This document shows positions 1 to 64,000 of a stretch of 64,000 bases of DNA, piece after piece (the stretch's first letter is position 1; the number at the start of each line of letters is the position of its first letter). The notes beneath the pieces were generated by a model, which saw only the letters and a program-made list of their open reading frames with translations, was not told the DNA's origin and did no database searches. A program made the translations under genes and the position numbers. Source of the DNA: an uncultured Desulfatitalea sp. (GTDB taxonomy: Bacteria; Desulfobacterota; Desulfobacteria; Desulfobacterales; Desulfosarcinaceae); assembly GCA_937868765.1 (NCBI GenBank), contig CALMNL010000004.1:942749-1006748 (forward strand), in the 5' to 3' direction.

Positions 1-2221
1 TGCCCGGGTGCAGCGCGCAAACCCCCGCCCCAACCACCAGCATCAACACGCCCACGCCCAGGCGCTGGCGCAGACGCTCCCACCAGGCGCGCCACCAGGG
101 GCTCCAACCGATCAGCACCCAGATCACGGCGGCCAGCAGGGCCACCCGCACCAGTGCCAGAAACAGATTGGCCCAGGGGGTCAGCAGGAAGAGACGCAGG
201 GTCTGGCTGCGGGCCACCGGGCCGCTCCAGGCAAGGGATACCGATTGCCACTGCCAGTCGGGCAGTCCCGGCCCGGTGGGGATCAGGGCATCGGGGTCCT
301 GCTGGTCCATCGGGCGCGTCATGGCAGCCGGCGCAGGCGGCGAGGGCGCGGCGGCAAGCGCCGGCCCTCTTTTTTGAAGCCCCTCCTCTTCTTCGGCTTG
401 ATCCAGGGCCTCCTCGCGTTCCATCATATTTTCCTGGGCCTTATCGGTTTCGTAAGCCGGGGCAAAGCCCCCGGCGTGCCGGCTTGACACGGGGTAGGGC
501 GCACTCACCGGCGCCAATTGAGGATAGAGCCCCCAGCGAATCTGCTGCACTGCAAAGGGCACGGCCGTCACCAGCAGTGCCACCGCCGCACCGATGCCCC
601 ACAGCTGGACCAGGCGCTTGAACCAGCCGACCGGCAGCAGCGGCAGCAGGGCCAATACAGCCAAAAGGTGCAGCCACACCAGGCGCGGCGCCCCAGGCTC
701 GTGGAAGATCAGGGTCATGGCGATCAGGGCCACGCCGCCCCACCGCCAGGTGCGCAACCGATAGACGGCCAGGGCGATGATCAGCACCAGGAAAAAATCG
801 AACAGCGACCAGCGCTGCAGCCAGGTGTCGGAGAGCTGGTCCACCCCGGTGGCCGCCACCAGGCGCCAGCCGGGGGGCAGGTGCAGCACGCCGGAGACCG
901 ATTGGAAATCCTGGTCCCAGCCGGTGGCCGACAACGCGCCGGTACGCTGCGGCAGACGGGCGTCGGCCTGCAGATCCAGCTGTCCGTGCCGCAATTCCAC
1001 GCCCATCTTCTTCTCGGGGCCCTGTTCGGTGATCACCCGCTCCTCGCCGCCCACGGCCACGCGGCCCAGGACCAGCGGCGGATTCATAGCCAGGGACCAC
1101 TGGCGGCGCAAGGCCCCCCGGATCTGGTCCTGCACCGTGAAACCGCCGCCGTCGAAATCGAGCCACCAGTTGCGCTGCAAGCTCAATTGATCCGGCCCGG
1201 GGTCCGGGTCTCCCCGCCGGATCTCCTTTAGGGTCAGACTCTCTTGCGCTTTGAGCAGATAGGCCGGCCATTGCCGCCAGTCCTCGGGCATCTCGGTCTG
1301 ACTGGGCTCGACGGGGGTCGCATCCAAGATCTCCACCATGCGCAATTCATGCCGCGGTTGAAACGACCAGATCTCTTCACCATAGGGACAGGGGCCGGCG
1401 CTGATCTTGAATTGCGGTCCGGCCAGCCGGGCCAACAGCCTCACTTCCCAGCGCCCGGCCCGGGCCTGCAGGCTCAAACGGCCGTCGGCCGCCATGCGCG
1501 CCGGCAGCGCGCTGTCCAGGGCCATGGGCGTGCCGCCGGCCAAAAGCACCTGGGTCAGTGAGATCTCCCGGGGCCTGCCCGACACCTCCAGGCGCAGCAA
1601 GGTAGTCACCTGCATGGGCACCGTGTCGTCCAGCAGGCGGAACACCTGGATGCTGAATTTATCCGCCCCGCTGTCTGTGGTCTCGCCTTCCCGCAGCCAT
1701 AACCGGCCCCGGGCGTCGATCAGGGGCAAATGCACCTCGCGACCGTCGATGGCCAGGGAAAGCAGGCCCAGGGAGGGCGGCACAGGCATGGTTTCCGGCA
1801 GGCGGCCCCAGGAAAAGCGACCCATGATGCGGTGTTCACCGGAGCCCAGGCGCACCGCAGGCCCCCCCAGGTGATCGACCACCGGCGCCGATTGGCCGTC
1901 GATCACCACACTGTCCGGCCAGACCGCTCCGCCGCCGGGCAGAGCGGCCCAGCCGTCGGCAAACATCAACCAGCGCTGCTCGAAGGCGCCGCCCGTGGCG
2001 GTCACCTCCAGCCTGAGCCGCGACGGCCACTGGCAGCGCATCTCGGCGCCGCCATCATAGCGGCCGGGGCACAACGCCTCGCGGTGGTCGTGCAGGGCCC
2101 AGGCCTGCCACCGCTCCAATTCAGGCGGTACTTCCCCAGGCCCCAGGGCGGCCATGGCCGAAACGGCCATGGCGAGCATTCCCATCGCGGCCAGCACCGT
2201 GAAGCAAACCAGACGTTTCAT
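1..2221 (-). CDS. Large exported membrane protein, 3' end beyond window
   Basis: The reverse-strand frame from the ATG at 2221 stays open for 740 codons to the left edge, so the gene is incomplete here. Residues 1-23 look like a signal peptide (MKRL, hydrophobic core, AMA). The next ~480 residues have no hydrophobic segments and look beta-rich. From about residue 480 come several hydrophobic helices, then a charged Glu/Ala/Pro-rich linker near 600-650, then further hydrophobic helices near the edge. This suggests an exported N-terminal region anchored by C-terminal membrane segments. I do not recognise the family. A good promoter lies at 2303-2331. The ribosome binding site is weak (GAAAG), so the exact start is less certain than the frame. 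Confidence 0.75.
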   Translation of the reverse strand, partial: MKRLVCFTVLAAMGMLAMAVSAMAALGPGEVPPELERWQAWALHDHREALCPGRYDGGAEMRCQWPSRLRLEVTATGGAFEQRWLMFADGWAALPGGGAVWPDSVVIDGQSAPVVDHLGGPAVRLGSGEHRIMGRFSWGRLPETMPVPPSLGLLSLAIDGREVHLPLIDARGRLWLREGETTDSGADKFSIQVFRLLDDTVPMQVTTLLRLEVSGRPREISLTQVLLAGGTPMALDSALPARMAADGRLSLQARAGRWEVRLLARLAGPQFKISAGPCPYGEEIWSFQPRHELRMVEILDATPVEPSQTEMPEDWRQWPAYLLKAQESLTLKEIRRGDPDPGPDQLSLQRNWWLDFDGGGFTVQDQIRGALRRQWSLAMNPPLVLGRVAVGGEERVITEQGPEKKMGVELRHGQLDLQADARLPQRTGALSATGWDQDFQSVSGVLHLPPGWRLVAATGVDQLSDTWLQRWSLFDFFLVLIIALAVYRLRTWRWGGVALIAMTLIFHEPGAPRLVWLHLLAVLALLPLLPVGWFKRLVQLWGIGAAVALLVTAVPFAVQQIRWGLYPQLAPVSAPYPVSSRHAGGFAPAYETDKAQENMMEREEALDQAEEEEGLQKRGPALAAAPSPPAPAAMTRPMDQQDPDALIPTGPGLPDWQWQSVSLAWSGPVARSQTLRLFLLTPWANLFLALVRVALLAAVIWVLIGWSPWWRAWWERLRQRLGVGVLMLVVGAGVCALHPG

Positions 2222-2302
2222 GGCAGATGCTTTCGTTAGGGTTCGATGTTCGATCAGGATGGATGCCACAACGGCCGGCGGCCGCACGCCTCGAGCGACG
2301 CC

Positions 2303-2331
2303 ACTATAGAAGGTGCCGGAAATGGTGTCAA
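2303..2331 (-). promoter_or_regulatory. Sigma-70-type promoter for the gene starting at 2221
   Basis: On the minus strand a perfect -35 hexamer TTGACA (2331-2326) is followed by a 17-nt spacer and a -10 hexamer TATAGT (2308-2303). The match and spacing are close to ideal. It would leave an untranslated leader of about 75 nt before the ATG at 2221 and lies in the gap after the upstream kinase gene, so the two genes are probably transcribed separately. Confidence 0.6.
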
Positions 2332-2428
2332 TCGCAGGGCAATCCTCGCCGTCACCCTTGGGCGGTTGTCGGTTCGGCCCCACGACACCTTCTCGTTTAC
2401 GGGATTTTATACTGTTGCGGGAATTGAC

Positions 2429-5224
2429 TTATCGCGGCCCCAGCACCTGCCGGATCTTGGCTGCCAAGTCACTGAGGGCGAAAGGCTTTCGCAGGATGTG
2501 AACCCCCTGGTCCAGGACGCCGCGATCGGCGATCACGCTGGCCATATACCCGGTGATGAACAGGCACTTGATATCGGGTCGCTTTGCCTGGATTCGTTGG
2601 GACAGCTCCCATCCGTTCATCTTCGGCATGATGATGTCGCTGATGAGCAGATGAATCTTGCCATCGTAAGCTTCTATCGCCCGCAGGGCTTCGTCGGGCG
2701 CATCGGCCAGGAGCACCGTGTAGCCCAGCGTGGTCAGCATGGCATTGATCAACTCCAGAATCGCCGTTTCGTCCTCGACCACCAGAACGGTTTCCCGACC
2801 TTTGGCGAGCACGTCCGCCTCGCCGACCGCATCGCCCGCAGCGACCTGGCCCTCATATCTGGGCAGATGGATGCTGAACTCCGTGCCTTGATCCGGCGCG
2901 CTGCGCACGTTGATGAAACCGTTGTTCTGCTTGACGATGCCATAGACCGTCGCCAGGCCCAGGCCGGTTCCTTTGCTCGCCTCCTTGGTCGTGAAGAACG
3001 GTTCGAAGATTTTCTCCCGGGTGGCCTCGTCCATGCCGCAGCCGTTGTCGGATATGGTCAGACAGGCATAGCTGCCGGGAGCACAATCGGTCTGTGCGGC
3101 GCAGTCCGCCGCGTCCCACACGACATTGCGCGTGGCGATGGTCACCTTGCCGACGCCGTTGATGGCGTCCCTGGCATTGACGCAGAGATTGGCCAGGACT
3201 TGATCGATCTGGGATTGATCCATTTTGACCGGCCACAGCTTGGTCTCGGGCAACCAGGTCAGGTCGATGTCTTCGCCGATGAGCCGCCGCAGCATCTTGA
3301 GCATGCCTTCGATGGTATCGTTCAAATCGAGTACCTTGGGCGCAATCGGCTGCTTGCGGGCGAAAGCGAGGAGTTGTTGGGTGAGGTTGGCCGATTTGTT
3401 GGCGGCGTTGGAGATTTCCACCAGATTGCCGTAGACGGGATGTCCTGGATCCAGCTGAAACATGGCCAGTTCGGAATAGCCGAGAATGACCGAAAGCATG
3501 TTGTTGAAGTCGTGCGCCGTACCTCCGGCCAGCCGTCCGATGGATTCCATCTTCTGCGCCTGGCGCAGCTGGGCCTGGAGACGCTCGCGCTCGGTCTCTG
3601 CACGTTTGCGATCGCTGATGTCCAAGGAAAAACCGTTGATGAATTTGCGCGCATCGTCCAGGATTGCGTAAATAGAAAACCACTTGAGTTCGCCACCGAC
3701 CAAGCGCAATTCGGCTTCGAGCCCGAAGCACTTTCCCTCTGTGGCCAGCAGCGCCGCCAACTCCTCATATCGCTCGGGGTGGCACCAGGCGCTTTTCAAG
3801 TCGGCATAGGTGGCCCTGAAGCTCTCGGCCGAATCGCATTCAAACTGCCGGAGCATGCCGGGATTGACGTAACGAAAGGGCCCTGCGTGCTCCTTCTGGA
3901 AGATGCCGATGGGGGCCTGCTCGATGATATAGCGGTACTTGGCCTCGCTTTCCTTGAGGGCCGCTTCCATGGCCTTTCGCGTGCGCACCATGTGGTTGGC
4001 GGCCTGGGCCAGTTGCTCCAGTTCGGCAAAATCCATCTGCTCCGCATCGATCTCCACCGGTTCGACGCCGGCCCGGGCAAAGAAACCGGAAAAGGTCCCG
4101 AGGTTCTTGCGAGCCTTTCGGAAGATGTGAAACGCCACCAGGGCGACAAACACCATCAAACCGGCCAAGATCGCAGCCATCTGGAAAAGCGAGCGGACGA
4201 TCTGCCGGCCTACTTCCCGTTTCTTGTCGGCCAGCACGGTCTCGATCTGGTCTATGTAAATGCCGGTGCCCAGGTACCAGTGCCATTCCGGGATGCCGAC
4301 GACATAACTGAGCTTGGGCGCCTGTCGCTGGTTCGCGATATGGGGCATGACATAGGTCAGGTAGCCGTGGCCCGCCTTGGCAATGGCGATCATCTGCTGG
4401 ACGATCTTGTTCCCCTGTATGTCTTCGATCTCCCACATGTCTTGACCTTTTTCGGGCCCGCAGAGCGACCGGCCGTCCCATTGTCCCGCGAAGACATACC
4501 CATCCTTGCCGATATGAAACTGCTCGATGAAGCCGATGACCTCCTGTTGAATGTCATTTTCGACATCGTCGAGGTATTCCCCGGTGCCCAGAACCCAGCC
4601 GAAGGGATCGAACGCTTTCACATAGGCGATTTTCGGAAAATGCCCCTCCCGGTTCGGCTTCGTCCAGGTGTAAGCATAGAAGCCATCCCCATTGGCACTG
4701 ACGATGCCCAGCATGTCCTTGACCACATATTCTCCCTGGGCCCCCTGGACCGGCAGCATGTCCTTGCCTTCCATTTCGGGACGGTCGGGGAAAAGCTCTT
4801 CGATCCCTTGAAAGTTGAAAGCGAAATAGTACCCGCGGCCGTTATTGAAACGGATCGGTCGCAGCGCGTCCTTGACGAGTCGCTGCAGCTCCGGCCGGCT
4901 TTTGATTTCCCGGTACTGTTCGTAAAGATTGGTTGCGATCGCATGGGCCTCCAGCACCCTGGCCTGGAGGGAGTGGCGCAAGCGGGGCTGCAGTCGTCCC
5001 CGCTGGTAGTCGATATAAGAGGTTATTTTACCGACCTCCGTTGCCAGATACTCCTTTCGGGAGGCAAGGTAGTTCTTTTCCATGGTCCTGGCATCGGCCT
5101 GATACATGTCGTACTCGCCCTTGATCCACAATAGCCCCAGAATGCAGATCGACAGAATGGCCGCCGCCAGCAGCGGGATCGTTATATTCTGGCTGAGTTT
5201 GGGTTTGCTTCGGCTTCTGGACAT
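2429..5224 (-). CDS. Membrane hybrid histidine kinase: Cache-PAS-HisKA-HATPase-REC
   Basis: 931 residues. Transmembrane helix ~14-35, a periplasmic double Cache sensor ~40-340 with two repeated LGTG(E/I)Y(L/I)D endings, helix ~345-367, PAS ~424-545, HisKA with His571 in GTAHDFNN, HATPase with N box near 681 and DNGCGM near 726, and a C-terminal receiver with Asp863. It should sense a small periplasmic ligand, autophosphorylate, and pass phosphate to its own receiver. No response regulator adjoins it; the HPt protein at 26779-27144 is a conceivable partner. The start is supported by AAGGAAG upstream. Its kinase-receiver module closely resembles those at 46764-50558 and 52510-54483. The H box has Thr where most have Val or Ile. 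Confidence 0.93.
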
Positions 5225-5433
5225 GAATTTCTTCCTTGGGGATCCGGTTGATACTGAACGCTATCCGAAGCGTCTCGGCCAAGCGGCACAAGCTCGGCCG
5301 GAGCCGGGCGCGGAAAGAAAAATGGCATGCAAGCAGCGGCACGGGTCGAATGAGCCGGCGTCAGCTACAGTTTGCCCCCTCTCCAGCGGACACCAGTCCT
5401 GATCACCGCCGGCGCCCAAACCGGATTTAATGA

Positions 5434-5463
5434 ATTATCGAATGATGCGGGAACGGCTGTCAA
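5434..5463 (-). promoter_or_regulatory. Sigma-70-type promoter upstream of the Cache kinase
   Basis: On the minus strand TTGACA (5463-5458) is separated by 18 nt from GATAAT (5439-5434). The -35 overlaps the stop codon of the degraded RmlD-like fragment. It points toward the kinase starting at 5224, giving a leader of about 200 nt. Confidence 0.5.
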
Positions 5464-5666
5464 CCCGGCTTTCGACTGGCAGTAGCGCTGTCGTCCGTCT
5501 CCACCGGCTGCATGGCCATGCCGCTGGCCATCTGCCGGAGCGCCGATCCCAACGGTGTCGGGTCGTACCCCAATTCATATGCCCGGCGGCTGTCCAGCGA
5601 ACAGTCCGGGGCCCGGTGGCCGTCGAAGACCAGATCGGTGGACGTGAAGGCCAGATCGATGCCCCG
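5460..5666 (-). pseudogene. Remnant of an RmlD-like SDR gene with internal deletion
   Basis: A minus-strand frame of 68 codons (including the TGA stop) with no start, preceded in frame by TAG at 5669-5667. It encodes the RmlD-type motif STDLVFDG followed within a few residues by APDCSLDSRRAYELG. In dTDP-4-dehydrorhamnose reductase-like SDR proteins the first motif lies near residue 100 and a P.(D/N)(S/C)SLD motif lies near the C-terminus, about 170 residues later. Here they are directly joined, so the centre and the N-terminus are missing. This recognition rests on motifs, not a search. The surrounding 5225-5721 otherwise contains only the promoter noted above. Confidence 0.5.
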
Positions 5667-5721
5667 CTAAAGAGCAGAACGCTTTGACTTTTCACCCGCA
5701 CTCTCCTATTTCTCCCCCATC

Positions 5722-6813
5722 ATGCACCAACCACCCGCCATCGCCGGTTTCATCAGCTATCACGGCTTCGGTCACGCCAGCCGGGCCGCAGCGGTCATGG
5801 CCGCGCTGGCCCGTTTTCTGCCAGAGGTGCGCCTGGAACTGTTCACCGACTGCCCGGCCTGGATCTTTGCCGATTCGCTGGGCGCGACCTTCGGGTATCA
5901 CCCCCTGAAGACCGACATCGGCATGGTGCAGCGCTCGCCCCTGGAAGAGGACCCGGCGGCCACGGCAGCCGCCCTGGATGCCTGGCTGCCCTGGGACACG
6001 GCCCACCTGGAAAGCCTCGGCCAAGCGCTGCAGCGCCTGAAGTGCCGACTGGTGCTCTGCGACATCTCCCCCCTGGGACTGGCCGTGGCCCGGCGGGCGG
6101 GGTTGCCTGCGGTGCTGATCGAAAACTTCACCTGGGATTTCATCTACGCAGGGTATTTTTCCGCCGCCCCCGGCCTGCGGCCCCATGCCGATTTCTTCCA
6201 GCGCATTTATACCCGGGCGGACCTGCACCTGCAGACCGAGCCCTTGTGCCGGCCGGCGGTCGGGGCCGTGCGCGTGCCCCCCATCGCCCGGGCGCCCCGC
6301 ACCAAGCCGGGGCAGATCCGCCGGTATTTGAAGGTTCCGGCCGATGCGCCTCTGGTGCTCCTCTCTCTGGGCGGGGTCCCGGATCGCTTTCACTTCCTGT
6401 CCCGATTGCCCCGCCGCATCGATGCGTACATCGTCATCCCCGGTGCAGATGGCGTCTCCAGTCCCCATCCTAGGGTGATCCCGCTGCCCACCCGTTCCGA
6501 GCACTTCCATCCCGATCTGCTGCAGGCCGCGGACCTGCTCATCGGCAAAGCCGGCTACAGCACCATCGCCGAAGCCTGGCTCACCGGAACGCCCTTCGGC
6601 TACATCCCCCGGCCCCAGTCGCCCGAATCACCGGCCCTGGAGCGCTTCCTCCAGACCCACCTCGCTTCCCATCCCATCAGCGCCGAAGACTACACAGGGG
6701 GCCGCTGGCTTTGCCTGCTGCCCGATCTGCTCCGGTTGCCCCGCAGAAGACCGCCCGAAGAAAACGGGGCCGACACGGTGGCGCGCCTGCTGGCGGAGAA
6801 GTACTTCGCCTAG
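5722..6813 (+). CDS. Glycosyltransferase-like protein (GT-B fold, MurG-like)
   Basis: 363 residues. The N-terminus has a glycine/histidine loop (ISYHGFGHASRAAAV, residues ~12-26), as in GT-B enzymes and the glycosyltransferase-like half of sugar kinases. The C-terminal half has LLSLGGVPD (~213-222) and a nucleotide-sugar-binding-like stretch ADLLIGKAGYSTIAEAW (~272-288), typical of the MurG/UGT superfamily. It probably transfers or binds a sugar nucleotide; acceptor and sugar are unknown. No clear Shine-Dalgarno sequence precedes the ATG, so the start is provisional. It stands alone on the plus strand, downstream of the RmlD-like remnant, which hints at a former sugar-modification locus. Confidence 0.75.
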   Translation: MHQPPAIAGFISYHGFGHASRAAAVMAALARFLPEVRLELFTDCPAWIFADSLGATFGYHPLKTDIGMVQRSPLEEDPAATAAALDAWLPWDTAHLESLGQALQRLKCRLVLCDISPLGLAVARRAGLPAVLIENFTWDFIYAGYFSAAPGLRPHADFFQRIYTRADLHLQTEPLCRPAVGAVRVPPIARAPRTKPGQIRRYLKVPADAPLVLLSLGGVPDRFHFLSRLPRRIDAYIVIPGADGVSSPHPRVIPLPTRSEHFHPDLLQAADLLIGKAGYSTIAEAWLTGTPFGYIPRPQSPESPALERFLQTHLASHPISAEDYTGGRWLCLLPDLLRLPRRRPPEENGADTVARLLAEKYFA

Positions 6814-6854
6814 CGTTCCGAACCGCCGTGTTCTGACCTCCGGCGCCTGAATGC

Positions 6855-7706
6855 TCAGACCTTGTCATCGATATGGCTCACGAAGCGATTGCGGATGCTG
6901 CCGATCTTCTCGACCCAGCATTCTACCTCGTCCCCCTCCTGGACCACGATGGGCGGATGGCGGAAGATGCCCACGCCGGCCGGCGTTCCCGTGGAAATCA
7001 CATCCCCGGGGCACAAGGTGATATCTTCGCTGATATTGGCGATGAGGGTGGGCAGGCGGAAGATCAGATCACGGGTATGGCCATCTTGCATGATGCGGCC
7101 GTTGAGGGCGGCCTTGAGGCGCAGGTCGTGGGGATCGCCGATTTCATCCAGGGTCACCAGGGCCGGTCCCATGGGCGCGAAGGTGTCGAAGGATTTTCCC
7201 CGGAACCATTGGGAGTCGGCGAACTGGGCCTGGCGGCCGGAGACGTCGTTCATGACCGTGAAGCCGGCCACATGGGCCATGGCCTCTTCTTCGGCGATGC
7301 GCTTGCCCCCCTTGCCGATCACCGCGGCCAGTTCGACCTCCCAGTCCACCTGACCCGAGCTGCGGGGCAGCAGCACCGGATCGAAAGGGCCGTTGAGGGT
7401 GTTGGGGGTTTTGCAGAAGATCAGGGGGCGGGTCGGCGCCTCGAAGCCGCCCTCCTTGGCGTGCTCCACGTAGTTTTTGCCCAGGCAGATGATCTTGGAG
7501 GGCCGGGCGATGGGTGCCCCCCAGCGGATCTTGAATTCCCGGCCGGGCACCCGCAACCCGGCCAGGCGTTCGAGCCAGCCTTGCTCGAAAAAGGATGGGT
7601 CGATGTCGGGAATCTCCGCAAAATGCTCGCGCAGATCCACGATGCCATCCGGTTGCCACAAACCGGGCCGCTCCTGGCCTTTGGGCCCCATGCGTATGAG
7701 TTTCAT
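6855..7706 (-). CDS. Fumarylacetoacetate hydrolase (FAH) family protein
   Basis: 283 residues. The start at 7706 is chosen because AAGGAGGAG lies six bases upstream; a longer frame from 7871 has no such site. The FAH fold is visible: a small N-terminal domain, then LGKNYVEHA, the metal-binding pattern WEVELA with downstream acidic residues, the NDVSGRQAQ segment, GKSFDTFAPMGPA, and the C-terminal GDVISTGTPAGVG. The family hydrolyses or decarboxylates beta-diketo acids using a divalent metal, for example in aromatic or homoprotocatechuate breakdown. The exact substrate cannot be read from sequence and no aromatic-degradation genes adjoin it. Confidence 0.9.
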   Translation of the reverse strand: MKLIRMGPKGQERPGLWQPDGIVDLREHFAEIPDIDPSFFEQGWLERLAGLRVPGREFKIRWGAPIARPSKIICLGKNYVEHAKEGGFEAPTRPLIFCKTPNTLNGPFDPVLLPRSSGQVDWEVELAAVIGKGGKRIAEEEAMAHVAGFTVMNDVSGRQAQFADSQWFRGKSFDTFAPMGPALVTLDEIGDPHDLRLKAALNGRIMQDGHTRDLIFRLPTLIANISEDITLCPGDVISTGTPAGVGIFRHPPIVVQEGDEVECWVEKIGSIRNRFVSHIDDKV

Positions 7707-8009
7707 GTCTCCTCCTTGAATACCGAAAAAATGCGCTTGTTCCCCTCTGCGGCTTGCCTGCATTTCCGACCAAGTCATTTTCTGCCATGAATACAAACGG
7801 CTGTAAACAGTCCGAATCGATTGGAGGCCGAAAAAGGACCATGTTGGCGGGCGCCGACGGCGCTCTATCAATTTGACAGAACTCGCCGCGTGTGATGGTA
7901 TTTATCCGAAATGACGATATATTTTAATAATGCTTTTTTCTTGAATTTTACACCCTGATATGAAATGAGCTTATGGATTTGCTTCATTTTATAAAGTGAA
8001 GGTCTATTC

Positions 8010-9722
8010 ATGACGCAACCCGCGGATCCAAAACCAGATAAGCCCCCGCTCCCAGAGCGCCGCGAGCCTCACCGTGCGCCTCACATCGATCAGAAGATAA
8101 AGAGGATGAGCGATATTTTCAGCTTACTGGGCTCGGATCCGGATCAGAATATCCATATCATCGTCCAGCAGGCGTGCCATTTGCTCGAAGGCAGCACGGC
8201 CATGTACAACCGGCGCGATGAGCGCAACGGCTCGCTGGAGTGCTGGGCGGGGTGCAATCTGCCCGCCGGCTATGCGGCCGCCGGAAGTTCCCTGGGCCAT
8301 GTCTGCAACGCCACCATCTTCAAGACCGAATTCGAGCCGGTGGTTATCGAAGACTTGAGCCAAACGCCCTATGCCCAGAGCGACCCGGCCATCCGTCGCC
8401 ACGGATTTCAATCCTACCTGGGACACCCGGTGGTCTGCAAAGGCAAGACCGTGGGTTCGCTTTGCATCCTGGACACCCGCAGGCGCGTCTTTACCGACGT
8501 GGACGCCTACATCATCAGCACCCTGGCCCGCTCACTGGCCCTGGAAGAAGAGCGCAAGCTGGCCGAGAAAGAGCAGTTGCGCCTTACGGCCCGTTTACAG
8601 CAGGCCCAAAAAATGGAATCCATCGCCACCCTGGCCGGCGGCATCGCTCATCAGTTCAACAACGCACTGGCGGTGATCCTGGGAAACATCGAGTTGATCC
8701 AGATGGACGGCCTGGTGGACCAGCGGGTGCTGCGCTTCATCGAGCCCATCAACCAGGCCGGCCAGAAGATGGTGCACCTGACCGCGCAGTTGCTGGCCTA
8801 CGCCCGGGGCGGAAAATTCCAGACCCAGGTGGTCTCGCCCCATCGCTTCGTCAAGGAGGCCTTGAGCCTGGTGAGCCACAGCCTCTCTTCACACGTGGAA
8901 CTCAAGACCGATCTGGACGAGGGCACGGATCCCATCGAGGTGGACGGCACCCAGATCCAGATGCTGCTGGCGGCCATTCTGGCCAACGCCTCGGAAGCCA
9001 TTGAAAACAAGGGCAGCGTCACCGTCAGCCTGCGCAATGCAGATTTGACGGCCGACGATCGCACTAGATATCCGGGGATCAAAACGGGCCGGCACGTCCT
9101 GCTACAGATCGCCGACACCGGCAAGGGCATGGACGAGCGCACCCGCAACCGTATCTTCGAACCCTTCTTCACCACCAAGTTCCAGGGTCGCGGCCTGGGC
9201 ATGGCGGCCGTATACGGCATCGTCAAGAAACACGGCGGCAATGTCTATGTGGATTCGGAGCTCGGCCGCGGCGCCGTGATCTCCATTTTTCTGCCCGCCG
9301 CCCAGGTGGCCCGGGAAGAGGCCGAAAAGCGTGCGGCGGCCCAGATCCATCGCACCGGTACGGCTCTGATCGTGGAAGACGAGCACCTGGTGATGGAGGT
9401 GAACCGGGCCATCGTCGAAAAATTGGGCTTCCGCGTGCTGGAAGCCAAGTCCGGCCACGAGGCGCTGCACATCGCACGCACCTACAAGGGGCCCATCGAT
9501 TTTGCCCTGCTGGATGTCATTTTGCCCGACATGGGCGGCAATCAGATCTACCCCAAGCTCATGGAGCTGCTGCCCGATTTAAAAGTGGTCGTCTGCAGCG
9601 GCTTCACCCTGGACGGGCCGGCCCGGGAGATCCTCAATGCCGGTGCCCAGGCGTTCCTGCCCAAGCCTTTTTCGGTGGCCGTACTATCCAAAACCCTGGA
9701 TGAAATCTTCAAAAAGCAATAG
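8010..9722 (+). CDS. Soluble GAF hybrid histidine kinase with receiver
   Basis: 570 residues without membrane segments. GAF domain ~30-180 containing a GHPVVCKGKTVGSLCILD signature, HisKA with His214 in GGIAHQFNN, HATPase ~310-430 with DTGKGMD and GRGLGMAAVYGIV, and a C-terminal receiver with Asp502 in FALLDVILPD. Gln replaces the usual Asp or Glu after the phospho-accepting His. It should sense a cytoplasmic cue through GAF. It begins a co-directional run of kinase, activator and receiver genes, with 63 nt between it and the next kinase. Confidence 0.92.
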   Translation: MTQPADPKPDKPPLPERREPHRAPHIDQKIKRMSDIFSLLGSDPDQNIHIIVQQACHLLEGSTAMYNRRDERNGSLECWAGCNLPAGYAAAGSSLGHVCNATIFKTEFEPVVIEDLSQTPYAQSDPAIRRHGFQSYLGHPVVCKGKTVGSLCILDTRRRVFTDVDAYIISTLARSLALEEERKLAEKEQLRLTARLQQAQKMESIATLAGGIAHQFNNALAVILGNIELIQMDGLVDQRVLRFIEPINQAGQKMVHLTAQLLAYARGGKFQTQVVSPHRFVKEALSLVSHSLSSHVELKTDLDEGTDPIEVDGTQIQMLLAAILANASEAIENKGSVTVSLRNADLTADDRTRYPGIKTGRHVLLQIADTGKGMDERTRNRIFEPFFTTKFQGRGLGMAAVYGIVKKHGGNVYVDSELGRGAVISIFLPAAQVAREEAEKRAAAQIHRTGTALIVEDEHLVMEVNRAIVEKLGFRVLEAKSGHEALHIARTYKGPIDFALLDVILPDMGGNQIYPKLMELLPDLKVVVCSGFTLDGPAREILNAGAQAFLPKPFSVAVLSKTLDEIFKKQ

Positions 9723-9785
9723 CCGCCTGGCGACGACCCGCGGTGCGGCCCGGGAAGGCTTGCGGGTTTTGGAAGGTTGGCTCCG

Positions 9786-10931
9786 ATGGCGCGCGAATAT
9801 CCGATCTTGAAAGAAAAGTACAAGATCCTGGAATGCCGGTACCGAATCGCCCAGCTCAGCCTGGACCCGGAACTGGCCTTCGAGGAGCGGTTGCGGCATA
9901 TCCTGGCGATCATTCCCCGGGCCTTCAGCCACCCCAAAACCTTGGGTGTGCATATCGAGCTGGACGACGCTGTCTATGAGAGCGGCGACATGCGCCCGGG
10001 AGGTCACCAGCTGAGCAAGACCATCACCGCAGGCGGCAAGCGCCGTGGACGTGTGACAGTGGCCTGCGCCGGTGCCTCGAACAAAGCGCCGCCGGCTTTT
10101 CTGCCCCGGGAAAAGCAGTTCCTGCAGACCGTGGCTCGCAAATTGGGGTTGATCATCGCCGCCCAGGAGGCGCGTGCGGCCGAGGAGGCCCTCAAAGAAC
10201 AGATCCGCCACGCCGACCGCCTGGCCACCATCGGACAGTTGGCGGCCGGCATCGCCCATGAACTGAACAATCCCCTGGCCGACATCCTTGGTTTCGCCCA
10301 GCTGGCGACCAACACGCCCGATCTGCCCGAGCAGACCTACGACGACCTCATCAAAATCGTCAAATCGGCGCTCTATGCCCGGGAAGTGATCAAAAAGATA
10401 CTCTTCTTCAGCCGCCAGCCGCGACTCAAACAAACCACCGCCAATCTGAACACCCTGGTCAAGGATTGGCTGGGATTCATCGAACCACGCTGCGCCCAGA
10501 CCGGCATCCACCTGAAACTGGCGCTGCATCGGGCGCTGCCCGATATCTGCGGCGACCCCTCCCAGCTGAACCAGGTCCTGGTCAACCTGGTGATCAATGC
10601 CATCCACGCCATGCCCGATGGCGGCCGGCTGACCATCCGTACCCATGCCGATTCCCGGGGGGTCTACCTGACGGTGCGCGATACCGGTACCGGCATCGCC
10701 CCGGAGATCCGCGACAAGATCTTCCTGCCTTTCTTCACCACCAAGGAGGTGGACAAAGGCACCGGTTTGGGGTTATCGGTGGTCTACGGCATCGTCAAGG
10801 AGCATGGCGGTACCATTTCGGTGGAGAGCCAGCCCGGCCGGGGGTCGAACTTTAGCATTCAGTTCCCATTATCCGATGGCCGGCGCGATACCCCGGGCAC
10901 AAGTGCGGCGGCCTGCCCCCAAACAGATTGA
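9786..10931 (+). CDS. Soluble histidine kinase (GAF-like N-terminus)
   Basis: 381 residues from the ATG at 9786, which has GGAAGG nine bases upstream; a TTG at 9777 is too close to that site. The N-terminal ~145 residues resemble the short sensor region of kinases paired with NtrC-type regulators. HisKA has His158 in GIAHELNNPLADILGFAQL, and HATPase shows NLVINAIHAMP, DTGTGIAPE and GTGLGLSVVYGIVKEHGG. It is followed after 10 nt by an NtrC-type regulator and is almost certainly its cognate kinase. Together they likely switch on the sigma-54 promoter at 12443-12458. Confidence 0.9.
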   Translation: MAREYPILKEKYKILECRYRIAQLSLDPELAFEERLRHILAIIPRAFSHPKTLGVHIELDDAVYESGDMRPGGHQLSKTITAGGKRRGRVTVACAGASNKAPPAFLPREKQFLQTVARKLGLIIAAQEARAAEEALKEQIRHADRLATIGQLAAGIAHELNNPLADILGFAQLATNTPDLPEQTYDDLIKIVKSALYAREVIKKILFFSRQPRLKQTTANLNTLVKDWLGFIEPRCAQTGIHLKLALHRALPDICGDPSQLNQVLVNLVINAIHAMPDGGRLTIRTHADSRGVYLTVRDTGTGIAPEIRDKIFLPFFTTKEVDKGTGLGLSVVYGIVKEHGGTISVESQPGRGSNFSIQFPLSDGRRDTPGTSAAACPQTD

Positions 10932-10941
10932 AGGAGCATCC

Positions 10942-12288
10942 ATGGCCCCGAAGAGATCCAGTCGCTGCACGGTCCTGGCCGTGGATGACAACCTCAACAC
11001 GCTGGAAGTGATCAAGCGCAACCTGACCCCCGCCGGTTACGAGGTCGTCACCTGCGCCGAAGTGCCCGCAGCGGTAAGAATCCTCGAGGAACAGCCCATC
11101 GATGTTCTCATCACCGATTACAAAATGCCCCGGCACGACGGATTGGAACTCATCACCCACGCCGGGGAGAATTATCCTGACCTGGGAATGATCATGGTGA
11201 CCGGCTACCCCTCCATCGATGGGGCGGTCCAGGCGGTCAAAAGTGGCGCGGACGAGTACCTGGCCAAGCCGTTCACCGAAACCGAGTTGCTGGCGGCCAT
11301 GGAGAAGGTAACCGACAAACTTGCCCGGCGGCGGCAGGCCCGGGCGGCGGTGCCGCTCCCCGGCGACTTCGGCATTCTGGGCTGTTCCCAGGCAATGCAG
11401 GCCGTTTTCAGGTTGATCGACAAGGCCGCGGCCATGACGGCCAACGTGCTGATTTCGGGCGAAAGCGGCACCGGCAAAGAGCTCGTGGCCCGGGCGATCC
11501 ATTACCGCGGCGCCCGGTCGGCCGCGCCATTCGTCTCGGTCAACTGCACCGCCATTCCCGAGAGCCTGCTGGAGAGCGAACTCTTCGGCCATGTCAAAGG
11601 GGCCTTCACCGGCGCCAAGGAGGACCGTGCCGGCTACTTCCAGATCGCCGACGGTGGGACCATCTTTCTGGACGAAATCGGTGACGCCAGCCTCAATCTG
11701 CAGGCCAAGCTGCTGCGCATCATGCAGAACAAAGAGTTCTTCCGGGTCGGCTCCAGCCAGATCTGCAAGGTGGACACCCGCATCATCGCCGCCACCCACA
11801 AGAACCTGCAGGCCATGGTGGAAAAAGGGCTCTTCCGCGAAGATCTTTACTACCGTCTCAATATCATCGACATCCCCCTTCCACCGCTGCGGGAGCGCAG
11901 GGAAGACATTGCGATCCTCGTGAACCATTTCATGAGCGAGTTCTGCCGCGAGATGGGGCGACCGTCCATCACCTTGTCCGACCGCGCCCTGCAAGCGCTC
12001 GGCGTTTATGCCTGGCCCGGCAACGTCCGCGAACTGGAAAACCTGATGCAGCGGCTGGTGGTCATGGTGGACGGCCCGCAGGTGGCCGTGGCCGACCTGC
12101 CGCCCGCCATGCGCTTCACCATCCGCTCCCTGCCCGGCGAAATGCGGACCCTCTCCCAGATGGAGGCGGACCACATCAACGCCGTTCTGGAAAGCGTGGG
12201 CGGCAACAAGAGCCGGGCCGCCGAAATTTTGGGCATCGACCGCAAGACCCTGCGCGAAAAGCTCAAGAAGCAGACCGGGGCGAATTGA
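10942..12288 (+). CDS. NtrC-family sigma-54-dependent response regulator
   Basis: 448 residues. Receiver domain with Asp59 in VLITDYKMP, AAA+ domain with Walker A GESGTGKE at 173-180, the sigma-54 contact loop GAFTGA at 220-225, Walker B FLDEIGD, and a C-terminal Fis-type helix-turn-helix (NKSRAAEILGIDRKTLREKL). All key residues for sigma-54 activation are intact. The start has AAGGAG upstream. It directly follows its likely kinase and sits just before a sigma-54 promoter, so it probably activates the receiver/SLC13 carrier genes downstream. Confidence 0.96.
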   Translation: MAPKRSSRCTVLAVDDNLNTLEVIKRNLTPAGYEVVTCAEVPAAVRILEEQPIDVLITDYKMPRHDGLELITHAGENYPDLGMIMVTGYPSIDGAVQAVKSGADEYLAKPFTETELLAAMEKVTDKLARRRQARAAVPLPGDFGILGCSQAMQAVFRLIDKAAAMTANVLISGESGTGKELVARAIHYRGARSAAPFVSVNCTAIPESLLESELFGHVKGAFTGAKEDRAGYFQIADGGTIFLDEIGDASLNLQAKLLRIMQNKEFFRVGSSQICKVDTRIIAATHKNLQAMVEKGLFREDLYYRLNIIDIPLPPLRERREDIAILVNHFMSEFCREMGRPSITLSDRALQALGVYAWPGNVRELENLMQRLVVMVDGPQVAVADLPPAMRFTIRSLPGEMRTLSQMEADHINAVLESVGGNKSRAAEILGIDRKTLREKLKKQTGAN

Positions 12289-12442
12289 ACCACTGGTGCA
12301 AACCGCCCCGCCCGCCGCGCCGCCAAAAGGGACTTTTCCCCTGCCTGAAGGCACCCGTCGACCCCGCCACTTACCTAAAAAATAAAACAATAACAAATCT
12401 ATAGAAGACTCCGCCGACGACGGGGACCGACACCGGGCCGTC

Positions 12443-12458
12443 TGGCACGCATGCTGCT
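12443..12458 (+). promoter_or_regulatory. Sigma-54 promoter (-24/-12)
   Basis: TGGCACGCATGCTGCT matches the sigma-54 consensus TGGCACG-N4-TTGCW at every fixed position except the first T of TTGC, and the GG and GC dinucleotides are correctly spaced. It lies 55 nt before the receiver gene at 12514 and behind an NtrC-type activator gene. The AT-rich stretch just upstream (12374-12410) is a reasonable place for activator or IHF binding. Confidence 0.75.
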
Positions 12459-12513
12459 TTGTCACTCCCCTCGGCCGCGCTGCGGCGGCCCATTCCCGTG
12501 CTGAGGAATCACC

Positions 12514-12945
12514 ATGACGAAGATCAAAGTGCTTCTGGTCGACGATGAACCCTCGTTTGTGGAGACCATGGTCAAGCGGCTGCACAAACGCGGGCTGGAG
12601 ATGCTCACGGCTTTCGGCGGCCAGGAGGCCCTGGCGTTATTGGACAGCGACGACACCATCGAGGTGGTGATCCTGGACATCCGCATGCCGGGCATGGACG
12701 GCATGCAAACCCTCAAAGAGATCAAGGGCCGGCACCCGCTGGTGGAGGTGATCATGCTCACGGCCCACGGCACGGTGGAAAGCGGCATCGAGGGCATGAA
12801 ACAAGGGGCCTTCGACTACCTGCTCAAGCCTTGCGACATCGCCCAATTGCTGGACAAAGTCACTGAGGCGGCCGCCCACCGGCGCCAGCACCAGGAGAGG
12901 ATTTATAAAGCGCGTATCCAGACCATCACGCTGCGTAAACCATAG
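12514..12945 (+). CDS. Stand-alone receiver protein
   Basis: 143 residues forming a single receiver domain: acidic pocket VDDEPS near 9-14, phospho-accepting Asp55 in VVILDIRMPGMDG, switch Thr in MLTAHGT, Lys in YLLKPCD. There is no output domain, only a short basic tail from ~122. It is the first gene after the sigma-54 promoter and precedes the SLC13 carrier. It is strongly similar to the receiver protein at 15840-16280 and to the receiver half of 14680-15828. It may act as a phosphate sink, in a relay, or by binding another protein. Confidence 0.92.
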   Translation: MTKIKVLLVDDEPSFVETMVKRLHKRGLEMLTAFGGQEALALLDSDDTIEVVILDIRMPGMDGMQTLKEIKGRHPLVEVIMLTAHGTVESGIEGMKQGAFDYLLKPCDIAQLLDKVTEAAAHRRQHQERIYKARIQTITLRKP

Positions 12946-13037
12946 AGAGGTGAAAGGTTAAAGGCACCGGAGCGGCCGGCCCCACTTCTTATCGCTTTAA
13001 TAACCGGATTGAACAAGGTGTTTTCGAGGAGACCAAG

Positions 13038-14615
13038 ATGATTTTCAAGAACAAGTTCGTACAACTGGCCATGGCGATTTTACTGGGAGTCATCGTTTTA
13101 CTGCTGCCCCGGCCCGAGGGTACCCGTTTTAAAATCAAAGGCGATCCGCAGCAGCTTATCCTGCAACAGGAGGGCACGCGCTTTGAGCTGATCTCCCAGG
13201 ATGACAAAAAACAGGTGTATGAGGTCCAATTGCGGGACAAAACCCAAAACGCCGGCGCGGCCCAGGCCCTGGCGGCGGCCGCGACCGATCTGAAGCTGGT
13301 TGAAGCGGAAATCGTCTATGTGGACGGTCTTTCGCCCAAGGCCAAGCGGCTGCTGGCCATGCTCGCGACCCTGATCGTCCTCTTCATCGTCGAACCCATT
13401 CCCCTGGAGATCACGGCCATCTGCATCGGCGTGCTGCTGGTGGCCCTGGGGATTTCGGACGTCAAGGGGGCCTGGGCGCCCTACATGCACCCGGTGGTGG
13501 TCTTCATCATGGTGTGCCTGGTCTTTGCCATCGCCCTCGAAAAAGTGGGCATCACCAAGCGACTGGGCTATTTTATCGTGCGCCTGGCCGGCACCAGCGT
13601 CACCAAGTTCACCTTTATCATCTGCTGCGGCCTGGGTATTGCCTCGTCGGTGATGCATGACGCGGCAGCCTGCGCCATCGGCATCGCCACCATGCTGCCC
13701 CTGATGCGCGCCGTGGGCATCGATCCCCACAGCAATACGGCCAAGTTCATGATGCTGTCGCTGCCCTTTGCCTGCTCGGCGGGCGGCATGGGCACCCTGA
13801 TCGGCGGCGGGCGTTGCATGGCGGCGGCAGCCTTTTTAAAGGAGTTCACGGGCATTGAACTCTCCTTCCTGGACTGGATGATCTACGCCATGCCGGCGGC
13901 CATCATCACGGTCTTTGTGGCGGTGGGGATGAACTATGTGATCTTCCGGCCGGACAACACCCTGAAGCTGCCCAAGTTCGAGGAGAAGGCCGAGCCCATG
14001 ACGCCCAAGGCCAAGCTGGCCCTGGTCGTGATCCTCCTCACCTTCGCCTCCTGGTTGCTCAAGGGGTTTCACGGTTTGGACTATTCGGTCACCGGCATGC
14101 TGGGCGTGGGCGCGCTGGTGCTGTTTAAAATCATCGCGTGGGACGACATCCACGAGAACCTGGAGTGGGGCACGGCGCTCTTTATCTTCGGCGGTGGCAT
14201 CTCCCTGGGCCTGGCCATGGACTACTCGGGCGCGGCGGGCTATTTCGCCCACCTCTTCTTCCCCCTGATCAACGGCAAGGGCTGGCTGGTTCTTTTCGCC
14301 GGGGTAGCCATCTTCGGCGCCCTGGCCACCAATGTCATGGCCAACGTGGCGGCCGCGGCCCTGGTGCTGCCCATCGCCATCCCCCTGGCCCAGATGGAAG
14401 GCGTCAACCCCACCATCCTGGCCCTGTGCCTCGGCATGGCCACCTCCTTTGCCTTCCTGTTGGTGATCGGTTGTCCGCCCAATGCCATCGCCTACAGTTA
14501 TCGCTACTTCAAATCCGCGGACCTGACCAAGGCCGGAATGATCGTCATGCCCGTGCTTTTGACGGCCCTGATCTTCATCGCCAAGGTGTGGTGGGGGGTT
14601 TTGGGCTTGGTGTAG
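13038..14615 (+). CDS. SLC13/DASS-family anion carrier with N-terminal insertion
   Basis: 525 residues with about 11-12 hydrophobic segments. It fits the divalent anion:sodium symporter family, which imports dicarboxylates, sulfate or similar anions; EPIPLEITAICIGVLL and later asparagine/glycine-rich re-entrant segments support this. Unusually, the family motif that normally reads P.P.GLSP..., ending the first helix, is split: PRPEG at 24-28 and GLSPKAKRLLA at 97-107 are separated by ~68 polar residues, predicted to be extracytoplasmic. The ATG follows GAGGAGACC. It lies between receiver genes, so uptake and signalling appear coupled. The substrate is unknown. Confidence 0.85.
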   Translation: MIFKNKFVQLAMAILLGVIVLLLPRPEGTRFKIKGDPQQLILQQEGTRFELISQDDKKQVYEVQLRDKTQNAGAAQALAAAATDLKLVEAEIVYVDGLSPKAKRLLAMLATLIVLFIVEPIPLEITAICIGVLLVALGISDVKGAWAPYMHPVVVFIMVCLVFAIALEKVGITKRLGYFIVRLAGTSVTKFTFIICCGLGIASSVMHDAAACAIGIATMLPLMRAVGIDPHSNTAKFMMLSLPFACSAGGMGTLIGGGRCMAAAAFLKEFTGIELSFLDWMIYAMPAAIITVFVAVGMNYVIFRPDNTLKLPKFEEKAEPMTPKAKLALVVILLTFASWLLKGFHGLDYSVTGMLGVGALVLFKIIAWDDIHENLEWGTALFIFGGGISLGLAMDYSGAAGYFAHLFFPLINGKGWLVLFAGVAIFGALATNVMANVAAAALVLPIAIPLAQMEGVNPTILALCLGMATSFAFLLVIGCPPNAIAYSYRYFKSADLTKAGMIVMPVLLTALIFIAKVWWGVLGLV

Positions 14616-14679
14616 GATCGAAATCGGTTGTATAAAAGGTTCATTGGGGCCGCAAGCCGGCTCTGTCGAGGCCAATTCC

Positions 14680-15828
14680 ATGGAGATGCAAGCGGATAAA
14701 CAAATTCGACTGCTGCTGGTGGATGACGAAGAAGACTTCCGCCAGACGCTGGTCAAGCGGCTGAACAAGCGCGGGATAACCGCCAGCCAGGCGGCCAGCG
14801 GCGAGGCCGGCCTGGCCCTGTTGGCCGAACGTCCCATGGACGTGGTGGTGCTGGATGTCAAGATGCCGGGCATCAGCGGCCTGGAGGTGCTCCGACGCAT
14901 CAAGCAGATGGCGCTTCCCACCGAAGTAATTCTGCTCACCGGCCATGCCGCCACCCAGGATGGGGTGGAGGGCATCAAGGCCGGGGCGTTCGATTACCTG
15001 AGCAAGCCCATCGAGTTCGAACACCTGCTGGGCAAGATCCGCCAAGCCCACGATCGGATCGTGACGATCCGCGAAAAGCAACTGGAGGCCGAGTGCCGCA
15101 TGCGCCTGGGCCAGCAGATGATCGCCACCGAGCGGTTGGCGGCCCTGGGGACCCTGGCCGCCGGCGTGGCCCACGAGATCAACAACCCCCTGGCGATCAT
15201 CAACGAGGCGGCCGGCTACATGCGCCTGCTGCTCAACAAGCAGGCCGCCGGCCTGCCCCACCGGGAAGGTTTTCAAAAGGCGCTGGACAAGATCGAAAGC
15301 AGTGTCAAGCGGGCGCGCACCATCACCCATCAACTGCTGGGCAGCGTACGCAAGAACGAATCGGTGCTGGCCGAAGTGGACCTGGCCGAATTGGCCGGTG
15401 AGACCCTGCAATTGCTGGCCGGTCAGGCCCGGGACAAGAACCTGAAGCTGGAACTGGAGACGACGACCCACCCGAAGGGTTTCTGGATCGAACCCAACCA
15501 GGTGCGACAGGTCCTGATCAACCTGGTCAGCAATGCCATTCATGCCACGCCCGCAGGGGGCCGAGTCTGGATCCGGCTGGCCGGCACGGACGGCGGCGGG
15601 GTCACCATGGAAGTGGGCGATACTGGAACCGGCATTCCCAAAGAGAATCTGGAAAAGATTTTCGAACCCTTTTTCAGCACCAAAACCCCCGGTCAGGGCA
15701 CGGGCCTCGGACTGTACGTCTCGCGCCAGATCGTCGAAAAGCTGGGCGGGACCATCGAAGTGCGCAGCTGCCTGGGACAGGGGTCACAATTTATCCTTCA
15801 ACTACCCAATCAAGTGGAACCAACCTAA
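14680..15828 (+). CDS. Receiver-histidine kinase fusion
   Basis: 382 residues from the ATG at 14680, with GAGG about eight bases upstream; the ATG at 14686 is an alternative. N-terminal receiver with Asp59 in VVLDVKMPG, linker, HisKA with His165 in GVAHEINNPLAII, and HATPase with NLVSNAIHATP, DTGTGIPKE and GTGLGLYVSRQIVEK. The receiver-first order means its kinase activity is probably gated by phosphorylation from another kinase, such as the one at 9786-10931. It follows the SLC13 carrier by 64 nt and precedes a further receiver by 11 nt. Confidence 0.92.
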   Translation: MEMQADKQIRLLLVDDEEDFRQTLVKRLNKRGITASQAASGEAGLALLAERPMDVVVLDVKMPGISGLEVLRRIKQMALPTEVILLTGHAATQDGVEGIKAGAFDYLSKPIEFEHLLGKIRQAHDRIVTIREKQLEAECRMRLGQQMIATERLAALGTLAAGVAHEINNPLAIINEAAGYMRLLLNKQAAGLPHREGFQKALDKIESSVKRARTITHQLLGSVRKNESVLAEVDLAELAGETLQLLAGQARDKNLKLELETTTHPKGFWIEPNQVRQVLINLVSNAIHATPAGGRVWIRLAGTDGGGVTMEVGDTGTGIPKENLEKIFEPFFSTKTPGQGTGLGLYVSRQIVEKLGGTIEVRSCLGQGSQFILQLPNQVEPT

Positions 15829-15839
15829 GGAGACCTGCA

Positions 15840-16280
15840 ATGATCAAAATAGCGACCCATATTCTGCTGGTCGATGACGAGAGAGATTTCGTGGAAATGC
15901 TCTCCCTGCGCCTCCAGGAGGCCGGCGAGAAAGTCACCCCGGCCTATGACGGCCGCATGGCCCTCGATCTGCTCAAAAAGGAAAATATCGAAGTGGTGAT
16001 CCTGGACATCAAAATGCCGGGAATGGATGGCATCCAGGTGCTCAAGGAGATCAAGACACGCCATCCCCTGGTGGAAGTGATTCTGCTCACCGGCCACGGC
16101 ACGGCCGAAACCGCTGTGGAGGGGATGCGTCTGGGTGCCTTCGACTACCTCATGAAACCGGCCGATTTCGATGAACTGACGGCCAAGCTGCAAGGGGCCC
16201 GGCAGAAAAAAGAGGCTCAGGAGGAGCGCATCCGCAAGGCCGAGGCCCGTCTGCTGCTGCGCAAAGGTGGAAACATATAG
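15840..16280 (+). CDS. Stand-alone receiver protein
   Basis: 146 residues: a receiver domain with VDDERD near 11-16, Asp56 in VVILDIKMPGMDG, switch Thr in LLTGHGT and Lys in YLMKPAD, then a charged helical tail (EAQEERIRKAEARLL). No output domain. AAGGAG precedes the ATG. It is the likely phospho-acceptor for the kinase immediately upstream. Its middle (IEVVILDIKMPGMDG and RHPLVEVI) is nearly identical to the receiver at 12514, indicating local duplication. Confidence 0.92.
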   Translation: MIKIATHILLVDDERDFVEMLSLRLQEAGEKVTPAYDGRMALDLLKKENIEVVILDIKMPGMDGIQVLKEIKTRHPLVEVILLTGHGTAETAVEGMRLGAFDYLMKPADFDELTAKLQGARQKKEAQEERIRKAEARLLLRKGGNI

Positions 16281-16288
16281 CCTGCGGG

Positions 16289-16324
16289 GAAAACGAAACC
16301 GCCGATCCGATGGGGGTCGGCGGT
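16289..16324 (-). terminator. Rho-independent terminator after tRNA-Trp
   Basis: Read on the minus strand, ACCGCCGA and TCGGCGGT form an 8-bp perfect stem (16324-16298) with a G/C-rich interior, followed by TTCGTTTTC. The T-rich tail is on the tRNA side, so it best serves the tRNA-Trp transcript. It may also hinder readthrough from the plus-strand receiver gene. Confidence 0.5.
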
Positions 16325-16348
16325 CGAGCTCAGGATCATGTAAAAAAA

Positions 16349-16424
16349 TGGCAGGCCAGGAGGGACTCGAACCCCCAGCACCCGGATTTGGAGTCCGGTG
16401 CTCTACCATTAGAGCTACTGGCCT
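16349..16424 (-). tRNA. tRNA-Trp (anticodon CCA)
   Basis: A 76-nt cloverleaf on the minus strand. The acceptor stem AGGCCAG pairs with CTGGCCT, the D arm contains AGCTCTAATGGTAGAGC, the anticodon loop CTCCAAA gives CCA (tryptophan), and the T arm contains GGTTCGAGTCC. A discriminator G is followed by genomically encoded CCA. It is not beside secE/nusG here, as it often is in other bacteria. The rest of 16425-16675 shows no gene. Confidence 0.97.
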
Positions 16425-16675
16425 GCAAACAGGAACCCTCCTTTAGCAGCTCCGGCCGCAATAATCAACCACCGGTTTTGCCCGACGCACAGAAAGCCGT
16501 GGTGGTGGGAAGATGCCGTGATGAGGGAAGAGGTCCCATCGAGCGATCCGCGACCGCCGCGGAGCCCGGCGGTGCCATGGGAAAAACAAAAGATGGATCG
16601 ACGCACGCGACATCGATCCATCGTTCATTTTAAACTGATCGGAAACGAAAGCAGCAGGTGTCTATGGGCCGGGGT

Positions 16676-16867
16676 TCAGGCGGTTTTGACCACGCGGCCG
16701 GCTTTGATGCAGTTGGTGCAGACCATCATCTTGCACCGGCGGCCGTCCTTTAGAGCGCGCACACTCTGCAGATTGGGCTTGAACAAACGCTTGGAAACAT
16801 TGTGAGCGTGACTCACATTACTGCCCACCATGGATTTTTTTCCGCAAATTTCACATACTCGTGCCAT
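16676..16867 (-). CDS. rpmB: Ribosomal protein L28
   Basis: 63 residues, the normal size for bacterial L28, a component of the 50S subunit. It begins [11 protein letters not shown] and ends [16 protein letters not shown]. The two C-x-x-C pairs mark the zinc-binding (C+) form. The ATG at 16867 is the only sensible start; the frame extends further upstream but without L28 sequence. Confidence 0.97.
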
Positions 16868-16935
16868 TGGTCGTCTCCACTTTCGATCGGTCTTCCCGCG
16901 CCACGCGCCGGCGATGTTCCAAAAGTAAAACGCGT

Positions 16936-16964
16936 TTATTACATTCTTTTTGACGTGATGTAAA
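16936..16964 (-). promoter_or_regulatory. Possible promoter for rpmB
   Basis: On the minus strand TTTACA (16964-16959) is followed by a 17-nt spacer and TAATAA (16941-16936). Both hexamers are imperfect, but the spacing is ideal and the region is AT-rich compared with its surroundings. It lies about 70 nt before the rpmB start. Confidence 0.35.
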
Positions 16965-17030
16965 CAGCTTTTTGAGAATACCCGCCGGCTCGGCACCGAA
17001 ATGGGCGAACAGGCCATTCCCGAGCGGATC

Positions 17031-17753
17031 CTAATCGGCCGCAGCCCGGGGTTCCACTGGTTTGTAAGCCTGGCATTCCGCGATGTATTCCAAGGCCCTT
17101 TTATGGTAGCCCACGTCGGGGTATTGATTGATCACGGCCATGAATCGATACAGGGCGGCCTTGTAATATTTGCGTTTGTAATAGTATTCGCCCACATAGA
17201 AATCGTGACCCGCCAGGCTTTGAATGCAGGTGACCAGATTCCCGGCGGCCTGTTTGGCATAGGGATCGTTCGGATACTGCCGGATCAGCCGCTGGAAGGT
17301 CTCCATGGCCTTGCGGGCCGAGGACTGGTCCCGGTCCACGGTATCGATCTGCTTGAAGTGGCACATGCCGATCTGGTAGATCACGTAAGGAATCGCTTCG
17401 TTGCGGGGGTGCAGCCGTTCGAACTCCTCATAGGCCGTCACGGCTTCGGGGTACTCCTCAAGATGGTAGTGGGCATCGGCGATCCGCAGTTCGGCCAGAA
17501 TGGCGTATTTGCTGAAAGGATACCAGTCCCGGAGCTGCTGGAAGGCCTCCAGGGCATCTTTGTAATGGCCGCGATCGTATTCTTTTACACCCTCTTCGAT
17601 CAGCTGCTGCGCCGGCTTTTCGGGCTTGTCTTTACCGAACCAGGCGCAGCCCGAAAGCATCACGGCCACGGCCAGCATTGTCAGTATGAAAGAGCGGGAA
17701 GCCATTCCAGATATCCAATTGGGTGCGCCCGAAACAATCCGGGTGCGTATCAT
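17031..17753 (-). CDS. bamD: Outer membrane assembly lipoprotein BamD
   Basis: 240 residues from the ATG at 17753, or 224 from the ATG at 17705. The lipobox LSGC (Cys36 in the long form, Cys20 in the short form) marks a lipoprotein, followed by about five TPR-like repeats ([20 protein letters not shown] onward), as in BamD/ComL of the outer membrane beta-barrel assembly machinery. The 17753 start overlaps the thioredoxin stop (ATGA) and has AAGGA upstream, favouring translational coupling. The 17705 start gives a more typical signal peptide. Confidence 0.9.
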
Positions 17754-18076
17754 AGGATTCCTTTGAGCGACTCTTCCAGTTTGGATTTGGCCACCATGCC
17801 GGTGATTTGATCCACCACCTTGCCCTGCTTGAAGAAAATGAGGGTTGGAATGGCTTTGATCCCGTACTTTCCGGGAGTGATGGGATTGTCATCCACATTG
17901 CATTTGGCGAATTTGATTTTGTCACCGTAGGTTCCGGCCAGATCTTCGATCACGGGGCCGATGGCCTTACACGGACCGCACCAGGGAGCCCAGAAATCCA
18001 CCACGGCGGGCTTGTCGGCTTGCAAGATTTCTGCATCAAAACCACTGTCGTTTACATCCACGATCCCTTTTGCCAT
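17750..18076 (-). CDS. trxA: Thioredoxin
   Basis: 108 residues, normal thioredoxin length. It has the active site WCGPC (Cys33, Cys36), the FWAPW entry strand, and the cis-proline region KAIPTLIFFKQGK. It reduces protein disulfides in the cytoplasm. AAAGGA precedes the ATG. It overlaps bamD by four bases, so the two are probably cotranscribed. Confidence 0.96.
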   Translation of the reverse strand: MAKGIVDVNDSGFDAEILQADKPAVVDFWAPWCGPCKAIGPVIEDLAGTYGDKIKFAKCNVDDNPITPGKYGIKAIPTLIFFKQGKVVDQITGMVAKSKLEESLKGIL

Positions 18077-18246
18077 GACTGCATCGTCCTTTCTGCCGAA
18101 CCGCCCTGGCCCGGCGTTCCGAGTTGGTCCGAGAAAATAATATGAACGCCTCCGCTTGTCAACGGAAAGGCCGGCATTCTATTTAGCTGAAAAGCCGCGC
18201 ATTTTTCAATGGAAGCCGGGCCAACGAACCGATGCGAAAGGCACCG

Positions 18247-19464
18247 TCACTCGCTGCCGGGGAAGGTGTTGGCCCACTGACAGGCCTGGTGATAACATTC
18301 GGGCAGCCTGGACTCGGGAATCTTCAGGGCCTCGGCGAGACGGGCCACCAGCGGCCATTGGCCCTTTTCGTAAAATTCCATCAGACCCAGGTAGCCGATC
18401 AACTCTCCTTTGCGATGCACGAGCGCGCTCTTGATGCTCTCGGCCAGGGGCAGCTCGGCCATGATTTTTTCCATGGGCTGGTCGACGATGGCGTCGATGA
18501 GAGAGAACATGCCCAGCGTGAAAAGCTCCGAGGGCGCCGCTGGGCCCGGAACCATCTCGGCCAGCAGTTCGCAGAACTTTCCCCGGATGCACGCCGCCCG
18601 GACCAGTTCGTCCGGCTTGCCTTTGGCCAGCCCCGAAATGGCCACCAGGGAGACGAAGCGCCGGATTTCAGCCTCCCCCATGTAAACCAGGGCCTGTTGA
18701 ATGGACCCGATGCTCTGGGCTCTGGCGAAAAAGGCGGAGTTGATGTATCGCAACAACTTGTAGGAGAGGCTGACATCCGGCGCGATGAGCCGCTCCAGAT
18801 CGGCGAAGCAGAAATCCTTTTTGTTCACTTCGGCCATAATCTGTAGCAGTACCAACTGGGAGCCGCTGATCTCCTTGCCCTTGACCAGTTCCGGCTTGCA
18901 GAAAAAGTAGCCTTGAAAAAGCTCGAATCCCAGCGCCTTGGCCCGTTGAAACTCTTCGTGGGTCTCGACTTTTTCGGCCAGCAGGCGCAAGCCGTTGGCG
19001 GGCTGGAGGCGTGCCAGGTAGGCCTGGATCTGGTCCGGGGGCGTAAGCCTGAAATCGAACTTGATGATCTGGGCTAGATCGATGAGGGGCTTGAGTTCGG
19101 GCGTGTAGACGAAGTCGTCCAGGGCCAGGGCATACCCCTGTTCGGCCATTTCACGGCAGGCGCCCACCAGTTCGGCGGTGGGTCGGACGTTTTCGAGGAT
19201 CTCGACCACGGTCTCCTGCTTGGGCAGCAGGAGCGGCACTTTGTTGAGCAGCAGGTTCTGGGTGAAGTTGATAAAGGTCTTTTTCCCGCTGGTCAGCGTG
19301 TCGATGCCGATATTGAAATAGGAGTTGCCCAGCACCGTAGCGGTGGCCACGTCACCGTCGATGTTGGGCGTGTACCCGGCGTTGCCGTCCCGGAACAACA
19401 ATTCATAGCCGAATATCTGTTTGCGGCGGTTGAAGATGGGCTGGCGGGCGACGTACCTATCCAT
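18247..19464 (-). CDS. EAL-HDOD signalling protein (degenerate EAL)
   Basis: 405 residues. An N-terminal EAL-type domain (~1-200) reads YELLFRD at the EAL position and DDFVYTPELKPL at the DDFG position, so some phosphodiesterase residues are altered. A C-terminal HDOD domain (~205-390) includes SYKLLRYINSAFF and QALVYMGEAEIRRF. This YuxH/CdgJ-type architecture usually acts as a c-di-GMP- or motility-linked signalling or scaffold protein rather than an active phosphodiesterase. It is divergent from purN. Signal and partner are unknown. Confidence 0.88.
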   Translation of the reverse strand: MDRYVARQPIFNRRKQIFGYELLFRDGNAGYTPNIDGDVATATVLGNSYFNIGIDTLTSGKKTFINFTQNLLLNKVPLLLPKQETVVEILENVRPTAELVGACREMAEQGYALALDDFVYTPELKPLIDLAQIIKFDFRLTPPDQIQAYLARLQPANGLRLLAEKVETHEEFQRAKALGFELFQGYFFCKPELVKGKEISGSQLVLLQIMAEVNKKDFCFADLERLIAPDVSLSYKLLRYINSAFFARAQSIGSIQQALVYMGEAEIRRFVSLVAISGLAKGKPDELVRAACIRGKFCELLAEMVPGPAAPSELFTLGMFSLIDAIVDQPMEKIMAELPLAESIKSALVHRKGELIGYLGLMEFYEKGQWPLVARLAEALKIPESRLPECYHQACQWANTFPGSE

Positions 19465-19679
19465 TGCGTTTCCAATCGAATGCTGAATGCAACCACATTG
19501 TTCATTTAGGTATCGGCCCGGGGGGCGGAAACCTTAAATCGTCCATTTCGTCTGTCGGCCCTTTGACAGTCGCCCGCTGTTTTGATAGCCGTTGCCTGAA
19601 TCCACCGGTGGTCCGGCATTGGCTCAGATTTGGAAACCAGGCCACAGGCTTAACCCCAAGGCATCAAAGGAGCCCAACG

Positions 19680-20480
19680 ATGACATCCAAGATTCGCATC
19701 GGCGCATTGATTTCCGGCGGAGGCACCAATTTGCAGGCGATCATCGATGCCTGCGAAGCCGGCGGCATCGACGCCCGGGTGGTTTTCGTGGGCACGGACA
19801 ATCCCGGGGCCAAGGGGCTGGAGCGGGCGCGGCGGCACGGCATCCCCACCTTTGTGGTGGACTATGCCGAAATCATCCGGCGATGCGGGCAGGCGCCCGA
19901 CGCCCTGCCGCTGCCGGCAGACGCCGACATCGCGGCGATCACCACCAAGCAATCGCTCCTGGGCCCCACCGTGCCGGCTGAAAAAAAAGGGCGCTTTGTC
20001 GTCAGCCGGGTGGCGGCCGAAGCTCGGCTGCTGGCGGAGATGGCGCCCTATCGGCCGGATCTGCTGGTGCTGGCCGGGTTCATGCGCAACCTCACCCCCT
20101 ATTTCATCGATCACTTCAACATCGACCCGGGCTTCCCGCGCATCATGAACATCCATCCGGCCCTGTTACCCGCCTTTCCGGGGGTGGACGGCTACGGCGA
20201 CACCTTCCGCTACGGCTGCAAGGTGGGCGGCTGCACGGTGCACTTCATCGACTACGGCGAGGATTCCGGCCCGATCATCGGTCAGCGAAGCTTTCCCATC
20301 GAAGAAGGGGATACGTTGGATACGGTCAAAAAGAAGGGCCTGGCCCTGGAGTGGCTGCTCTACCCCCAGTGCATCCAGTGGTTCGCGGAAAACCGGCTGC
20401 AGGTGGTGACCATAACCCACACCCTGGACGACGGCCGGGTGGTCCAACGCCGGGTGGTCAAGGTGGCACAGCCGGAATAG
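19680..20480 (+). CDS. purN: Phosphoribosylglycinamide formyltransferase, long form
   Basis: 266 residues. It transfers a formyl group from 10-formyltetrahydrofolate to GAR in purine synthesis. The nucleotide loop ISGGGTNLQAIIDA (11-24) and catalytic Asn157 and His159 in MNIHPALLPAF, with Asp195 in DYGEDSGPII, are present. It is about 50 residues longer than the E. coli enzyme; the extra sequence lies around 62-112, between the first Rossmann half and the PDLLVLAGFMR segment. AAAGGAG precedes the ATG. It converges with the TraB-family gene with no gap. Confidence 0.9.
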   Translation: MTSKIRIGALISGGGTNLQAIIDACEAGGIDARVVFVGTDNPGAKGLERARRHGIPTFVVDYAEIIRRCGQAPDALPLPADADIAAITTKQSLLGPTVPAEKKGRFVVSRVAAEARLLAEMAPYRPDLLVLAGFMRNLTPYFIDHFNIDPGFPRIMNIHPALLPAFPGVDGYGDTFRYGCKVGGCTVHFIDYGEDSGPIIGQRSFPIEEGDTLDTVKKKGLALEWLLYPQCIQWFAENRLQVVTITHTLDDGRVVQRRVVKVAQPE

Positions 20481-21650
20481 CTACAGAAATTTCATCATCA
20501 GCGGAAACGCCACGAAGATGCCCAGCGTGGTCCCCAGGTTGGTGAAGGCCACCACCAGCAGGATGCGCGTCACCTTGTTGTGCCAGAAACCGCGCATCGA
20601 CTGGATATCCTCCTGCAAGTGCTCGAAATCCCGGACCTGGGGCTTGCGGGACATGGCTTCCACCAGACCCGAAACCCAGCCGGCGGCGATCAGGGGATGG
20701 ATAGCGGCCACCGGCGCCGCCACCACCGCCGAAAGTACGGTCAGGGGATGGGCCAGGGCCAGCAGGGCGCCCACGCCGGCCAGCAGACCGGTGGCCAGGG
20801 ACCACCACACCAGCATGTGCAGCCCCACATCCTTGCCGCCCATGAAAAAGCCGTAGACCAGCAGGGCCACGATGATACCGGGGAAGAGCCATTTGAGCAC
20901 CTCGCCCGTGCGGCCCTTGGGGGGCATGCCATCCAACTGCGAAAGATCCACGGGCCGATCCCAATAGCGCAAGATCCCGGGCACATGGCCGGCGCCCACC
21001 ACGGCCACGATCTTCTGCCCAGGCGCGGTACGGATCTTTTCGGTGAGGTATTGGTCGCGCTCGTCGATGAGCGTGCGACGCACCGTGGGCAGCGACTGGC
21101 CCACCTCGTCCAGGATGGTGGCCAGCATGTCCTGCTGCTTCATGGCCTCCACATCCTCGGCTTTGATCTCGTCGGCCTGGCCGAACGAGAGCACCAGGTT
21201 GGCGATCAGCTTGCAGCGGGCCCACCAGCCCATCTGCCCCCAGGTGCGCGCCAGGGTGACCCGCACGTCGCGATCGGCCAGGTGCACGGCGGCGCCCATG
21301 GCTTCGGCCGTCTCGATGGCCTGGATCATCTCCTGGCCGGGCCGGATCTCCAGCTTGGCGGCGATGCGCTTCTGAAAGGCGGCCAGAATCAGGTTGGAGA
21401 GCAGCAGAAACGCCTTCTTCTCCTTGATCACCTTGACGATATCCATCTGCTGCCAGCTTTCGCTCTGGCGCAGGGTCTGGAAGCGCCCGGCGCACAGCTC
21501 CACGCAGACCGTCTCCGGCTTCTCCTCCTGGATGATCTGCTGGACCAGTTCCACGCTCTGTCTGGAGACATGGGCCGTACCCACCAGGATGATCTCTTTG
21601 TCCTGATAACGCAGGCGATGAATGGGATCTGGGTTGTTTTTAGTGTCCAT
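20481..21650 (-). CDS. TraB/PrgY-family membrane protein
   Basis: 389 residues from the ATG at 21650. The N-terminal ~250 residues form a TraB-type domain ([40 protein letters not shown]), with conserved GTAH and GxGH histidines suggestive of a metal-dependent enzyme. The C-terminal third has about four hydrophobic helices ([16 protein letters not shown] and following). Members include PrgY, which limits peptide pheromone activity in enterococci, but the role of most bacterial homologues is unknown. Starts further upstream are possible but lack conservation-like sequence. Confidence 0.85.
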
Positions 21651-21807
21651 CGATACTATAAATGCCCTCTTTAATGGATTTGCCACGTTCAGGCCGTCGG
21701 GGGGCGGTGCTGGAGTTGGCGGGCGGGAAAATTCCCGAGCCATAATATACGCCCTGCCGGGTTTGTCAATGAGAACCGGGCCACGGGCCAGACGAGGTCA
21801 CGCGCGC

Positions 21808-22614
21808 ATGGATACCTTGGATCCCCGACCCTATACCATCACCCAGGAACCTTTCTATCTGAGCAATGCCGACGAAATCGAGCTGTTCGAAGCCGCCTTC
21901 CAGGCCCGGCTGCCGGTGATGCTCAAGGGCCCCACCGGCTGCGGCAAGACCCGCTTCGTCCAGCACATGGCCTGGCGGCTCAAACGCCCGATCGTCACCG
22001 TAGCCTGCCACGAGGACCTTTTCGCCTCGGACCTGCTGGGCCGCTTTCTGCTCCAGCATGATGAAACTGTCTGGGTGGACGGCCCCCTCACCCGCGCCGT
22101 GCGCATGGGGGCCATCTGCTACCTGGACGAGATCGTGGAAGCGCGCAAGGACACCACCGTGGTGATCCACCCCCTCACCGACGATCGCCGCATGCTCAGT
22201 ATCGACAAAAAGGGCGAGGTGCTTAAGGCCCATCCCGACTTCATGCTGGTGATCTCCTACAACCCCGGCTACCAGTCGGTTCTGAAAGACCTCAAGCAGA
22301 GCACCCGCCAGCGTTTCGTGGGCATGCAGTTCGACTACCCGCCAGCCGACCGCGAAGCGCAGATCGTAGCCAATGAAGGCGGGGTCGCGCCCGAGATGGC
22401 CGAGCGCCTGGTGACCCTGGCCGGCAAGATCCGCAACGTACGCGAGCAGGGGCTCACCGAGGGGGCCAGCACGCGGTTGCTGATCTACGCCGCCCAGCTC
22501 ATCCGGCGGGGCATCGCCCCGGCCCAGGCCTGCCGGACGGCCCTGTGCCTGCCGCTCACCGACGACGACCGCCTGCAGGAGACGCTGCACGACCTGATCG
22601 CCGACCTGTTTTAG
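21808..22614 (+). CDS. MoxR-type AAA+ ATPase (CbbQ/NorQ group)
   Basis: 268 residues. Walker A GPTGCGKT (41-48), Walker [10 protein letters not shown], and the C-terminal lid typical of CbbQ/NirQ/NorQ proteins. These hexameric ATPases work with a VWA partner to remodel or metallate a client enzyme (RuBisCO or nitric oxide reductase in the characterised cases). The gene directly precedes such a partner (8 nt apart), but no RuBisCO or nor genes are in the window, so the client is unknown. Confidence 0.93.
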
Positions 22615-22622
22615 GGGTCCCC

Positions 22623-25361
22623 ATGACCGACCTGCACGCTTTGGAACCCCTGCGCATCGCCGACCCCGACACCCACCTGTGGGTCCGGGGCCGGGTGGCG
22701 CTGATGGATGCCGCGCCGGCGGACGACCGGCTGGCCCTGCTGGCCCGGGAGACCATCTGGGCCCTCACGGTGGAACCGGGTCTGGCCCGGGCCCTGGCCG
22801 AAGGCTTGCTGCGCCTGATCGGCCCGGCGGACCAGCCCGCCCTCTCCGAATATCTGGAATGCGTGCGCCAGGCGGCCAAGACCGGACCGACCCTGGCCCG
22901 GCTGCTGGCCCAGCACCTGCCACCGGTGCTGCTGGCCGATCCACCGCTCGTGGAAAAGTTCAACACCGTCCTGGCCATTATGCGCGGCAAAGGCACCTAC
23001 ACCCTGAGCGAACCGCTGGATGTGCTCGGCGAACTGCTCAACGCGGGTGAACGGGACGCGGCCGACGCCTACCTCGGACTGCTGGCGGCGGTCTTTGGCC
23101 AGGAGATCAGCTACAATCAGAGCGTTCGGCTGGTGTATGTCATTCCCACGGCGGTGCGCGGTTTCGTGGCCCGGCGCCGGCAGGCCCAGATCGAGGCCCT
23201 GGCCCGGGTGGTGGCCGCCGACCTGCAGCTGGTGGACAACTTCCTCGAAGGCATGCCCAAGGGCCTGGCACTGCTGGCGCCGGCGGCCCTGGCCGATTTC
23301 ATGGACCAGGCCCTGGCCCTGCACCGCCAGGCGCCCAATGCAGCCGCCGCCTTTCTCAATCTCTCGTCCAAGCTGGGCGAGCAGGCCTGCGCCCGGTTGC
23401 AGGTAGCCGTACCCCTGACCCGGGTAAAGGCCCGGCTGGACCGCTATCTGGCCGCGCGTCTGGATCGCGGCGTCCTCATCAAGCCCATCTCCCAGTTGCC
23501 GAGCCAGGCGGGGCAAAACCCGCCCGCCTGGCTGGTCAGCGACAGCCGCTGCATCTACCTGCCCGAGGAGATCGACGGCTTTAGCCGGGCCGAAGAGAAC
23601 CATGCTGCCGCCAAGGCCCTGGTGCGCTGGGAAGCCGGCTTTTTCGAGTACGATACCTTTGCCTTCGACCTGGAACGGGCCGCAGACCTGTTTGCCGAAG
23701 TGGCCCGTCAGACGGCCGGCCGAACGGGGGCGGAGGAGGTCCCCGAGCGCACCGACGCCCAGCGTTTCTTCGACTCCTTCGAGCGGCCGGCGCTGGCCGA
23801 GGACCTCTTCGATCTCTTCGAGCAAGCCCGGGTGTTGCGCCGCACTGCCCGGGCCTATCCCGGTCTGGTGGCGCGCACCCTGCCGCTGTGGCGGGCCCAA
23901 GCCCGGCGAATGGCCGGCCAGGGTCTGTGGCACCATCTGCTGGCCCCGCTCTACGACCGCCTGGTGTTGGGGCTGGCTCCAGATGAAGGAGACCCGGCGC
24001 CGTCTGTGGCCCTGGCCCGGGAGGTCGCGGCCCAATTCGACAGCCAGATCGACGACCAAAGCCCAGTGGAGGCCTGCGCCCGGATGGTGTGCCGGGTCTA
24101 TGGCGCCTGCGTGCGCGCCCTGTCCGCCATGGGTCAGGCCTATCGAGCGTTCAGCCCCCCCTTCGGCCGCCGCCTGCGCTGGGACCTGGTGGCCGCGGCC
24201 CTGGCGCCCCAGGCCGCCCTGGCCCGGCGCATACAGGTGCGCCTGGCCGAACAGGGACTGAGTCTCTACCGCTCCGACCTGCAGGAGACCCTGAGCCAGC
24301 AACAGGGCCGCATCACCGCCGACGACATCCAGACCCTGGTGCTGACCCGCAACCCGGCCGGCGAAGGTACGGCGGTGCAAGTCGATCTCTCCCGGCTGGA
24401 TCTGGCGTCCCTGCTGGCCGCAGCCGGCATCGACGCCGGCCGGGCCGCCGACGGCGGGGGACCGGCTTTTTACTACCCCGAATGGGATGTGGCCTTGCAG
24501 GACTATCTTCACGACCACGTGCGCGTCCAGGAGACCGTGGTGCCGGCGGCCGCCGACGGCGACTTCTACCGCCGGACCCTGGGACAATACCGCGGCCTGG
24601 TGGCCCGCATCCGGCGCGCCTTCGAATTCCTCAAACCCGAAGGCATGGTCATTCTGCGCCAGTGGCCCGACGGCGACGCCTTCGACCACCGCGCCCTGAT
24701 CGACTTTGCCGTGGATCTAAAGGCCGGCCGCATCCCCTCGGACCGGCTCTTCATCAAGCGGCTCAAACAGGAGCGCGACGTGGCGGCCCTGCTGCTCGTG
24801 GACCTGTCCCGTTCCACGGCCAATGCCGTGGTGGGCGGCCAGGCCACGGTGCTCGATGTGGCCAAGGAGGCCCTGGTGCTGTTTTGCGAAGCCTTGCAGG
24901 TGGTGGGCGATACCTATGCCATCGCCGGCTTCTCCGGCACCGGCCGCCATTCGGTGGATTACTTCCGCATCAAGAACTTCGACGAACCGCTGGGAACCTT
25001 GGTCCAGGGCCGTATCGCCGGGTTGCGGCCCCAGCGCAGCACGCGCATGGGCGCCGCCATCCGCCATGCCACCACCCAACTCGCGGCCGCGGCCTCCCGG
25101 GTGCGGCTGCTCATCGTGGTCAGCGACGGTTTCCCCAACGACCTGGGCTACAAGGCCGACTACGCCATCGCCGACACCCGCCGGGCCGTGCAGGAGGCGC
25201 GCACCCGCAGCGTGCACGTCAAGGCCATTACCGTCAACATCGGCAGCGACCCGCGCCTGGATGACCTCTATGGCCGCATGCACCACCATGTGATCGGCGA
25301 CGTGCGCGAACTGCCCGACAAACTGCTGCGGTTATACGGCACGCTGACGCGGCGATTATAA
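22623..25361 (+). CDS. VWA-domain protein, CbbO/NorD-like
   Basis: 912 residues. The first ~700 are helical and leucine/alanine-rich. The C-terminal ~190 form a von Willebrand A domain with a metal-ion site DLSRS starting at Asp727 and a later VVSDGFPND loop. This is the usual partner of the MoxR-type ATPase encoded just upstream; the ATPase binds it and it is thought to recognise the client through the metal site. It is somewhat longer than characterised CbbO or NorD. The ATG lies 8 nt after the upstream stop, which ensures coupled expression. Confidence 0.9.
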   Translation: MTDLHALEPLRIADPDTHLWVRGRVALMDAAPADDRLALLARETIWALTVEPGLARALAEGLLRLIGPADQPALSEYLECVRQAAKTGPTLARLLAQHLPPVLLADPPLVEKFNTVLAIMRGKGTYTLSEPLDVLGELLNAGERDAADAYLGLLAAVFGQEISYNQSVRLVYVIPTAVRGFVARRRQAQIEALARVVAADLQLVDNFLEGMPKGLALLAPAALADFMDQALALHRQAPNAAAAFLNLSSKLGEQACARLQVAVPLTRVKARLDRYLAARLDRGVLIKPISQLPSQAGQNPPAWLVSDSRCIYLPEEIDGFSRAEENHAAAKALVRWEAGFFEYDTFAFDLERAADLFAEVARQTAGRTGAEEVPERTDAQRFFDSFERPALAEDLFDLFEQARVLRRTARAYPGLVARTLPLWRAQARRMAGQGLWHHLLAPLYDRLVLGLAPDEGDPAPSVALAREVAAQFDSQIDDQSPVEACARMVCRVYGACVRALSAMGQAYRAFSPPFGRRLRWDLVAAALAPQAALARRIQVRLAEQGLSLYRSDLQETLSQQQGRITADDIQTLVLTRNPAGEGTAVQVDLSRLDLASLLAAAGIDAGRAADGGGPAFYYPEWDVALQDYLHDHVRVQETVVPAAADGDFYRRTLGQYRGLVARIRRAFEFLKPEGMVILRQWPDGDAFDHRALIDFAVDLKAGRIPSDRLFIKRLKQERDVAALLLVDLSRSTANAVVGGQATVLDVAKEALVLFCEALQVVGDTYAIAGFSGTGRHSVDYFRIKNFDEPLGTLVQGRIAGLRPQRSTRMGAAIRHATTQLAAAASRVRLLIVVSDGFPNDLGYKADYAIADTRRAVQEARTRSVHVKAITVNIGSDPRLDDLYGRMHHHVIGDVRELPDKLLRLYGTLTRRL

Positions 25362-25505
25362 AGAGGACACAGCGCCTCGCCTCCCCTCCCAATTGCGGAA
25401 ACGTGCGTCTCGACTTTTATTCTTTGATGATTAAAATCGGCGCCAGACAGAGACGCAACACAGGCGCAGGCGGGGTGCTGAAAACGACGAGGAAGACGTG
25501 ACACC

Positions 25506-25958
25506 ATGCTGATCCATGACGATTGTTTTTCCTGGGAAGGATTCGGTGGCGTGTATCAACTTGCGGCCGGCCGTTGCCGGCTGCGCATCTTCGATCTGTC
25601 CAAAAGCAAACACGGCAAGGTGACCTTGATGAAGCCCGTGATCGTGGTGGTCAGCGATCTTCCCGGCAACCAATCGCCCTACCGCGGCGTTTCCGTACGC
25701 AGCTGCGCCAGCCACGTCGCCACCTCGGTGGCCGCCAAGTTCAAGATCGATTCCCACCGCATGACCTACGTGGAGTACTACCCCGCCAGCACCTATGGCG
25801 ACCAGAACCAGCACGAGATCCCAGCCAAACTCGACGCCGTGGATTTCACCTGGTTCGAAGACAAGGCCCTGCACCCCAAGTGGCGGCCCCTGACCTCACC
25901 CCTGCTGGAAACGGTCCAGGCCCTCATCGCCGAAACCGAAGAGCCCAGTGCCGCTTGA
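25506..25958 (+). CDS. Uncharacterised 150-residue protein
   Basis: 150 residues, no signal peptide or membrane helix. The composition is that of a small globular cytoplasmic protein with several tyrosines and tryptophans (GFGGVYQL, VEYYPAS, DFTWFEDKAL). I do not recognise a family. GGAAG precedes the ATG by about 11 bases. It lies 144 nt after the VWA gene on the same strand and could be transcribed with it, but nothing in the sequence ties the functions together. Confidence 0.75.
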   Translation: MLIHDDCFSWEGFGGVYQLAAGRCRLRIFDLSKSKHGKVTLMKPVIVVVSDLPGNQSPYRGVSVRSCASHVATSVAAKFKIDSHRMTYVEYYPASTYGDQNQHEIPAKLDAVDFTWFEDKALHPKWRPLTSPLLETVQALIAETEEPSAA

Positions 25959-26000
25959 ACGAATTACGGGATTGCCGTCATCGAGTCTTTCGGCGAACCA

Positions 26001-26777
26001 TTACTGTCGTGGCTTTGAGGCGTCCACGGGCGGAAACTTGATAAACACTGTGTGAACCTGACCGGTGACGGCATTCTGCAGTTGCAGTCGCAACTGTCGG
26101 GCCGACTTGGCTTCACCCGGGAAGAAGATGATGCCGTGGGAAAGGCTGTAGGGAGCAATCGACTTGTTCTCCAGAGATTTGGCACGCAGGTCTTTGACCA
26201 CCTCGGCCCGTGCATCGCCGGAAGCATAGGCCGATGCCCCGCCGATGGTGGCGCCGGCCGCACCGCCCAGAGCTGCGCCCTTGCCGGCCGCGGCGGCCAC
26301 ATTATCTCCAGTGACGATACCGATGGCGGCGCCGATCAGGCCGCCGGCCGCGGCGCCCAGAAACCCGTTGTACGCGCCCTCCTTGAAGATCTTGTTGGTC
26401 TGGGCATATTTGGTGGCCCGCTCGTAGGCGAAGGCGTCGGTCAGGATCGGCCAGAGGTTACCCTCGTCGTCCTCCAGGAAGGTTTGGCCGGGGTTGATGT
26501 TCAGGGCGTCCTGGCCCTGGTTGTCGAACACCAGTTGCACCGGCAGCATGCCGGCGCCGCGGACATCGAAACCGAAGGCTTCTTTGGCGGCGGCAGGGTC
26601 GACGAAGGCCGTACCGCCGACCGCGGTCCGCTCCACCATCACCGCATTGTTGTAGGCCTCCGGGGTCTTGAACGGCAGCGGCTGGGCCCGATAGGCGGTG
26701 CTGCAGCCCATAAGGGCTGCCGCTGTTAGCAGGAGTACAACAAAGTAGATGTGCTTCGTAGTGCCTCGCGGGTTCAT
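26001..26777 (-). CDS. Glycine-zipper lipoprotein
   Basis: 258 residues. Lipobox LMGC with Cys25 predicts a lipid-anchored envelope protein. A glycine zipper near 140-180 (GAAAGGLIGAAIG ... GGAAGATIGG) suggests membrane insertion or oligomerisation. The rest resembles small periplasmic lipoproteins of unknown role. It begins one nucleotide after the stop of the HPt gene upstream on the same strand, so the two are likely one transcript. Confidence 0.85.
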   Translation of the reverse strand: MNPRGTTKHIYFVVLLLTAAALMGCSTAYRAQPLPFKTPEAYNNAVMVERTAVGGTAFVDPAAAKEAFGFDVRGAGMLPVQLVFDNQGQDALNINPGQTFLEDDEGNLWPILTDAFAYERATKYAQTNKIFKEGAYNGFLGAAAGGLIGAAIGIVTGDNVAAAAGKGAALGGAAGATIGGASAYASGDARAEVVKDLRAKSLENKSIAPYSLSHGIIFFPGEAKSARQLRLQLQNAVTGQVHTVFIKFPPVDASKPRQ

Positions 26778-26778
26778 T

Positions 26779-27144
26779 TCATTTTTCTCCCAAGGTCGCC
26801 CAATCGATTTGATCGATAAAAATGAATAAGGCTTGCTGGGCGGATTTCAACCGCTCCATGGCGGCCTGGATGCCTTCGGGATTGCCGCTCTTGCCGATCC
26901 GTTCCAGGGCCAGAGCTGCGGACGAAACCGCGGTGGCCCCCAGATTGGCCGCCGCGCCTTTGAGCTGGTGGGCGGTGCGACCCACGCCTGCAAGGTCTCC
27001 GGCGTCTATCTCCTGGGTCATGGTGCGCATCAGATCGGGGAGCATCAGATGGAATTCGTCCAGCATCATTTTGAGGAAGGCCACATCTCCCAAGGCACGG
27101 TTCAGGGCGTCGTCGAGATCGAGAATGGAACGATCGTCGGGCAT
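26779..27144 (-). CDS. Histidine phosphotransfer (HPt) domain protein
   Basis: 121 residues, almost entirely helical. The HPt motif TAHQLKGAAANLGA places the phospho-accepting His at residue 59 with the expected Lys62 and Gly63. Such proteins shuttle phosphate between a hybrid kinase receiver and a downstream regulator. No hybrid kinase adjoins it, but four hybrid kinases ending in a receiver occur in this window (2429, 8010, 46764, 52510). It precedes a lipoprotein gene. Confidence 0.93.
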   Translation of the reverse strand: MPDDRSILDLDDALNRALGDVAFLKMMLDEFHLMLPDLMRTMTQEIDAGDLAGVGRTAHQLKGAAANLGATAVSSAALALERIGKSGNPEGIQAAMERLKSAQQALFIFIDQIDWATLGEK

Positions 27145-27293
27145 CGGTCACCTCCAAAATTGATCCTTGCGCTTCGGGCCTCAAGCATGCATTATGGGCG
27201 CCAAGTTATTATTTAAGGCCTAACCACGCATGGATGCAACCAAATTAGTTGATTGCCCGCGCCTTCGGGATCAGGCCGCCGCGGCGAGGATAA

Positions 27294-28073
27294 ATGATGA
27301 AGTTTCGGCCCTGCATCGACTTGCACCAGGGAAAGGTGAAACAGATCGTGGGCGGCACGCTCTCGGATGCCGACCCTGATGCGGTGCGGACCAATTTCGA
27401 GGCGGATCGTCCGGCCGAATGGTTCGCCGGACTCTACCGCCGGGACGCGCTGGCCGGCGGCCACATCATTCAGCTGGGCCCCGGAAATCAGGCCGCCGCC
27501 CAGGCGGCCCTGGCCGCCTGGCCGGGGGGTATGCAACTGGGCGGCGGGGTCTCCCTGGAGACGGCCGGCGCATGGCTGGCGGCCGGCGCAGCAGCCGTGA
27601 TCGTCACCTCCTGGGTCTTTCGCGGCGGCACCGTGGACGAAGATCGTCTCTCCAGTCTCAGTCAAAGCATCGGGCCCCAACACCTGGTACTGGATCTGAG
27701 TTGCCGCCGCAGGGGAGATGACTACTTTATCGTCACCGACCGCTGGCAGACCTTCACCCGGGAGCGCATCACGCCCCGCCTGCTGGACCGCCTGGCGCGC
27801 CACTGCGCGGAATATCTGATTCATGCCGTGGATGTGGAAGGCAAATGCCAGGGAATCGAGCTGCCCCTGGTGACCCTGCTGGGGCAGTGGGCCGGGCTTC
27901 CGATCACCTATGCCGGCGGCATATACTGTCAGGAAGATATCGATGCCATCGAACGGCTGGGCCGGGGACGCATCGACTTCACCGTGGGCAGCGCCCTGGA
28001 CATTTTCGGCGGCCGCGGGTTGATCTACCAGGATCTGGCCCGGCGTTACGGCCCCCCCCCGTCAAAACCCTAA
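27294..28073 (+). CDS. hisA: Phosphoribosylformimino-AICAR-P isomerase, eukaryotic type
   Basis: 259 residues. It catalyses the fourth step of histidine biosynthesis, the ProFAR to PRFAR isomerisation. The N-terminus RPCIDLHQGKVKQIVGGTL carries the catalytic Asp9 and reads like the fungal/plant HIS6 type rather than the common bacterial HisA (IPAIDL..G). A second Asp180 lies in HAVDVEGKCQG, and phosphate-binding loops occur at QLGGGVS and TYAGGI. No other his genes are nearby. Either ATG of the initial pair could be used. Confidence 0.9.
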   Translation: MMKFRPCIDLHQGKVKQIVGGTLSDADPDAVRTNFEADRPAEWFAGLYRRDALAGGHIIQLGPGNQAAAQAALAAWPGGMQLGGGVSLETAGAWLAAGAAAVIVTSWVFRGGTVDEDRLSSLSQSIGPQHLVLDLSCRRRGDDYFIVTDRWQTFTRERITPRLLDRLARHCAEYLIHAVDVEGKCQGIELPLVTLLGQWAGLPITYAGGIYCQEDIDAIERLGRGRIDFTVGSALDIFGGRGLIYQDLARRYGPPPSKP

Positions 28074-28099
28074 CCCCCCCCATAACTTCGGAGGAAATC

Positions 28100-28771
28100 A
28101 TGCATTCGAAAGGTATTCAAACGATCAGCCTGCTCACCAGCCTGCTCTTCTTCTTGAGCGCCTGCAGCACCGTCAACCCCTACACCCAGGAGAAGCAGGT
28201 AAGCAAGGCAGCCATCGGCACCGGCATCGGCGCGGCCAGTGGCGCGGTCATCGGTCTGCTCACCGCCAACAGCAAACACCGCCAGCGCAATGCCCTGATC
28301 GGCGCCGGCGTCGGCGCGCTGGCCGGCGGCGGTGTCGGTTATTATATGGACGTGCAGGAGGCCAAGCTGCGTCAGCGCCTGCAAAACTCAGGCGTGAGCA
28401 TCACCCGCAATGGAGACCAGATCACGCTCAACATGCCGGGCAACATCACCTTCGCGACCAATTCGGCGGACATCAACGCCAGTTTCTATGAAGTGCTCAA
28501 TTCGGTAGCCATCGTGCTCAACGAGTACAACAAGACCACCGTGGACGTGGTGGGCCACACCGACAGCACAGGTTCGGACGCCTACAATCAGCAGCTCTCC
28601 GAAGCCCGTGCCCGCAGCGTGGCCGAGTACCTGGCCAGCCAGAAGGTGCTGCCCGCCCGCCTGCTCATCGCCGGCCGCGGCAAATCCGAGCCCATCGCCT
28701 CCAACGACACCCCCGAGGGCCGCGCCCAGAACCGCCGCGTGACCATCCAGATCATTCCGGTGACCCAGTGA
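28100..28771 (+). CDS. OmpA-family lipoprotein
   Basis: 223 residues. Lipobox LSAC with Cys22, a glycine-zipper segment (~38-80: GTGIGAASGAVIG, GAGVGALAGGGVG), then a C-terminal OmpA domain with FATNSADI, VVGHTDSTGSDAYN and NQQLSEARARSVAEYL, which binds peptidoglycan. This is the YiaD-like arrangement that links the outer membrane to the wall. GGAGG precedes the ATG. Its 3' end overlaps the convergent alanine racemase gene by 20 nt. Confidence 0.94.
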   Translation: MHSKGIQTISLLTSLLFFLSACSTVNPYTQEKQVSKAAIGTGIGAASGAVIGLLTANSKHRQRNALIGAGVGALAGGGVGYYMDVQEAKLRQRLQNSGVSITRNGDQITLNMPGNITFATNSADINASFYEVLNSVAIVLNEYNKTTVDVVGHTDSTGSDAYNQQLSEARARSVAEYLASQKVLPARLLIAGRGKSEPIASNDTPEGRAQNRRVTIQIIPVTQ

Positions 28772-29933
28772 TATAAACCCGCGCCACCCGCTCGGTAAGG
28801 GCCGAGACCACCTCGTAGTTGATGGTCTCGGCCAGGCCGGCGACTTCGTCGGCGCCGATCACCTCGTCTCCCTGACGGCCGATGATCACCACCTCGTCGC
28901 CCACGCGCAACCCCGGCACTTGGCCTACATCGATCATGGTCAGGTCCATGCAGACCCGGCCCACCACCGGCACCCGGCGGCCGCCCGCCAGCATGATGCC
29001 CCGATTGGAGAGAATGCGATGGTAGCCGTCGGCATAGCCCACCGGCACGGTGGCGATGGTGGTGGCCGCCGGCACTCGATACGTACATCCGTAGCTGATG
29101 GGAGTGCCGGCCGCCACCTGCTTGAGATGTACGATGGTGGCTTTCAAGGCCAGGGCCGGCCGCAAATTCAGTCGGCTGCGGTCCACCTGGGCCGAGGGGT
29201 AGAGGCCGTAGACCGCAATGCCGGCCCGCACCATATCAAGATGACTGTCGGGCAGAGACATGATGGCGCCGCTGTTGGCCGCGTGATAGGTGAGGCCCCG
29301 GCACCCGGCGGCCGTAAGTTGGGCCTTGAGCTGAACGAAACGCCGCAATTGCAGCTCGGCGTAATCCAGTTCGGCATGATCGGCGGTGGCAAAGTGGGTG
29401 AAAAGCCCCGTAACCCGCAGACCCGGCAGCGCCATGATCGCCAGGATCTCTTCCACGGCACTGCCGCTGCCCGGCGGTCGCAGGTCGTCGCAGGCCAGGC
29501 CCAGGCGCCCCATGCCGGTATCCACCTTGATGTGGACCGGCAGCGGTGGGCTGGCCCTTTGAACCACGGCGCAGAGCGCCCGGGCCCGTTCCAGGTCCAT
29601 GAGGCTCGGCACCAGGCGGTGAGCCCGCAACTCACCCGCGCGGGTGGCCGGGGTATGGCCGAAGACCAGAATGGGGGCCTCGATGCCGGCCCGGCGCAGC
29701 GCCAGGCCCTCGTCGATGCGGGCCACGCCGAGATCCGAGGCCCCATGGGCCAGGGCGGTATGGGCCACGGCCACGGCGCCATGACCATACGCATTGGCCT
29801 TGACCGCCACCAGCAACCGGGCCTCGGGGCGTGTCACCCGTCGCAATGCGCCGACGTTGCGGGCGATGGCCGCAAGATCGATCTCGGCCCACAACAGCGG
29901 CTTGGCGGTGGCGTCCTGGTGTGAGGAGGCCAT
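28752..29933 (-). CDS. alr: Alanine racemase
   Basis: 393 residues. A PLP enzyme that makes D-alanine for peptidoglycan. The PLP lysine Lys45 sits in AVKANAYGHGA, the second catalytic base Tyr281 in ISYGCTY, and the signature VCMDLTMIDVG is present. It starts three bases after the alanine dehydrogenase stop, so the two form an operon controlling the alanine pool. Confidence 0.96.
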   Translation of the reverse strand: MASSHQDATAKPLLWAEIDLAAIARNVGALRRVTRPEARLLVAVKANAYGHGAVAVAHTALAHGASDLGVARIDEGLALRRAGIEAPILVFGHTPATRAGELRAHRLVPSLMDLERARALCAVVQRASPPLPVHIKVDTGMGRLGLACDDLRPPGSGSAVEEILAIMALPGLRVTGLFTHFATADHAELDYAELQLRRFVQLKAQLTAAGCRGLTYHAANSGAIMSLPDSHLDMVRAGIAVYGLYPSAQVDRSRLNLRPALALKATIVHLKQVAAGTPISYGCTYRVPAATTIATVPVGYADGYHRILSNRGIMLAGGRRVPVVGRVCMDLTMIDVGQVPGLRVGDEVVIIGRQGDEVIGADEVAGLAETINYEVVSALTERVARVYITGSPE

Positions 29934-29936
29934 GGG

Positions 29937-31049
29937 TCAGGCCACCTGTGCCACAGGAGTATAGGTCAAGCCGAAGGCTTCGGCCACGGCCGGATGGGTC
30001 ACCTGACCCAGGATCACGTTGGCGCCCCAGGCGATCTCGGCGTTTTCGCGCACGGCCCGACGCCACCCCTTGTTGGCGATCTCCAGGGCATAGGGCAGAG
30101 TGGCATTGGTCAGGGCCAGGGTGGAGGTGCGGGGTACGGCACCCGGCATGTTGGCCACGGTGTAATGCAGCACCCCGTCCACGGTATAGACCGGATCGGT
30201 GTGGGTGGTGGGCCGGCTGGTTTCGAAACATCCGCCCTGATCGATGGCCACATCCACCAACACGGCGCCCGGGCGCACGGACTTGAGCATCTCACGGGTG
30301 ACCAGATGGGGGGCCTTGGCGCCGGGCAGCAGCACGGCGCCGATCACCGCGTCGGCCTCGGGCAGCAGGCGCCGGATGGTTTCGGGGCCGGACATGAGCA
30401 GGAAACAGTTGGCCGGCAGGATATCGGCCAGATGGCGCAGGCGCGACAGGCTCTTTTCCAGCAGATAGACTTTGGCCCCCAGGCCGCAGGCCATCTTGGC
30501 CGCCTCGGTGCCTACCGTGCCGCCGCCCAGGATCAACACCGTGGCCGGCTCGACGCCGGGCACGCCGCCCAGCAGCAGCCCGCGGCCGCCGTTGGGCTTT
30601 TCCAGGTATTTGGCCGCCTGCTGGATGGACATGCGGCCGGCCACTTCACTCATGGGGGTCAGCAAGGGCAGGGAGCCGTCCGGCTTCTGGATGGTCTCGT
30701 AGCCGATGTTCACCGAACGGGCCTTGATCAGGGCCCTGGTCAGGGTCTCGTCGGCGGCCAGATGCAGGTAGGTGAAAACGATCTGTTCGGGCCGGATGAG
30801 GTCGTACTCCGCCGGCAATGGCTCCTTGACGTGCATCACCATCTCGGCCTGGGCATAGATGTCGGCGGCCGCGGCCACCAGACGCGCGCCGGCCTGGACA
30901 TAGACCGCATCTTCCCAGCCGCTGCCCTGGCCGGCACCGTTCTGCACCAGCACCGTGTGGCCGGCCGCCGCCATCAGCTCCACACCGGCCGGGGTCATGC
31001 TCACGCGGCTTTCCGAGGGTTTGATCTCTTTGAGGATTCCAACGATCAT
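29937..31049 (-). CDS. ald: Alanine dehydrogenase
   Basis: 370 residues, normal for the family. It interconverts L-alanine and pyruvate plus ammonia using NAD. Visible features are the N-terminal KEIKPSESRVSMTPAGV, catalytic MHVKEPLP, TYLHLAAD, and the Rossmann motif ILGGGTVGTEAA. The ATG is preceded by ATGGAG. It is the first gene of the ald-alr pair. Confidence 0.97.
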   Translation of the reverse strand: MIVGILKEIKPSESRVSMTPAGVELMAAAGHTVLVQNGAGQGSGWEDAVYVQAGARLVAAAADIYAQAEMVMHVKEPLPAEYDLIRPEQIVFTYLHLAADETLTRALIKARSVNIGYETIQKPDGSLPLLTPMSEVAGRMSIQQAAKYLEKPNGGRGLLLGGVPGVEPATVLILGGGTVGTEAAKMACGLGAKVYLLEKSLSRLRHLADILPANCFLLMSGPETIRRLLPEADAVIGAVLLPGAKAPHLVTREMLKSVRPGAVLVDVAIDQGGCFETSRPTTHTDPVYTVDGVLHYTVANMPGAVPRTSTLALTNATLPYALEIANKGWRRAVRENAEIAWGANVILGQVTHPAVAEAFGLTYTPVAQVA

Positions 31050-31167
31050 GGGGGTCGCTCCATTTCATTGCGGTGGATCGAAGGCTGAAGTTCCGTATCG
31101 CCTTTAGGCGCCCCAAGGCGCCAGCTTCGGCCGCTTTGGTTTTTAATCTAAACCCTTAGCCGGTTTC

Positions 31168-31195
31168 TTGACAAGAAATAAACGGTGCTTAAAGT
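31168..31195 (+). promoter_or_regulatory. Possible groESL promoter
   Basis: The 334-nt gap 31050-31383 holds no gene. A perfect -35 TTGACA at 31168-31173 is followed 16 nt later by TAAAGT (31190-31195), a 4/6 match to the -10. A second candidate, TTGA (31266) with CCCTTAATA (31281), weakly resembles a heat-shock sigma-32 site. A short inverted repeat ACTCC-CGTA-GGAGT occurs at 31326-31339. No CIRCE operator (TTAGCACTC/GAGTGCTAA) is present. Confidence 0.35.
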
Positions 31196-31383
31196 TGCCG
31201 CCAAATGAGTCAGCGGGGGTTTTGCGGCCCGTAGGCACCGGCAATTCTAAGGCGGCCGGGGCAAGTTGATCCGGCCCCTACCCTTAATAATCCCAATTCA
31301 CAGGACTCGGGGAAAGGTAACGACCACTCCCGTAGGAGTCAAAGCACTTTTCGAACCGAGGCATTTTACAGGAGGTGATTAAG

Positions 31384-31671
31384 ATGAAGATCAAACCCAT
31401 GAACGATCGTGTGCTGGTCCTGCGCGTGGCGGAAGAGCAGAAGACCGCCGGCGGCATCATCATTCCGGACACGGCCAAGGAAAAACCCCAGGAAGGCAAA
31501 GTGGTGGCGGTGGGTTCGGGCAAGATGGGCGAGGACGGCAAGCGGGTGCCCCTGGAAGTGAAGAAGGGCGACCGGGTGCTCTTCTCCAAGTACGCCGGCA
31601 CGGAGATCAAGGTGGACGGTGTGGAACATGTATTCATGCGCGAGGACGACATCCTCGGCGTTCTGGAATAA
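31384..31671 (+). CDS. groES: Co-chaperonin GroES
   Basis: 95 residues, standard size. [14 protein letters not shown], the mobile loop with [15 protein letters not shown], and the C-terminal EDDILGVLE are all present. It caps the GroEL cage during protein folding. The ATG at 31384 has a near-perfect AGGAGGTGATT just upstream, which rules out the GTG at 31375. groEL follows 30 nt later. Confidence 0.98.
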
Positions 31672-31698
31672 TCGACGAAATGATTGAGGAGGTGATAA

Positions 31699-33336
<1,638 letters not shown>

Positions 33337-33366
33337 TCGGTCATCCCACAGATCCTCACAGAACAG

Positions 33367-33404
33367 AGAAGCCCACCCCGGACGGGGTGGGCTTCTTGTT
33401 TTCC
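33367..33404 (+). terminator. Rho-independent terminator after groEL
   Basis: A 14-bp perfect stem (AGAAGCCCACCCCG with CGGGGTGGGCTTCT, two-base loop) is followed by TTGTTTTCC. It sits 30 nt after the groEL stop and before the convergent thiolase gene. Confidence 0.9.
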
Positions 33405-33440
33405 GCATGACGGCCTTGGGCGACGTTTTTCAACTGTCTT

Positions 33441-34691
33441 CTAGACGATTTCCAGCGCCGCGGCCATGGAGACCCCGCCGCCGCCGCACAGGGTGGCCAG
33501 GCCCAGGCGCTTGTTGTGGCGGCGCAGGGTGTGGATCAGGGTGACCATGATGCGGCAGCCGGTGGCGCCCACCGGATGGCCCAGGCCGATACCCGAACCG
33601 TTGATGTTGACGATGTCGCGGTTCAGGCCCAGCTCGCGCTCGCAGCCGATGTACTGGGCCGCGAAGGCTTCGTTGACTTCGACCAGGTCGAAGTCGGCGA
33701 TCTTCAGGCCGCTCTTTTTCATGAGGTCCTTGACGGCCGGCACCGGCGACAGGCCCATGACCGAGGGATGGCAGGCACCGCGGCCCGTGGCCCGGATCAC
33801 GGCCAGGGGCTTGAGGCCCAGGGCCTTGGCCCGCTCGGCGGACATGATCACCATGGCCGCGGCGCCGTCGTTGATGCCGCTGCTGTTGCCGGCCGTCACC
33901 TTGCCGCCGTTGGGGATGAAGGCGGGCGGCAGCTTGGTCAGATCGGCCATGGTCAGCCCCGGCCGGAAATGCTCGTCCTTGTCGAAAACGAGGGGCGCCT
34001 TTTTTCTCTGGGGGATCTCGAAGGGCACGATCTCTTCCTTGAAGAGCCCTTCGCGGGTGGCGCGCTCGGTGTTGTTGTGGCTGCGCAGGGCCACCTCGTC
34101 CATCTCCTGGCGGGAGATGTCAAGGTGCTGGGCGATGAACTCGGCCGTGTGGCCCATGATATAGGGTTTGCCGACGAAGAGGCTCAGGGGCGCTTTGGTG
34201 GCGTCCACCGGGCCTTTTTCCGGATGGGGATCGATGTGCGAACCGCAGTGCAGGCTGCGGATCAGGGCATCTACGAAGGTCTGGTCCTGCAGGCGGCAGC
34301 CCCAGCGGGCGGCGGGCACCTGGTAGGCCACACCCGACATGTGCTCCACACCGCCGGCCAGGATCACGTCGGCCATGCCGGCCTGGATCATGGCCATGCC
34401 GGACAGCACCGCCTCCATGCCCGAGATGCAGACCCGGTTGATGGTCACGGCCGTGCTGGTCTCCGGAATCCCGGCCAGCAGGGCCGCCACGCGCGAAACG
34501 TTCAAGGCGTCCGCGGGCTCTATGCAGCAACCGAAGCGCACGTCGTCGATAATCGCCGGGTCGATGCCGGCCCTGTTCACAGCTGCTTTCATGGCCGCGG
34601 CCGCGATGTAGGCCGCATGGCTGTCCCTCAGGGTACCGCCGAAGGCACCGATGGCCGTACGGCATGCCGAAACAATCACCACTTCTTTCAT
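33441..34691 (-). CDS. Acetyl-CoA acetyltransferase (thiolase)
   Basis: 416 residues. Nucleophile Cys88 in NRVCISGMEA, NEAFAAQY, GHPVGATGCRI, and the final Cys in LCGGGGVSMA complete a thiolase active site. It condenses two acetyl-CoA to acetoacetyl-CoA or cleaves 3-ketoacyl-CoA. CISG replaces the more common C(G/A)SG at the nucleophile. It is alone on the minus strand, so direction and chain-length preference are not indicated by neighbours. Confidence 0.93.
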   Translation of the reverse strand: MKEVVIVSACRTAIGAFGGTLRDSHAAYIAAAAMKAAVNRAGIDPAIIDDVRFGCCIEPADALNVSRVAALLAGIPETSTAVTINRVCISGMEAVLSGMAMIQAGMADVILAGGVEHMSGVAYQVPAARWGCRLQDQTFVDALIRSLHCGSHIDPHPEKGPVDATKAPLSLFVGKPYIMGHTAEFIAQHLDISRQEMDEVALRSHNNTERATREGLFKEEIVPFEIPQRKKAPLVFDKDEHFRPGLTMADLTKLPPAFIPNGGKVTAGNSSGINDGAAAMVIMSAERAKALGLKPLAVIRATGRGACHPSVMGLSPVPAVKDLMKKSGLKIADFDLVEVNEAFAAQYIGCERELGLNRDIVNINGSGIGLGHPVGATGCRIMVTLIHTLRRHNKRLGLATLCGGGGVSMAAALEIV

Positions 34692-34780
34692 GGATCGCTC
34701 CTTTTAAATGAATTCATACGCCGGCAACACCCACCGTCGTTACAGAATGTAAATTTGAAAGCTCATATCACAGGAAGGGA

Positions 34781-36625
34781 TCAGCGCAAGCTAGAAATCT
34801 TCATCTGGTATTGCTTGGGCTCTTCTTCGGACTCGGCGATGCGCACGTTGCGCATGTCCTCGGGAATCAGGATCTTGCGGTGGGGGCCGAAGACCAGGGT
34901 CTTGGCGTAGACGATGCCGGTGGCCTTGACGACGGGTATGCCGGGATCGATCTTGGCGGCCTCTTCGAGCAGGGTGATCTGCTCCTGGGTGGCCGCGATC
35001 TGCTGCTCGATCTCCTTGATGGTGCTCTGGTGAAGGCTGATTTGCTTGCGGGCCACATCGTCCATGCTCATGAGTTCCTGAACGCGTTTGTCCAGAGCGT
35101 CATACTTGGCGGCCAGATCGGCGATCAACTCGTCGAGCAGGCTGCGCTTCTCCGGATTTTTGGCAATCTCGGGCGCCTTGAGTTTTTCCTCCAACTGCCG
35201 CCTCTGGACCATGCAGCCATCCTGCTCCTGGGCCACCTGGCCCAGTTCGGCATCCATTTTGTCGATCTGCCCCTTGAGGGCCACGATGGCATTGGCCAAC
35301 TCGCTCTTGCGTCGCTCCAGATCGGCGAATTGCTCCTTGCAGGCGTTCATGTCCCGTTCGAATTTGAAATCCACCCCCACGATCAACTCGCTGGGCCGTG
35401 CCGCCTGGGTGCCGATGTCTTTGACCGTGATGCCTTTCTTGGCGGTAATCTTGGAGGCGATGATCTTGCCGCTGTCGACCATGCAGCGACCATTGACCAG
35501 GATCGTGCAGCCGAAGATCTCTTTTTCCACCACCAGGTCGCCGAGCACCTCCAGGGTGCAGTTGTGCACATGGCTGGCTTTTAAATGGCCGCCCACCAGG
35601 ATGGTCGATGCATAGACCCCGCCGTAACTGACCAGATCATCACTGACTTCGATCTCGGCATTCTGGATCTCCTTGATGCTCAGGCTGCCGCCTTTGACCT
35701 TGTAACCGTTGTCGATGCCGCCGTTGACCTCGATATGGCCGTCGAAATTGATGTTCCCGGTTTCGATGCCGATATCGCCGTCGATGGGCAGTACCCCGAA
35801 AACGCCGATGCGGCCGTCGACACCCAGCTTGGGGGTTCCCTTGATCTTGGCCAGGATCTGGCGGCCGTCCTCGGAACGTTCGGCCCCCTTGCTGAATTTG
35901 AGGACCGGTTCCTTGACCCGCGGCGGTGGAATTTCCAGACCGAAGATACTGGTACCGGGCTTGCCCGGCACGCCGCCCACCATTTCCGCCAGCAGATCCC
36001 CCACGGCCACCTGGGGGATATCGCCACGGTTCTTCCAGTCCATGGTGCCGTCTTCCAGCAGCGTTCCGATGCGCAGGGGATTGGTGTCGAAGTAATAGCG
36101 GATCTCCGGCGGTTCACCGGCCACGGGGGGGGTGCCCCGGGCCACGACGAAAGGCTCCGCGGGCATGGGATTTCGGCTCAAATGGGCGGCCAGCAGGGAG
36201 TCGTTGACGATGCCGAAGGCGATCTCCTTTTCCATGAGCATCAGCTTGACCACATCCAGGGGCGGCGGGGCCTGACCGGCCTTGGCAGGCGAAATGGCGG
36301 CCGTGAGCTTGTCGGGGGAGACCTCCAGTTGGACGGCGGCCGTAGGATCGCCTTCCACCGGCTGGCATTCGATGGCCGGAGCGGTCGCGGCGGGAACCGG
36401 CGCTTCCTGAACGGGTGCTGCTTGAAGGGAGAGGATCGCTTCCACCTGGGGCTCGCTGAGCAACCCCATCTTCTGCAGCACCGATCCGATGGGCATGTAG
36501 ACCCTGGTCCGATTGGCGATACAGCGCTGGATCACCAGGGCGCGATCGAGCTTCTCCCTGGTAACCATCTGTTTTTCAACCGCTATATCACCGAAGAGCT
36601 TGTCCCGGCGTTCATTGTCGGACAT
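34781..36625 (-). CDS. FapA/DUF342 polymer-forming protein
   Basis: 614 residues from the ATG at 36625, which has AGGGAG upstream. Residues ~1-65 resemble the N-terminal domain of GspE/MshE-type proteins (DKLFGDIAVEKQMV, PIGSVLQKMGLL). After a Pro/Ala linker comes the DUF342/FapA region (~115-430), including the beta-helix repeats GDIGIETGNINFDGHIEVNG. A long coiled coil (~430-560) and a short C-terminal domain follow. The family includes FapA-like proteins of unclear cellular role; the coiled coil suggests oligomerisation. Confidence 0.88.
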   Translation of the reverse strand: MSDNERRDKLFGDIAVEKQMVTREKLDRALVIQRCIANRTRVYMPIGSVLQKMGLLSEPQVEAILSLQAAPVQEAPVPAATAPAIECQPVEGDPTAAVQLEVSPDKLTAAISPAKAGQAPPPLDVVKLMLMEKEIAFGIVNDSLLAAHLSRNPMPAEPFVVARGTPPVAGEPPEIRYYFDTNPLRIGTLLEDGTMDWKNRGDIPQVAVGDLLAEMVGGVPGKPGTSIFGLEIPPPRVKEPVLKFSKGAERSEDGRQILAKIKGTPKLGVDGRIGVFGVLPIDGDIGIETGNINFDGHIEVNGGIDNGYKVKGGSLSIKEIQNAEIEVSDDLVSYGGVYASTILVGGHLKASHVHNCTLEVLGDLVVEKEIFGCTILVNGRCMVDSGKIIASKITAKKGITVKDIGTQAARPSELIVGVDFKFERDMNACKEQFADLERRKSELANAIVALKGQIDKMDAELGQVAQEQDGCMVQRRQLEEKLKAPEIAKNPEKRSLLDELIADLAAKYDALDKRVQELMSMDDVARKQISLHQSTIKEIEQQIAATQEQITLLEEAAKIDPGIPVVKATGIVYAKTLVFGPHRKILIPEDMRNVRIAESEEEPKQYQMKISSLR

Positions 36626-36715
36626 GGGGTCTCCCTGCAACAGTATTCACCTGTGGATAACTATCGCCGCGGGAGTTAAAAACTTTAGGCAGTTAGCGGG
36701 CTTATGCAGACCTCG

Positions 36716-36766
36716 GGCAGGCTGTCGAAAACCGGTCCCATCCGGGGGATATTTCGACAGCCTGCC
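36716..36766. repeat. 15-bp perfect inverted repeat
   Basis: GGCAGGCTGTCGAAA (36716-36730) and TTTCGACAGCCTGCC (36752-36766) are exact reverse complements around a 21-nt loop. It lies just downstream of the ferritin stop and 90 nt before the FapA-family gene on the same strand. There is no T-tract on either side, so it may stabilise the ferritin mRNA or be a dispersed palindromic repeat. Confidence 0.8.
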
Positions 36767-36774
36767 GCGCCGTG

Positions 36775-37311
36775 TCAGGTGGCCTGGGCATAAGCGGTGG
36801 GATCGAAGGGCGATCCGGCAGGAAATGCGCGGCCGCCGAGTTCACGATCCAGCATGAGCAAGGCGGTCTTGCTGTCGCCCACCATCTCCATCTCCCCGGC
36901 GATCTTGCTGCTGGTCGCCTCTTCTTCGATCTGCTCGGAGGTGAACCAGGCCAGCAACGGTTCGGATTGGTAATCCTTCTCCTGTCTCGCGATGGTCGTC
37001 AGGTCATTGATTTTGGATGTGATAAACTGTTCGTGGGCATAGGCATCTTTCCAGGCTTCGGCCGGTGATGCCCACTGGGTTTTCAGCTGGGCCAGGTCCA
37101 GTAACGTCACTTTTTCGTTGCGGTTGGTCAGATGATCGATGAACTTCATGGCATGAATGGTTTCTTCATGCGCCTGGCAGCGCATCCAATGGGCCATGCC
37201 GTCCAGGCTCTGGGAATGAAAATAGGCGGCCATGGAAAGATAGATGTAGGCCGACTCCAGTTCGTTCTTAATCTGTTCATTGATTGCTTGGGCCAATTTT
37301 TTAGGGATCAT
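36775..37311 (-). CDS. ftn: Bacterial non-heme ferritin
   Basis: 178 residues from the ATG at 37311, which is preceded by AGGAGACGG. It is a four-helix ferritin. Glu17, Glu50 and His53 (AHEETIH) supply the ferroxidase site, and EQIEEEATSSKI provides the later acidic residues, as in FtnA. It oxidises and stores iron as a 24-mer shell and helps limit oxidative damage. No heme-binding Met pattern of bacterioferritin is evident. Confidence 0.95.
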   Translation of the reverse strand: MIPKKLAQAINEQIKNELESAYIYLSMAAYFHSQSLDGMAHWMRCQAHEETIHAMKFIDHLTNRNEKVTLLDLAQLKTQWASPAEAWKDAYAHEQFITSKINDLTTIARQEKDYQSEPLLAWFTSEQIEEEATSSKIAGEMEMVGDSKTALLMLDRELGGRAFPAGSPFDPTAYAQAT

Positions 37312-37444
37312 CGCCGTCTCCTGTGGGTTTGTGGATCCGTGGTTGATGGCGAAGATAAGGATACTCCCCTGATGAGGCAAGCCGGGGCCGGCAAAGAAGT
37401 GGCCGGTTGCAGGCAGGCGGTGGAAATCGAAGGGGGTGCGGCGA

Positions 37445-37618
37445 TCAGGCCTGGACGTCCACCTGCTGGCCGACGCCGATGGCCTGGAGCAGTTCGGCCA
37501 TCTGCTGCTGACTGTCGGCCATTTGCTTGAGCATCTCGGTCTGCATGGCTGAATTGGTGTTCAGCTGACGGGCAATGGCGGTCATGGCCGTATTGGTGCT
37601 GAGGGGGGAAATCTCCAT
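37445..37618 (-). CDS. Small YjfB-like protein
   Basis: 57 residues: MEISPLSTNTAMTAIARQLN followed by a Met/Gln-rich amphipathic helix and a short tail ending VGQQVDVQA. AAAGGAAAG precedes the ATG at 37618, so it is well supported as a real gene despite its size. It resembles the short YjfB-type putative motility proteins often seen in Gram-negative and Gram-positive bacteria. Their function is not established. No flagellar genes are nearby. Confidence 0.7.
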   Translation of the reverse strand: MEISPLSTNTAMTAIARQLNTNSAMQTEMLKQMADSQQQMAELLQAIGVGQQVDVQA

Positions 37619-37753
37619 GGTGCTTTCCTTTCCAACGAAGCTGCTTATTAAAATATCGGCGCCGCCCGCCCAAACTTTAATTTGACGGCCGGCAGCTTTG
37701 TTCATAAATAGACAGGTTTCCGTGAGGAGTGCCCATCCAGGGAGATATCTGCG

Positions 37754-38071
37754 ATGTTTTTCTTGATTGCGGGGGTACAGCCCAAAACCAAAATTCTCGA
37801 TGCCCACCCCCGACGCTGCCCCCGTTGCGGGCTGCACCAGGTGGTCCGCCAGCGCATCGATCATTATGCGAGCCTCTTTTTCATTCCCCTGCTGCGGGTA
37901 AAAAAAGGTGAACCCTTTGATTTTTGCCAACGCTGCCGGCAAGCGGTCGACAATGCGGACGGCCGGTCGATGCCGCTCCGCACAGCGGATCGCGCAACCT
38001 GCCCGCAATGCGGCGCCGCCCTGGACGCTGGATTTGCGTATTGTCCCCATTGCGGCTGTCGCCGGCGATAA
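37754..38071 (+). CDS. Double zinc-ribbon protein
   Basis: 105 residues. Two zinc-ribbon halves are visible: CPRCG (~22-26) with CQRC (~58-61), and CPQCG (~83-87) with CPHCG (~97-101). A hydrophobic stretch SLFFIPLLRV lies between the first pair. Such proteins bind zinc structurally, but their partners are usually unknown. GGAG precedes the ATG. It lies 18 nt before trmL and is probably cotranscribed. Confidence 0.8.
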   Translation: MFFLIAGVQPKTKILDAHPRRCPRCGLHQVVRQRIDHYASLFFIPLLRVKKGEPFDFCQRCRQAVDNADGRSMPLRTADRATCPQCGAALDAGFAYCPHCGCRRR

Positions 38072-38089
38072 CCATCAGGATTTGTTCCC

Positions 38090-38599
38090 ATGAACGAAAC
38101 CGTCAATCCGCTTGCACCGCCCATCGATTGCGAACGGCATGTGGTGCTGGTGGCTCCCGAGGTACACTGGAACACCGGCAACATCGGCCGGTCCTGTCTG
38201 GGCGCCGGCGCCCGGCTGCACCTGGTGCGGCCGCTGGGCTTTCGCCTGGACAGCCGCCAGGTCAAACGCGCCGGCCTGGATTACTGGCCCAAGGTGCCTT
38301 TGACGGTGTGGGACGATTTCGAAGACCTGCTGGCCGCCATGCGGCCGCTGGGCCCCGAGATGGCCTTGCTGACCAAACGGGGACGGACCCCTTACTGGCA
38401 GATCCCCAACAGCCGGCGGCAGTTCCTGATTTTCGGCTCCGAAACCCGGGGGCTGCCGCCGGAGATCCTGGGCCGCTATGGTGAACACACCTATTATATC
38501 CCCATGCGCGACACCATCCGCAGCCTGAATCTCTCCACTGCGGTGGGCATTGTACTGTACGACAGCCTGCGCCGGTGCGAAGGCACCCTCTCATTATGA
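38090..38599 (+). CDS. trmL: tRNA (cytidine(34)-2'-O)-methyltransferase
   Basis: 169 residues, a SPOUT-class enzyme. PEVHWNTGNIGRSC, the knot region LIFGSETRGLP, and the C-terminal YIPMRDTIRSLNLSTAVGIVLY are the family hallmarks. It methylates the wobble ribose of tRNA-Leu isoacceptors in characterised bacteria. Size and motifs fit TrmL better than the larger TrmH or RlmB. Confidence 0.94.
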   Translation: MNETVNPLAPPIDCERHVVLVAPEVHWNTGNIGRSCLGAGARLHLVRPLGFRLDSRQVKRAGLDYWPKVPLTVWDDFEDLLAAMRPLGPEMALLTKRGRTPYWQIPNSRRQFLIFGSETRGLPPEILGRYGEHTYYIPMRDTIRSLNLSTAVGIVLYDSLRRCEGTLSL

Positions 38600-38798
38600 A
38601 ATCTTTTTCTCATTTTCTATTTCTCCAGAGTCTCAAGATGACAGGTCCGGGCCGCTCCATCCGGGTGCCCGAAGCGCCTTCGCAAAAGAATCTTTGCCCT
38701 TATTCCAATTGATTAGAAAATGTTCGGCCGACGACGCGGAACAGTGGCAAACAATTTGCTGGATAAACGGCAAAACTTCTTTTGGAAAGGCGCGCAAA

Positions 38799-38957
38799 AT
38801 GATTGATTTCGTAATAGCTGCAATACTTTATATAGGCGTTATGTTCGTCGTCTTCTTTTCCGTATCGTTCGTGACCATCGGCATCAGCTATGCGGTGGCG
38901 GCTTTCATCCGGCGCTGCTTCCATGCAATGCGCTCGCCCGGCCTGTCGATGCACTGA
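38799..38957 (+). CDS. Small single-pass membrane protein
   Basis: 52 residues. One long hydrophobic segment (~4-36) is followed by a basic tail (RRCFHAMRSPG). GGAAAGG precedes the ATG by eight bases. No family is recognised. The frame remains open upstream but without coding character. The hydrophobic pattern and ribosome binding site support a real short gene. Confidence 0.5.
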   Translation: MIDFVIAAILYIGVMFVVFFSVSFVTIGISYAVAAFIRRCFHAMRSPGLSMH

Positions 38958-38993
38958 TCCGCCGACCAGGGGGCTCAGGCACCCATCACCCAG

Positions 38994-39019
38994 GCGCCGG
39001 GGCCTGCGGGCCCCGGCGC
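38994..39019. repeat. Perfect 11-bp GC-rich hairpin
   Basis: GCGCCGGGGCC and GGCCCCGGCGC are exact reverse complements around a TGCG loop. It lies downstream of the small membrane protein. No T-tract follows, so it is not a classical intrinsic terminator, though it could still pause or protect the transcript. Confidence 0.6.
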
Positions 39020-39162
39020 AACGCCCCAACAACCGACCAATTCCAAAATCATATTGTCATCCACCTAATACTGTGGTGGAATGCTGCCGATAACAGCCAT
39101 GGTGGCAACAAACGCCCTGTGAATATCCACGGGGTGCGGCTTAATCTCAGAAGGAGCACACC

Positions 39163-39633
39163 ATGCGAATGGCAGATGCCTTGAAAACCATGGGCCTCTT
39201 GACCGGGGCCGTTTCAATTCTGTTTCTCAGCCTGATCCCGGCGGTCCAGGCGGAGTATGCCAATCCATCCATTCCCCGATCGGAATCGGCCGCCTATTGG
39301 CTCGATCAAGGCGGCATGCTCTGCACCTATGGCAACTACAAGGCCGCGGTGCGGGCCTATGAAAAAGCGCTGGCGCTGGCGCCAAACGACAGTGAAATCC
39401 ATTTCAGCCTGGGTGTGGCGTATGCGGAACTGGGCGATTATGCCAATGCCCTGGCCGGCATCGACAAGGCCATTTCCCTGGCTCCGGACAATGCCCGCTA
39501 TCTTTACGGCCGGGCATGGTGCCTGCTCCTGGCCGGTCGGGCCGAAGAGGCCCGCCCTGTGTTTCAGCGGGCCGCCGAACTGGGCAGCATCGATGCCCAA
39601 AACTACCTCCAACGCCAAGCCACCGGTCCCTGA
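39163..39633 (+). CDS. Exported TPR protein
   Basis: 156 residues. Signal peptide ~1-30 ending AVQA, then about three TPR units (AAYWLDQGGMLCTYGNYKAA, EIHFSLGVAYAELGDYANAL, RYLYGRAWCLLLAGRAEEA). It is probably a periplasmic protein-interaction module. GGAG precedes the ATG. It is followed 53 nt later by a lipoprotein gene on the same strand. Confidence 0.85.
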   Translation: MRMADALKTMGLLTGAVSILFLSLIPAVQAEYANPSIPRSESAAYWLDQGGMLCTYGNYKAAVRAYEKALALAPNDSEIHFSLGVAYAELGDYANALAGIDKAISLAPDNARYLYGRAWCLLLAGRAEEARPVFQRAAELGSIDAQNYLQRQATGP

Positions 39634-39686
39634 GAGCTTCTATCCTTAAATTTTCAGCGTGACCGGGTGAAACGGGAAGGACTCCC

Positions 39687-40283
39687 ATGACTCCGATTCC
39701 ACGCCTCTGCGTGGCCCTGTTCCTGCTGCCGGTCTTGATCGTGGGATGCAGCGACGGCAAGGCGCCGGCCGCCGAGGCGGCCCTTGCCGACTGCCGTAAA
39801 AGCGTGGATACCCTCCAGCTGGAAAACGGCCGGCTCCTGCAGCAAGTATCCCTTTCCCAATCCCAGACAGAGGCGTTGCAGTCCCGGCTGGACAATCTCG
39901 CCATCCAGAAAAACGAACTGGCCCGCTGGTCCCGGCAGGTGGCCGAACGGTTCGGCCCGAGCGTCTGGTTCGTAGGCCCGGACGAAAAGCCGCTGCCTTA
40001 CGAATCCATCCCCAACGGCACTCCCCGACGGTTGCTCGGACGCTTGAACGCCCTTTTCGAACAATCCCATCTGCCCCGGGCTGTTTTAAAAAAGATCGAA
40101 GGCGAAACGGCCTTCATCCACATCGAGGAGGAACAGCGCCTCACCCAGGAAATGGGCTCCACCGGCGCCACGGCCTATCTCCAAGCCCTGACCTATACCC
40201 TCACCTCGGTAGCCTCGATCAAACAGGTGGCGTTCGATTTCCAGGCCGGCGACCACGCCACGCCCGGACGCTATTCCCGATGA
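39687..40283 (+). CDS. Lipoprotein with coiled coil and GerMN-like domain
   Basis: 198 residues. The signal peptide ends IVGC (Cys21), a lipobox. A coiled coil follows (~32-78: DTLQLENGRLLQQ onward). The C-terminal ~70 residues (GETAFIHIEEEQRL, YLQALTYTLTSVASIKQVAFDF) resemble the GerMN fold found in spore-germination and other envelope lipoproteins. This assignment is by pattern only. A role in envelope assembly is plausible. Confidence 0.75.
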   Translation: MTPIPRLCVALFLLPVLIVGCSDGKAPAAEAALADCRKSVDTLQLENGRLLQQVSLSQSQTEALQSRLDNLAIQKNELARWSRQVAERFGPSVWFVGPDEKPLPYESIPNGTPRRLLGRLNALFEQSHLPRAVLKKIEGETAFIHIEEEQRLTQEMGSTGATAYLQALTYTLTSVASIKQVAFDFQAGDHATPGRYSR

Positions 40284-40437
40284 ACCCCCCTGGAAAGACC
40301 CAACGCATCGGCTGAGCCCCTTACGATCATCCCGCTGCACCGCTTTCAGATTGAAAGCCGTCTCTTGTGTTTTCATCGCTTTGCTCTTTCAGGATGATAG
40401 CTTCAGAGCCGGCGGCCGATCCGCCTGCGAAACCCTA

Positions 40438-40558
40438 AATTTTTGAATTCGCCCGTATTTAAAGACGGTTAGAAGCAGACCCCCCCCCACCACAAGAGGG
40501 GTGGTATGGCTGTTGCTCATCAGGAGGCGAAACCGCGGTCAGGAGAGGAGCAGCAGAT
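40438..40558 (+). promoter_or_regulatory. Possible structured leader of the lytic transglycosylase
   Basis: CTGTTGCTC at 40511-40519 can pair with GAGCAGCAG near 40548-40556 (one G-U), enclosing a purine-rich stretch (GGAGGCGAAACCGCGGTCAGGAGAG) that contains the Shine-Dalgarno region of the next gene. This could occlude ribosome binding. I see no match to a riboswitch class I can name. Base pairing alone is weak evidence. Confidence 0.25.
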
Positions 40559-41419
40559 ATGAAACGGAATTCCCAAATCGAGCCCCACACCAGCAAAAAA
40601 GGTAACCCGAACTTCATACTGCGCTACCAGCACTACTTTTACATGTTTTTGAAAAACTTCGACAATCTGTTCCGGAAGGCTTGTGGCACGCTTGTTGAAG
40701 CGATGGAGGGCAAATACATGCAAAACCATAGTGACGGTCAAACCTTTTATAGAATGCAGTGGATTCAATACATAGAACAGCATCTGGCCCAGCGGGTCGT
40801 CCGCAATGGTCTCATCGCCTACCTGGCCGTGGCCATGCTGGCCATTCCATCGGCCCTGGGCAGCCTTCAACATAGCCTGCCGTCCATTGAAATCGCGGCC
40901 CTGGAGATGGCACCCGATCTGTCTGCATCCGCGCTCATGGACGACCTGGTGGCGTCACCCGGGCAAGAGGGCCAGACCGTGGCCGCATCGAAACCGCAGC
41001 TGCCGTATCACGAGCATATCATGCAGGCCGCCGAGGCCTATGATGTAGATCCCACCCTCATCCGGGCCATCATCCTGGCCGAATCCAGCTACAACCCCCA
41101 GGCCGTAAGCAAACGCGGCGCCCAGGGGTTGATGCAACTCATGCCGGAAACGGCGCGCTCCCTGGGTCTCTTCGACAGTTTCGACCCCGGCCGCAACATC
41201 GATGCCGGCGTGCGCTACTTCCGCTCGCTGATGGACCGCTTCGACGGCAACGTGAAGCTCGCCCTGGCCGCTTACAACGCCGGCAGCCGCTATGTGCGCC
41301 AGTACGGCGGCGTGCCCCCCTTCGAGGCCACCAAACGCTATATCCAGAAAGTACTGCACTACCAGAAGAAGTTCCAAACCCAAATGGCCGTTAAGGAAAC
41401 CAGCGAACCAACCGTCTGA
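40559..41419 (+). CDS. Membrane-anchored lytic transglycosylase (SLT)
   Basis: 286 residues. A cytoplasmic N-terminal ~75 residues precede one hydrophobic helix (~80-100). The C-terminal ~120 residues form an SLT domain with the catalytic Glu in IILAESSYNPQAVS, GAQGLMQLMP, and AYNAGSRYVRQYGG. It cleaves peptidoglycan glycan strands in the periplasm. The long N-terminus before the anchor is unusual; an in-frame ATG at codon 49 or 54 could be the true start, giving a normal signal anchor. A strong terminator follows. Confidence 0.9.
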   Translation: MKRNSQIEPHTSKKGNPNFILRYQHYFYMFLKNFDNLFRKACGTLVEAMEGKYMQNHSDGQTFYRMQWIQYIEQHLAQRVVRNGLIAYLAVAMLAIPSALGSLQHSLPSIEIAALEMAPDLSASALMDDLVASPGQEGQTVAASKPQLPYHEHIMQAAEAYDVDPTLIRAIILAESSYNPQAVSKRGAQGLMQLMPETARSLGLFDSFDPGRNIDAGVRYFRSLMDRFDGNVKLALAAYNAGSRYVRQYGGVPPFEATKRYIQKVLHYQKKFQTQMAVKETSEPTV

Positions 41420-41442
41420 CAGGAAGCACCACGGTTCCCCAT

Positions 41443-41476
41443 GACGTCCCGCCCCAGGGCGGGACGTCGCTTTTTT
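41443..41476 (+). terminator. Rho-independent terminator
   Basis: A 12-bp perfect stem GACGTCCCGCCC/GGGCGGGACGTC with a two-base loop is followed by GCTTTTTTC. It ends the transglycosylase transcript 24 nt after its stop. The rest of 41477-41692 shows no gene. Confidence 0.92.
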
Positions 41477-41692
41477 CAAGGGGGGCACGAAGGCCCCTGC
41501 CATCCGTGGAGGCCTTCTCCCGGGTCGCTTTCCACGGTCGGCCGGCGTGATAATTTTCTTGACCGGACAGCATCTTCCGAATAAGTTGGGGCCTTTTTAA
41601 CAGAACCAGAACCACGCTGAACCGACCCCCAAAGCCGGCCCGTCTGGAACCGTGCGTTCACATTGGCGCGGCTGCATGGAAAGGAAACCGAA

Positions 41693-43540
41693 ATGAAGTT
41701 GTTGGGAACCATCTTGCTCCTGTTGGGAATCCCTGCCATGGCGCTGGCCTCGGAAGCGGGCGCCGCACCGGCCGATATGACGAGCACCGCCATCGGCTAT
41801 CTGGCCCTGATCATCTTCGTGGCCGCCTACTGCCTGGTGCCCCTGGAAAACAAGATCCACCTGCGCAAAAGCAAGCCGGTGCTGGCGGCCGCAGGCATCA
41901 TCTGGGTGCTCATCGGCATCGCCTACATGCAGATGGGCGACACCCACACGGCCCACAACGCCATCAAATACAACCTGACGGAGTATGCTGAGCTGTTCCT
42001 CTTTCTGCTGGTGGCCATGACCTATATCAACTCCATGGAAGAACGCAATGTCTTCGAAGCGTTGCGCGCCTGGCTGGTGAGCCGGGGCTTCACCCTGCGG
42101 GCGGTCTTCTGGATCACCGGCGTGCTGGCCTTCTTCATTTCACCGGTGGCCGACAACCTGACCACCGCCCTGCTCATGGGCGCGGTGGTGATGGCCGTGG
42201 CCGGCGACAACATCAAATTCGTGGCCATGGCCTGCATCAATATTGTCATCGCGGCCAATGCCGGCGGTGCCTATTCGCCCTTCGGCGACATCACCACCCT
42301 GATGGTGTGGCAAAAGGGCAAGCTCTCGTTCATCGAGTTCTTCGACCTGTTCATCCCATCGGCCGTCAACTGGCTGGTGCCGGCCGTCTGCATGAGCCTG
42401 GCCATCGGCAAGGCCACGCCCAAGAAGGTGGATGAAAAAGTGAAGATGAAATACGGCGCCAAGGTGGTCATCGCCCTCTTCCTGCTGACCATCGTCACCG
42501 CGGTCTCGTTTCACAACTTCCTGCACCTGCCGCCGGCCGCGGGCATGATGCTGGGTCTGGGCTACCTGGGTTTCTACGCCTTCCACATCAAACGACACGA
42601 GGGCCGCAGCGAGGCGTATGACGGCATCCTGGGCACCGTGGGCGATCTGTCCTACCAGCCGCTGCGGCGACTCATTGAACGCAAGCGCAGCTTCGACAAG
42701 TTCATCGATCAGATCCCCGAACCCACTTTCGCCATCGATAAAAACCATGTGATCACCCACTGGAACAAGGCCTGCGAAGAGCTCACCGGCATCCCGGCCG
42801 AAAAGATGGTCGGCACCAGCAACCAGTGGAAGCCGTTCTACCCCAGCAAGCGACCCTCCATGGCCGACCTGATCATCGACTACAAGCCCGAAGAGGTGAT
42901 CGCGGAACACTATAAACAGGGCTACCGCAAGAATCCCTATGTGGAAGATGCCTACGACTCCAGCGGCTTTTTCCCCAACGTAGGCCCCCACGGCAAATGG
43001 GTCACCTTCACGGCCCTGCCTTTGAAGGATCGGGAAGGCCGGGTCATCGGCGCCGTGGAAGTACTCCAGGATTTCACCAATCAACGTGCTCAAGTGGCCC
43101 AGTTCGACATCATGAAGCGCATCGCCCATGCCGAGTGGGACACCCTGCTCTTTTTCTACGGCGTAATCCTCTGCGTGGGCGGCCTGGCCCAGCTGGGCTA
43201 CCTGGCCGCCATCTCCCACTTCATGTATACGGGCATGGGGCCCACCTGGGCCAACACCATGGTGGGTATCCTGTCGGCCATCGTGGACAACATCCCGGTG
43301 ATGTTCGCCGTGCTCACCATGTCGCCGGAGATGTCCGACGGCCAGTGGCTGCTGGTGACCCTCACCGCCGGCGTGGGCGGCAGTCTGCTCTCCATCGGTT
43401 CGGCGGCCGGCGTCGGCCTGATGGGCACGGCCCGGGGCAAATACACCTTCGGCGCCCATCTCAAGTGGACCCCGGTGATCCTGGCCGGCTATATTGCCAG
43501 CATTCTGGTCCACCTCTGGATCAACGCCAAATTGATGTAG
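41693..43540 (+). CDS. NhaD-type Na+/H+ antiporter with internal PAS domain
   Basis: 615 residues from the ATG at 41693 (AAGGA upstream). The first ~300 residues are antiporter-like: a signal-like first helix, membrane helices, and SPVADNLTTALLMGAVV with Asp154-Asn155 typical of NhaD. Residues ~330-466 form a PAS domain (FDKFIDQIPEPTFAIDKNHV, ITHWNKACEELTGIP, VIGAVEVLQDFT). The transporter then resumes at AHAEWDTLLFFYGVILCVGGL with a second conserved AIVDNIP (Asp532) and ends normally. The PAS interrupts a cytoplasmic loop, suggesting direct sensory control of transport. The ligand is unknown. Confidence 0.88.
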   Translation: MKLLGTILLLLGIPAMALASEAGAAPADMTSTAIGYLALIIFVAAYCLVPLENKIHLRKSKPVLAAAGIIWVLIGIAYMQMGDTHTAHNAIKYNLTEYAELFLFLLVAMTYINSMEERNVFEALRAWLVSRGFTLRAVFWITGVLAFFISPVADNLTTALLMGAVVMAVAGDNIKFVAMACINIVIAANAGGAYSPFGDITTLMVWQKGKLSFIEFFDLFIPSAVNWLVPAVCMSLAIGKATPKKVDEKVKMKYGAKVVIALFLLTIVTAVSFHNFLHLPPAAGMMLGLGYLGFYAFHIKRHEGRSEAYDGILGTVGDLSYQPLRRLIERKRSFDKFIDQIPEPTFAIDKNHVITHWNKACEELTGIPAEKMVGTSNQWKPFYPSKRPSMADLIIDYKPEEVIAEHYKQGYRKNPYVEDAYDSSGFFPNVGPHGKWVTFTALPLKDREGRVIGAVEVLQDFTNQRAQVAQFDIMKRIAHAEWDTLLFFYGVILCVGGLAQLGYLAAISHFMYTGMGPTWANTMVGILSAIVDNIPVMFAVLTMSPEMSDGQWLLVTLTAGVGGSLLSIGSAAGVGLMGTARGKYTFGAHLKWTPVILAGYIASILVHLWINAKLM

Positions 43541-43541
43541 T

Positions 43542-43823
43542 ATGGAGATACTGGCGCTCAAAGGCTATGCCCGGGGCTTTCGCGGGTGTCTGGTGGACGA
43601 GAAAGAGTACCTCTTCTTCCAGTACACCCGCAACGGACGGCTGCGGCACCTGAAAGCGTACCCCCGCGGCGAGTTCGAGAGCCACGAGCATTTCGCGGCC
43701 CAGATGATGAAGTTCATGTCGCCGGGCGCGTTTTTAAGACCGCCGATACCCGTGACCGAGCTGAGCCTCGCGGAGCTGGATCGCGTGAGCGCCATGCTTA
43801 GAAAGAAAATCGAGAGTGAATGA
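43542..43823 (+). CDS. Uncharacterised 93-residue protein
   Basis: 93 residues, soluble, no signal peptide. Distinctive stretches are GYARGFRGCLVDEKEYLFFQY and the acidic-basic C-terminus LAELDRVSAMLRKKIESE. It starts one base after the antiporter stop and is followed at once by the YkgJ-type gene, so it is in the same operon. I do not recognise a family. Confidence 0.7.
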   Translation: MEILALKGYARGFRGCLVDEKEYLFFQYTRNGRLRHLKAYPRGEFESHEHFAAQMMKFMSPGAFLRPPIPVTELSLAELDRVSAMLRKKIESE

Positions 43824-43824
43824 A

Positions 43825-44595
43825 ATGAACACCGACCACCCGGAAAACAACGCCCATATCAACCCCACCCGGCTGGGCTACCAGAGCCGGTTCCAGTTCA
43901 AATGCCATCCCGGCGTCTCCTGCTTCACCCAGTGCTGCCGGGGCATCCAGATCATCCTGACCCCCTACGACATCATCCGGCTCAAACGGCGCCTTGCGCT
44001 GCCGTCGGACGAGTTTCTGGCCATCTACACCGAGCCCCACCTGCTGGAAAAGACCGACCTGCCCATGGTGACCCTCAAGCACCTGGACGACGGCCAGGAG
44101 TCGTGCGCCTTCGTGCGCGATAAAGGCTGCATCGTCTACGAGGACCGACCCACGGCCTGCCGGTACTACCCCCTGGGCGTGGGCACCCTGCAGCACAAGG
44201 AGGGGGCCGACGACGACGGCTTCTTCTTTTTCATCAACGAACCGCACTGCAAGGGTTTCGACGAGAGCCAGGAATGGACCGTGGCCGATTGGCGCCAGGA
44301 CCAGGGGGTGGACGAACGCGACGCGGTCAACGCCGAATGGACCGACCTGGTGGTGCGCAAACGCTCGTTCCCGGTGAACATCAAGCTCACCGACCAGGCC
44401 AAGCAGATGTTCTTCATGGTGAGCTACAACCTCGACCAGTTCCGCCGTTTCGTCTTCGAGAGCACCTTCCTGCAGCGCATGCCCGTGGACGACGCCACCC
44501 GGGAGCAGCTCAAGACCGACGACGTGGCCCTGCTCAAGTTCGGCGTGAACTGGCTCAAGAACCTGCTGTTCAAGCAAAAAGACCCCCTCCCGTAA
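43825..44595 (+). CDS. YkgJ-family cysteine-cluster protein
   Basis: 256 residues from the ATG at 43825, which starts just after the previous stop; a GTG at 43816 overlapping that stop is possible. The cysteine pattern FKCHPGVSCFTQCCRG, then CAFVRDKGCIVYEDRPTACRYYPLG, is that of the YkgJ/zinc- or iron-chelating Fe-S-like family. These proteins are often linked to metal or redox functions, but few are characterised. It is in the operon of the PAS-antiporter. Confidence 0.88.
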   Translation: MNTDHPENNAHINPTRLGYQSRFQFKCHPGVSCFTQCCRGIQIILTPYDIIRLKRRLALPSDEFLAIYTEPHLLEKTDLPMVTLKHLDDGQESCAFVRDKGCIVYEDRPTACRYYPLGVGTLQHKEGADDDGFFFFINEPHCKGFDESQEWTVADWRQDQGVDERDAVNAEWTDLVVRKRSFPVNIKLTDQAKQMFFMVSYNLDQFRRFVFESTFLQRMPVDDATREQLKTDDVALLKFGVNWLKNLLFKQKDPLP

Positions 44596-44735
44596 AAACA
44601 TCCGCCGGTCGCCCCGAATGGCTCCGAAGATACGGGGCGACCGTAGAATTCCCGTGCCTGTTTATGGAACTCCCTTTCAGAACCTTTGGCCCAAAAGGCA
44701 TTTTGAGATAGTTCTATAAGAAAGGAATCTCGAAG

Positions 44736-46472
44736 TTGGCCTCCCAACCCCCCTCCCACCCGCGCAACCCCAATCTGCTTCAGGTCCTGGTGGTGCCCGT
44801 TGTGTTCCTCCTGGTGGCAGGGCTGATCGCCGCCGCCGGCTATTTGCGTTTCGAGGAGCTGAAAAAGAGCATCCGGAACGACAGCTATGCCAATCTGAGC
44901 GCCGTGGCCGATTACAAGGCCGCCCAGATCACCCAGTGGATGGGCCAGCGGCGCAAGGAGGCTGAAGCCATCGGCCTCAACCGCTTTCTGGCAAAAGAAC
45001 TGCGCAACGGCGTCACCCGGGACCTGCGGGCCTACCTGGACAAGCTCACCCTGCAAGGCGGCTACCGGACGACGGCGATCCTGGACACCCGGGGCGAGGT
45101 CCTCTTCTCCATGGGCGAGGAGGTAAGCTCCCTGGACCCGGAAACCGAAAACCTCGCCGCGGAGGCCGTCAAATGCGGCTGCGCCCAGGTCTCCGACCTG
45201 CGGATCGACGCGGGCGCCGGGTTGGACGGCCAACCCCCAAAGATCCACCTGGACCTGCTGACGCCGCTCAAATACGTGGCGTCCGGCAAGGAACGGACCG
45301 CGGGGGCGATGCTGCTGCGCATCGATCCGCGTGCGGACTTCTACCCTCTGGTGCAAAGCTGGCCCACGGCCAGCCCGACGGCCGAAACGCTGCTGGTGCG
45401 TGCCGAAGGCCAGGATGTACTCTTTCTAAATCCCCTGCGCCACCAGCGCAATGTGGCGTTCACCCTGCGCATGCCGCTGGAAAGCGCCGATCTGCCGGCC
45501 GCCATGGTGGCCCGGGGATGGCGCTGGGTGGTCGAGGGGGTCGACTACCGGGGGGTGCCGGTGGTGGCCACACTCCGGCCGATTCCCGGCACCCCCTGGT
45601 CCATGGTGGTCAAGATAGATGCCGCCGAGCTGTTCGCGCCCCTGGCCAGGAGCGGCCGGACCATCCTGAGCGGGTCGCTGCTCCTGGTCCTGCTCACCGC
45701 CGCGGCCTTTTTCATGTTCTGGCTGCAGCAGCGGTCGGCGGAGCACCAGAAGCAGGAGACCCTAGCGGGCCGGGCCAACCTGGGCCAGAAACTGGACGCC
45801 TTCATCCAATCCATTTCCCGGGAGCTGCGCACCCCCCTGCGCGACGTGGAAAAGTACAGCCGGCAACTGCAGGAAGCGTTGCCGGAAGGGTTTAAGGCCC
45901 AAAGTCGCAACTCCCTGGAGCGCATCCGCGCCGGCCTCCAGGCCATGGATCGGCGCATCGACGATCTGCACGCTTTTTCCCGACTGAGCAGCCGCGACCT
46001 GGCACCGGAGCGCATCGATATGAACGGCCTCTTCCGTGCGGTTTTCGATGAGCTGCGCATGGCGGAACCCGGTCGGGAGGTGCGCCTGGAACTCGATGCG
46101 GTGCCATCGGCACAAGCCGACCCGATCCTGATCCGGGAAGTGGTGCGCCACCTGCTGAGCAACGCCTTCAAATTCACCCGCGGCCGCAAACCGGCCAAAA
46201 TCGAAGTTGGCGCCCTGGCGCCGTTCATGGGCCGCGATGGATACCGGACCTTTTTCGTGAAAGACAACGGCGTCGGATTCGACATGCAGCAGGCCGACAA
46301 GCTGTTCGCCATTTTCCAGCGGCTGCACGATCCCAAGAGCTTCGAAGGCAGCGGCATGGGCCTGGTGGCGGTCAAACAGATCGTCGAACGCCACGGCGGC
46401 CAGGTGTGGGCGCAGGCCTCCCCGGACGAGGGGGCGCTCTTTTTCTTCTCGCTGCCGTCCCAGGAGCGGTGA
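44736..46472 (+). CDS. Membrane sensor kinase homologue lacking the phospho-accepting His
   Basis: 578 residues from a TTG at 44736 with AAAGGA nine bases upstream; there is no ATG until residue 69. Helix ~14-36, periplasmic sensor ~40-305, helix ~311-330, a HisKA-like helix pair, and HATPase (LLSNAFKFT, DNGVGFDM, GSGMGLVAVKQIVERHGG). At the H box the sequence is SISRELRTPL, with Arg362 (CGG at 45819-45821) where His is expected. The ATPase looks intact. It may bind ATP and regulate a partner such as the paralogous kinase 291 nt downstream rather than phosphorylate itself. Confidence 0.85.
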   Translation: MASQPPSHPRNPNLLQVLVVPVVFLLVAGLIAAAGYLRFEELKKSIRNDSYANLSAVADYKAAQITQWMGQRRKEAEAIGLNRFLAKELRNGVTRDLRAYLDKLTLQGGYRTTAILDTRGEVLFSMGEEVSSLDPETENLAAEAVKCGCAQVSDLRIDAGAGLDGQPPKIHLDLLTPLKYVASGKERTAGAMLLRIDPRADFYPLVQSWPTASPTAETLLVRAEGQDVLFLNPLRHQRNVAFTLRMPLESADLPAAMVARGWRWVVEGVDYRGVPVVATLRPIPGTPWSMVVKIDAAELFAPLARSGRTILSGSLLLVLLTAAAFFMFWLQQRSAEHQKQETLAGRANLGQKLDAFIQSISRELRTPLRDVEKYSRQLQEALPEGFKAQSRNSLERIRAGLQAMDRRIDDLHAFSRLSSRDLAPERIDMNGLFRAVFDELRMAEPGREVRLELDAVPSAQADPILIREVVRHLLSNAFKFTRGRKPAKIEVGALAPFMGRDGYRTFFVKDNGVGFDMQQADKLFAIFQRLHDPKSFEGSGMGLVAVKQIVERHGGQVWAQASPDEGALFFFSLPSQER

Positions 46473-46763
46473 ACGGGCCCGCGCCAACCGCGGACGCACA
46501 TCACCGCATGCCAGTGGGAATTTCTCCTTTTGACTCCTGATGCCTTACCATCTAAAATGACAACAAGAACCAAACCGGCTGGACCTCAACGCCCTTGTCC
46601 ATAAAATTCTCCTGCGGGGCGTCGGCCCGGTCCAACCGGGCGGATCCCTTGGCAGCCACATAGACACCTTATTGGAGACCCACCGGGATAAGGTGCCCGC
46701 CATCCCAGATACGCTGTCGCAATGGCGGCAAGAATTGAGTGGGAGCATTCCGGGGGAACATTC

Positions 46764-49700
46764 ATGAATCATGAAGAAGGGTTTCTGCCCAGTTGGATGG
46801 TTGCGGCGCTGGCGCTCACCCTGCTGATCGCCGTCGCCGGCGGGATTTGGTTCTACCGTCACCAGGAACAGACGGTGCGGCAGCAGGCGGCGGCCAATCT
46901 GGAGGCCATCGCGCAGCTCAAGACCGACCAGATCGCGGCCTGGCGCAGCGAGCGGTTGAGCAATGCCGCCGTCCTCATGGGACGCGCTTTTCTGGCCGAA
47001 CGCGTCGCCCTATGGATGGCGCATCCCTCCGACGAGACCCGCCAGGCGCTGCTGGCCGATTTTAAAGTCCTGCTGCGGCAATACCATTACGCCGACATCC
47101 TGCTGACGGACCCGGCCGGACAGGTTCGCCTGAGCCTGACCGGCAATGGGAAGGCCCACGCCGCCTATATGGCCTCCCTGGCGGATGCGTTCCGCGAGCG
47201 CAAACCCATCTTGACCGAACTGCATGCCGACCAGCGCTATCCAAACCCCCACATCGCCACGGTGGCCCCCCTCTTTGCCGGCGGCCGCACGGCCGCCGAA
47301 CCGGTCGGTGCCATCATCCTGGTGAGCGACGCGCAACGCTTCCTCTTTCCTTTGATCCAATCGTGGCCGCTGCCGAATCATAGCGCCGAAACCTTGATCG
47401 TCCGGCGCGAGGGCGACGACGTGCTGTTCTTGAGCGAGCTGCGTCACCGGAAAGAGACGGCCTTGAAACTGAGGATCCCCCTGGGGCAGGCCGATCTTCC
47501 GGCAGCCATGGCGATCCAGGGCAGGCAGGGTCTGGTCCAGGGCAGGGATTACCGCGGCGTCGAAGTCGTGGCGGTGCTCAAGCCCATCCCGGATTCGGCC
47601 TGGTTCATGGTTTCCAAGATGGATGCAGCCGAAGTTTACGCCGCCTGGCACCTGAACGCGATGCTGATCCTGCTGGCGCTGACGGGCACGGTGGGGCTGA
47701 TCGTCGTGGTGGGATTGGTCCTCTGGCAACGGGAACGAAAGAACCACTACCAGGCGCGGTACCGGTCCGAAGCAGCCCTGCGCGCCGCTGCGGAGCGCCA
47801 CAGCATCACGCTCAAAGCCATCGGCGACGCGGTCATCGCCACCGATGCCCAGGGCCGCGTGGAACTGCTCAACCCCGTGGCCGAGGCCCTCACGGGTTGG
47901 CGCGAGGCCGAGGCCCGCGGCCGATCGATCGCGGAAATCTTCCACATTGTCAACGAAGCCACCGGCGACCCGGTCGAGAGCCCCGTGACCCGGGTGCTGC
48001 GCGAGGGACGGGTGGTGGGCCTGGCCAACCACACCCTGCTGATCGCCAGGGACGGGGTGGCGCGGCCGATCGCCGACAGCGGCGCGCCCATCCCCGGCGA
48101 ACAGGGGGCGATGACCGGCGTGGTGCTGGTATTCCGCGATCAGAGCGAAGAGCGCCGAGCCCAGCGGCTGATCCAGAAACGGATGGAATTGATCGAATAT
48201 GCGGACCACCATCCGCCGGACGCATTTCTGACCAAGGCCCTGGATGAAATCTGCGCCTTCGTGGAGAGCCCCATCGGGTTCTACCACTTCGTCGAAGCCG
48301 ATCAGCAGAACCTTTCCCTGCAGCAGTGGTCCACCCGTACCCGCGAAGAGTTTTGCCGCGCCGAGGGCAATGGCATGCACTATGCCATCGACCAGGCCGG
48401 CGTCTGGGTCGAGTGCGTGCATGCCAAAAAGCCGGTCATCCACAACGACTACGAGGCCCTGCCGCATAAGAAGGGCATGCCCGCGGGCCACGCGCGGGTG
48501 GTGCGCGAGCTGGTGGTGCCCGTGATGCGCCAGGGCAAGGTGATGGCGATTCTGGGGGTGGGCAACAAGCGGGCCGATTATACGGAAAAGGACGCCGAAG
48601 CCGTCGCCTTTCTATCCGACATGACCTGGGAGGTGCTCAAGCGGGAACGGGCCCGACAATCCCTGGAAAATTCCGAAAAGCGTTACCGCCGGCTTTTCGA
48701 ATCGGCCAAGGACGGCCTCCTGATCCTCGACGGCGACACCGGCGAAGTGACGGATGTGAACCCGTACCTGCTGGCATTGCTCGGCTGCCCGCGCCAGGAG
48801 CTGCTCGGCAGGCGCCTGTGGGAGCTTGCGCCGTTCAAAAAGATCGCGGGCTCCCAGGCGGCCTTCAGCACGCTGCAGAGCGACAACTACTTCCGCTTCG
48901 AAGACCTGTCGCTGGCAGCGGGCGACGGGCGAAAAATAGAGGCGGTGTTCGTCAGCAACGCCTACACGGTGGACCAAAAGCGCGTCATCCAATGCAATAT
49001 CCGCGACATCAGCGCGCGCAAACGGACGGAGCGGGCGTTGCGGGAGAGCGAACAGAAGTTCCGCATGCTCGTCGAAAACAGCCGGGATATCCTCTATACC
49101 CTCGACGCCGAAGGAAGATTTCTCTTCGTCTCCCCCGCGGCGTTCTATCTGTTGGGATATGAACCGGAGGCGCTGGTGGGCCGCCCCTACCAGGAGCTCG
49201 TACACCCCGACGATATTGAGATCTGCGAGCAAGTCATCCGCCGGCGGATGGTGGCGGGTGAACTCTCACGGGGTTTCGAATACCGGGTGCGCCATATCAA
49301 CGGCGAATGGCGCTGGCATACGGCCAGCGGCGGCCCGGTGGTGGACGCCGACGGCAACTTTCTGCACATTCAAGGGCTGGCCCGAGACATCACCCGGGTC
49401 CACACCCTCGAGGAGCAGCTGCGCCAGTCCCAGAAGATGGAGTCCATAGGCCGGCTGGCCGGCGGCGTGGCCCACGACTTCAACAACATGCTCAGCGTGA
49501 TCCAGGGGTACGCGGAGTTGTCCCTGGCCCGGACGACCCCCGGCGACCCGCTGCACGCCAACCTGAAGGAAATTTTCAATGCCGCGCGTCGTTCTGCGGA
49601 TATCACCCGTCAATTGCTGGCGTTTGCGCGCCGGCAGACCATCGCCCCCCGGATCCTCGACCTCAACGCCACCGTGGAGGGCATGCTCAAGATGCTGCGG

Positions 49701-50558
49701 CGGCTCATCGGCGAGGATATCGACCTGGCCTGGCTGCCCGGGTCGGGATTGCGCAGCGTCAGGATGGACCCCTCGCAGCTCGACCAGATCCTGGCCAACC
49801 TGTGCGTCAACGCCCGCGACGCCATCCGCGATACCGGCAAAATCACCATCGAGACGAAAAACAGCCGCTTCGACGATGCCTATTGCGCGCAGCATGCCGG
49901 CTTTCTGCCCGGAGAGTATGTGCAGCTGGCGGTGAGCGATAACGGATGCGGCATGGACAAAGCGACGCTTGCCCATCTTTTCGAACCCTTTTTCACCACC
50001 AAAGGGGTGGGCGAAGGCACCGGGCTGGGGTTGGCCACGATCTACGGCATCGTCAAACAGAACGACGGCTTCATCAACGTCTACAGCGAGCCGGGCCAGG
50101 GCTCGACCTTCCGCATCTACCTGCCCTCGCGTGAGGGCCGGGCCGATGAAACCGGGCAGGAGAAGGCGGCGGCGATTCCCAGGGGAAGCGGCGAGACGGT
50201 GCTGGTGGTGGAGGACGAGGAGGCGATCTTGACCCTGGCCGGCAAGATCCTCGAAATGGAGGGCTATCGGGCCTTGGCCGCCCCGGGGCCCGACGAAGCC
50301 ATCGCGCTGGCCGGCCGGCACGAGGGCGCCATCCAACTGCTCGTCACCGATGTGGTGATGCCCGGGATGAACGGCCGCGAGCTGGTCGAGCGGCTGCGCA
50401 CCATCCACCCGGAGCTCAAATGCCTCTTCATGTCGGGCTACACGGCCAATGCCATCGCCCACCACGGGGTGCTGGACGAAGGGGTGCGTTTCCTCCAGAA
50501 ACCGTTTTCCAACGAAGATTTCGTGCACAAGGTCCGCGAGGCGCTGGACGACACCTGA
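46764..50558 (+). CDS. Large hybrid kinase: sensor-PAS-GAF-PAS-PAS-HisKA-HATPase-REC
   Basis: 1264 residues from the ATG at 46764 (GGGGGAA upstream). Helix ~11-31, periplasmic sensor ~32-292, helix ~293-322, PAS ~345-470, GAF ~480-632, PAS ~640-760, PAS ~765-890, HisKA with His904 (GGVAHDFNN), HATPase, and a receiver with Asp1196. The periplasmic sensor strongly resembles that of the preceding gene (PLIQSWP, RGVEVVAVLKPIP versus PLVQSWP, RGVPVVATLRPIP), so the two arose by duplication. It integrates several inputs. No dedicated regulator follows. Confidence 0.93.
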   Translation: MNHEEGFLPSWMVAALALTLLIAVAGGIWFYRHQEQTVRQQAAANLEAIAQLKTDQIAAWRSERLSNAAVLMGRAFLAERVALWMAHPSDETRQALLADFKVLLRQYHYADILLTDPAGQVRLSLTGNGKAHAAYMASLADAFRERKPILTELHADQRYPNPHIATVAPLFAGGRTAAEPVGAIILVSDAQRFLFPLIQSWPLPNHSAETLIVRREGDDVLFLSELRHRKETALKLRIPLGQADLPAAMAIQGRQGLVQGRDYRGVEVVAVLKPIPDSAWFMVSKMDAAEVYAAWHLNAMLILLALTGTVGLIVVVGLVLWQRERKNHYQARYRSEAALRAAAERHSITLKAIGDAVIATDAQGRVELLNPVAEALTGWREAEARGRSIAEIFHIVNEATGDPVESPVTRVLREGRVVGLANHTLLIARDGVARPIADSGAPIPGEQGAMTGVVLVFRDQSEERRAQRLIQKRMELIEYADHHPPDAFLTKALDEICAFVESPIGFYHFVEADQQNLSLQQWSTRTREEFCRAEGNGMHYAIDQAGVWVECVHAKKPVIHNDYEALPHKKGMPAGHARVVRELVVPVMRQGKVMAILGVGNKRADYTEKDAEAVAFLSDMTWEVLKRERARQSLENSEKRYRRLFESAKDGLLILDGDTGEVTDVNPYLLALLGCPRQELLGRRLWELAPFKKIAGSQAAFSTLQSDNYFRFEDLSLAAGDGRKIEAVFVSNAYTVDQKRVIQCNIRDISARKRTERALRESEQKFRMLVENSRDILYTLDAEGRFLFVSPAAFYLLGYEPEALVGRPYQELVHPDDIEICEQVIRRRMVAGELSRGFEYRVRHINGEWRWHTASGGPVVDADGNFLHIQGLARDITRVHTLEEQLRQSQKMESIGRLAGGVAHDFNNMLSVIQGYAELSLARTTPGDPLHANLKEIFNAARRSADITRQLLAFARRQTIAPRILDLNATVEGMLKMLRRLIGEDIDLAWLPGSGLRSVRMDPSQLDQILANLCVNARDAIRDTGKITIETKNSRFDDAYCAQHAGFLPGEYVQLAVSDNGCGMDKATLAHLFEPFFTTKGVGEGTGLGLATIYGIVKQNDGFINVYSEPGQGSTFRIYLPSREGRADETGQEKAAAIPRGSGETVLVVEDEEAILTLAGKILEMEGYRALAAPGPDEAIALAGRHEGAIQLLVTDVVMPGMNGRELVERLRTIHPELKCLFMSGYTANAIAHHGVLDEGVRFLQKPFSNEDFVHKVREALDDT

Positions 50559-50567
50559 TGGAGCCGG

Positions 50568-51281
50568 TCACCCCAGCCGCAGCCGGCGCAGGTCGGCGAT
50601 GTGCCGGGCCGGATAGACACCGGTGGGGCACACCCGGCTGCAGGCCAGGGCCCGCTCGCACATGGGCTCGCCGTGGGGGACGGCCGCCCGGGCCAGCAGT
50701 GCGGGACGCTGTTCGGCCGTTGTCTTTTGCATCTGGTTGTGCAGGGCGGCCAGGGCCGCCGGTCCCATGAACGGGGGGTGGGCCTGCACGGCCGGGCAGA
50801 CCGAAACGCAGGCGCCGCACTCGATGCAGTTTTCCAGCCGCAGCGCGCCGCCGCTGTCCGCCGCACCCGCCAGGGGCTCGGCGGTGCGCAGTACTTCCCA
50901 TTCCGCCTCGATCTCCCGATAGAAGCCGGTCATGTCCACGGCCAGGTCGGCGATGCGCGCGAAGCCGCGCAACGGCGCCAGGGTCACGGTGGTGGTCGCA
51001 AGGGCCCATACCCGGGTGAGGCAGGCCAGGCGCTCGGTGCCGTTGATGATGCAGGCGCAGGTGCCGCAGGCACTGTGGTGGCACGAATGGCGGTAGACCA
51101 GGGTCGGGTCCTGGACCAGGCGGATCTGCTCCAGGCAGTCCAATACCGTCATGTTCTCATTTACTGCCAGGACAAAGGTCTCGAAGCGGGATGGATCGAT
51201 CCGCCCCGGCTTGAAGCGCGAGATCTTGAATCGAATGGTTCGCATCGGTTCCGGTTCGCCCTGGCCGGTGGGCACAGCCAT
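50568..51281 (-). CDS. SdhB/FrdB-like iron-sulfur protein
   Basis: 237 residues from the ATG at 51281, which has AAAGGAG upstream; an ATG at 51302 is less well placed. The N-terminal plant-type [2Fe-2S] domain has Cys67, 72, 75 and 87 (HHSACGTCAC). The C-terminal domain has C-x2-C-x2-C-x3-CP (152, 155, 158, 162) and a second set at 208, 214 and 218. This is the SdhB/FrdB electron-transfer layout. It follows a GlpA-like dehydrogenase by 21 nt and most likely takes its electrons rather than those of succinate; no sdhA or sdhC is present. Confidence 0.87.
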   Translation of the reverse strand: MAVPTGQGEPEPMRTIRFKISRFKPGRIDPSRFETFVLAVNENMTVLDCLEQIRLVQDPTLVYRHSCHHSACGTCACIINGTERLACLTRVWALATTTVTLAPLRGFARIADLAVDMTGFYREIEAEWEVLRTAEPLAGAADSGGALRLENCIECGACVSVCPAVQAHPPFMGPAALAALHNQMQKTTAEQRPALLARAAVPHGEPMCERALACSRVCPTGVYPARHIADLRRLRLG

Positions 51282-51302
51282 GTCGCCGCTCCTTTCTTCC
51301 AT

Positions 51303-52469
51303 CTACGGCACCGCCTGCCGCCAATAGCCTCGGTAGGGCCGCAACACCGTCTCCCGGGTGCGGCCGGCGATGTTGCGGCCGGTCTTGCGGCAGATCAGGT
51401 CGGCGCTCTTTTCGGCCATGGCCCGCATGGTGGTGGCTTTGCCGCCGATGAGGGTCACCAGCCCCTCCACCCGGTCGCGCACCGCGTGGTCGAAGCAGTC
51501 GAAAGTTCGGCTGATGCTGTAGGGGTCCAGGGCCGGGTCGGTGCGCAGTAACGGCCGGCTGGCACTCCACACGGCGTGGGGCTGCAGACTGCGGACGGCC
51601 GGCAGCAGTTGCGCGCCAAGCGTCAATAGCCGCCGGATATGTGCTGCCGGGGCCGTCACCCGGTCCGGGTCATCGGCCAGCCAGGCGGTGGTGCCCAGGA
51701 TGCTCAGGCGGCGCTGGGGCACGATGATGTCGCCCTCGCCGGCCGGGTGCAGCCGGTTGACCACCATGTGGGTCAGACGGCCGGCCACCGACACCATGAC
51801 CCCCGGCGCCGGCTGGATGGGCACCTGCACGGCCGCCATCTCCGCGATGCGGCCGGCCCAGGGGCCGGCGGCGTTGACCACCAGGTCAGCGCCGATGGTT
51901 TCGCTGCGCCCGGTGCGGTGATCGCAGACCTGCACGCCGGTGACGGCGCCGCCCCGGCGTTCGAGTGCGGTCACCTCGCAATAGGGCCGGATCTCGGCGC
52001 CGTTGGCCCGGGCCGTGGCAAAGAACGGCAGGGCCAGGCGAAAGGCGTCCATGCTGCCGTCGGGCACCCGCACCGCCGCCTTGGCTTCCGGGTTCAGGCC
52101 CGGCACCCGCGCCAGGGCCTCGTCCACGGAGATCTCCCGGGCCGGAATGCCGGCGGCGGCGCACCCTTCCAGGAAGGGTTCCCGGAACGACAGATCGGTC
52201 TCGTCCAGGGCCACGAAGAGCCCGTCGTTGGGTTCGATGGCCTGGGGTGCGATGCGGCGCAGGATCTGGTTCTCTTCCCAGCACTCCCGGGCGGCGGCCG
52301 GGTCGTGGAGCACATAACGGGCACCGCTGTGCAGCAACCCATGATGCCGTCCGGTGGTGCCCGAGAGCAGCTCGCCCTTTTCCACCAGCGTCACCCGGAA
52401 CCCGCGCAGGGTCAGGTCATGGGCCAGGGCCCCGCCCACGCCGCCGCCGATGATGAGGACATGTTCCAT
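51303..52469 (-). CDS. FAD-dependent glycerol-3-phosphate dehydrogenase (short GlpA type)
   Basis: 388 residues. N-terminal FAD-binding LIIGGGVGGALAHDL and the DAO signature GRHHGLLHSGARYVLHDPAAA resemble the GlpA encoded at 62287-63867. It lacks the C-terminal [2Fe-2S] domain of that protein and ends soon after IGGKATTMRAMAEKSADL. Likely role: oxidation of glycerol-3-phosphate or a related 2-hydroxy acid, with electrons to the SdhB-like protein encoded next. The substrate cannot be fixed from sequence. Confidence 0.85.
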   Translation of the reverse strand: MEHVLIIGGGVGGALAHDLTLRGFRVTLVEKGELLSGTTGRHHGLLHSGARYVLHDPAAARECWEENQILRRIAPQAIEPNDGLFVALDETDLSFREPFLEGCAAAGIPAREISVDEALARVPGLNPEAKAAVRVPDGSMDAFRLALPFFATARANGAEIRPYCEVTALERRGGAVTGVQVCDHRTGRSETIGADLVVNAAGPWAGRIAEMAAVQVPIQPAPGVMVSVAGRLTHMVVNRLHPAGEGDIIVPQRRLSILGTTAWLADDPDRVTAPAAHIRRLLTLGAQLLPAVRSLQPHAVWSASRPLLRTDPALDPYSISRTFDCFDHAVRDRVEGLVTLIGGKATTMRAMAEKSADLICRKTGRNIAGRTRETVLRPYRGYWRQAVP

Positions 52470-52509
52470 CCCTGTCCGATTCCGATCACTTCCATTCCTG
52501 GCAAAGAAT

Positions 52510-54483
52510 TTATCGATTCAGCACTTCCTGCACTTTCAGGCCCAGGTCCTTCCTGGTGAACGGTTTCTGGATGAAATGAGTGCCGGGGGCCAAAATACCG
52601 CGCTCGGCGATCACGTGCGCCGGATAGCCGGATATGAACAGGCACTTGAGTCCCGGTCGCAGGACGCTGAGGCGCCGCCACAATTCGAGGCCGTTGACGC
52701 CGGGCATGATCACGTCGGTCACCAGCAGGTGGATCCGATCGGCGTGATCCCTGGCCAGACGCTCGGCCTCGGTCGGCGATTTTGCGGCCAGCACGGCATA
52801 GCCCTGCTTTTCGAGCATCCGGGTGGCCAGGGACAAGATAGCCGGCTCGTCTTCCACCACAAGAATCGTCTCCCGGCCGCCGGGGGGGGCTCCCGGCCGC
52901 GCCGCCTTCTCCAACGGCCGGACCTCGATCAGATGCCGGGGCAGATAGATGGTAAAGGTCGTTCCCTTGCCCGGCTCGCTCTCGGCCGTGATGAAGCCGT
53001 TGTTCTGCTGGACGGCGCCGTACACCATGGAGAGGCCCAGGCCGGTGCCCTCCCCGATCCCCTTGGTGGTAAAGAACGGCTCGAAGATATGGGGCAGGAC
53101 CGCCGCATCGATGCCGCAGCCGTCGTCTTGTACGGAAAGCCGCACATATTCGCCGGGTACCAGCCCCGGGCGGCCGGCACAGTCGTCCGCCGAGAGGGCC
53201 ACATTCCCGGTTTCGATGGCGATCCGGCCCGTGCCGGCGATGGCATCCCGGGCGTTGATGCACAGATTGGCCACGATCTGGTCGATCTGAGACGGGTCCA
53301 CCCTGACCGGCCACAGGTCCGGGCCGGGCTGCCAGTCGAGCTGGATATCCTCGCCGATGAGCCGCGCCAGCATCTGTTGGATGCCGGCCACGGTCTCGTT
53401 GAGGTCCAGCACCTTGGGCGCGACGATCTGCTTGCGGGCAAAGGTCAGCAACTGCCGGGTGATCCTGGCCGAGCGCTCGGCGGCCTGGATGATCTCCTGC
53501 AGGTCGGCGTGCACCGGGTCCGCGGGGTCGACCTGGCTCAACGCCATCTCCGCATTGCCGAGAATCACGCCCAGCATGTTATTGTAGTCGTGGGCCACGC
53601 CGCCGGCCAGGCGACCCACCGATTCCATCTTCTGGGCCTGCCGCAATTGGGCTTCGAGCCTGACCCGCTCTTCCTCGGCGCGGTTGCGCTCGGTGATGTC
53701 GAAGGCGAAAGTGAGAATGCAGGTCTTTCCCTCGATCTCGATCTGTTCGCCGGAAACCAGGTAATCGCGGATCTCTCCGGAATGCATGCGGTAGGAGACG
53801 GCGAAATCGCGCAACGCCCCCTTGGCGGTGAGCTCCTCCAGGAACCGCTGCCGGTCGGCGGCATCCACCCAGATCCCCAGCTCGATGGAGGTGCGGCCGA
53901 TCACCTCATCCCGCCGGAAACCCGTCTTCCTCAGGAAGACATCGTTGACCTCGACGTATTTGCCATCCTCCATGGAGGTAATGGTAATCGCCTCGGGGCT
54001 GGCGAGGAAGGCCTTGGCGAATTTTTCTTCCGACTTCCTTAGAGATTCCTCGGCGCGCTTGCGCTCGGTGATGTCGCGCAGGAAGATCACCATCCGCCCC
54101 CCTTCGACGGGCCGGTACTTGGCGCTCACCTCGATTTCAAAGAGGTCACCATCCTTGCGGCGGTGGCGGGTCTCGAAACGCATCTCACCTGCGCTCACGA
54201 CCGACTGGATGCGGCGGGCGATCGCCTCGCGCGTCTCGTCAGCTTCCAGATCCGCGACGCTCATGGCCAGCAGCTCCTGTTCGCTGTAGCCGCTCATCCG
54301 GCAGTAGGCCGCGTTGACCTCCAGCAGGCGCCCCCGGGTGTCGGTCAGCCAGAAGCCGTCCATGGCCGTCTGGATGATGTCCCGATGGCGCTCCTCGCTC
54401 TGTTGCAACGACGCTTCGACATGTTTGCGCCTTTCCACCATCTGGGGCGGGGCGGATCCATCGGGTCCGGGCGGCTGGTTCAT
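52510..54483 (-). CDS. Soluble hybrid kinase: PAS-PAS-HisKA-HATPase-REC
   Basis: 657 residues, no membrane helix. PAS ~33-150, PAS ~156-270, HisKA with His298 (GGVAHDYNN, Tyr where the paralogues have Phe), HATPase, and a receiver with Asp590. AAAGGAAG precedes the ATG. It sits inside a minus-strand gene run between the alcohol dehydrogenase and the GlpA-like dehydrogenase with gaps of 30-40 nt, so it is probably coexpressed with them. A redox or metabolite signal from glycerol use is a reasonable guess. Confidence 0.92.
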   Translation of the reverse strand: MNQPPGPDGSAPPQMVERRKHVEASLQQSEERHRDIIQTAMDGFWLTDTRGRLLEVNAAYCRMSGYSEQELLAMSVADLEADETREAIARRIQSVVSAGEMRFETRHRRKDGDLFEIEVSAKYRPVEGGRMVIFLRDITERKRAEESLRKSEEKFAKAFLASPEAITITSMEDGKYVEVNDVFLRKTGFRRDEVIGRTSIELGIWVDAADRQRFLEELTAKGALRDFAVSYRMHSGEIRDYLVSGEQIEIEGKTCILTFAFDITERNRAEEERVRLEAQLRQAQKMESVGRLAGGVAHDYNNMLGVILGNAEMALSQVDPADPVHADLQEIIQAAERSARITRQLLTFARKQIVAPKVLDLNETVAGIQQMLARLIGEDIQLDWQPGPDLWPVRVDPSQIDQIVANLCINARDAIAGTGRIAIETGNVALSADDCAGRPGLVPGEYVRLSVQDDGCGIDAAVLPHIFEPFFTTKGIGEGTGLGLSMVYGAVQQNNGFITAESEPGKGTTFTIYLPRHLIEVRPLEKAARPGAPPGGRETILVVEDEPAILSLATRMLEKQGYAVLAAKSPTEAERLARDHADRIHLLVTDVIMPGVNGLELWRRLSVLRPGLKCLFISGYPAHVIAERGILAPGTHFIQKPFTRKDLGLKVQEVLNR

Positions 54484-54513
54484 GCCGATCTTCCTTTCGT
54501 GCTTGTAAACGGG

Positions 54514-55671
54514 TCAACCCATGGCCGTCATCACGATAGCAGTCAACTCTGCTTCGGTCAGCTCGATGGGATTGCCCTTCATGCTGCTGGCCCGGCGGGC
54601 GTTGGCCACCAGGGCCGGCACGGCCCGGGCGTGGAACCCCCAGCGGGCAAGCGGCGGGATGGCGAACCGCGCCACCAGTTGCCGCACCCATTGAACGCCG
54701 TCCACGGCCGTGGCCTGGGGCAGGCCGGTGAAGATCCGGGCAACGCAGCTATACCGCTCCAGCGCCATGCTGCCCGGAGACCTTTGGGCCAGGGCGCCGA
54801 TGTTGGCCGCCATCACCTCGGGCAGCAGCCGGGCGCACACGGCGCCGTGGGGCGCCGGGGTCATGCCGCCCAGGGGCCCGGCGATGCCGTGCACCGCCCC
54901 CAGGCCGGCGTTGGCCAGGGCCAGGCCGCTGAAGAGGCTGGCCAGGGCCATGTCCGTGCGGGCGGTCAAGTCGTCTCCATCGGCCACGGCCCGGGGGAGC
55001 GCCACAGCCGCCCGGGCCAGCCCTTCGCGGCACAGGGCATCGGTCAACGGGTTGGCTTTGGCCGAGACAAATGCTTCCAGCAGCTGGGTCAGGGCGTCGC
55101 AGCCGGTGGCGGCGGTGATCGCCGGCGGCAGCCCCAGGGTCAACTCCGGATCCACCACGGCCAGGACCGGCAGCATGCGGTCGCTGCGCAGACTCACCTT
55201 CACCTGATGCCGCCGGCTTTTGAGCACCGCGTTGCGGGTCACTTCGCTGCCGGTGCCGGCGGTGGTGGGAACGGCGATGCAGGGCAGGGGCGGTCGGGTC
55301 AGGGGCTGGCCCTGGCCGATGACCTCCAGGTAAGTGTCGATGGGCTCGGTGTTGACGGCCAGGGCCGCGATGGCCTTGGCCGCATCCAGGGCGCTGCCGC
55401 CGCCCATGCCGATGACCAGGTCGCATCGCTCCCGGCGGGCCAGGGCCGCGCCGTCCGTCATCTGTTCGATTTCCGGTTCGCCGCTCACCGGGAAAGTCAA
55501 CCAGGCCATGCCGGCCTTTTCCAGCTCCCGGCCCAGGCCGGCGGCCCGCTTGGGATCGCGGCCGGTGACCACCAGCGCCCGCCGGCCCAGCGCCGCGGCC
55601 CGCGGGCCCGCCTGGCCCATGGTACCCGGTCCGAAGAGAATGGTATTTGCGGTGGCAAATGAAAAATGCAT
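54514..55671 (-). CDS. Iron-containing alcohol dehydrogenase
   Basis: 385 residues from the ATG at 55671. NAD-binding GGGSALDAAKAIAAL, TTAGTGSEVTRNAVL, and metal-site histidines in GAVHGIAGPLGG and APHGAVCARLLP are those of the group III (Fe-dependent) alcohol dehydrogenases, such as 1,3-propanediol dehydrogenase. Within a glycerol locus it could reduce 3-hydroxypropionaldehyde or oxidise a polyol or alcohol. The substrate is not determinable here. A longer frame upstream has no ribosome binding site. Confidence 0.88.
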   Translation of the reverse strand: MHFSFATANTILFGPGTMGQAGPRAAALGRRALVVTGRDPKRAAGLGRELEKAGMAWLTFPVSGEPEIEQMTDGAALARRERCDLVIGMGGGSALDAAKAIAALAVNTEPIDTYLEVIGQGQPLTRPPLPCIAVPTTAGTGSEVTRNAVLKSRRHQVKVSLRSDRMLPVLAVVDPELTLGLPPAITAATGCDALTQLLEAFVSAKANPLTDALCREGLARAAVALPRAVADGDDLTARTDMALASLFSGLALANAGLGAVHGIAGPLGGMTPAPHGAVCARLLPEVMAANIGALAQRSPGSMALERYSCVARIFTGLPQATAVDGVQWVRQLVARFAIPPLARWGFHARAVPALVANARRASSMKGNPIELTEAELTAIVMTAMG

Positions 55672-55973
55672 AGGTGACAGTCCGTCGCCGGTTCCCTGGG
55701 AGACCCGCGGTTTGGGTGGATAGATGGCATTGTCCGGGTGACTGATGAGAATACTATACGCAACTCTCGCAGAAAGAGACACTAAAAACTGCATTGGCGC
55801 ACGCGACCCCTTTTCGAGCGCCGCGGGACCAGCGCGCATGGCCGATGGGCGAAGCAAAATGCTGCGGCTCGAGCGCCAAAACGAAGGTGGGGATCTTACC
55901 GGTGATGCTTTACGCGACGTTGCCGGATCGAATACTGTTCCATGCCGTTCAAACGATTCATCGTTTGGGTTGT
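55672..55973. other. Gap of about 300 nt with no gene seen
   Basis: This region separates the alcohol dehydrogenase from the PsiE-like gene. On the minus strand a TATAGT hexamer at about 55754-55759 could be a -10 element for the dehydrogenase, but I see no good -35. No convincing coding frame, hairpin or repeat was found. Confidence 0.4.
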
Positions 55974-56432
55974 CTATCCAGCGGGACCCTTGCCCGCATC
56001 CGGTTCGATGGATGGTTCCGGCCGATGCCCCTTGATGGTCCGTTTGAGAAAAAAGTAAGCAACGGCGATGGCCAGGATGAGTGCCGCAATGCCTATGACG
56101 GTCAGTCCCGAATACTCCTTGAGGTCAAGGATGATCACCTTGCGGGCGATGGCGATCAGGGCCACTTCTAAAACGATTTCCGAGTGCACCACCTTTTCGA
56201 TCAGATAGGCCTTGATGGTTTCCAGCAATTCGATCCCGATGAGGATCAGCATGAAAAAGCCGAAGATATCCAGAAGCTGATGAATTTCCAGCCACATGAC
56301 AGGCGGCGAGACGATTTGCGTGACAATGATGTACCCCAGTTCGAGGGTCGATATCGCCACCACGATGACCATCATAAAAATCAAGGCGAAGATGACGGCT
56401 CGTTCAAATGTTTTCAGAAACCTGGTCGCCAT
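55974..56432 (-). CDS. PsiE-family membrane protein
   Basis: 152 residues from the ATG at 56432 with AGAGAG upstream. About four hydrophobic helices. FLKTFERAVIFALI, the acidic loop VMWLEIHQLLDIFGFFM, and the IARKVIILDLKEYS segment match the phosphate-starvation-inducible PsiE family. Function is unknown; E. coli psiE is under PhoB and cAMP-CRP control. It lies between glpK and the alcohol dehydrogenase. A much longer frame upstream is only the antisense-like shadow of glpK. Confidence 0.85.
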   Translation of the reverse strand: MATRFLKTFERAVIFALIFMMVIVVAISTLELGYIIVTQIVSPPVMWLEIHQLLDIFGFFMLILIGIELLETIKAYLIEKVVHSEIVLEVALIAIARKVIILDLKEYSGLTVIGIAALILAIAVAYFFLKRTIKGHRPEPSIEPDAGKGPAG

Positions 56433-56584
56433 GCGATTGCTCTCTTTTTGGCCGGTCCATGCAGGATGTTCGGGGTCGATCGCCCCACCCAACAGGTCAC
56501 GGAAAATATACACTGCCCGGCGGTACCGGGCCAATGAAATTGTGCGCCCGTCGAAACCCCGCGAAGGGGCACGCCACGGGGCGG

Positions 56585-58096
56585 CTAGGTGGTCCAATCG
56601 AGCGTCCGCTGCACCGCCTTCTTCCAGCCGGCGATGCCCCGGACCCGCTGCTCCGGTGCCATGCTGGGCTCCCAGCGCTTGTCCATGGCCCAGTTGCGCT
56701 TGAGCTCGTCGATGCCCGAAGCAAAACCGATGGCCAGGGCCGCGGCCGAGGCGGCGCCCAGGGCTGTGGTCTCGGTGATCTTGGGCCGGATCACGGGCAC
56801 GCCCAGCACGTCGGCCTGGAACTGCATGAGCAGTTCGTTGGCCACCATGCCGCCGTCCACCCGCAGGCTGGTCAGCGAGACGCCCGAGTCCTTGGCCATG
56901 GCCTCCACCACGTCCAGGGTCTGGTAAGCCACCGCTTCGAGCACGGCCCGGGCGATGTGGCGGCGGTCGATGTAGCGGGTCAGGCCCACGATCACCCCCC
57001 GGGCGTCCGCCCGCCAGTAGGGGGCGAAGAGGCCCGAGAAGGCCGGCACGATATAGGCGCCGCCGTTGTCGGCCACCCCGCGGGCCAGGGGCTCGATCTC
57101 GGCCGCGCTGTGGATGAAGCCCAGGTTGTCCCGCAGCCATTGCACCAGGGCTCCGGCGATGGCGATGGCCCCTTCCAGGCAGTAGACCGGCTGCTGGCCG
57201 CGGACCTGGTAGCCCACGGTGGTGAGCATGCCGTGACGGCTGGCGACCGCCTCGTGCCCCGTGTTGAGCAGCAGAAAGCAGCCGGTGCCGTAAGTGTTCT
57301 TGGCCTCGCCCACCGCAAAGCAAGTCTGGCCCACCAGGGCCGCCTGCTGGTCGCCCAGGGCGCCGCACACCGGCACCTCGGCCCCCAGGGGGCCGTCGGC
57401 CCGGGTGAGGCCCCAGGTGTCGGAATCGATAGAAGGCACGATGCGCGGCAGCATTGCCTCGGGGAGGTCCAGAATCTTCAAGATCTCCGGGTCCCAGGCC
57501 AGCGTCTGCAGGTTCATGAGCATGGTCCGGCTGGCATTGGAGACATCGGTGACATGGGCCCCGCCCGCCGGCCCGCCGGTGAGCCACCAGATGATCCAGG
57601 TCTCGATGGTGCCGAAGAGGGCCTCGCCTCGACCGGCGCCGGCCCGCGCCTCGGGTACGTGATCCAGGATCCAGCGCAGCTTGGGCCCGGAGAAGTAGGT
57701 GGAGATGGGCAATCCGGTCTTTTCCCGGAAGCGGTCCTGGCCGCCGTCGGCCATCAGGCGCCGGCACAGGTCGTCGGTGCGCATGCACTGCCAGACGATG
57801 GCGTTCATGTAGGGCTGCCCGGTGTGTTTGTCCCACACCACCGTGGTCTCGCGCTGGTTCGTGATGCCGATGGCCGCAATGTCTTTTCCGGTCAGGCCGG
57901 TCTTGGCCAGGGCGCCGCGGATCACTTCGCCGCTGTTGTGCCAGATTTCCATGGGGTCGTGCTCCACCCAGCCGGGCTGGGGAAAGATCTGGCGGTGCTC
58001 CTTCTGATGCAGGCCCACGATCTGCCCCCAGCGGTCGAAGATGATGAAGCGGTTGCTGGTGGTGCCCAGGTCCAATGCGCCGATATATTCGCCCAT
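56585..58096 (-). CDS. glpK: Glycerol kinase
   Basis: 503 residues, full length. [16 protein letters not shown] phosphate loop, [23 protein letters not shown], and the C-terminal [16 protein letters not shown] are family signatures. It phosphorylates glycerol to glycerol-3-phosphate, feeding the GlpA/GlpB genes encoded upstream. AAGGAGAAG precedes the ATG. No glycerol facilitator (glpF) is in the window. Confidence 0.97.
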
Positions 58097-58115
58097 CGCT
58101 CTTCTCCTTAATAAA

Positions 58116-58208
58116 GGTTTTAAGTTTTAGGTGAAGGCATGCTGTCTATGGGATTTCTTTTATCGATAGAATACCACACCTAACACCTAAAACTTAAAAC
58201 TTAAAACC
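58116..58208 (+). repeat. MITE-like element, copy A
   Basis: Left end GGTTTTAAGTTTTAGGTG (58116-58133). The right end (58184-58208) is its reverse complement with one extra 7-bp unit (CTTAAAA). The interior contains GCATGCTGTC and ATCGAT. It sits between glpK and the HdrB-like gene. A second copy in opposite orientation lies at 62176-62270. Looser copies of a CTAAAAC motif continue to ~58245. Confidence 0.7.
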
Positions 58209-58227
58209 ATCGCTCCCCATCTAAACC

Positions 58228-59043
58228 CTAAAACTCGAAACCTGACACCTCAGCTTCTTCTATTTCGAAAGCCGCCGCCAAAATTTTAGATACCGAAACC
58301 GCCGCCGGGTCCCCTGGTCCCCGCGCCTGGTCGAACTGGAGCTGGCAATAAGTACAGGCAGTGGCCAGCACCCGGGCGCCGGCCTCGCGGGCATCGACCA
58401 GCTTGCGCCGGGTGAGGGCCAGGGCCAGACGGTCGTTCTTCTCCCACAGGGGCTGGCCGCAGCACTCCAGCCGCAGGGGCCACTCGACGCACCGGGCGCC
58501 GGTCGCGGCCAGGACCCGCTCGAAAATCGTCGGGGCCAGGGGGTTGTCGAACTGGGTGACATCCCCGGGCCGTAAGGCATGGCAGCCGTAGTGGGCCGCC
58601 ACCTTGAGTCGGTCGAGGGGCCGGCGCACCCGGGCGCCGAGCCGCGCCGGGCCGATGTCCTGGTCCAGGGCCGTGAGCAGGTGGCGCACCACCAGGTCTT
58701 CGCGCCAAAAAAGCCCCTCTTTTTCCAGTAGGGTATTCATCCGGCGGCGCAGGTCGCTGCTGCGGCGCATCCAGTAGTCGGCCTGTTTGAGATTACCGTA
58801 GCAGCATTTGCAGGGCGTCAGCAGCGGCAGGCCCTTGTGGCCGGCCAGGGCCAGCACCCGCACGCCGCAGTACATGGCGGCGGTGAAATCGTTGTGACGC
58901 ATCGGGTAGCCGCAGCAGTTGAGTTCGCTCTCTTCCAGGGTCACGTCCAGGGCCGCCAGCACGGCCCGGGTGTCGCGGTCGTAATCCGGCAAAAAGGGCG
59001 TCAGTTTGCAGCCGGGGAAGTAAAGATAGCGGAGTGCCGCCAT
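58228..59043 (-). CDS. HdrB-like protein with two CCG domains
   Basis: 271 residues from the ATG at 59043 (CAGGAG upstream). Two CCG modules: Cys12, Cys43-44 and Cys78/80/81; then Cys154, Cys194-195 and Cys230/233. This is the heterodisulfide reductase subunit B/GlpC C-terminal pattern that binds noncubane or [4Fe-4S] clusters. It begins four nucleotides after the stop of the membrane Fe-S protein and replaces the C-terminal half of a conventional GlpC. It probably accepts electrons from GlpA/GlpB or passes them on. Confidence 0.88.
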   Translation of the reverse strand: MAALRYLYFPGCKLTPFLPDYDRDTRAVLAALDVTLEESELNCCGYPMRHNDFTAAMYCGVRVLALAGHKGLPLLTPCKCCYGNLKQADYWMRRSSDLRRRMNTLLEKEGLFWREDLVVRHLLTALDQDIGPARLGARVRRPLDRLKVAAHYGCHALRPGDVTQFDNPLAPTIFERVLAATGARCVEWPLRLECCGQPLWEKNDRLALALTRRKLVDAREAGARVLATACTYCQLQFDQARGPGDPAAVSVSKILAAAFEIEEAEVSGFEF

Positions 59044-59047
59044 GCGC

Positions 59048-60775
59048 TCAGGCTCCTGGCTTCCCTTCCGACGATGCCGGAGGGATGATTGTGGTCCGGT
59101 TCGGGTTGGATGCACGACGCTCCTGCGCAAAGCTCAGCCGCCGGCAGGCTTCGTTGCGCAGTTCGTAGAGCACGTCGGCCACCCGCACCCCTTGGGGGCA
59201 ATGCTCCTGGCACTTGTAGCAGGTGACGCAATCCCATACCATGCGCGCCCCCATGGCCGCCTCCTTGAGCTGCAGGCGCATGAGGTTCATCACCTGCTGG
59301 GGGGTCATCTCCAGATCGCGCTGGGGGTCCGCGCTGACCGCCACCACCGGGCAGACGTTGGTGCAGGTCGAGCACTGCACGCAGGCCCAGAAGGTGTTGG
59401 GATTGTCCGTGAGGCAGACGGCCGGCTTCGCGGCGGCCGGTGCGGCGTGGCCGGCGAGAATTTCGGCCCACTGGGACGCCGAATGGCGCCGGATCCAGCC
59501 GTGGGGATCCGGATATCCGCTGCGGCGCAGATCTTTTTTCGAGGCTGCCCACAGGTCCTGCAGGTCGATGCCCGACGGACACCACAGGGTGCAGCGGCCG
59601 CAGGCCGTACAGATGAAGCTGCCCTCGGCCAGGGCCATGGCCGTGCGGGGCGAAGTGCGGCCGGCGGCCAGGCGCGCCACGCCGGAAAGTTTTTCCGAAG
59701 GCAGAATTTCCCGGTTGGGAATCACCTGGAAGATGGGCGCCACCGAACAGTGGCGGCTGCACTCGCCGCAATGGGTGCAGGCGTCCAGGCCCATGGCCCG
59801 GCGGGCAGGCCGATTGACGGCCGCATCGGCGGCGGCCGGCCCCTGGGCCCGGACCATCAGGCTCAACGGCGTGGTCAGCAGGTGGAACAGCTTGGTGAAC
59901 GGCAGCAGGGCCAGGGCCAGGCAGCTGATGAGGTAGTGGGCATACCAGAGCCAGGTCTCAAGATCGATGCGGGCCATGGTCGCGGCCAGCGGTTTGAACG
60001 CCCTGGCCAGGGGATAGGCCATCACGGCCGAGGTGGGCCGGGCGTGGCAACTGGCGCAGTAGTCGGCGTGCAGTTGGGCACCTTCTTCCAGTGCGGCGGC
60101 GTCGGCTGCGGGCGGCGGGGTGAAGGCCACATCGAAGTACTTGGCCCAATAGGCCTTCAGCGGCGCGATCTCTTCGGGATCGTCGCTGCCCATGTAATCC
60201 ACCACCATCTGGTCGAAGAAGTTGGGCGAGACGATCTGGGCCGCCTCCAAAACCGCGCCGCTGACCACGATGGCCGCCAGCAGCCAGAGCAGCAGCCGGT
60301 CGGCGCGGCGCGTGGTGCCGCGGATGACCGGGTCCCGCCACCGGCGGGCCAGTGCCACGATCACGCCGGCCAGCGCCAGCAGCCCCAGCAGGTTGCGCAG
60401 CAGCATGTAGGGGTTCAGGGTGGCGGCGTAATCGGAGAAGAGCCGGGCCACCGTGTAGTCGTCGAAAGTGTGAACCAGGAGCAGCAGCAATATGCCGAAG
60501 CTCAATGCCATGTGCATGACCCAGCGCAGCGGGCTCTGGCGCAGGATCTGACGCTGGCCCGCCACTTCCAGAAGCAAAGCGCGCAGCATCAGGGCCAGCC
60601 GCCGCGGGTGGATCACGGCGGCGAACACGGCCCTGCCGGCGTTGATCCCCCGCCGGAGCGGCGTGGTTTCAAGGCTCTCCGGCCCCAGGGGCAGGACAAA
60701 CCAACGCCCCAGCCGATAGAGCACACCGGCCAGGCAGATCGAGGCGGCGAGGTAGGCGAAGTAGGTCAGGCGCAT
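59048..60775 (-). CDS. Fused cytochrome b / c-type heme / four-[4Fe-4S] membrane protein
   Basis: 575 residues from the ATG at 60775 (GAAAGGTG upstream). The N-terminal ~300 residues are a NarI/DsrM-like membrane domain with histidines His88, His102, His280 and His298 placed as heme b ligands. A CxxCH heme c motif (240-244) lies in the loop before the last helix. The C-terminal half has four C-x2-C-x2-C-x3-C sets (333-343, 389-399, 465-475, 516-526), the last two followed by HdrC-like sequence. It can link a cytoplasmic dehydrogenase to quinone and a periplasmic heme. Its position beside HdrB-like and GlpB genes argues for G3P oxidation. Confidence 0.87.
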   Translation of the reverse strand: MRLTYFAYLAASICLAGVLYRLGRWFVLPLGPESLETTPLRRGINAGRAVFAAVIHPRRLALMLRALLLEVAGQRQILRQSPLRWVMHMALSFGILLLLLVHTFDDYTVARLFSDYAATLNPYMLLRNLLGLLALAGVIVALARRWRDPVIRGTTRRADRLLLWLLAAIVVSGAVLEAAQIVSPNFFDQMVVDYMGSDDPEEIAPLKAYWAKYFDVAFTPPPAADAAALEEGAQLHADYCASCHARPTSAVMAYPLARAFKPLAATMARIDLETWLWYAHYLISCLALALLPFTKLFHLLTTPLSLMVRAQGPAAADAAVNRPARRAMGLDACTHCGECSRHCSVAPIFQVIPNREILPSEKLSGVARLAAGRTSPRTAMALAEGSFICTACGRCTLWCPSGIDLQDLWAASKKDLRRSGYPDPHGWIRRHSASQWAEILAGHAAPAAAKPAVCLTDNPNTFWACVQCSTCTNVCPVVAVSADPQRDLEMTPQQVMNLMRLQLKEAAMGARMVWDCVTCYKCQEHCPQGVRVADVLYELRNEACRRLSFAQERRASNPNRTTIIPPASSEGKPGA

Positions 60776-60860
60776 GGGGGCACCTTTCGGAGATGTTCCC
60801 GCGCGGGCACGCGGGAACGCTATCCATTTGCAAAGGCGGCGGCCGCCCCCCCGGGGCGGA

Positions 60861-62159
60861 TCACGCCGGCGCAACCTGTTTCAAAAAATCGGCGCAGCTA
60901 TTGACGGCGCCGCAGGCCGTGGCCACGGCCAGGCCGCTGCCGCACTTCTGGCGCATCCAGTCCTGGTAGGCCAGGAGCGAACCGGCAGCGAAGAGATTCG
61001 GGAAAAGGGTGTTGCCCTGGTGGTCCACCGGCCGGAAATTTTCATCCACGGCCACGCCGGCCCGGTTGATGGGATGGCCCTGGGGATCGAGCAGATCCTT
61101 GTGATGCCACGCTTCCCGATCCACGGGCTGGACCACCGGCAGATCGAAGATGGTCTCCTGGATGGCATGGCGCCGGGCGTGCAGACCCTTGCCGAAAAAG
61201 CGCCCGCTGCACAGCAGGACGCTGCGGGCCACCACCAGGCGCTCGGCCTCGGTGTAGCCCACGGCCAGGGACCAGCGGCCGCCGTTCACGCGCTGAACCC
61301 CCAGGACCCGCTGCTGCCACAAGGGCCGAATGCCCATGGCGGGCAGCCGCTGTTCGAACAGCTCCCGCAGGCGCACCCCGGTCACCGCCGGCAGCATGGT
61401 GGGGATTTCAAAGACCGGCACACCCAGGCCCTGTTGCAGATCCGCCAGCACACGTTCGGTGCGGTAAAAGCCCAGCACGGCGGGCAGCCCCACGTATTGG
61501 GCGTCGCCCAGGTGGGGCCGGATGGCGTCCACCAGCTTTTGCCGGGTCTCGGCCGCATCCAGGGACCGGGCCATGTGTTCGGTGTAGAGCTCGCCCTGGG
61601 CATCGGGAAAGGGAAGGCGCACCGGCCGCAAATCGGGCCAGTGGCGTTCCAGGCTCAGGGCGATCTGCCGGGCACTGAACCCCTTGAGTCCCTCGAACCC
61701 CACCAGCAGGCACGGTGCCTGGTGCGCCAGGGCCGTGGGGCCGTGCTGCATGGTGTGGGGCACGGCATAGGTGGGCTTGCGGGTGCCGGCGGCGGTGACA
61801 AGCATCTGGTTACGGGCGCCGAGGGTCACATGGGGATACCCGCCGGTCTGCAGAAAGGCCAGGAAATCCTCCATGGCCCGGCGGATGGTGGCGATCTCCA
61901 GCTTGGCATAGGGATGCAGCGGTTCGTCCCGGCACAGTCGCGCAATTCCCTGCCAGGGATCGCCCACCATCCGGCCCTCGGCCACCGGGTGCACCCCCAG
62001 CAGGTCCAGGGGACCGCTGGCAAAGCCCAGTTCGCCGGTGATGCCCACCTGGACCGCGTCCAGCCCCCGGCGGGCGGCGAACAGCGCCGCGGCCATGCCG
62101 GCCATGCCGGTGCCGATGATCACGAGGTCGCAGGCAATCTCCTTTTCCTTCATCACCAT
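60861..62159 (-). CDS. glpB: Anaerobic glycerol-3-phosphate dehydrogenase subunit B
   Basis: 432 residues. Flavin-binding motif LVIIGTGMAGMAAALFAARRG near the N-terminus, FASGPLDLLG, and the C-terminal NLFAAGSLLAYQDWM and GSGLAVATA match GlpB, the flavin subunit that works with GlpA. ATG at 62159, with an alternative at 62153. It lies between GlpA and the membrane electron-transfer gene, separated from the former by the copy B repeat. Confidence 0.93.
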   Translation of the reverse strand: MVMKEKEIACDLVIIGTGMAGMAAALFAARRGLDAVQVGITGELGFASGPLDLLGVHPVAEGRMVGDPWQGIARLCRDEPLHPYAKLEIATIRRAMEDFLAFLQTGGYPHVTLGARNQMLVTAAGTRKPTYAVPHTMQHGPTALAHQAPCLLVGFEGLKGFSARQIALSLERHWPDLRPVRLPFPDAQGELYTEHMARSLDAAETRQKLVDAIRPHLGDAQYVGLPAVLGFYRTERVLADLQQGLGVPVFEIPTMLPAVTGVRLRELFEQRLPAMGIRPLWQQRVLGVQRVNGGRWSLAVGYTEAERLVVARSVLLCSGRFFGKGLHARRHAIQETIFDLPVVQPVDREAWHHKDLLDPQGHPINRAGVAVDENFRPVDHQGNTLFPNLFAAGSLLAYQDWMRQKCGSGLAVATACGAVNSCADFLKQVAPA

Positions 62160-62175
62160 ATGCTCACTGAAAGAT

Positions 62176-62270
62176 GGTTTTATGTTTTGAGTTTTAGGTG
62201 AAGGATGGAATCGATTTATATAAAGGACAGCATACCTCCACTTAAGACCTGAAACTTAAAACTTAAAACC
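62176..62270 (-). repeat. MITE-like element, copy B
   Basis: Left end (62176-62200) and right end (62246-62270) are 25-nt imperfect inverted repeats of the GGTTTTAAGTTTTAAGTTTTAGGTG type. The interior carries GACAGCAT and ATCGAT in the reverse order to copy A at 58116-58208, so the copies are oppositely oriented. It occupies most of the gap between glpA and glpB. Further CCTAAAAC repeats run to ~62301. Confidence 0.7.
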
Positions 62271-62286
62271 CTCCCTTTCCCGATAC

Positions 62287-63867
62287 CTAAAACCTAAAAC
62301 CCTTCTTTTCTTCCAGTTCGAGACAGAACAACCCGCAATGCATCGCCTCCAGCAGCTCGGCCTGAGCCAGCGAGGTGTCCCACAGCAGCGGCTGCTGGCC
62401 GCGCCAGCGCTCGCTCAGGAAGGCGCGCAGCTCTTCGACCCCCTGGTGGTTCGACAGGTGCTGCCGGTCGTAGAGGTGGGCGGCCAGACGCTGGCTGCAG
62501 AAGGTCCCCTGGCAGGGGCCTTTGCCGATACGGCTGCGCAGGCCGATGGCCTTGAGCCCGGGCCGGCCGGCCTGCTGCTTGATGCTGGCCACGATCTCTT
62601 CCACCACGCTCTGGGGCACCATTTCGCATTCGCAGATCAGCAGGTCATCGGCGGCATGGGTGCGCAGCCAGGTGTTGGGGGCCAGCCCCGGCTCGGTCCA
62701 GCGGGCGTCGACGGTGTTGGGCAACGGCTCGGTGTGGGTCCGGCAGGGGGCCGCCACGCCCAGGCGCCGGCACACCAGATCGGCGGTCTTTTCGGCCATC
62801 AAACGATAGGTGGTCAGCTTGCCGCCGGTGATGGTCACGAAGTTGGCGATCTTCTCCGGCCGGCCGCCGTGGTCGATGAGGGCGAAGCCGCGGCTCACGG
62901 CGCGGTCGTCTCCGCCGCCGCCCTGGGCGCCGCCGCCGATCAGCGGCCGCACACCGCAGTAGGCGCGAATGTACCGGGTATCGGCCAGGGCCGGCACCAT
63001 GACCGCGCCTTCGTCGATGATGTGATCCACCTCGTGGATCTCCGGGTAGATCACATCGGGAGAATCCACCCGTTCGGAGGTCGTGCCCAGGATGGAGACC
63101 GTGCCGCCGGGCACCAGGATGTCGGCGTCGGTGGCCTTGCGCAGCCGGTTGATCACCCGGTGACTCATGCGGCTCTGGGTCACCAGCAAGGTGCCTTTGG
63201 AGTAGCGCATGGAAAGTTCGGCGCCGGCCAGGGTCGCGATTTCGCCGGCCCAGGCGCCGGCGGCGTTGACCACCACCTCGGCCTCGATGCGGTGCTCCCG
63301 GCCGGTGAGGTCGTCGCGCACCCGGGTGGCGCGGATGCGGCCATCTTCGATTTCGAAACCGATCACCTTGCTGTAGCGCAGCAGTTGACCGCCGTGCTGT
63401 CGGGCATCGGCCAGGTTGTCCAGGGAGAGCTTGAAGGGATCGATGGTGGCGTCGTCGACACTGAAGGCCGCGATCAGCCGGTCGGAGAGAGCCGGTTCCT
63501 GCTCGCGCGCCTCTTTGAGGTCCACCGGCGCGGTGTCGATCCGGCAGCGCCGGCAGCGATCGGCGAAATCGGCGATATACTGTTCATCGTCGCCGGCCAT
63601 GGCCACGAAAAGGCCGCCTGTGGTCTCCACGCAGTGGGGCGCCAGGCGCTTGAGCAGCTGGTTTTCCTGATGGCACTCTGCGGCCGAGGCCGGGTCGGAA
63701 GCGATGTAGCGCGCACCGCTGTGCAGCAGGCCGTGGTTGCCCCCCGAAGCGCCGTTGTTGACGTCGCGCTTTTCGACGATCACGGTCTGGACCCCCCGTA
63801 ACCCCAGGTCCCTGGCCAGGCCGGCGCCGGTGACGCCGGCGCCGATGATGAGCACTTGGGTCTGCAT
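62287..63867 (-). CDS. glpA: Anaerobic glycerol-3-phosphate dehydrogenase subunit A
   Basis: 526 residues, full length. FAD motif LIIGAGVTGAGLARDLGLRG, GGNHGLLHSGARYIASDPAS, and a C-terminal BFD-like [2Fe-2S] domain with Cys412, Cys414, Cys452 and Cys457 (GPCQGTFC). It oxidises sn-glycerol-3-phosphate to dihydroxyacetone phosphate as the catalytic subunit with GlpB. It is the most upstream gene of the minus-strand locus. The 133 nt before it are AT-rich and may hold the promoter, but no clear hexamers stand out. Confidence 0.95.
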   Translation of the reverse strand: MQTQVLIIGAGVTGAGLARDLGLRGVQTVIVEKRDVNNGASGGNHGLLHSGARYIASDPASAAECHQENQLLKRLAPHCVETTGGLFVAMAGDDEQYIADFADRCRRCRIDTAPVDLKEAREQEPALSDRLIAAFSVDDATIDPFKLSLDNLADARQHGGQLLRYSKVIGFEIEDGRIRATRVRDDLTGREHRIEAEVVVNAAGAWAGEIATLAGAELSMRYSKGTLLVTQSRMSHRVINRLRKATDADILVPGGTVSILGTTSERVDSPDVIYPEIHEVDHIIDEGAVMVPALADTRYIRAYCGVRPLIGGGAQGGGGDDRAVSRGFALIDHGGRPEKIANFVTITGGKLTTYRLMAEKTADLVCRRLGVAAPCRTHTEPLPNTVDARWTEPGLAPNTWLRTHAADDLLICECEMVPQSVVEEIVASIKQQAGRPGLKAIGLRSRIGKGPCQGTFCSQRLAAHLYDRQHLSNHQGVEELRAFLSERWRGQQPLLWDTSLAQAELLEAMHCGLFCLELEEKKGFRF

Positions 63868-64000
63868 GCCGCTTCTCTTACCCGTTCCGCCACCCGGCTT
63901 TTCCCTTGTGAAAGGTCGGCCCGGGTGTTAAGGTCGCTTTACCTTTACAATATTGGATATCGGATCTTTTTGATCGACACTTAACAAAAATCTCCGGCAG

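Follow-up and report, generated by a model that had tools for sequence, protein, structure and literature searches.

The closest described relatives of the protein considered here are the NhaD Na+/H+ antiporters (TC 2.A.62; model NF038006), known from Vibrio and Halomonas. For Halomonas NhaD1, a cytoplasmic pH sensor comprising E64, E65, R454, and R464 has been proposed, and the review section dealing with NhaD mentions, by way of regulation, only a pH sensor inside the transporter (PMC9408914). For secondary ion transporters generally, regulation after synthesis is described in a review passage as less understood than transcription.

Regulatory domains are found in cis with other transporters. 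Fusions of MFS transporters with a PAS, CBS, cyclic-nucleotide-binding, or UspA domain have been described, but MFS is a different family, and the fused domain there is said to be usually at the C-terminus (PMC10710835). Two CitMHS-type transporters with TrkA_C domains (L002 and L003), encoded in the same genome as the gene described below, are likewise IT-superfamily proteins with a soluble insert in mid-chain; however, the insert is TrkA_C (two stretches in L002, four in L003), and apparently lies between the transporter halves rather than between transmembrane helices (TM) 8 and 9. A second CitMHS-type transporter, with an open frame of 553 aa, is found at 13374-14435 (plus strand) of the window, the whole 64,000-nt stretch of DNA analyzed here. 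Among ion-transport proteins, the EAG/hERG-type K+ channels also possess a PAS domain, but these are eukaryotic channels with the domain N-terminal, whereas here it is built into an antiporter of a bacterium. Related PAS domains occur in PAS-PAS-LuxR regulators and histidine kinases (L191, L192, and L073-L084), whose output, judging by domain content, is instead DNA binding or kinase activity. We found no description of a PAS domain within NhaD in the open-licence PMC literature. Soluble inserts in IT-fold transporters and PAS-MFS fusions are already known. As an architecture, the PAS domain within NhaD is well supported; its regulatory role is putative.

The gene, called PAS-NhaD below, is a single open frame of 615 codons plus stop. 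Its parts, and the two genes that follow it, are:

41693..43540, plus strand: PAS-NhaD (P0001, 615 aa), an NhaD-type Na+/H+ antiporter interrupted by a PAS domain
41780..42610, plus strand: N-terminal transporter part, residues 30-306 (TM1-TM8; HPin S150, D154, N155; G192)
41840..41851, plus strand: P50-L51-E52-N53, the cytoplasmic end of TM1; N53 aligns with Glu65 of Halomonas NhaD1
42611..42691, plus strand: N-terminal linker, residues 307-333
42692..43087, plus strand: PAS domain, about residues 334-465 (THWN 355-358, W379, F382, D392, Y407, DFT 460-462)
43088..43105, plus strand: C-terminal linker, residues 466-471, joining the PAS domain to the TM9 helix (473-501)
43100..43537, plus strand: C-terminal transporter part, residues 470-615 (TM9; HPout S528, D532, N533; G563, G569; TM10-TM11)
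43542..43823, plus strand: 93-aa protein matching no family; adjoins PAS-NhaD only within the genus
43816..44595, plus strand: YkgJ-type CxxCxxCC protein (PF03692), start GTG 43816 or ATG 43825; adjoins PAS-NhaD only within the genus

The ATG of PAS-NhaD is preceded by a stretch resembling a ribosome-binding site; further upstream, the lytic transglycosylase gene is followed by an inverted repeat and then by T's, resembling a terminator (both features read from the sequence, unscored). The antiporter gene therefore probably starts a transcription unit. The 93-aa gene, whose ATG is 2 bases past the last base of the antiporter gene, is apparently translationally coupled to it, and the YkgJ-type gene begins either at a GTG overlapping the 93-aa gene or at an ATG 1 base beyond it. 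No RNA elements were found in 41200-44800 at E <=0.5.

By sequence and structural model, PAS-NhaD is an NhaD-family Na+/H+ antiporter. It matches the NhaD_1 model NF038006 in two stretches flanking the PAS domain (the N-terminal one at residues 57-306), with 591.9 bits against a cut-off of 80; with the older full-length TIGR00775 it scores 418.2 bits against a cut-off of 577.1, a whole-protein score that the insert may lower. It is 54-70% identical to 41 PAS-less relatives (alignment A1). All nine Na+-site residues checked (S162, D166, N167, G204, S401, D405, N406, G436, and G442 in Halomonas NhaD1; PMC9408914) are present, as S150, D154, N155, G192, S528, D532, N533, G563, and G569, and are identical in all 43 aligned proteins that have the PAS domain. 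AlphaFold2 predicts a whole IT-fold transporter, a fold shared across the membrane part with solved IT-superfamily (INDY/ArsB-like) members. Two separate transporters, or an end-to-end fusion, can be ruled out: the two parts jointly form one complete IT fold. The distribution of charge among the loops places the TM8-TM9 loop, with the PAS domain, on the cytoplasmic side.

The inserted region passes Pfam PAS models, and AlphaFold2 gives it a complete and confident PAS fold within residues 334-465. In a sequence search of solved structures, 13 distinct sequences matched at E <=1; phytochromes and sensor proteins match the PAS region, and no transporter was among the matches at this threshold. 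Structural matches span heme, flavin, small-molecule, and other PAS domains, hERG and ELK entries among them. The joins to the transporter are less well defined in the model: the N-terminal linker is partly disordered (pLDDT below 50 at 308-317, with a helix at 318-329), and confidence is low around the C-terminal linker (pLDDT 69 for 461-470 and 55 for 471-480), which is also the least conserved part of the protein (identity 0.24). The PAS domain diverges faster than the transporter core (mean identity 0.43 vs. 0.78). Nine of its positions are invariant, including W357, N358, W379, and F382, which look as if they belonged to the interior of a PAS domain and not to a patch on its surface. Only part of the family keeps D-x-T/S, a motif typical of PAS output, with T or S at 462 in 24 of 43 and D460 in 40; H352 is kept in 33. 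A subclade of nine proteins, seven of them encoded beside Mrp genes, lacks both H352 and D-x-T/S and may sense something else.

PAS domains similar to this one are found in histidine kinases and in PAS-LuxR regulators. Twelve outside relatives (L073-L084; 31-49% identical to the PAS domain of PAS-NhaD) include histidine kinases (L074, L075, L078, and L082-L084), LuxR-type regulators (L073, L077), and short PAS proteins (L076, L079-L081). H352, H356, W357, and N358 are invariant across 16 aligned PAS domains (alignment A2); since the pattern used to find the twelve contained HWNKACEE, the invariance of the last three is partly built in, while H352 lay outside the pattern. The two closest PAS domains in the window's genome, with domain names read from sequence, belong to a PAS-PAS-LuxR-type protein (L191, 44%) and a solute-binding/PAS/kinase protein (L192, 34%).

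All 43 proteins with the PAS domain have it at the same place, after TM8 has ended (K-x-x-E-G) and before an F-D-x-M motif ahead of TM9: the stretch equivalent to residues 300-472 is 173-175 residues long in these, vs. 13-42 in 81 PAS-less ones. (The alignment comprised 124 rows after removal of two identical ones; 20 loci that were partial, multiple-copy, or PAS-only were left out, and the requirement for both transporter parts in one open frame excluded L021, L045, L063, L067, and L069.) Segments bordering the insert (YDxxLG and FDIM) are recognizable in the PAS-less L016 and L017, tree neighbors of the PAS-containing clade, so the PAS domain entered a pre-existing variable loop.

A public genome scan found 77 loci, of which eight (L009-L015 and L068, including one in Desulfofustis glycolicus DSM 9705) have both transporter parts and the PAS domain. 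Within the window's order, an NhaD match at E <=1e-60 is present in 50 of 389 genomes, and 36 of the 389 have an unbroken PAS-containing copy, at 42 places (41 distinct) with eight family codes; a sample of the class gave the same 42 places. In a second order, that of genome G714, 92 of 257 genomes match at E <=1e-100 and two have the PAS domain, one of these proteins being identical in its core to the D. glycolicus protein. A thin sample of the phylum yielded matches in 17 of 395 genomes, with the PAS domain only in the window's own. These whole-genome surveys scored just the top few candidates per genome. One PAS-containing locus (L013) is in a record titled Spirochaetes, although its protein falls among Desulfobacterota sequences in the trees, indicating either horizontal transfer or mis-binning. 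On a 10,126-base contig (L011; G014:C105) there are two mirror-image copies of the gene; this is probably an artefact of assembly, and the gene was counted once in the tree.

The original prediction, of a PAS domain set in one frame into a cytoplasmic loop of an NhaD antiporter, is borne out on each of these points: the NhaD_1 match on both sides of the Pfam match, the loop charges, the predicted fold, and the survey of homologues for the insertion point. The frameshift or assembly join that might have produced it artificially is ruled out by 43 distinct proteins with the same insert at nearly constant length. That these 43 are unbroken is not independent evidence, because they were picked as open frames; in the order survey, the 42 unbroken places compare with one PAS-NhaD-like copy that has an internal stop (G386:C251:15751-17511), which was excluded from the analyses.

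In trees built without the PAS columns, six PAS-less proteins (L184-L189) nest within the PAS-containing clade. A maximum-likelihood tree of 79 of the 124 proteins needs two changes of PAS state; one change alone suffices in 0% of 200 bootstrap trees, and a tree constrained to unite the PAS-containing proteins is worse by 19.3 log units (AU p 0.019). An enlarged tree of 80 rows, with seven PAS-less proteins from the window's order and three PAS-less and two PAS-containing ones from the second order added, and with the PAS-containing L150, L156, L164, and L177 left out, still needs two changes, but no loss is required when only its strongly supported branches are considered. For this reason, and because the AU test was done after a first tree had been inspected, a single gain, in sulfate-reducing bacteria, followed by a single loss is likely, not proven. 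Five genomes (G314, G341, G345, G377, and G380) contain both kinds of copy, and their PAS-less ones all belong to the nested clade; in the one such pair compared (L174 and L189, from G345) the transporter cores are 78% identical. Probably, then, one lineage lost the PAS domain and kept the transporter, and the domain would not be needed for folding or basic transport.

The PAS-containing proteins also differ from other NhaDs at the cytoplasmic end of TM1. Two equivalents of the proposed NhaD1 pH-sensor residues, E52 and R581, are kept in the window's protein; the E65 and R464 positions are occupied by N53 and K591. Lysine at the latter is the rule in PAS-less proteins as well (64 of 75). At the E65 position, however, 38 of the 43 PAS-containing proteins have Asn (the five with Glu all belong to one subclade), vs. 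Glu in 71 and Asp in four of the 75 PAS-less proteins outside the clade. At position 50, all 43 have Pro, where the 75 have M, I, T, or V. The nested PAS-less copies have the P50 and N53 of the clade in 13 of 13 examined. Being a single event on a single branch, the substitution does not amount to a statistical association between N53 and the PAS domain, and the change from Glu65 to Asn is suggestive of a shifted pH response, not proof of one.

No neighboring gene is conserved across the 42 other PAS-containing loci compared, which speaks for action in cis more than for a constant partner. A lytic transglycosylase gene precedes PAS-NhaD in 10 of the 42. The note that first drew attention to the gene had suggested that it may form, with the 93-aa gene, the YkgJ-type gene, and two sensor kinases, one ion- or redox-response locus. 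The first part of this stands within the genus: the 93-aa gene (no Pfam or NCBIfam match) and the YkgJ/CxxCxxCC gene follow in L009, L010, L150, and L151, all four of the genus's other first-copy loci. Downstream of a second copy in one genome (L068) there are only short matches to the pair, of 45 and 49 residues, and it was not found in the other 37 of 42 loci, a few of which extend only a short way downstream (by 146 bases in L159 and by 543 in L169); a YkgJ-like match of 34-35% lies about 3.6 kb away on the opposite strand in L155 and L156. The two kinases, by contrast, are not supported as members of a conserved system: they are absent beside L010 and L150, where SdhB-like and GlpA-like genes come after YkgJ with no kinase between, while L151 has one close match (63% over 640 aa) and L009 a distant one (27%). 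The pairing of an SdhB-like iron-sulfur protein with a GlpA-like FAD protein (388 aa), also found in the window (50568-52469, minus strand) and kept in L010 and L150, looks unusual; against the two GlpA models that fit it best, the FAD protein scores under the curated cut-offs.

Seven loci (L169, L175-L178, L180, and L183) adjoin MnhE/F/G-type Mrp genes, assigned by similarity clustering and checked with Pfam in L176. There (L176:4974-11804), PAS-NhaD is beside MnhE, MrpF, MnhG, MnhB, and a Proton_antipo_M protein, and receiver-type proteins flank it on either side; this is possibly a two-antiporter sodium/pH operon.

On balance, we favor PAS-NhaD as an antiporter with its own cytoplasmic sensor, which would modulate antiport in cis. 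The PAS domain would bind a cytoplasmic cue, either a small molecule or, via a cofactor, a redox state; the resulting change could be relayed via the C-terminal linker to TM9. An arm helix connects TM9 with HPout, the hairpin where half of the ion site (D532, N533) is located, so that the exchange rate or the pH set point might shift. One proposed intrinsic pH-sensor Glu is missing from almost every member, so part of the control that other NhaDs exert through pH alone may have passed to the PAS domain. Against this reading stand the low-confidence connection to TM9 and poor conservation of the linker, the patchy D-x-T/S, the faster change of the PAS domain than of the transporter, its probable loss in one lineage, and the presence of Asn in the 13 nested PAS-less copies and Glu in five PAS-containing proteins.

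A fuller version is tentative, and doubtful as a whole: a one-protein, sensor-gated antiporter invented once in sulfate reducers, in which the PAS domain replaced part of the built-in pH sensing (Glu65 to Asn) and couples Na+ extrusion to a cue from metabolism or redox state. Duplicates arising later would have lost the domain and serve as an ungated form, so that five of the genomes examined hold both.

An alternative that we consider unlikely is that the PAS domain senses nothing and is a cytoplasmic module for assembly or dimerization. Many PAS domains dimerize and IT-fold transporters are mostly dimers (several solved IT-fold entries name dimers in their titles), and the near-constant length of the insert would fit; on the other hand, the conserved W357, N358, W379, and F382 look interior, and PAS-less NhaDs do without the module.

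Quite improbable, in our view, is a reversal of roles, with the antiporter as a transport-coupled sensor and the PAS domain as an output or docking module through which histidine kinases or response regulators would learn the state of transport. Relatives of this PAS domain work in such proteins; in L176, the genes ahead of PAS-NhaD encode a kinase, a pair of receiver-type proteins (so read from sequence), and one more protein, with a response regulator and the Mrp genes downstream on the same strand; and a single-linkage cluster of receiver/PAS/kinase type, labeled from one example, occurs in the flanks of 16 of 42 loci. However, this cluster mixes strands and distances, and no kinase or regulator is conserved with PAS-NhaD family-wide, with both kinases missing from the same-genus L010 and L150.

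That the PAS domain is a tolerated passenger, a neutral insertion kept by descent, is very unlikely: its faster divergence, the lineage without it, and the G386 copy with a stop codon would agree with this, but 42 unbroken places vs. one broken, across eight family codes, the nine invariant positions, and the constant insert length argue against it.

Returning to the sensor acting in cis, the genomes with both kinds of copy provide natural matched forms in which the effect of the inserted sensor on exchange is directly measurable. If the regulation is true, a signaling domain would here be at work in the midst of a transporter's fold, and it would tie sodium and pH balance in sulfate reducers to a cytoplasmic cue: PAS-NhaD probably lets an intracellular signal tune that balance directly.
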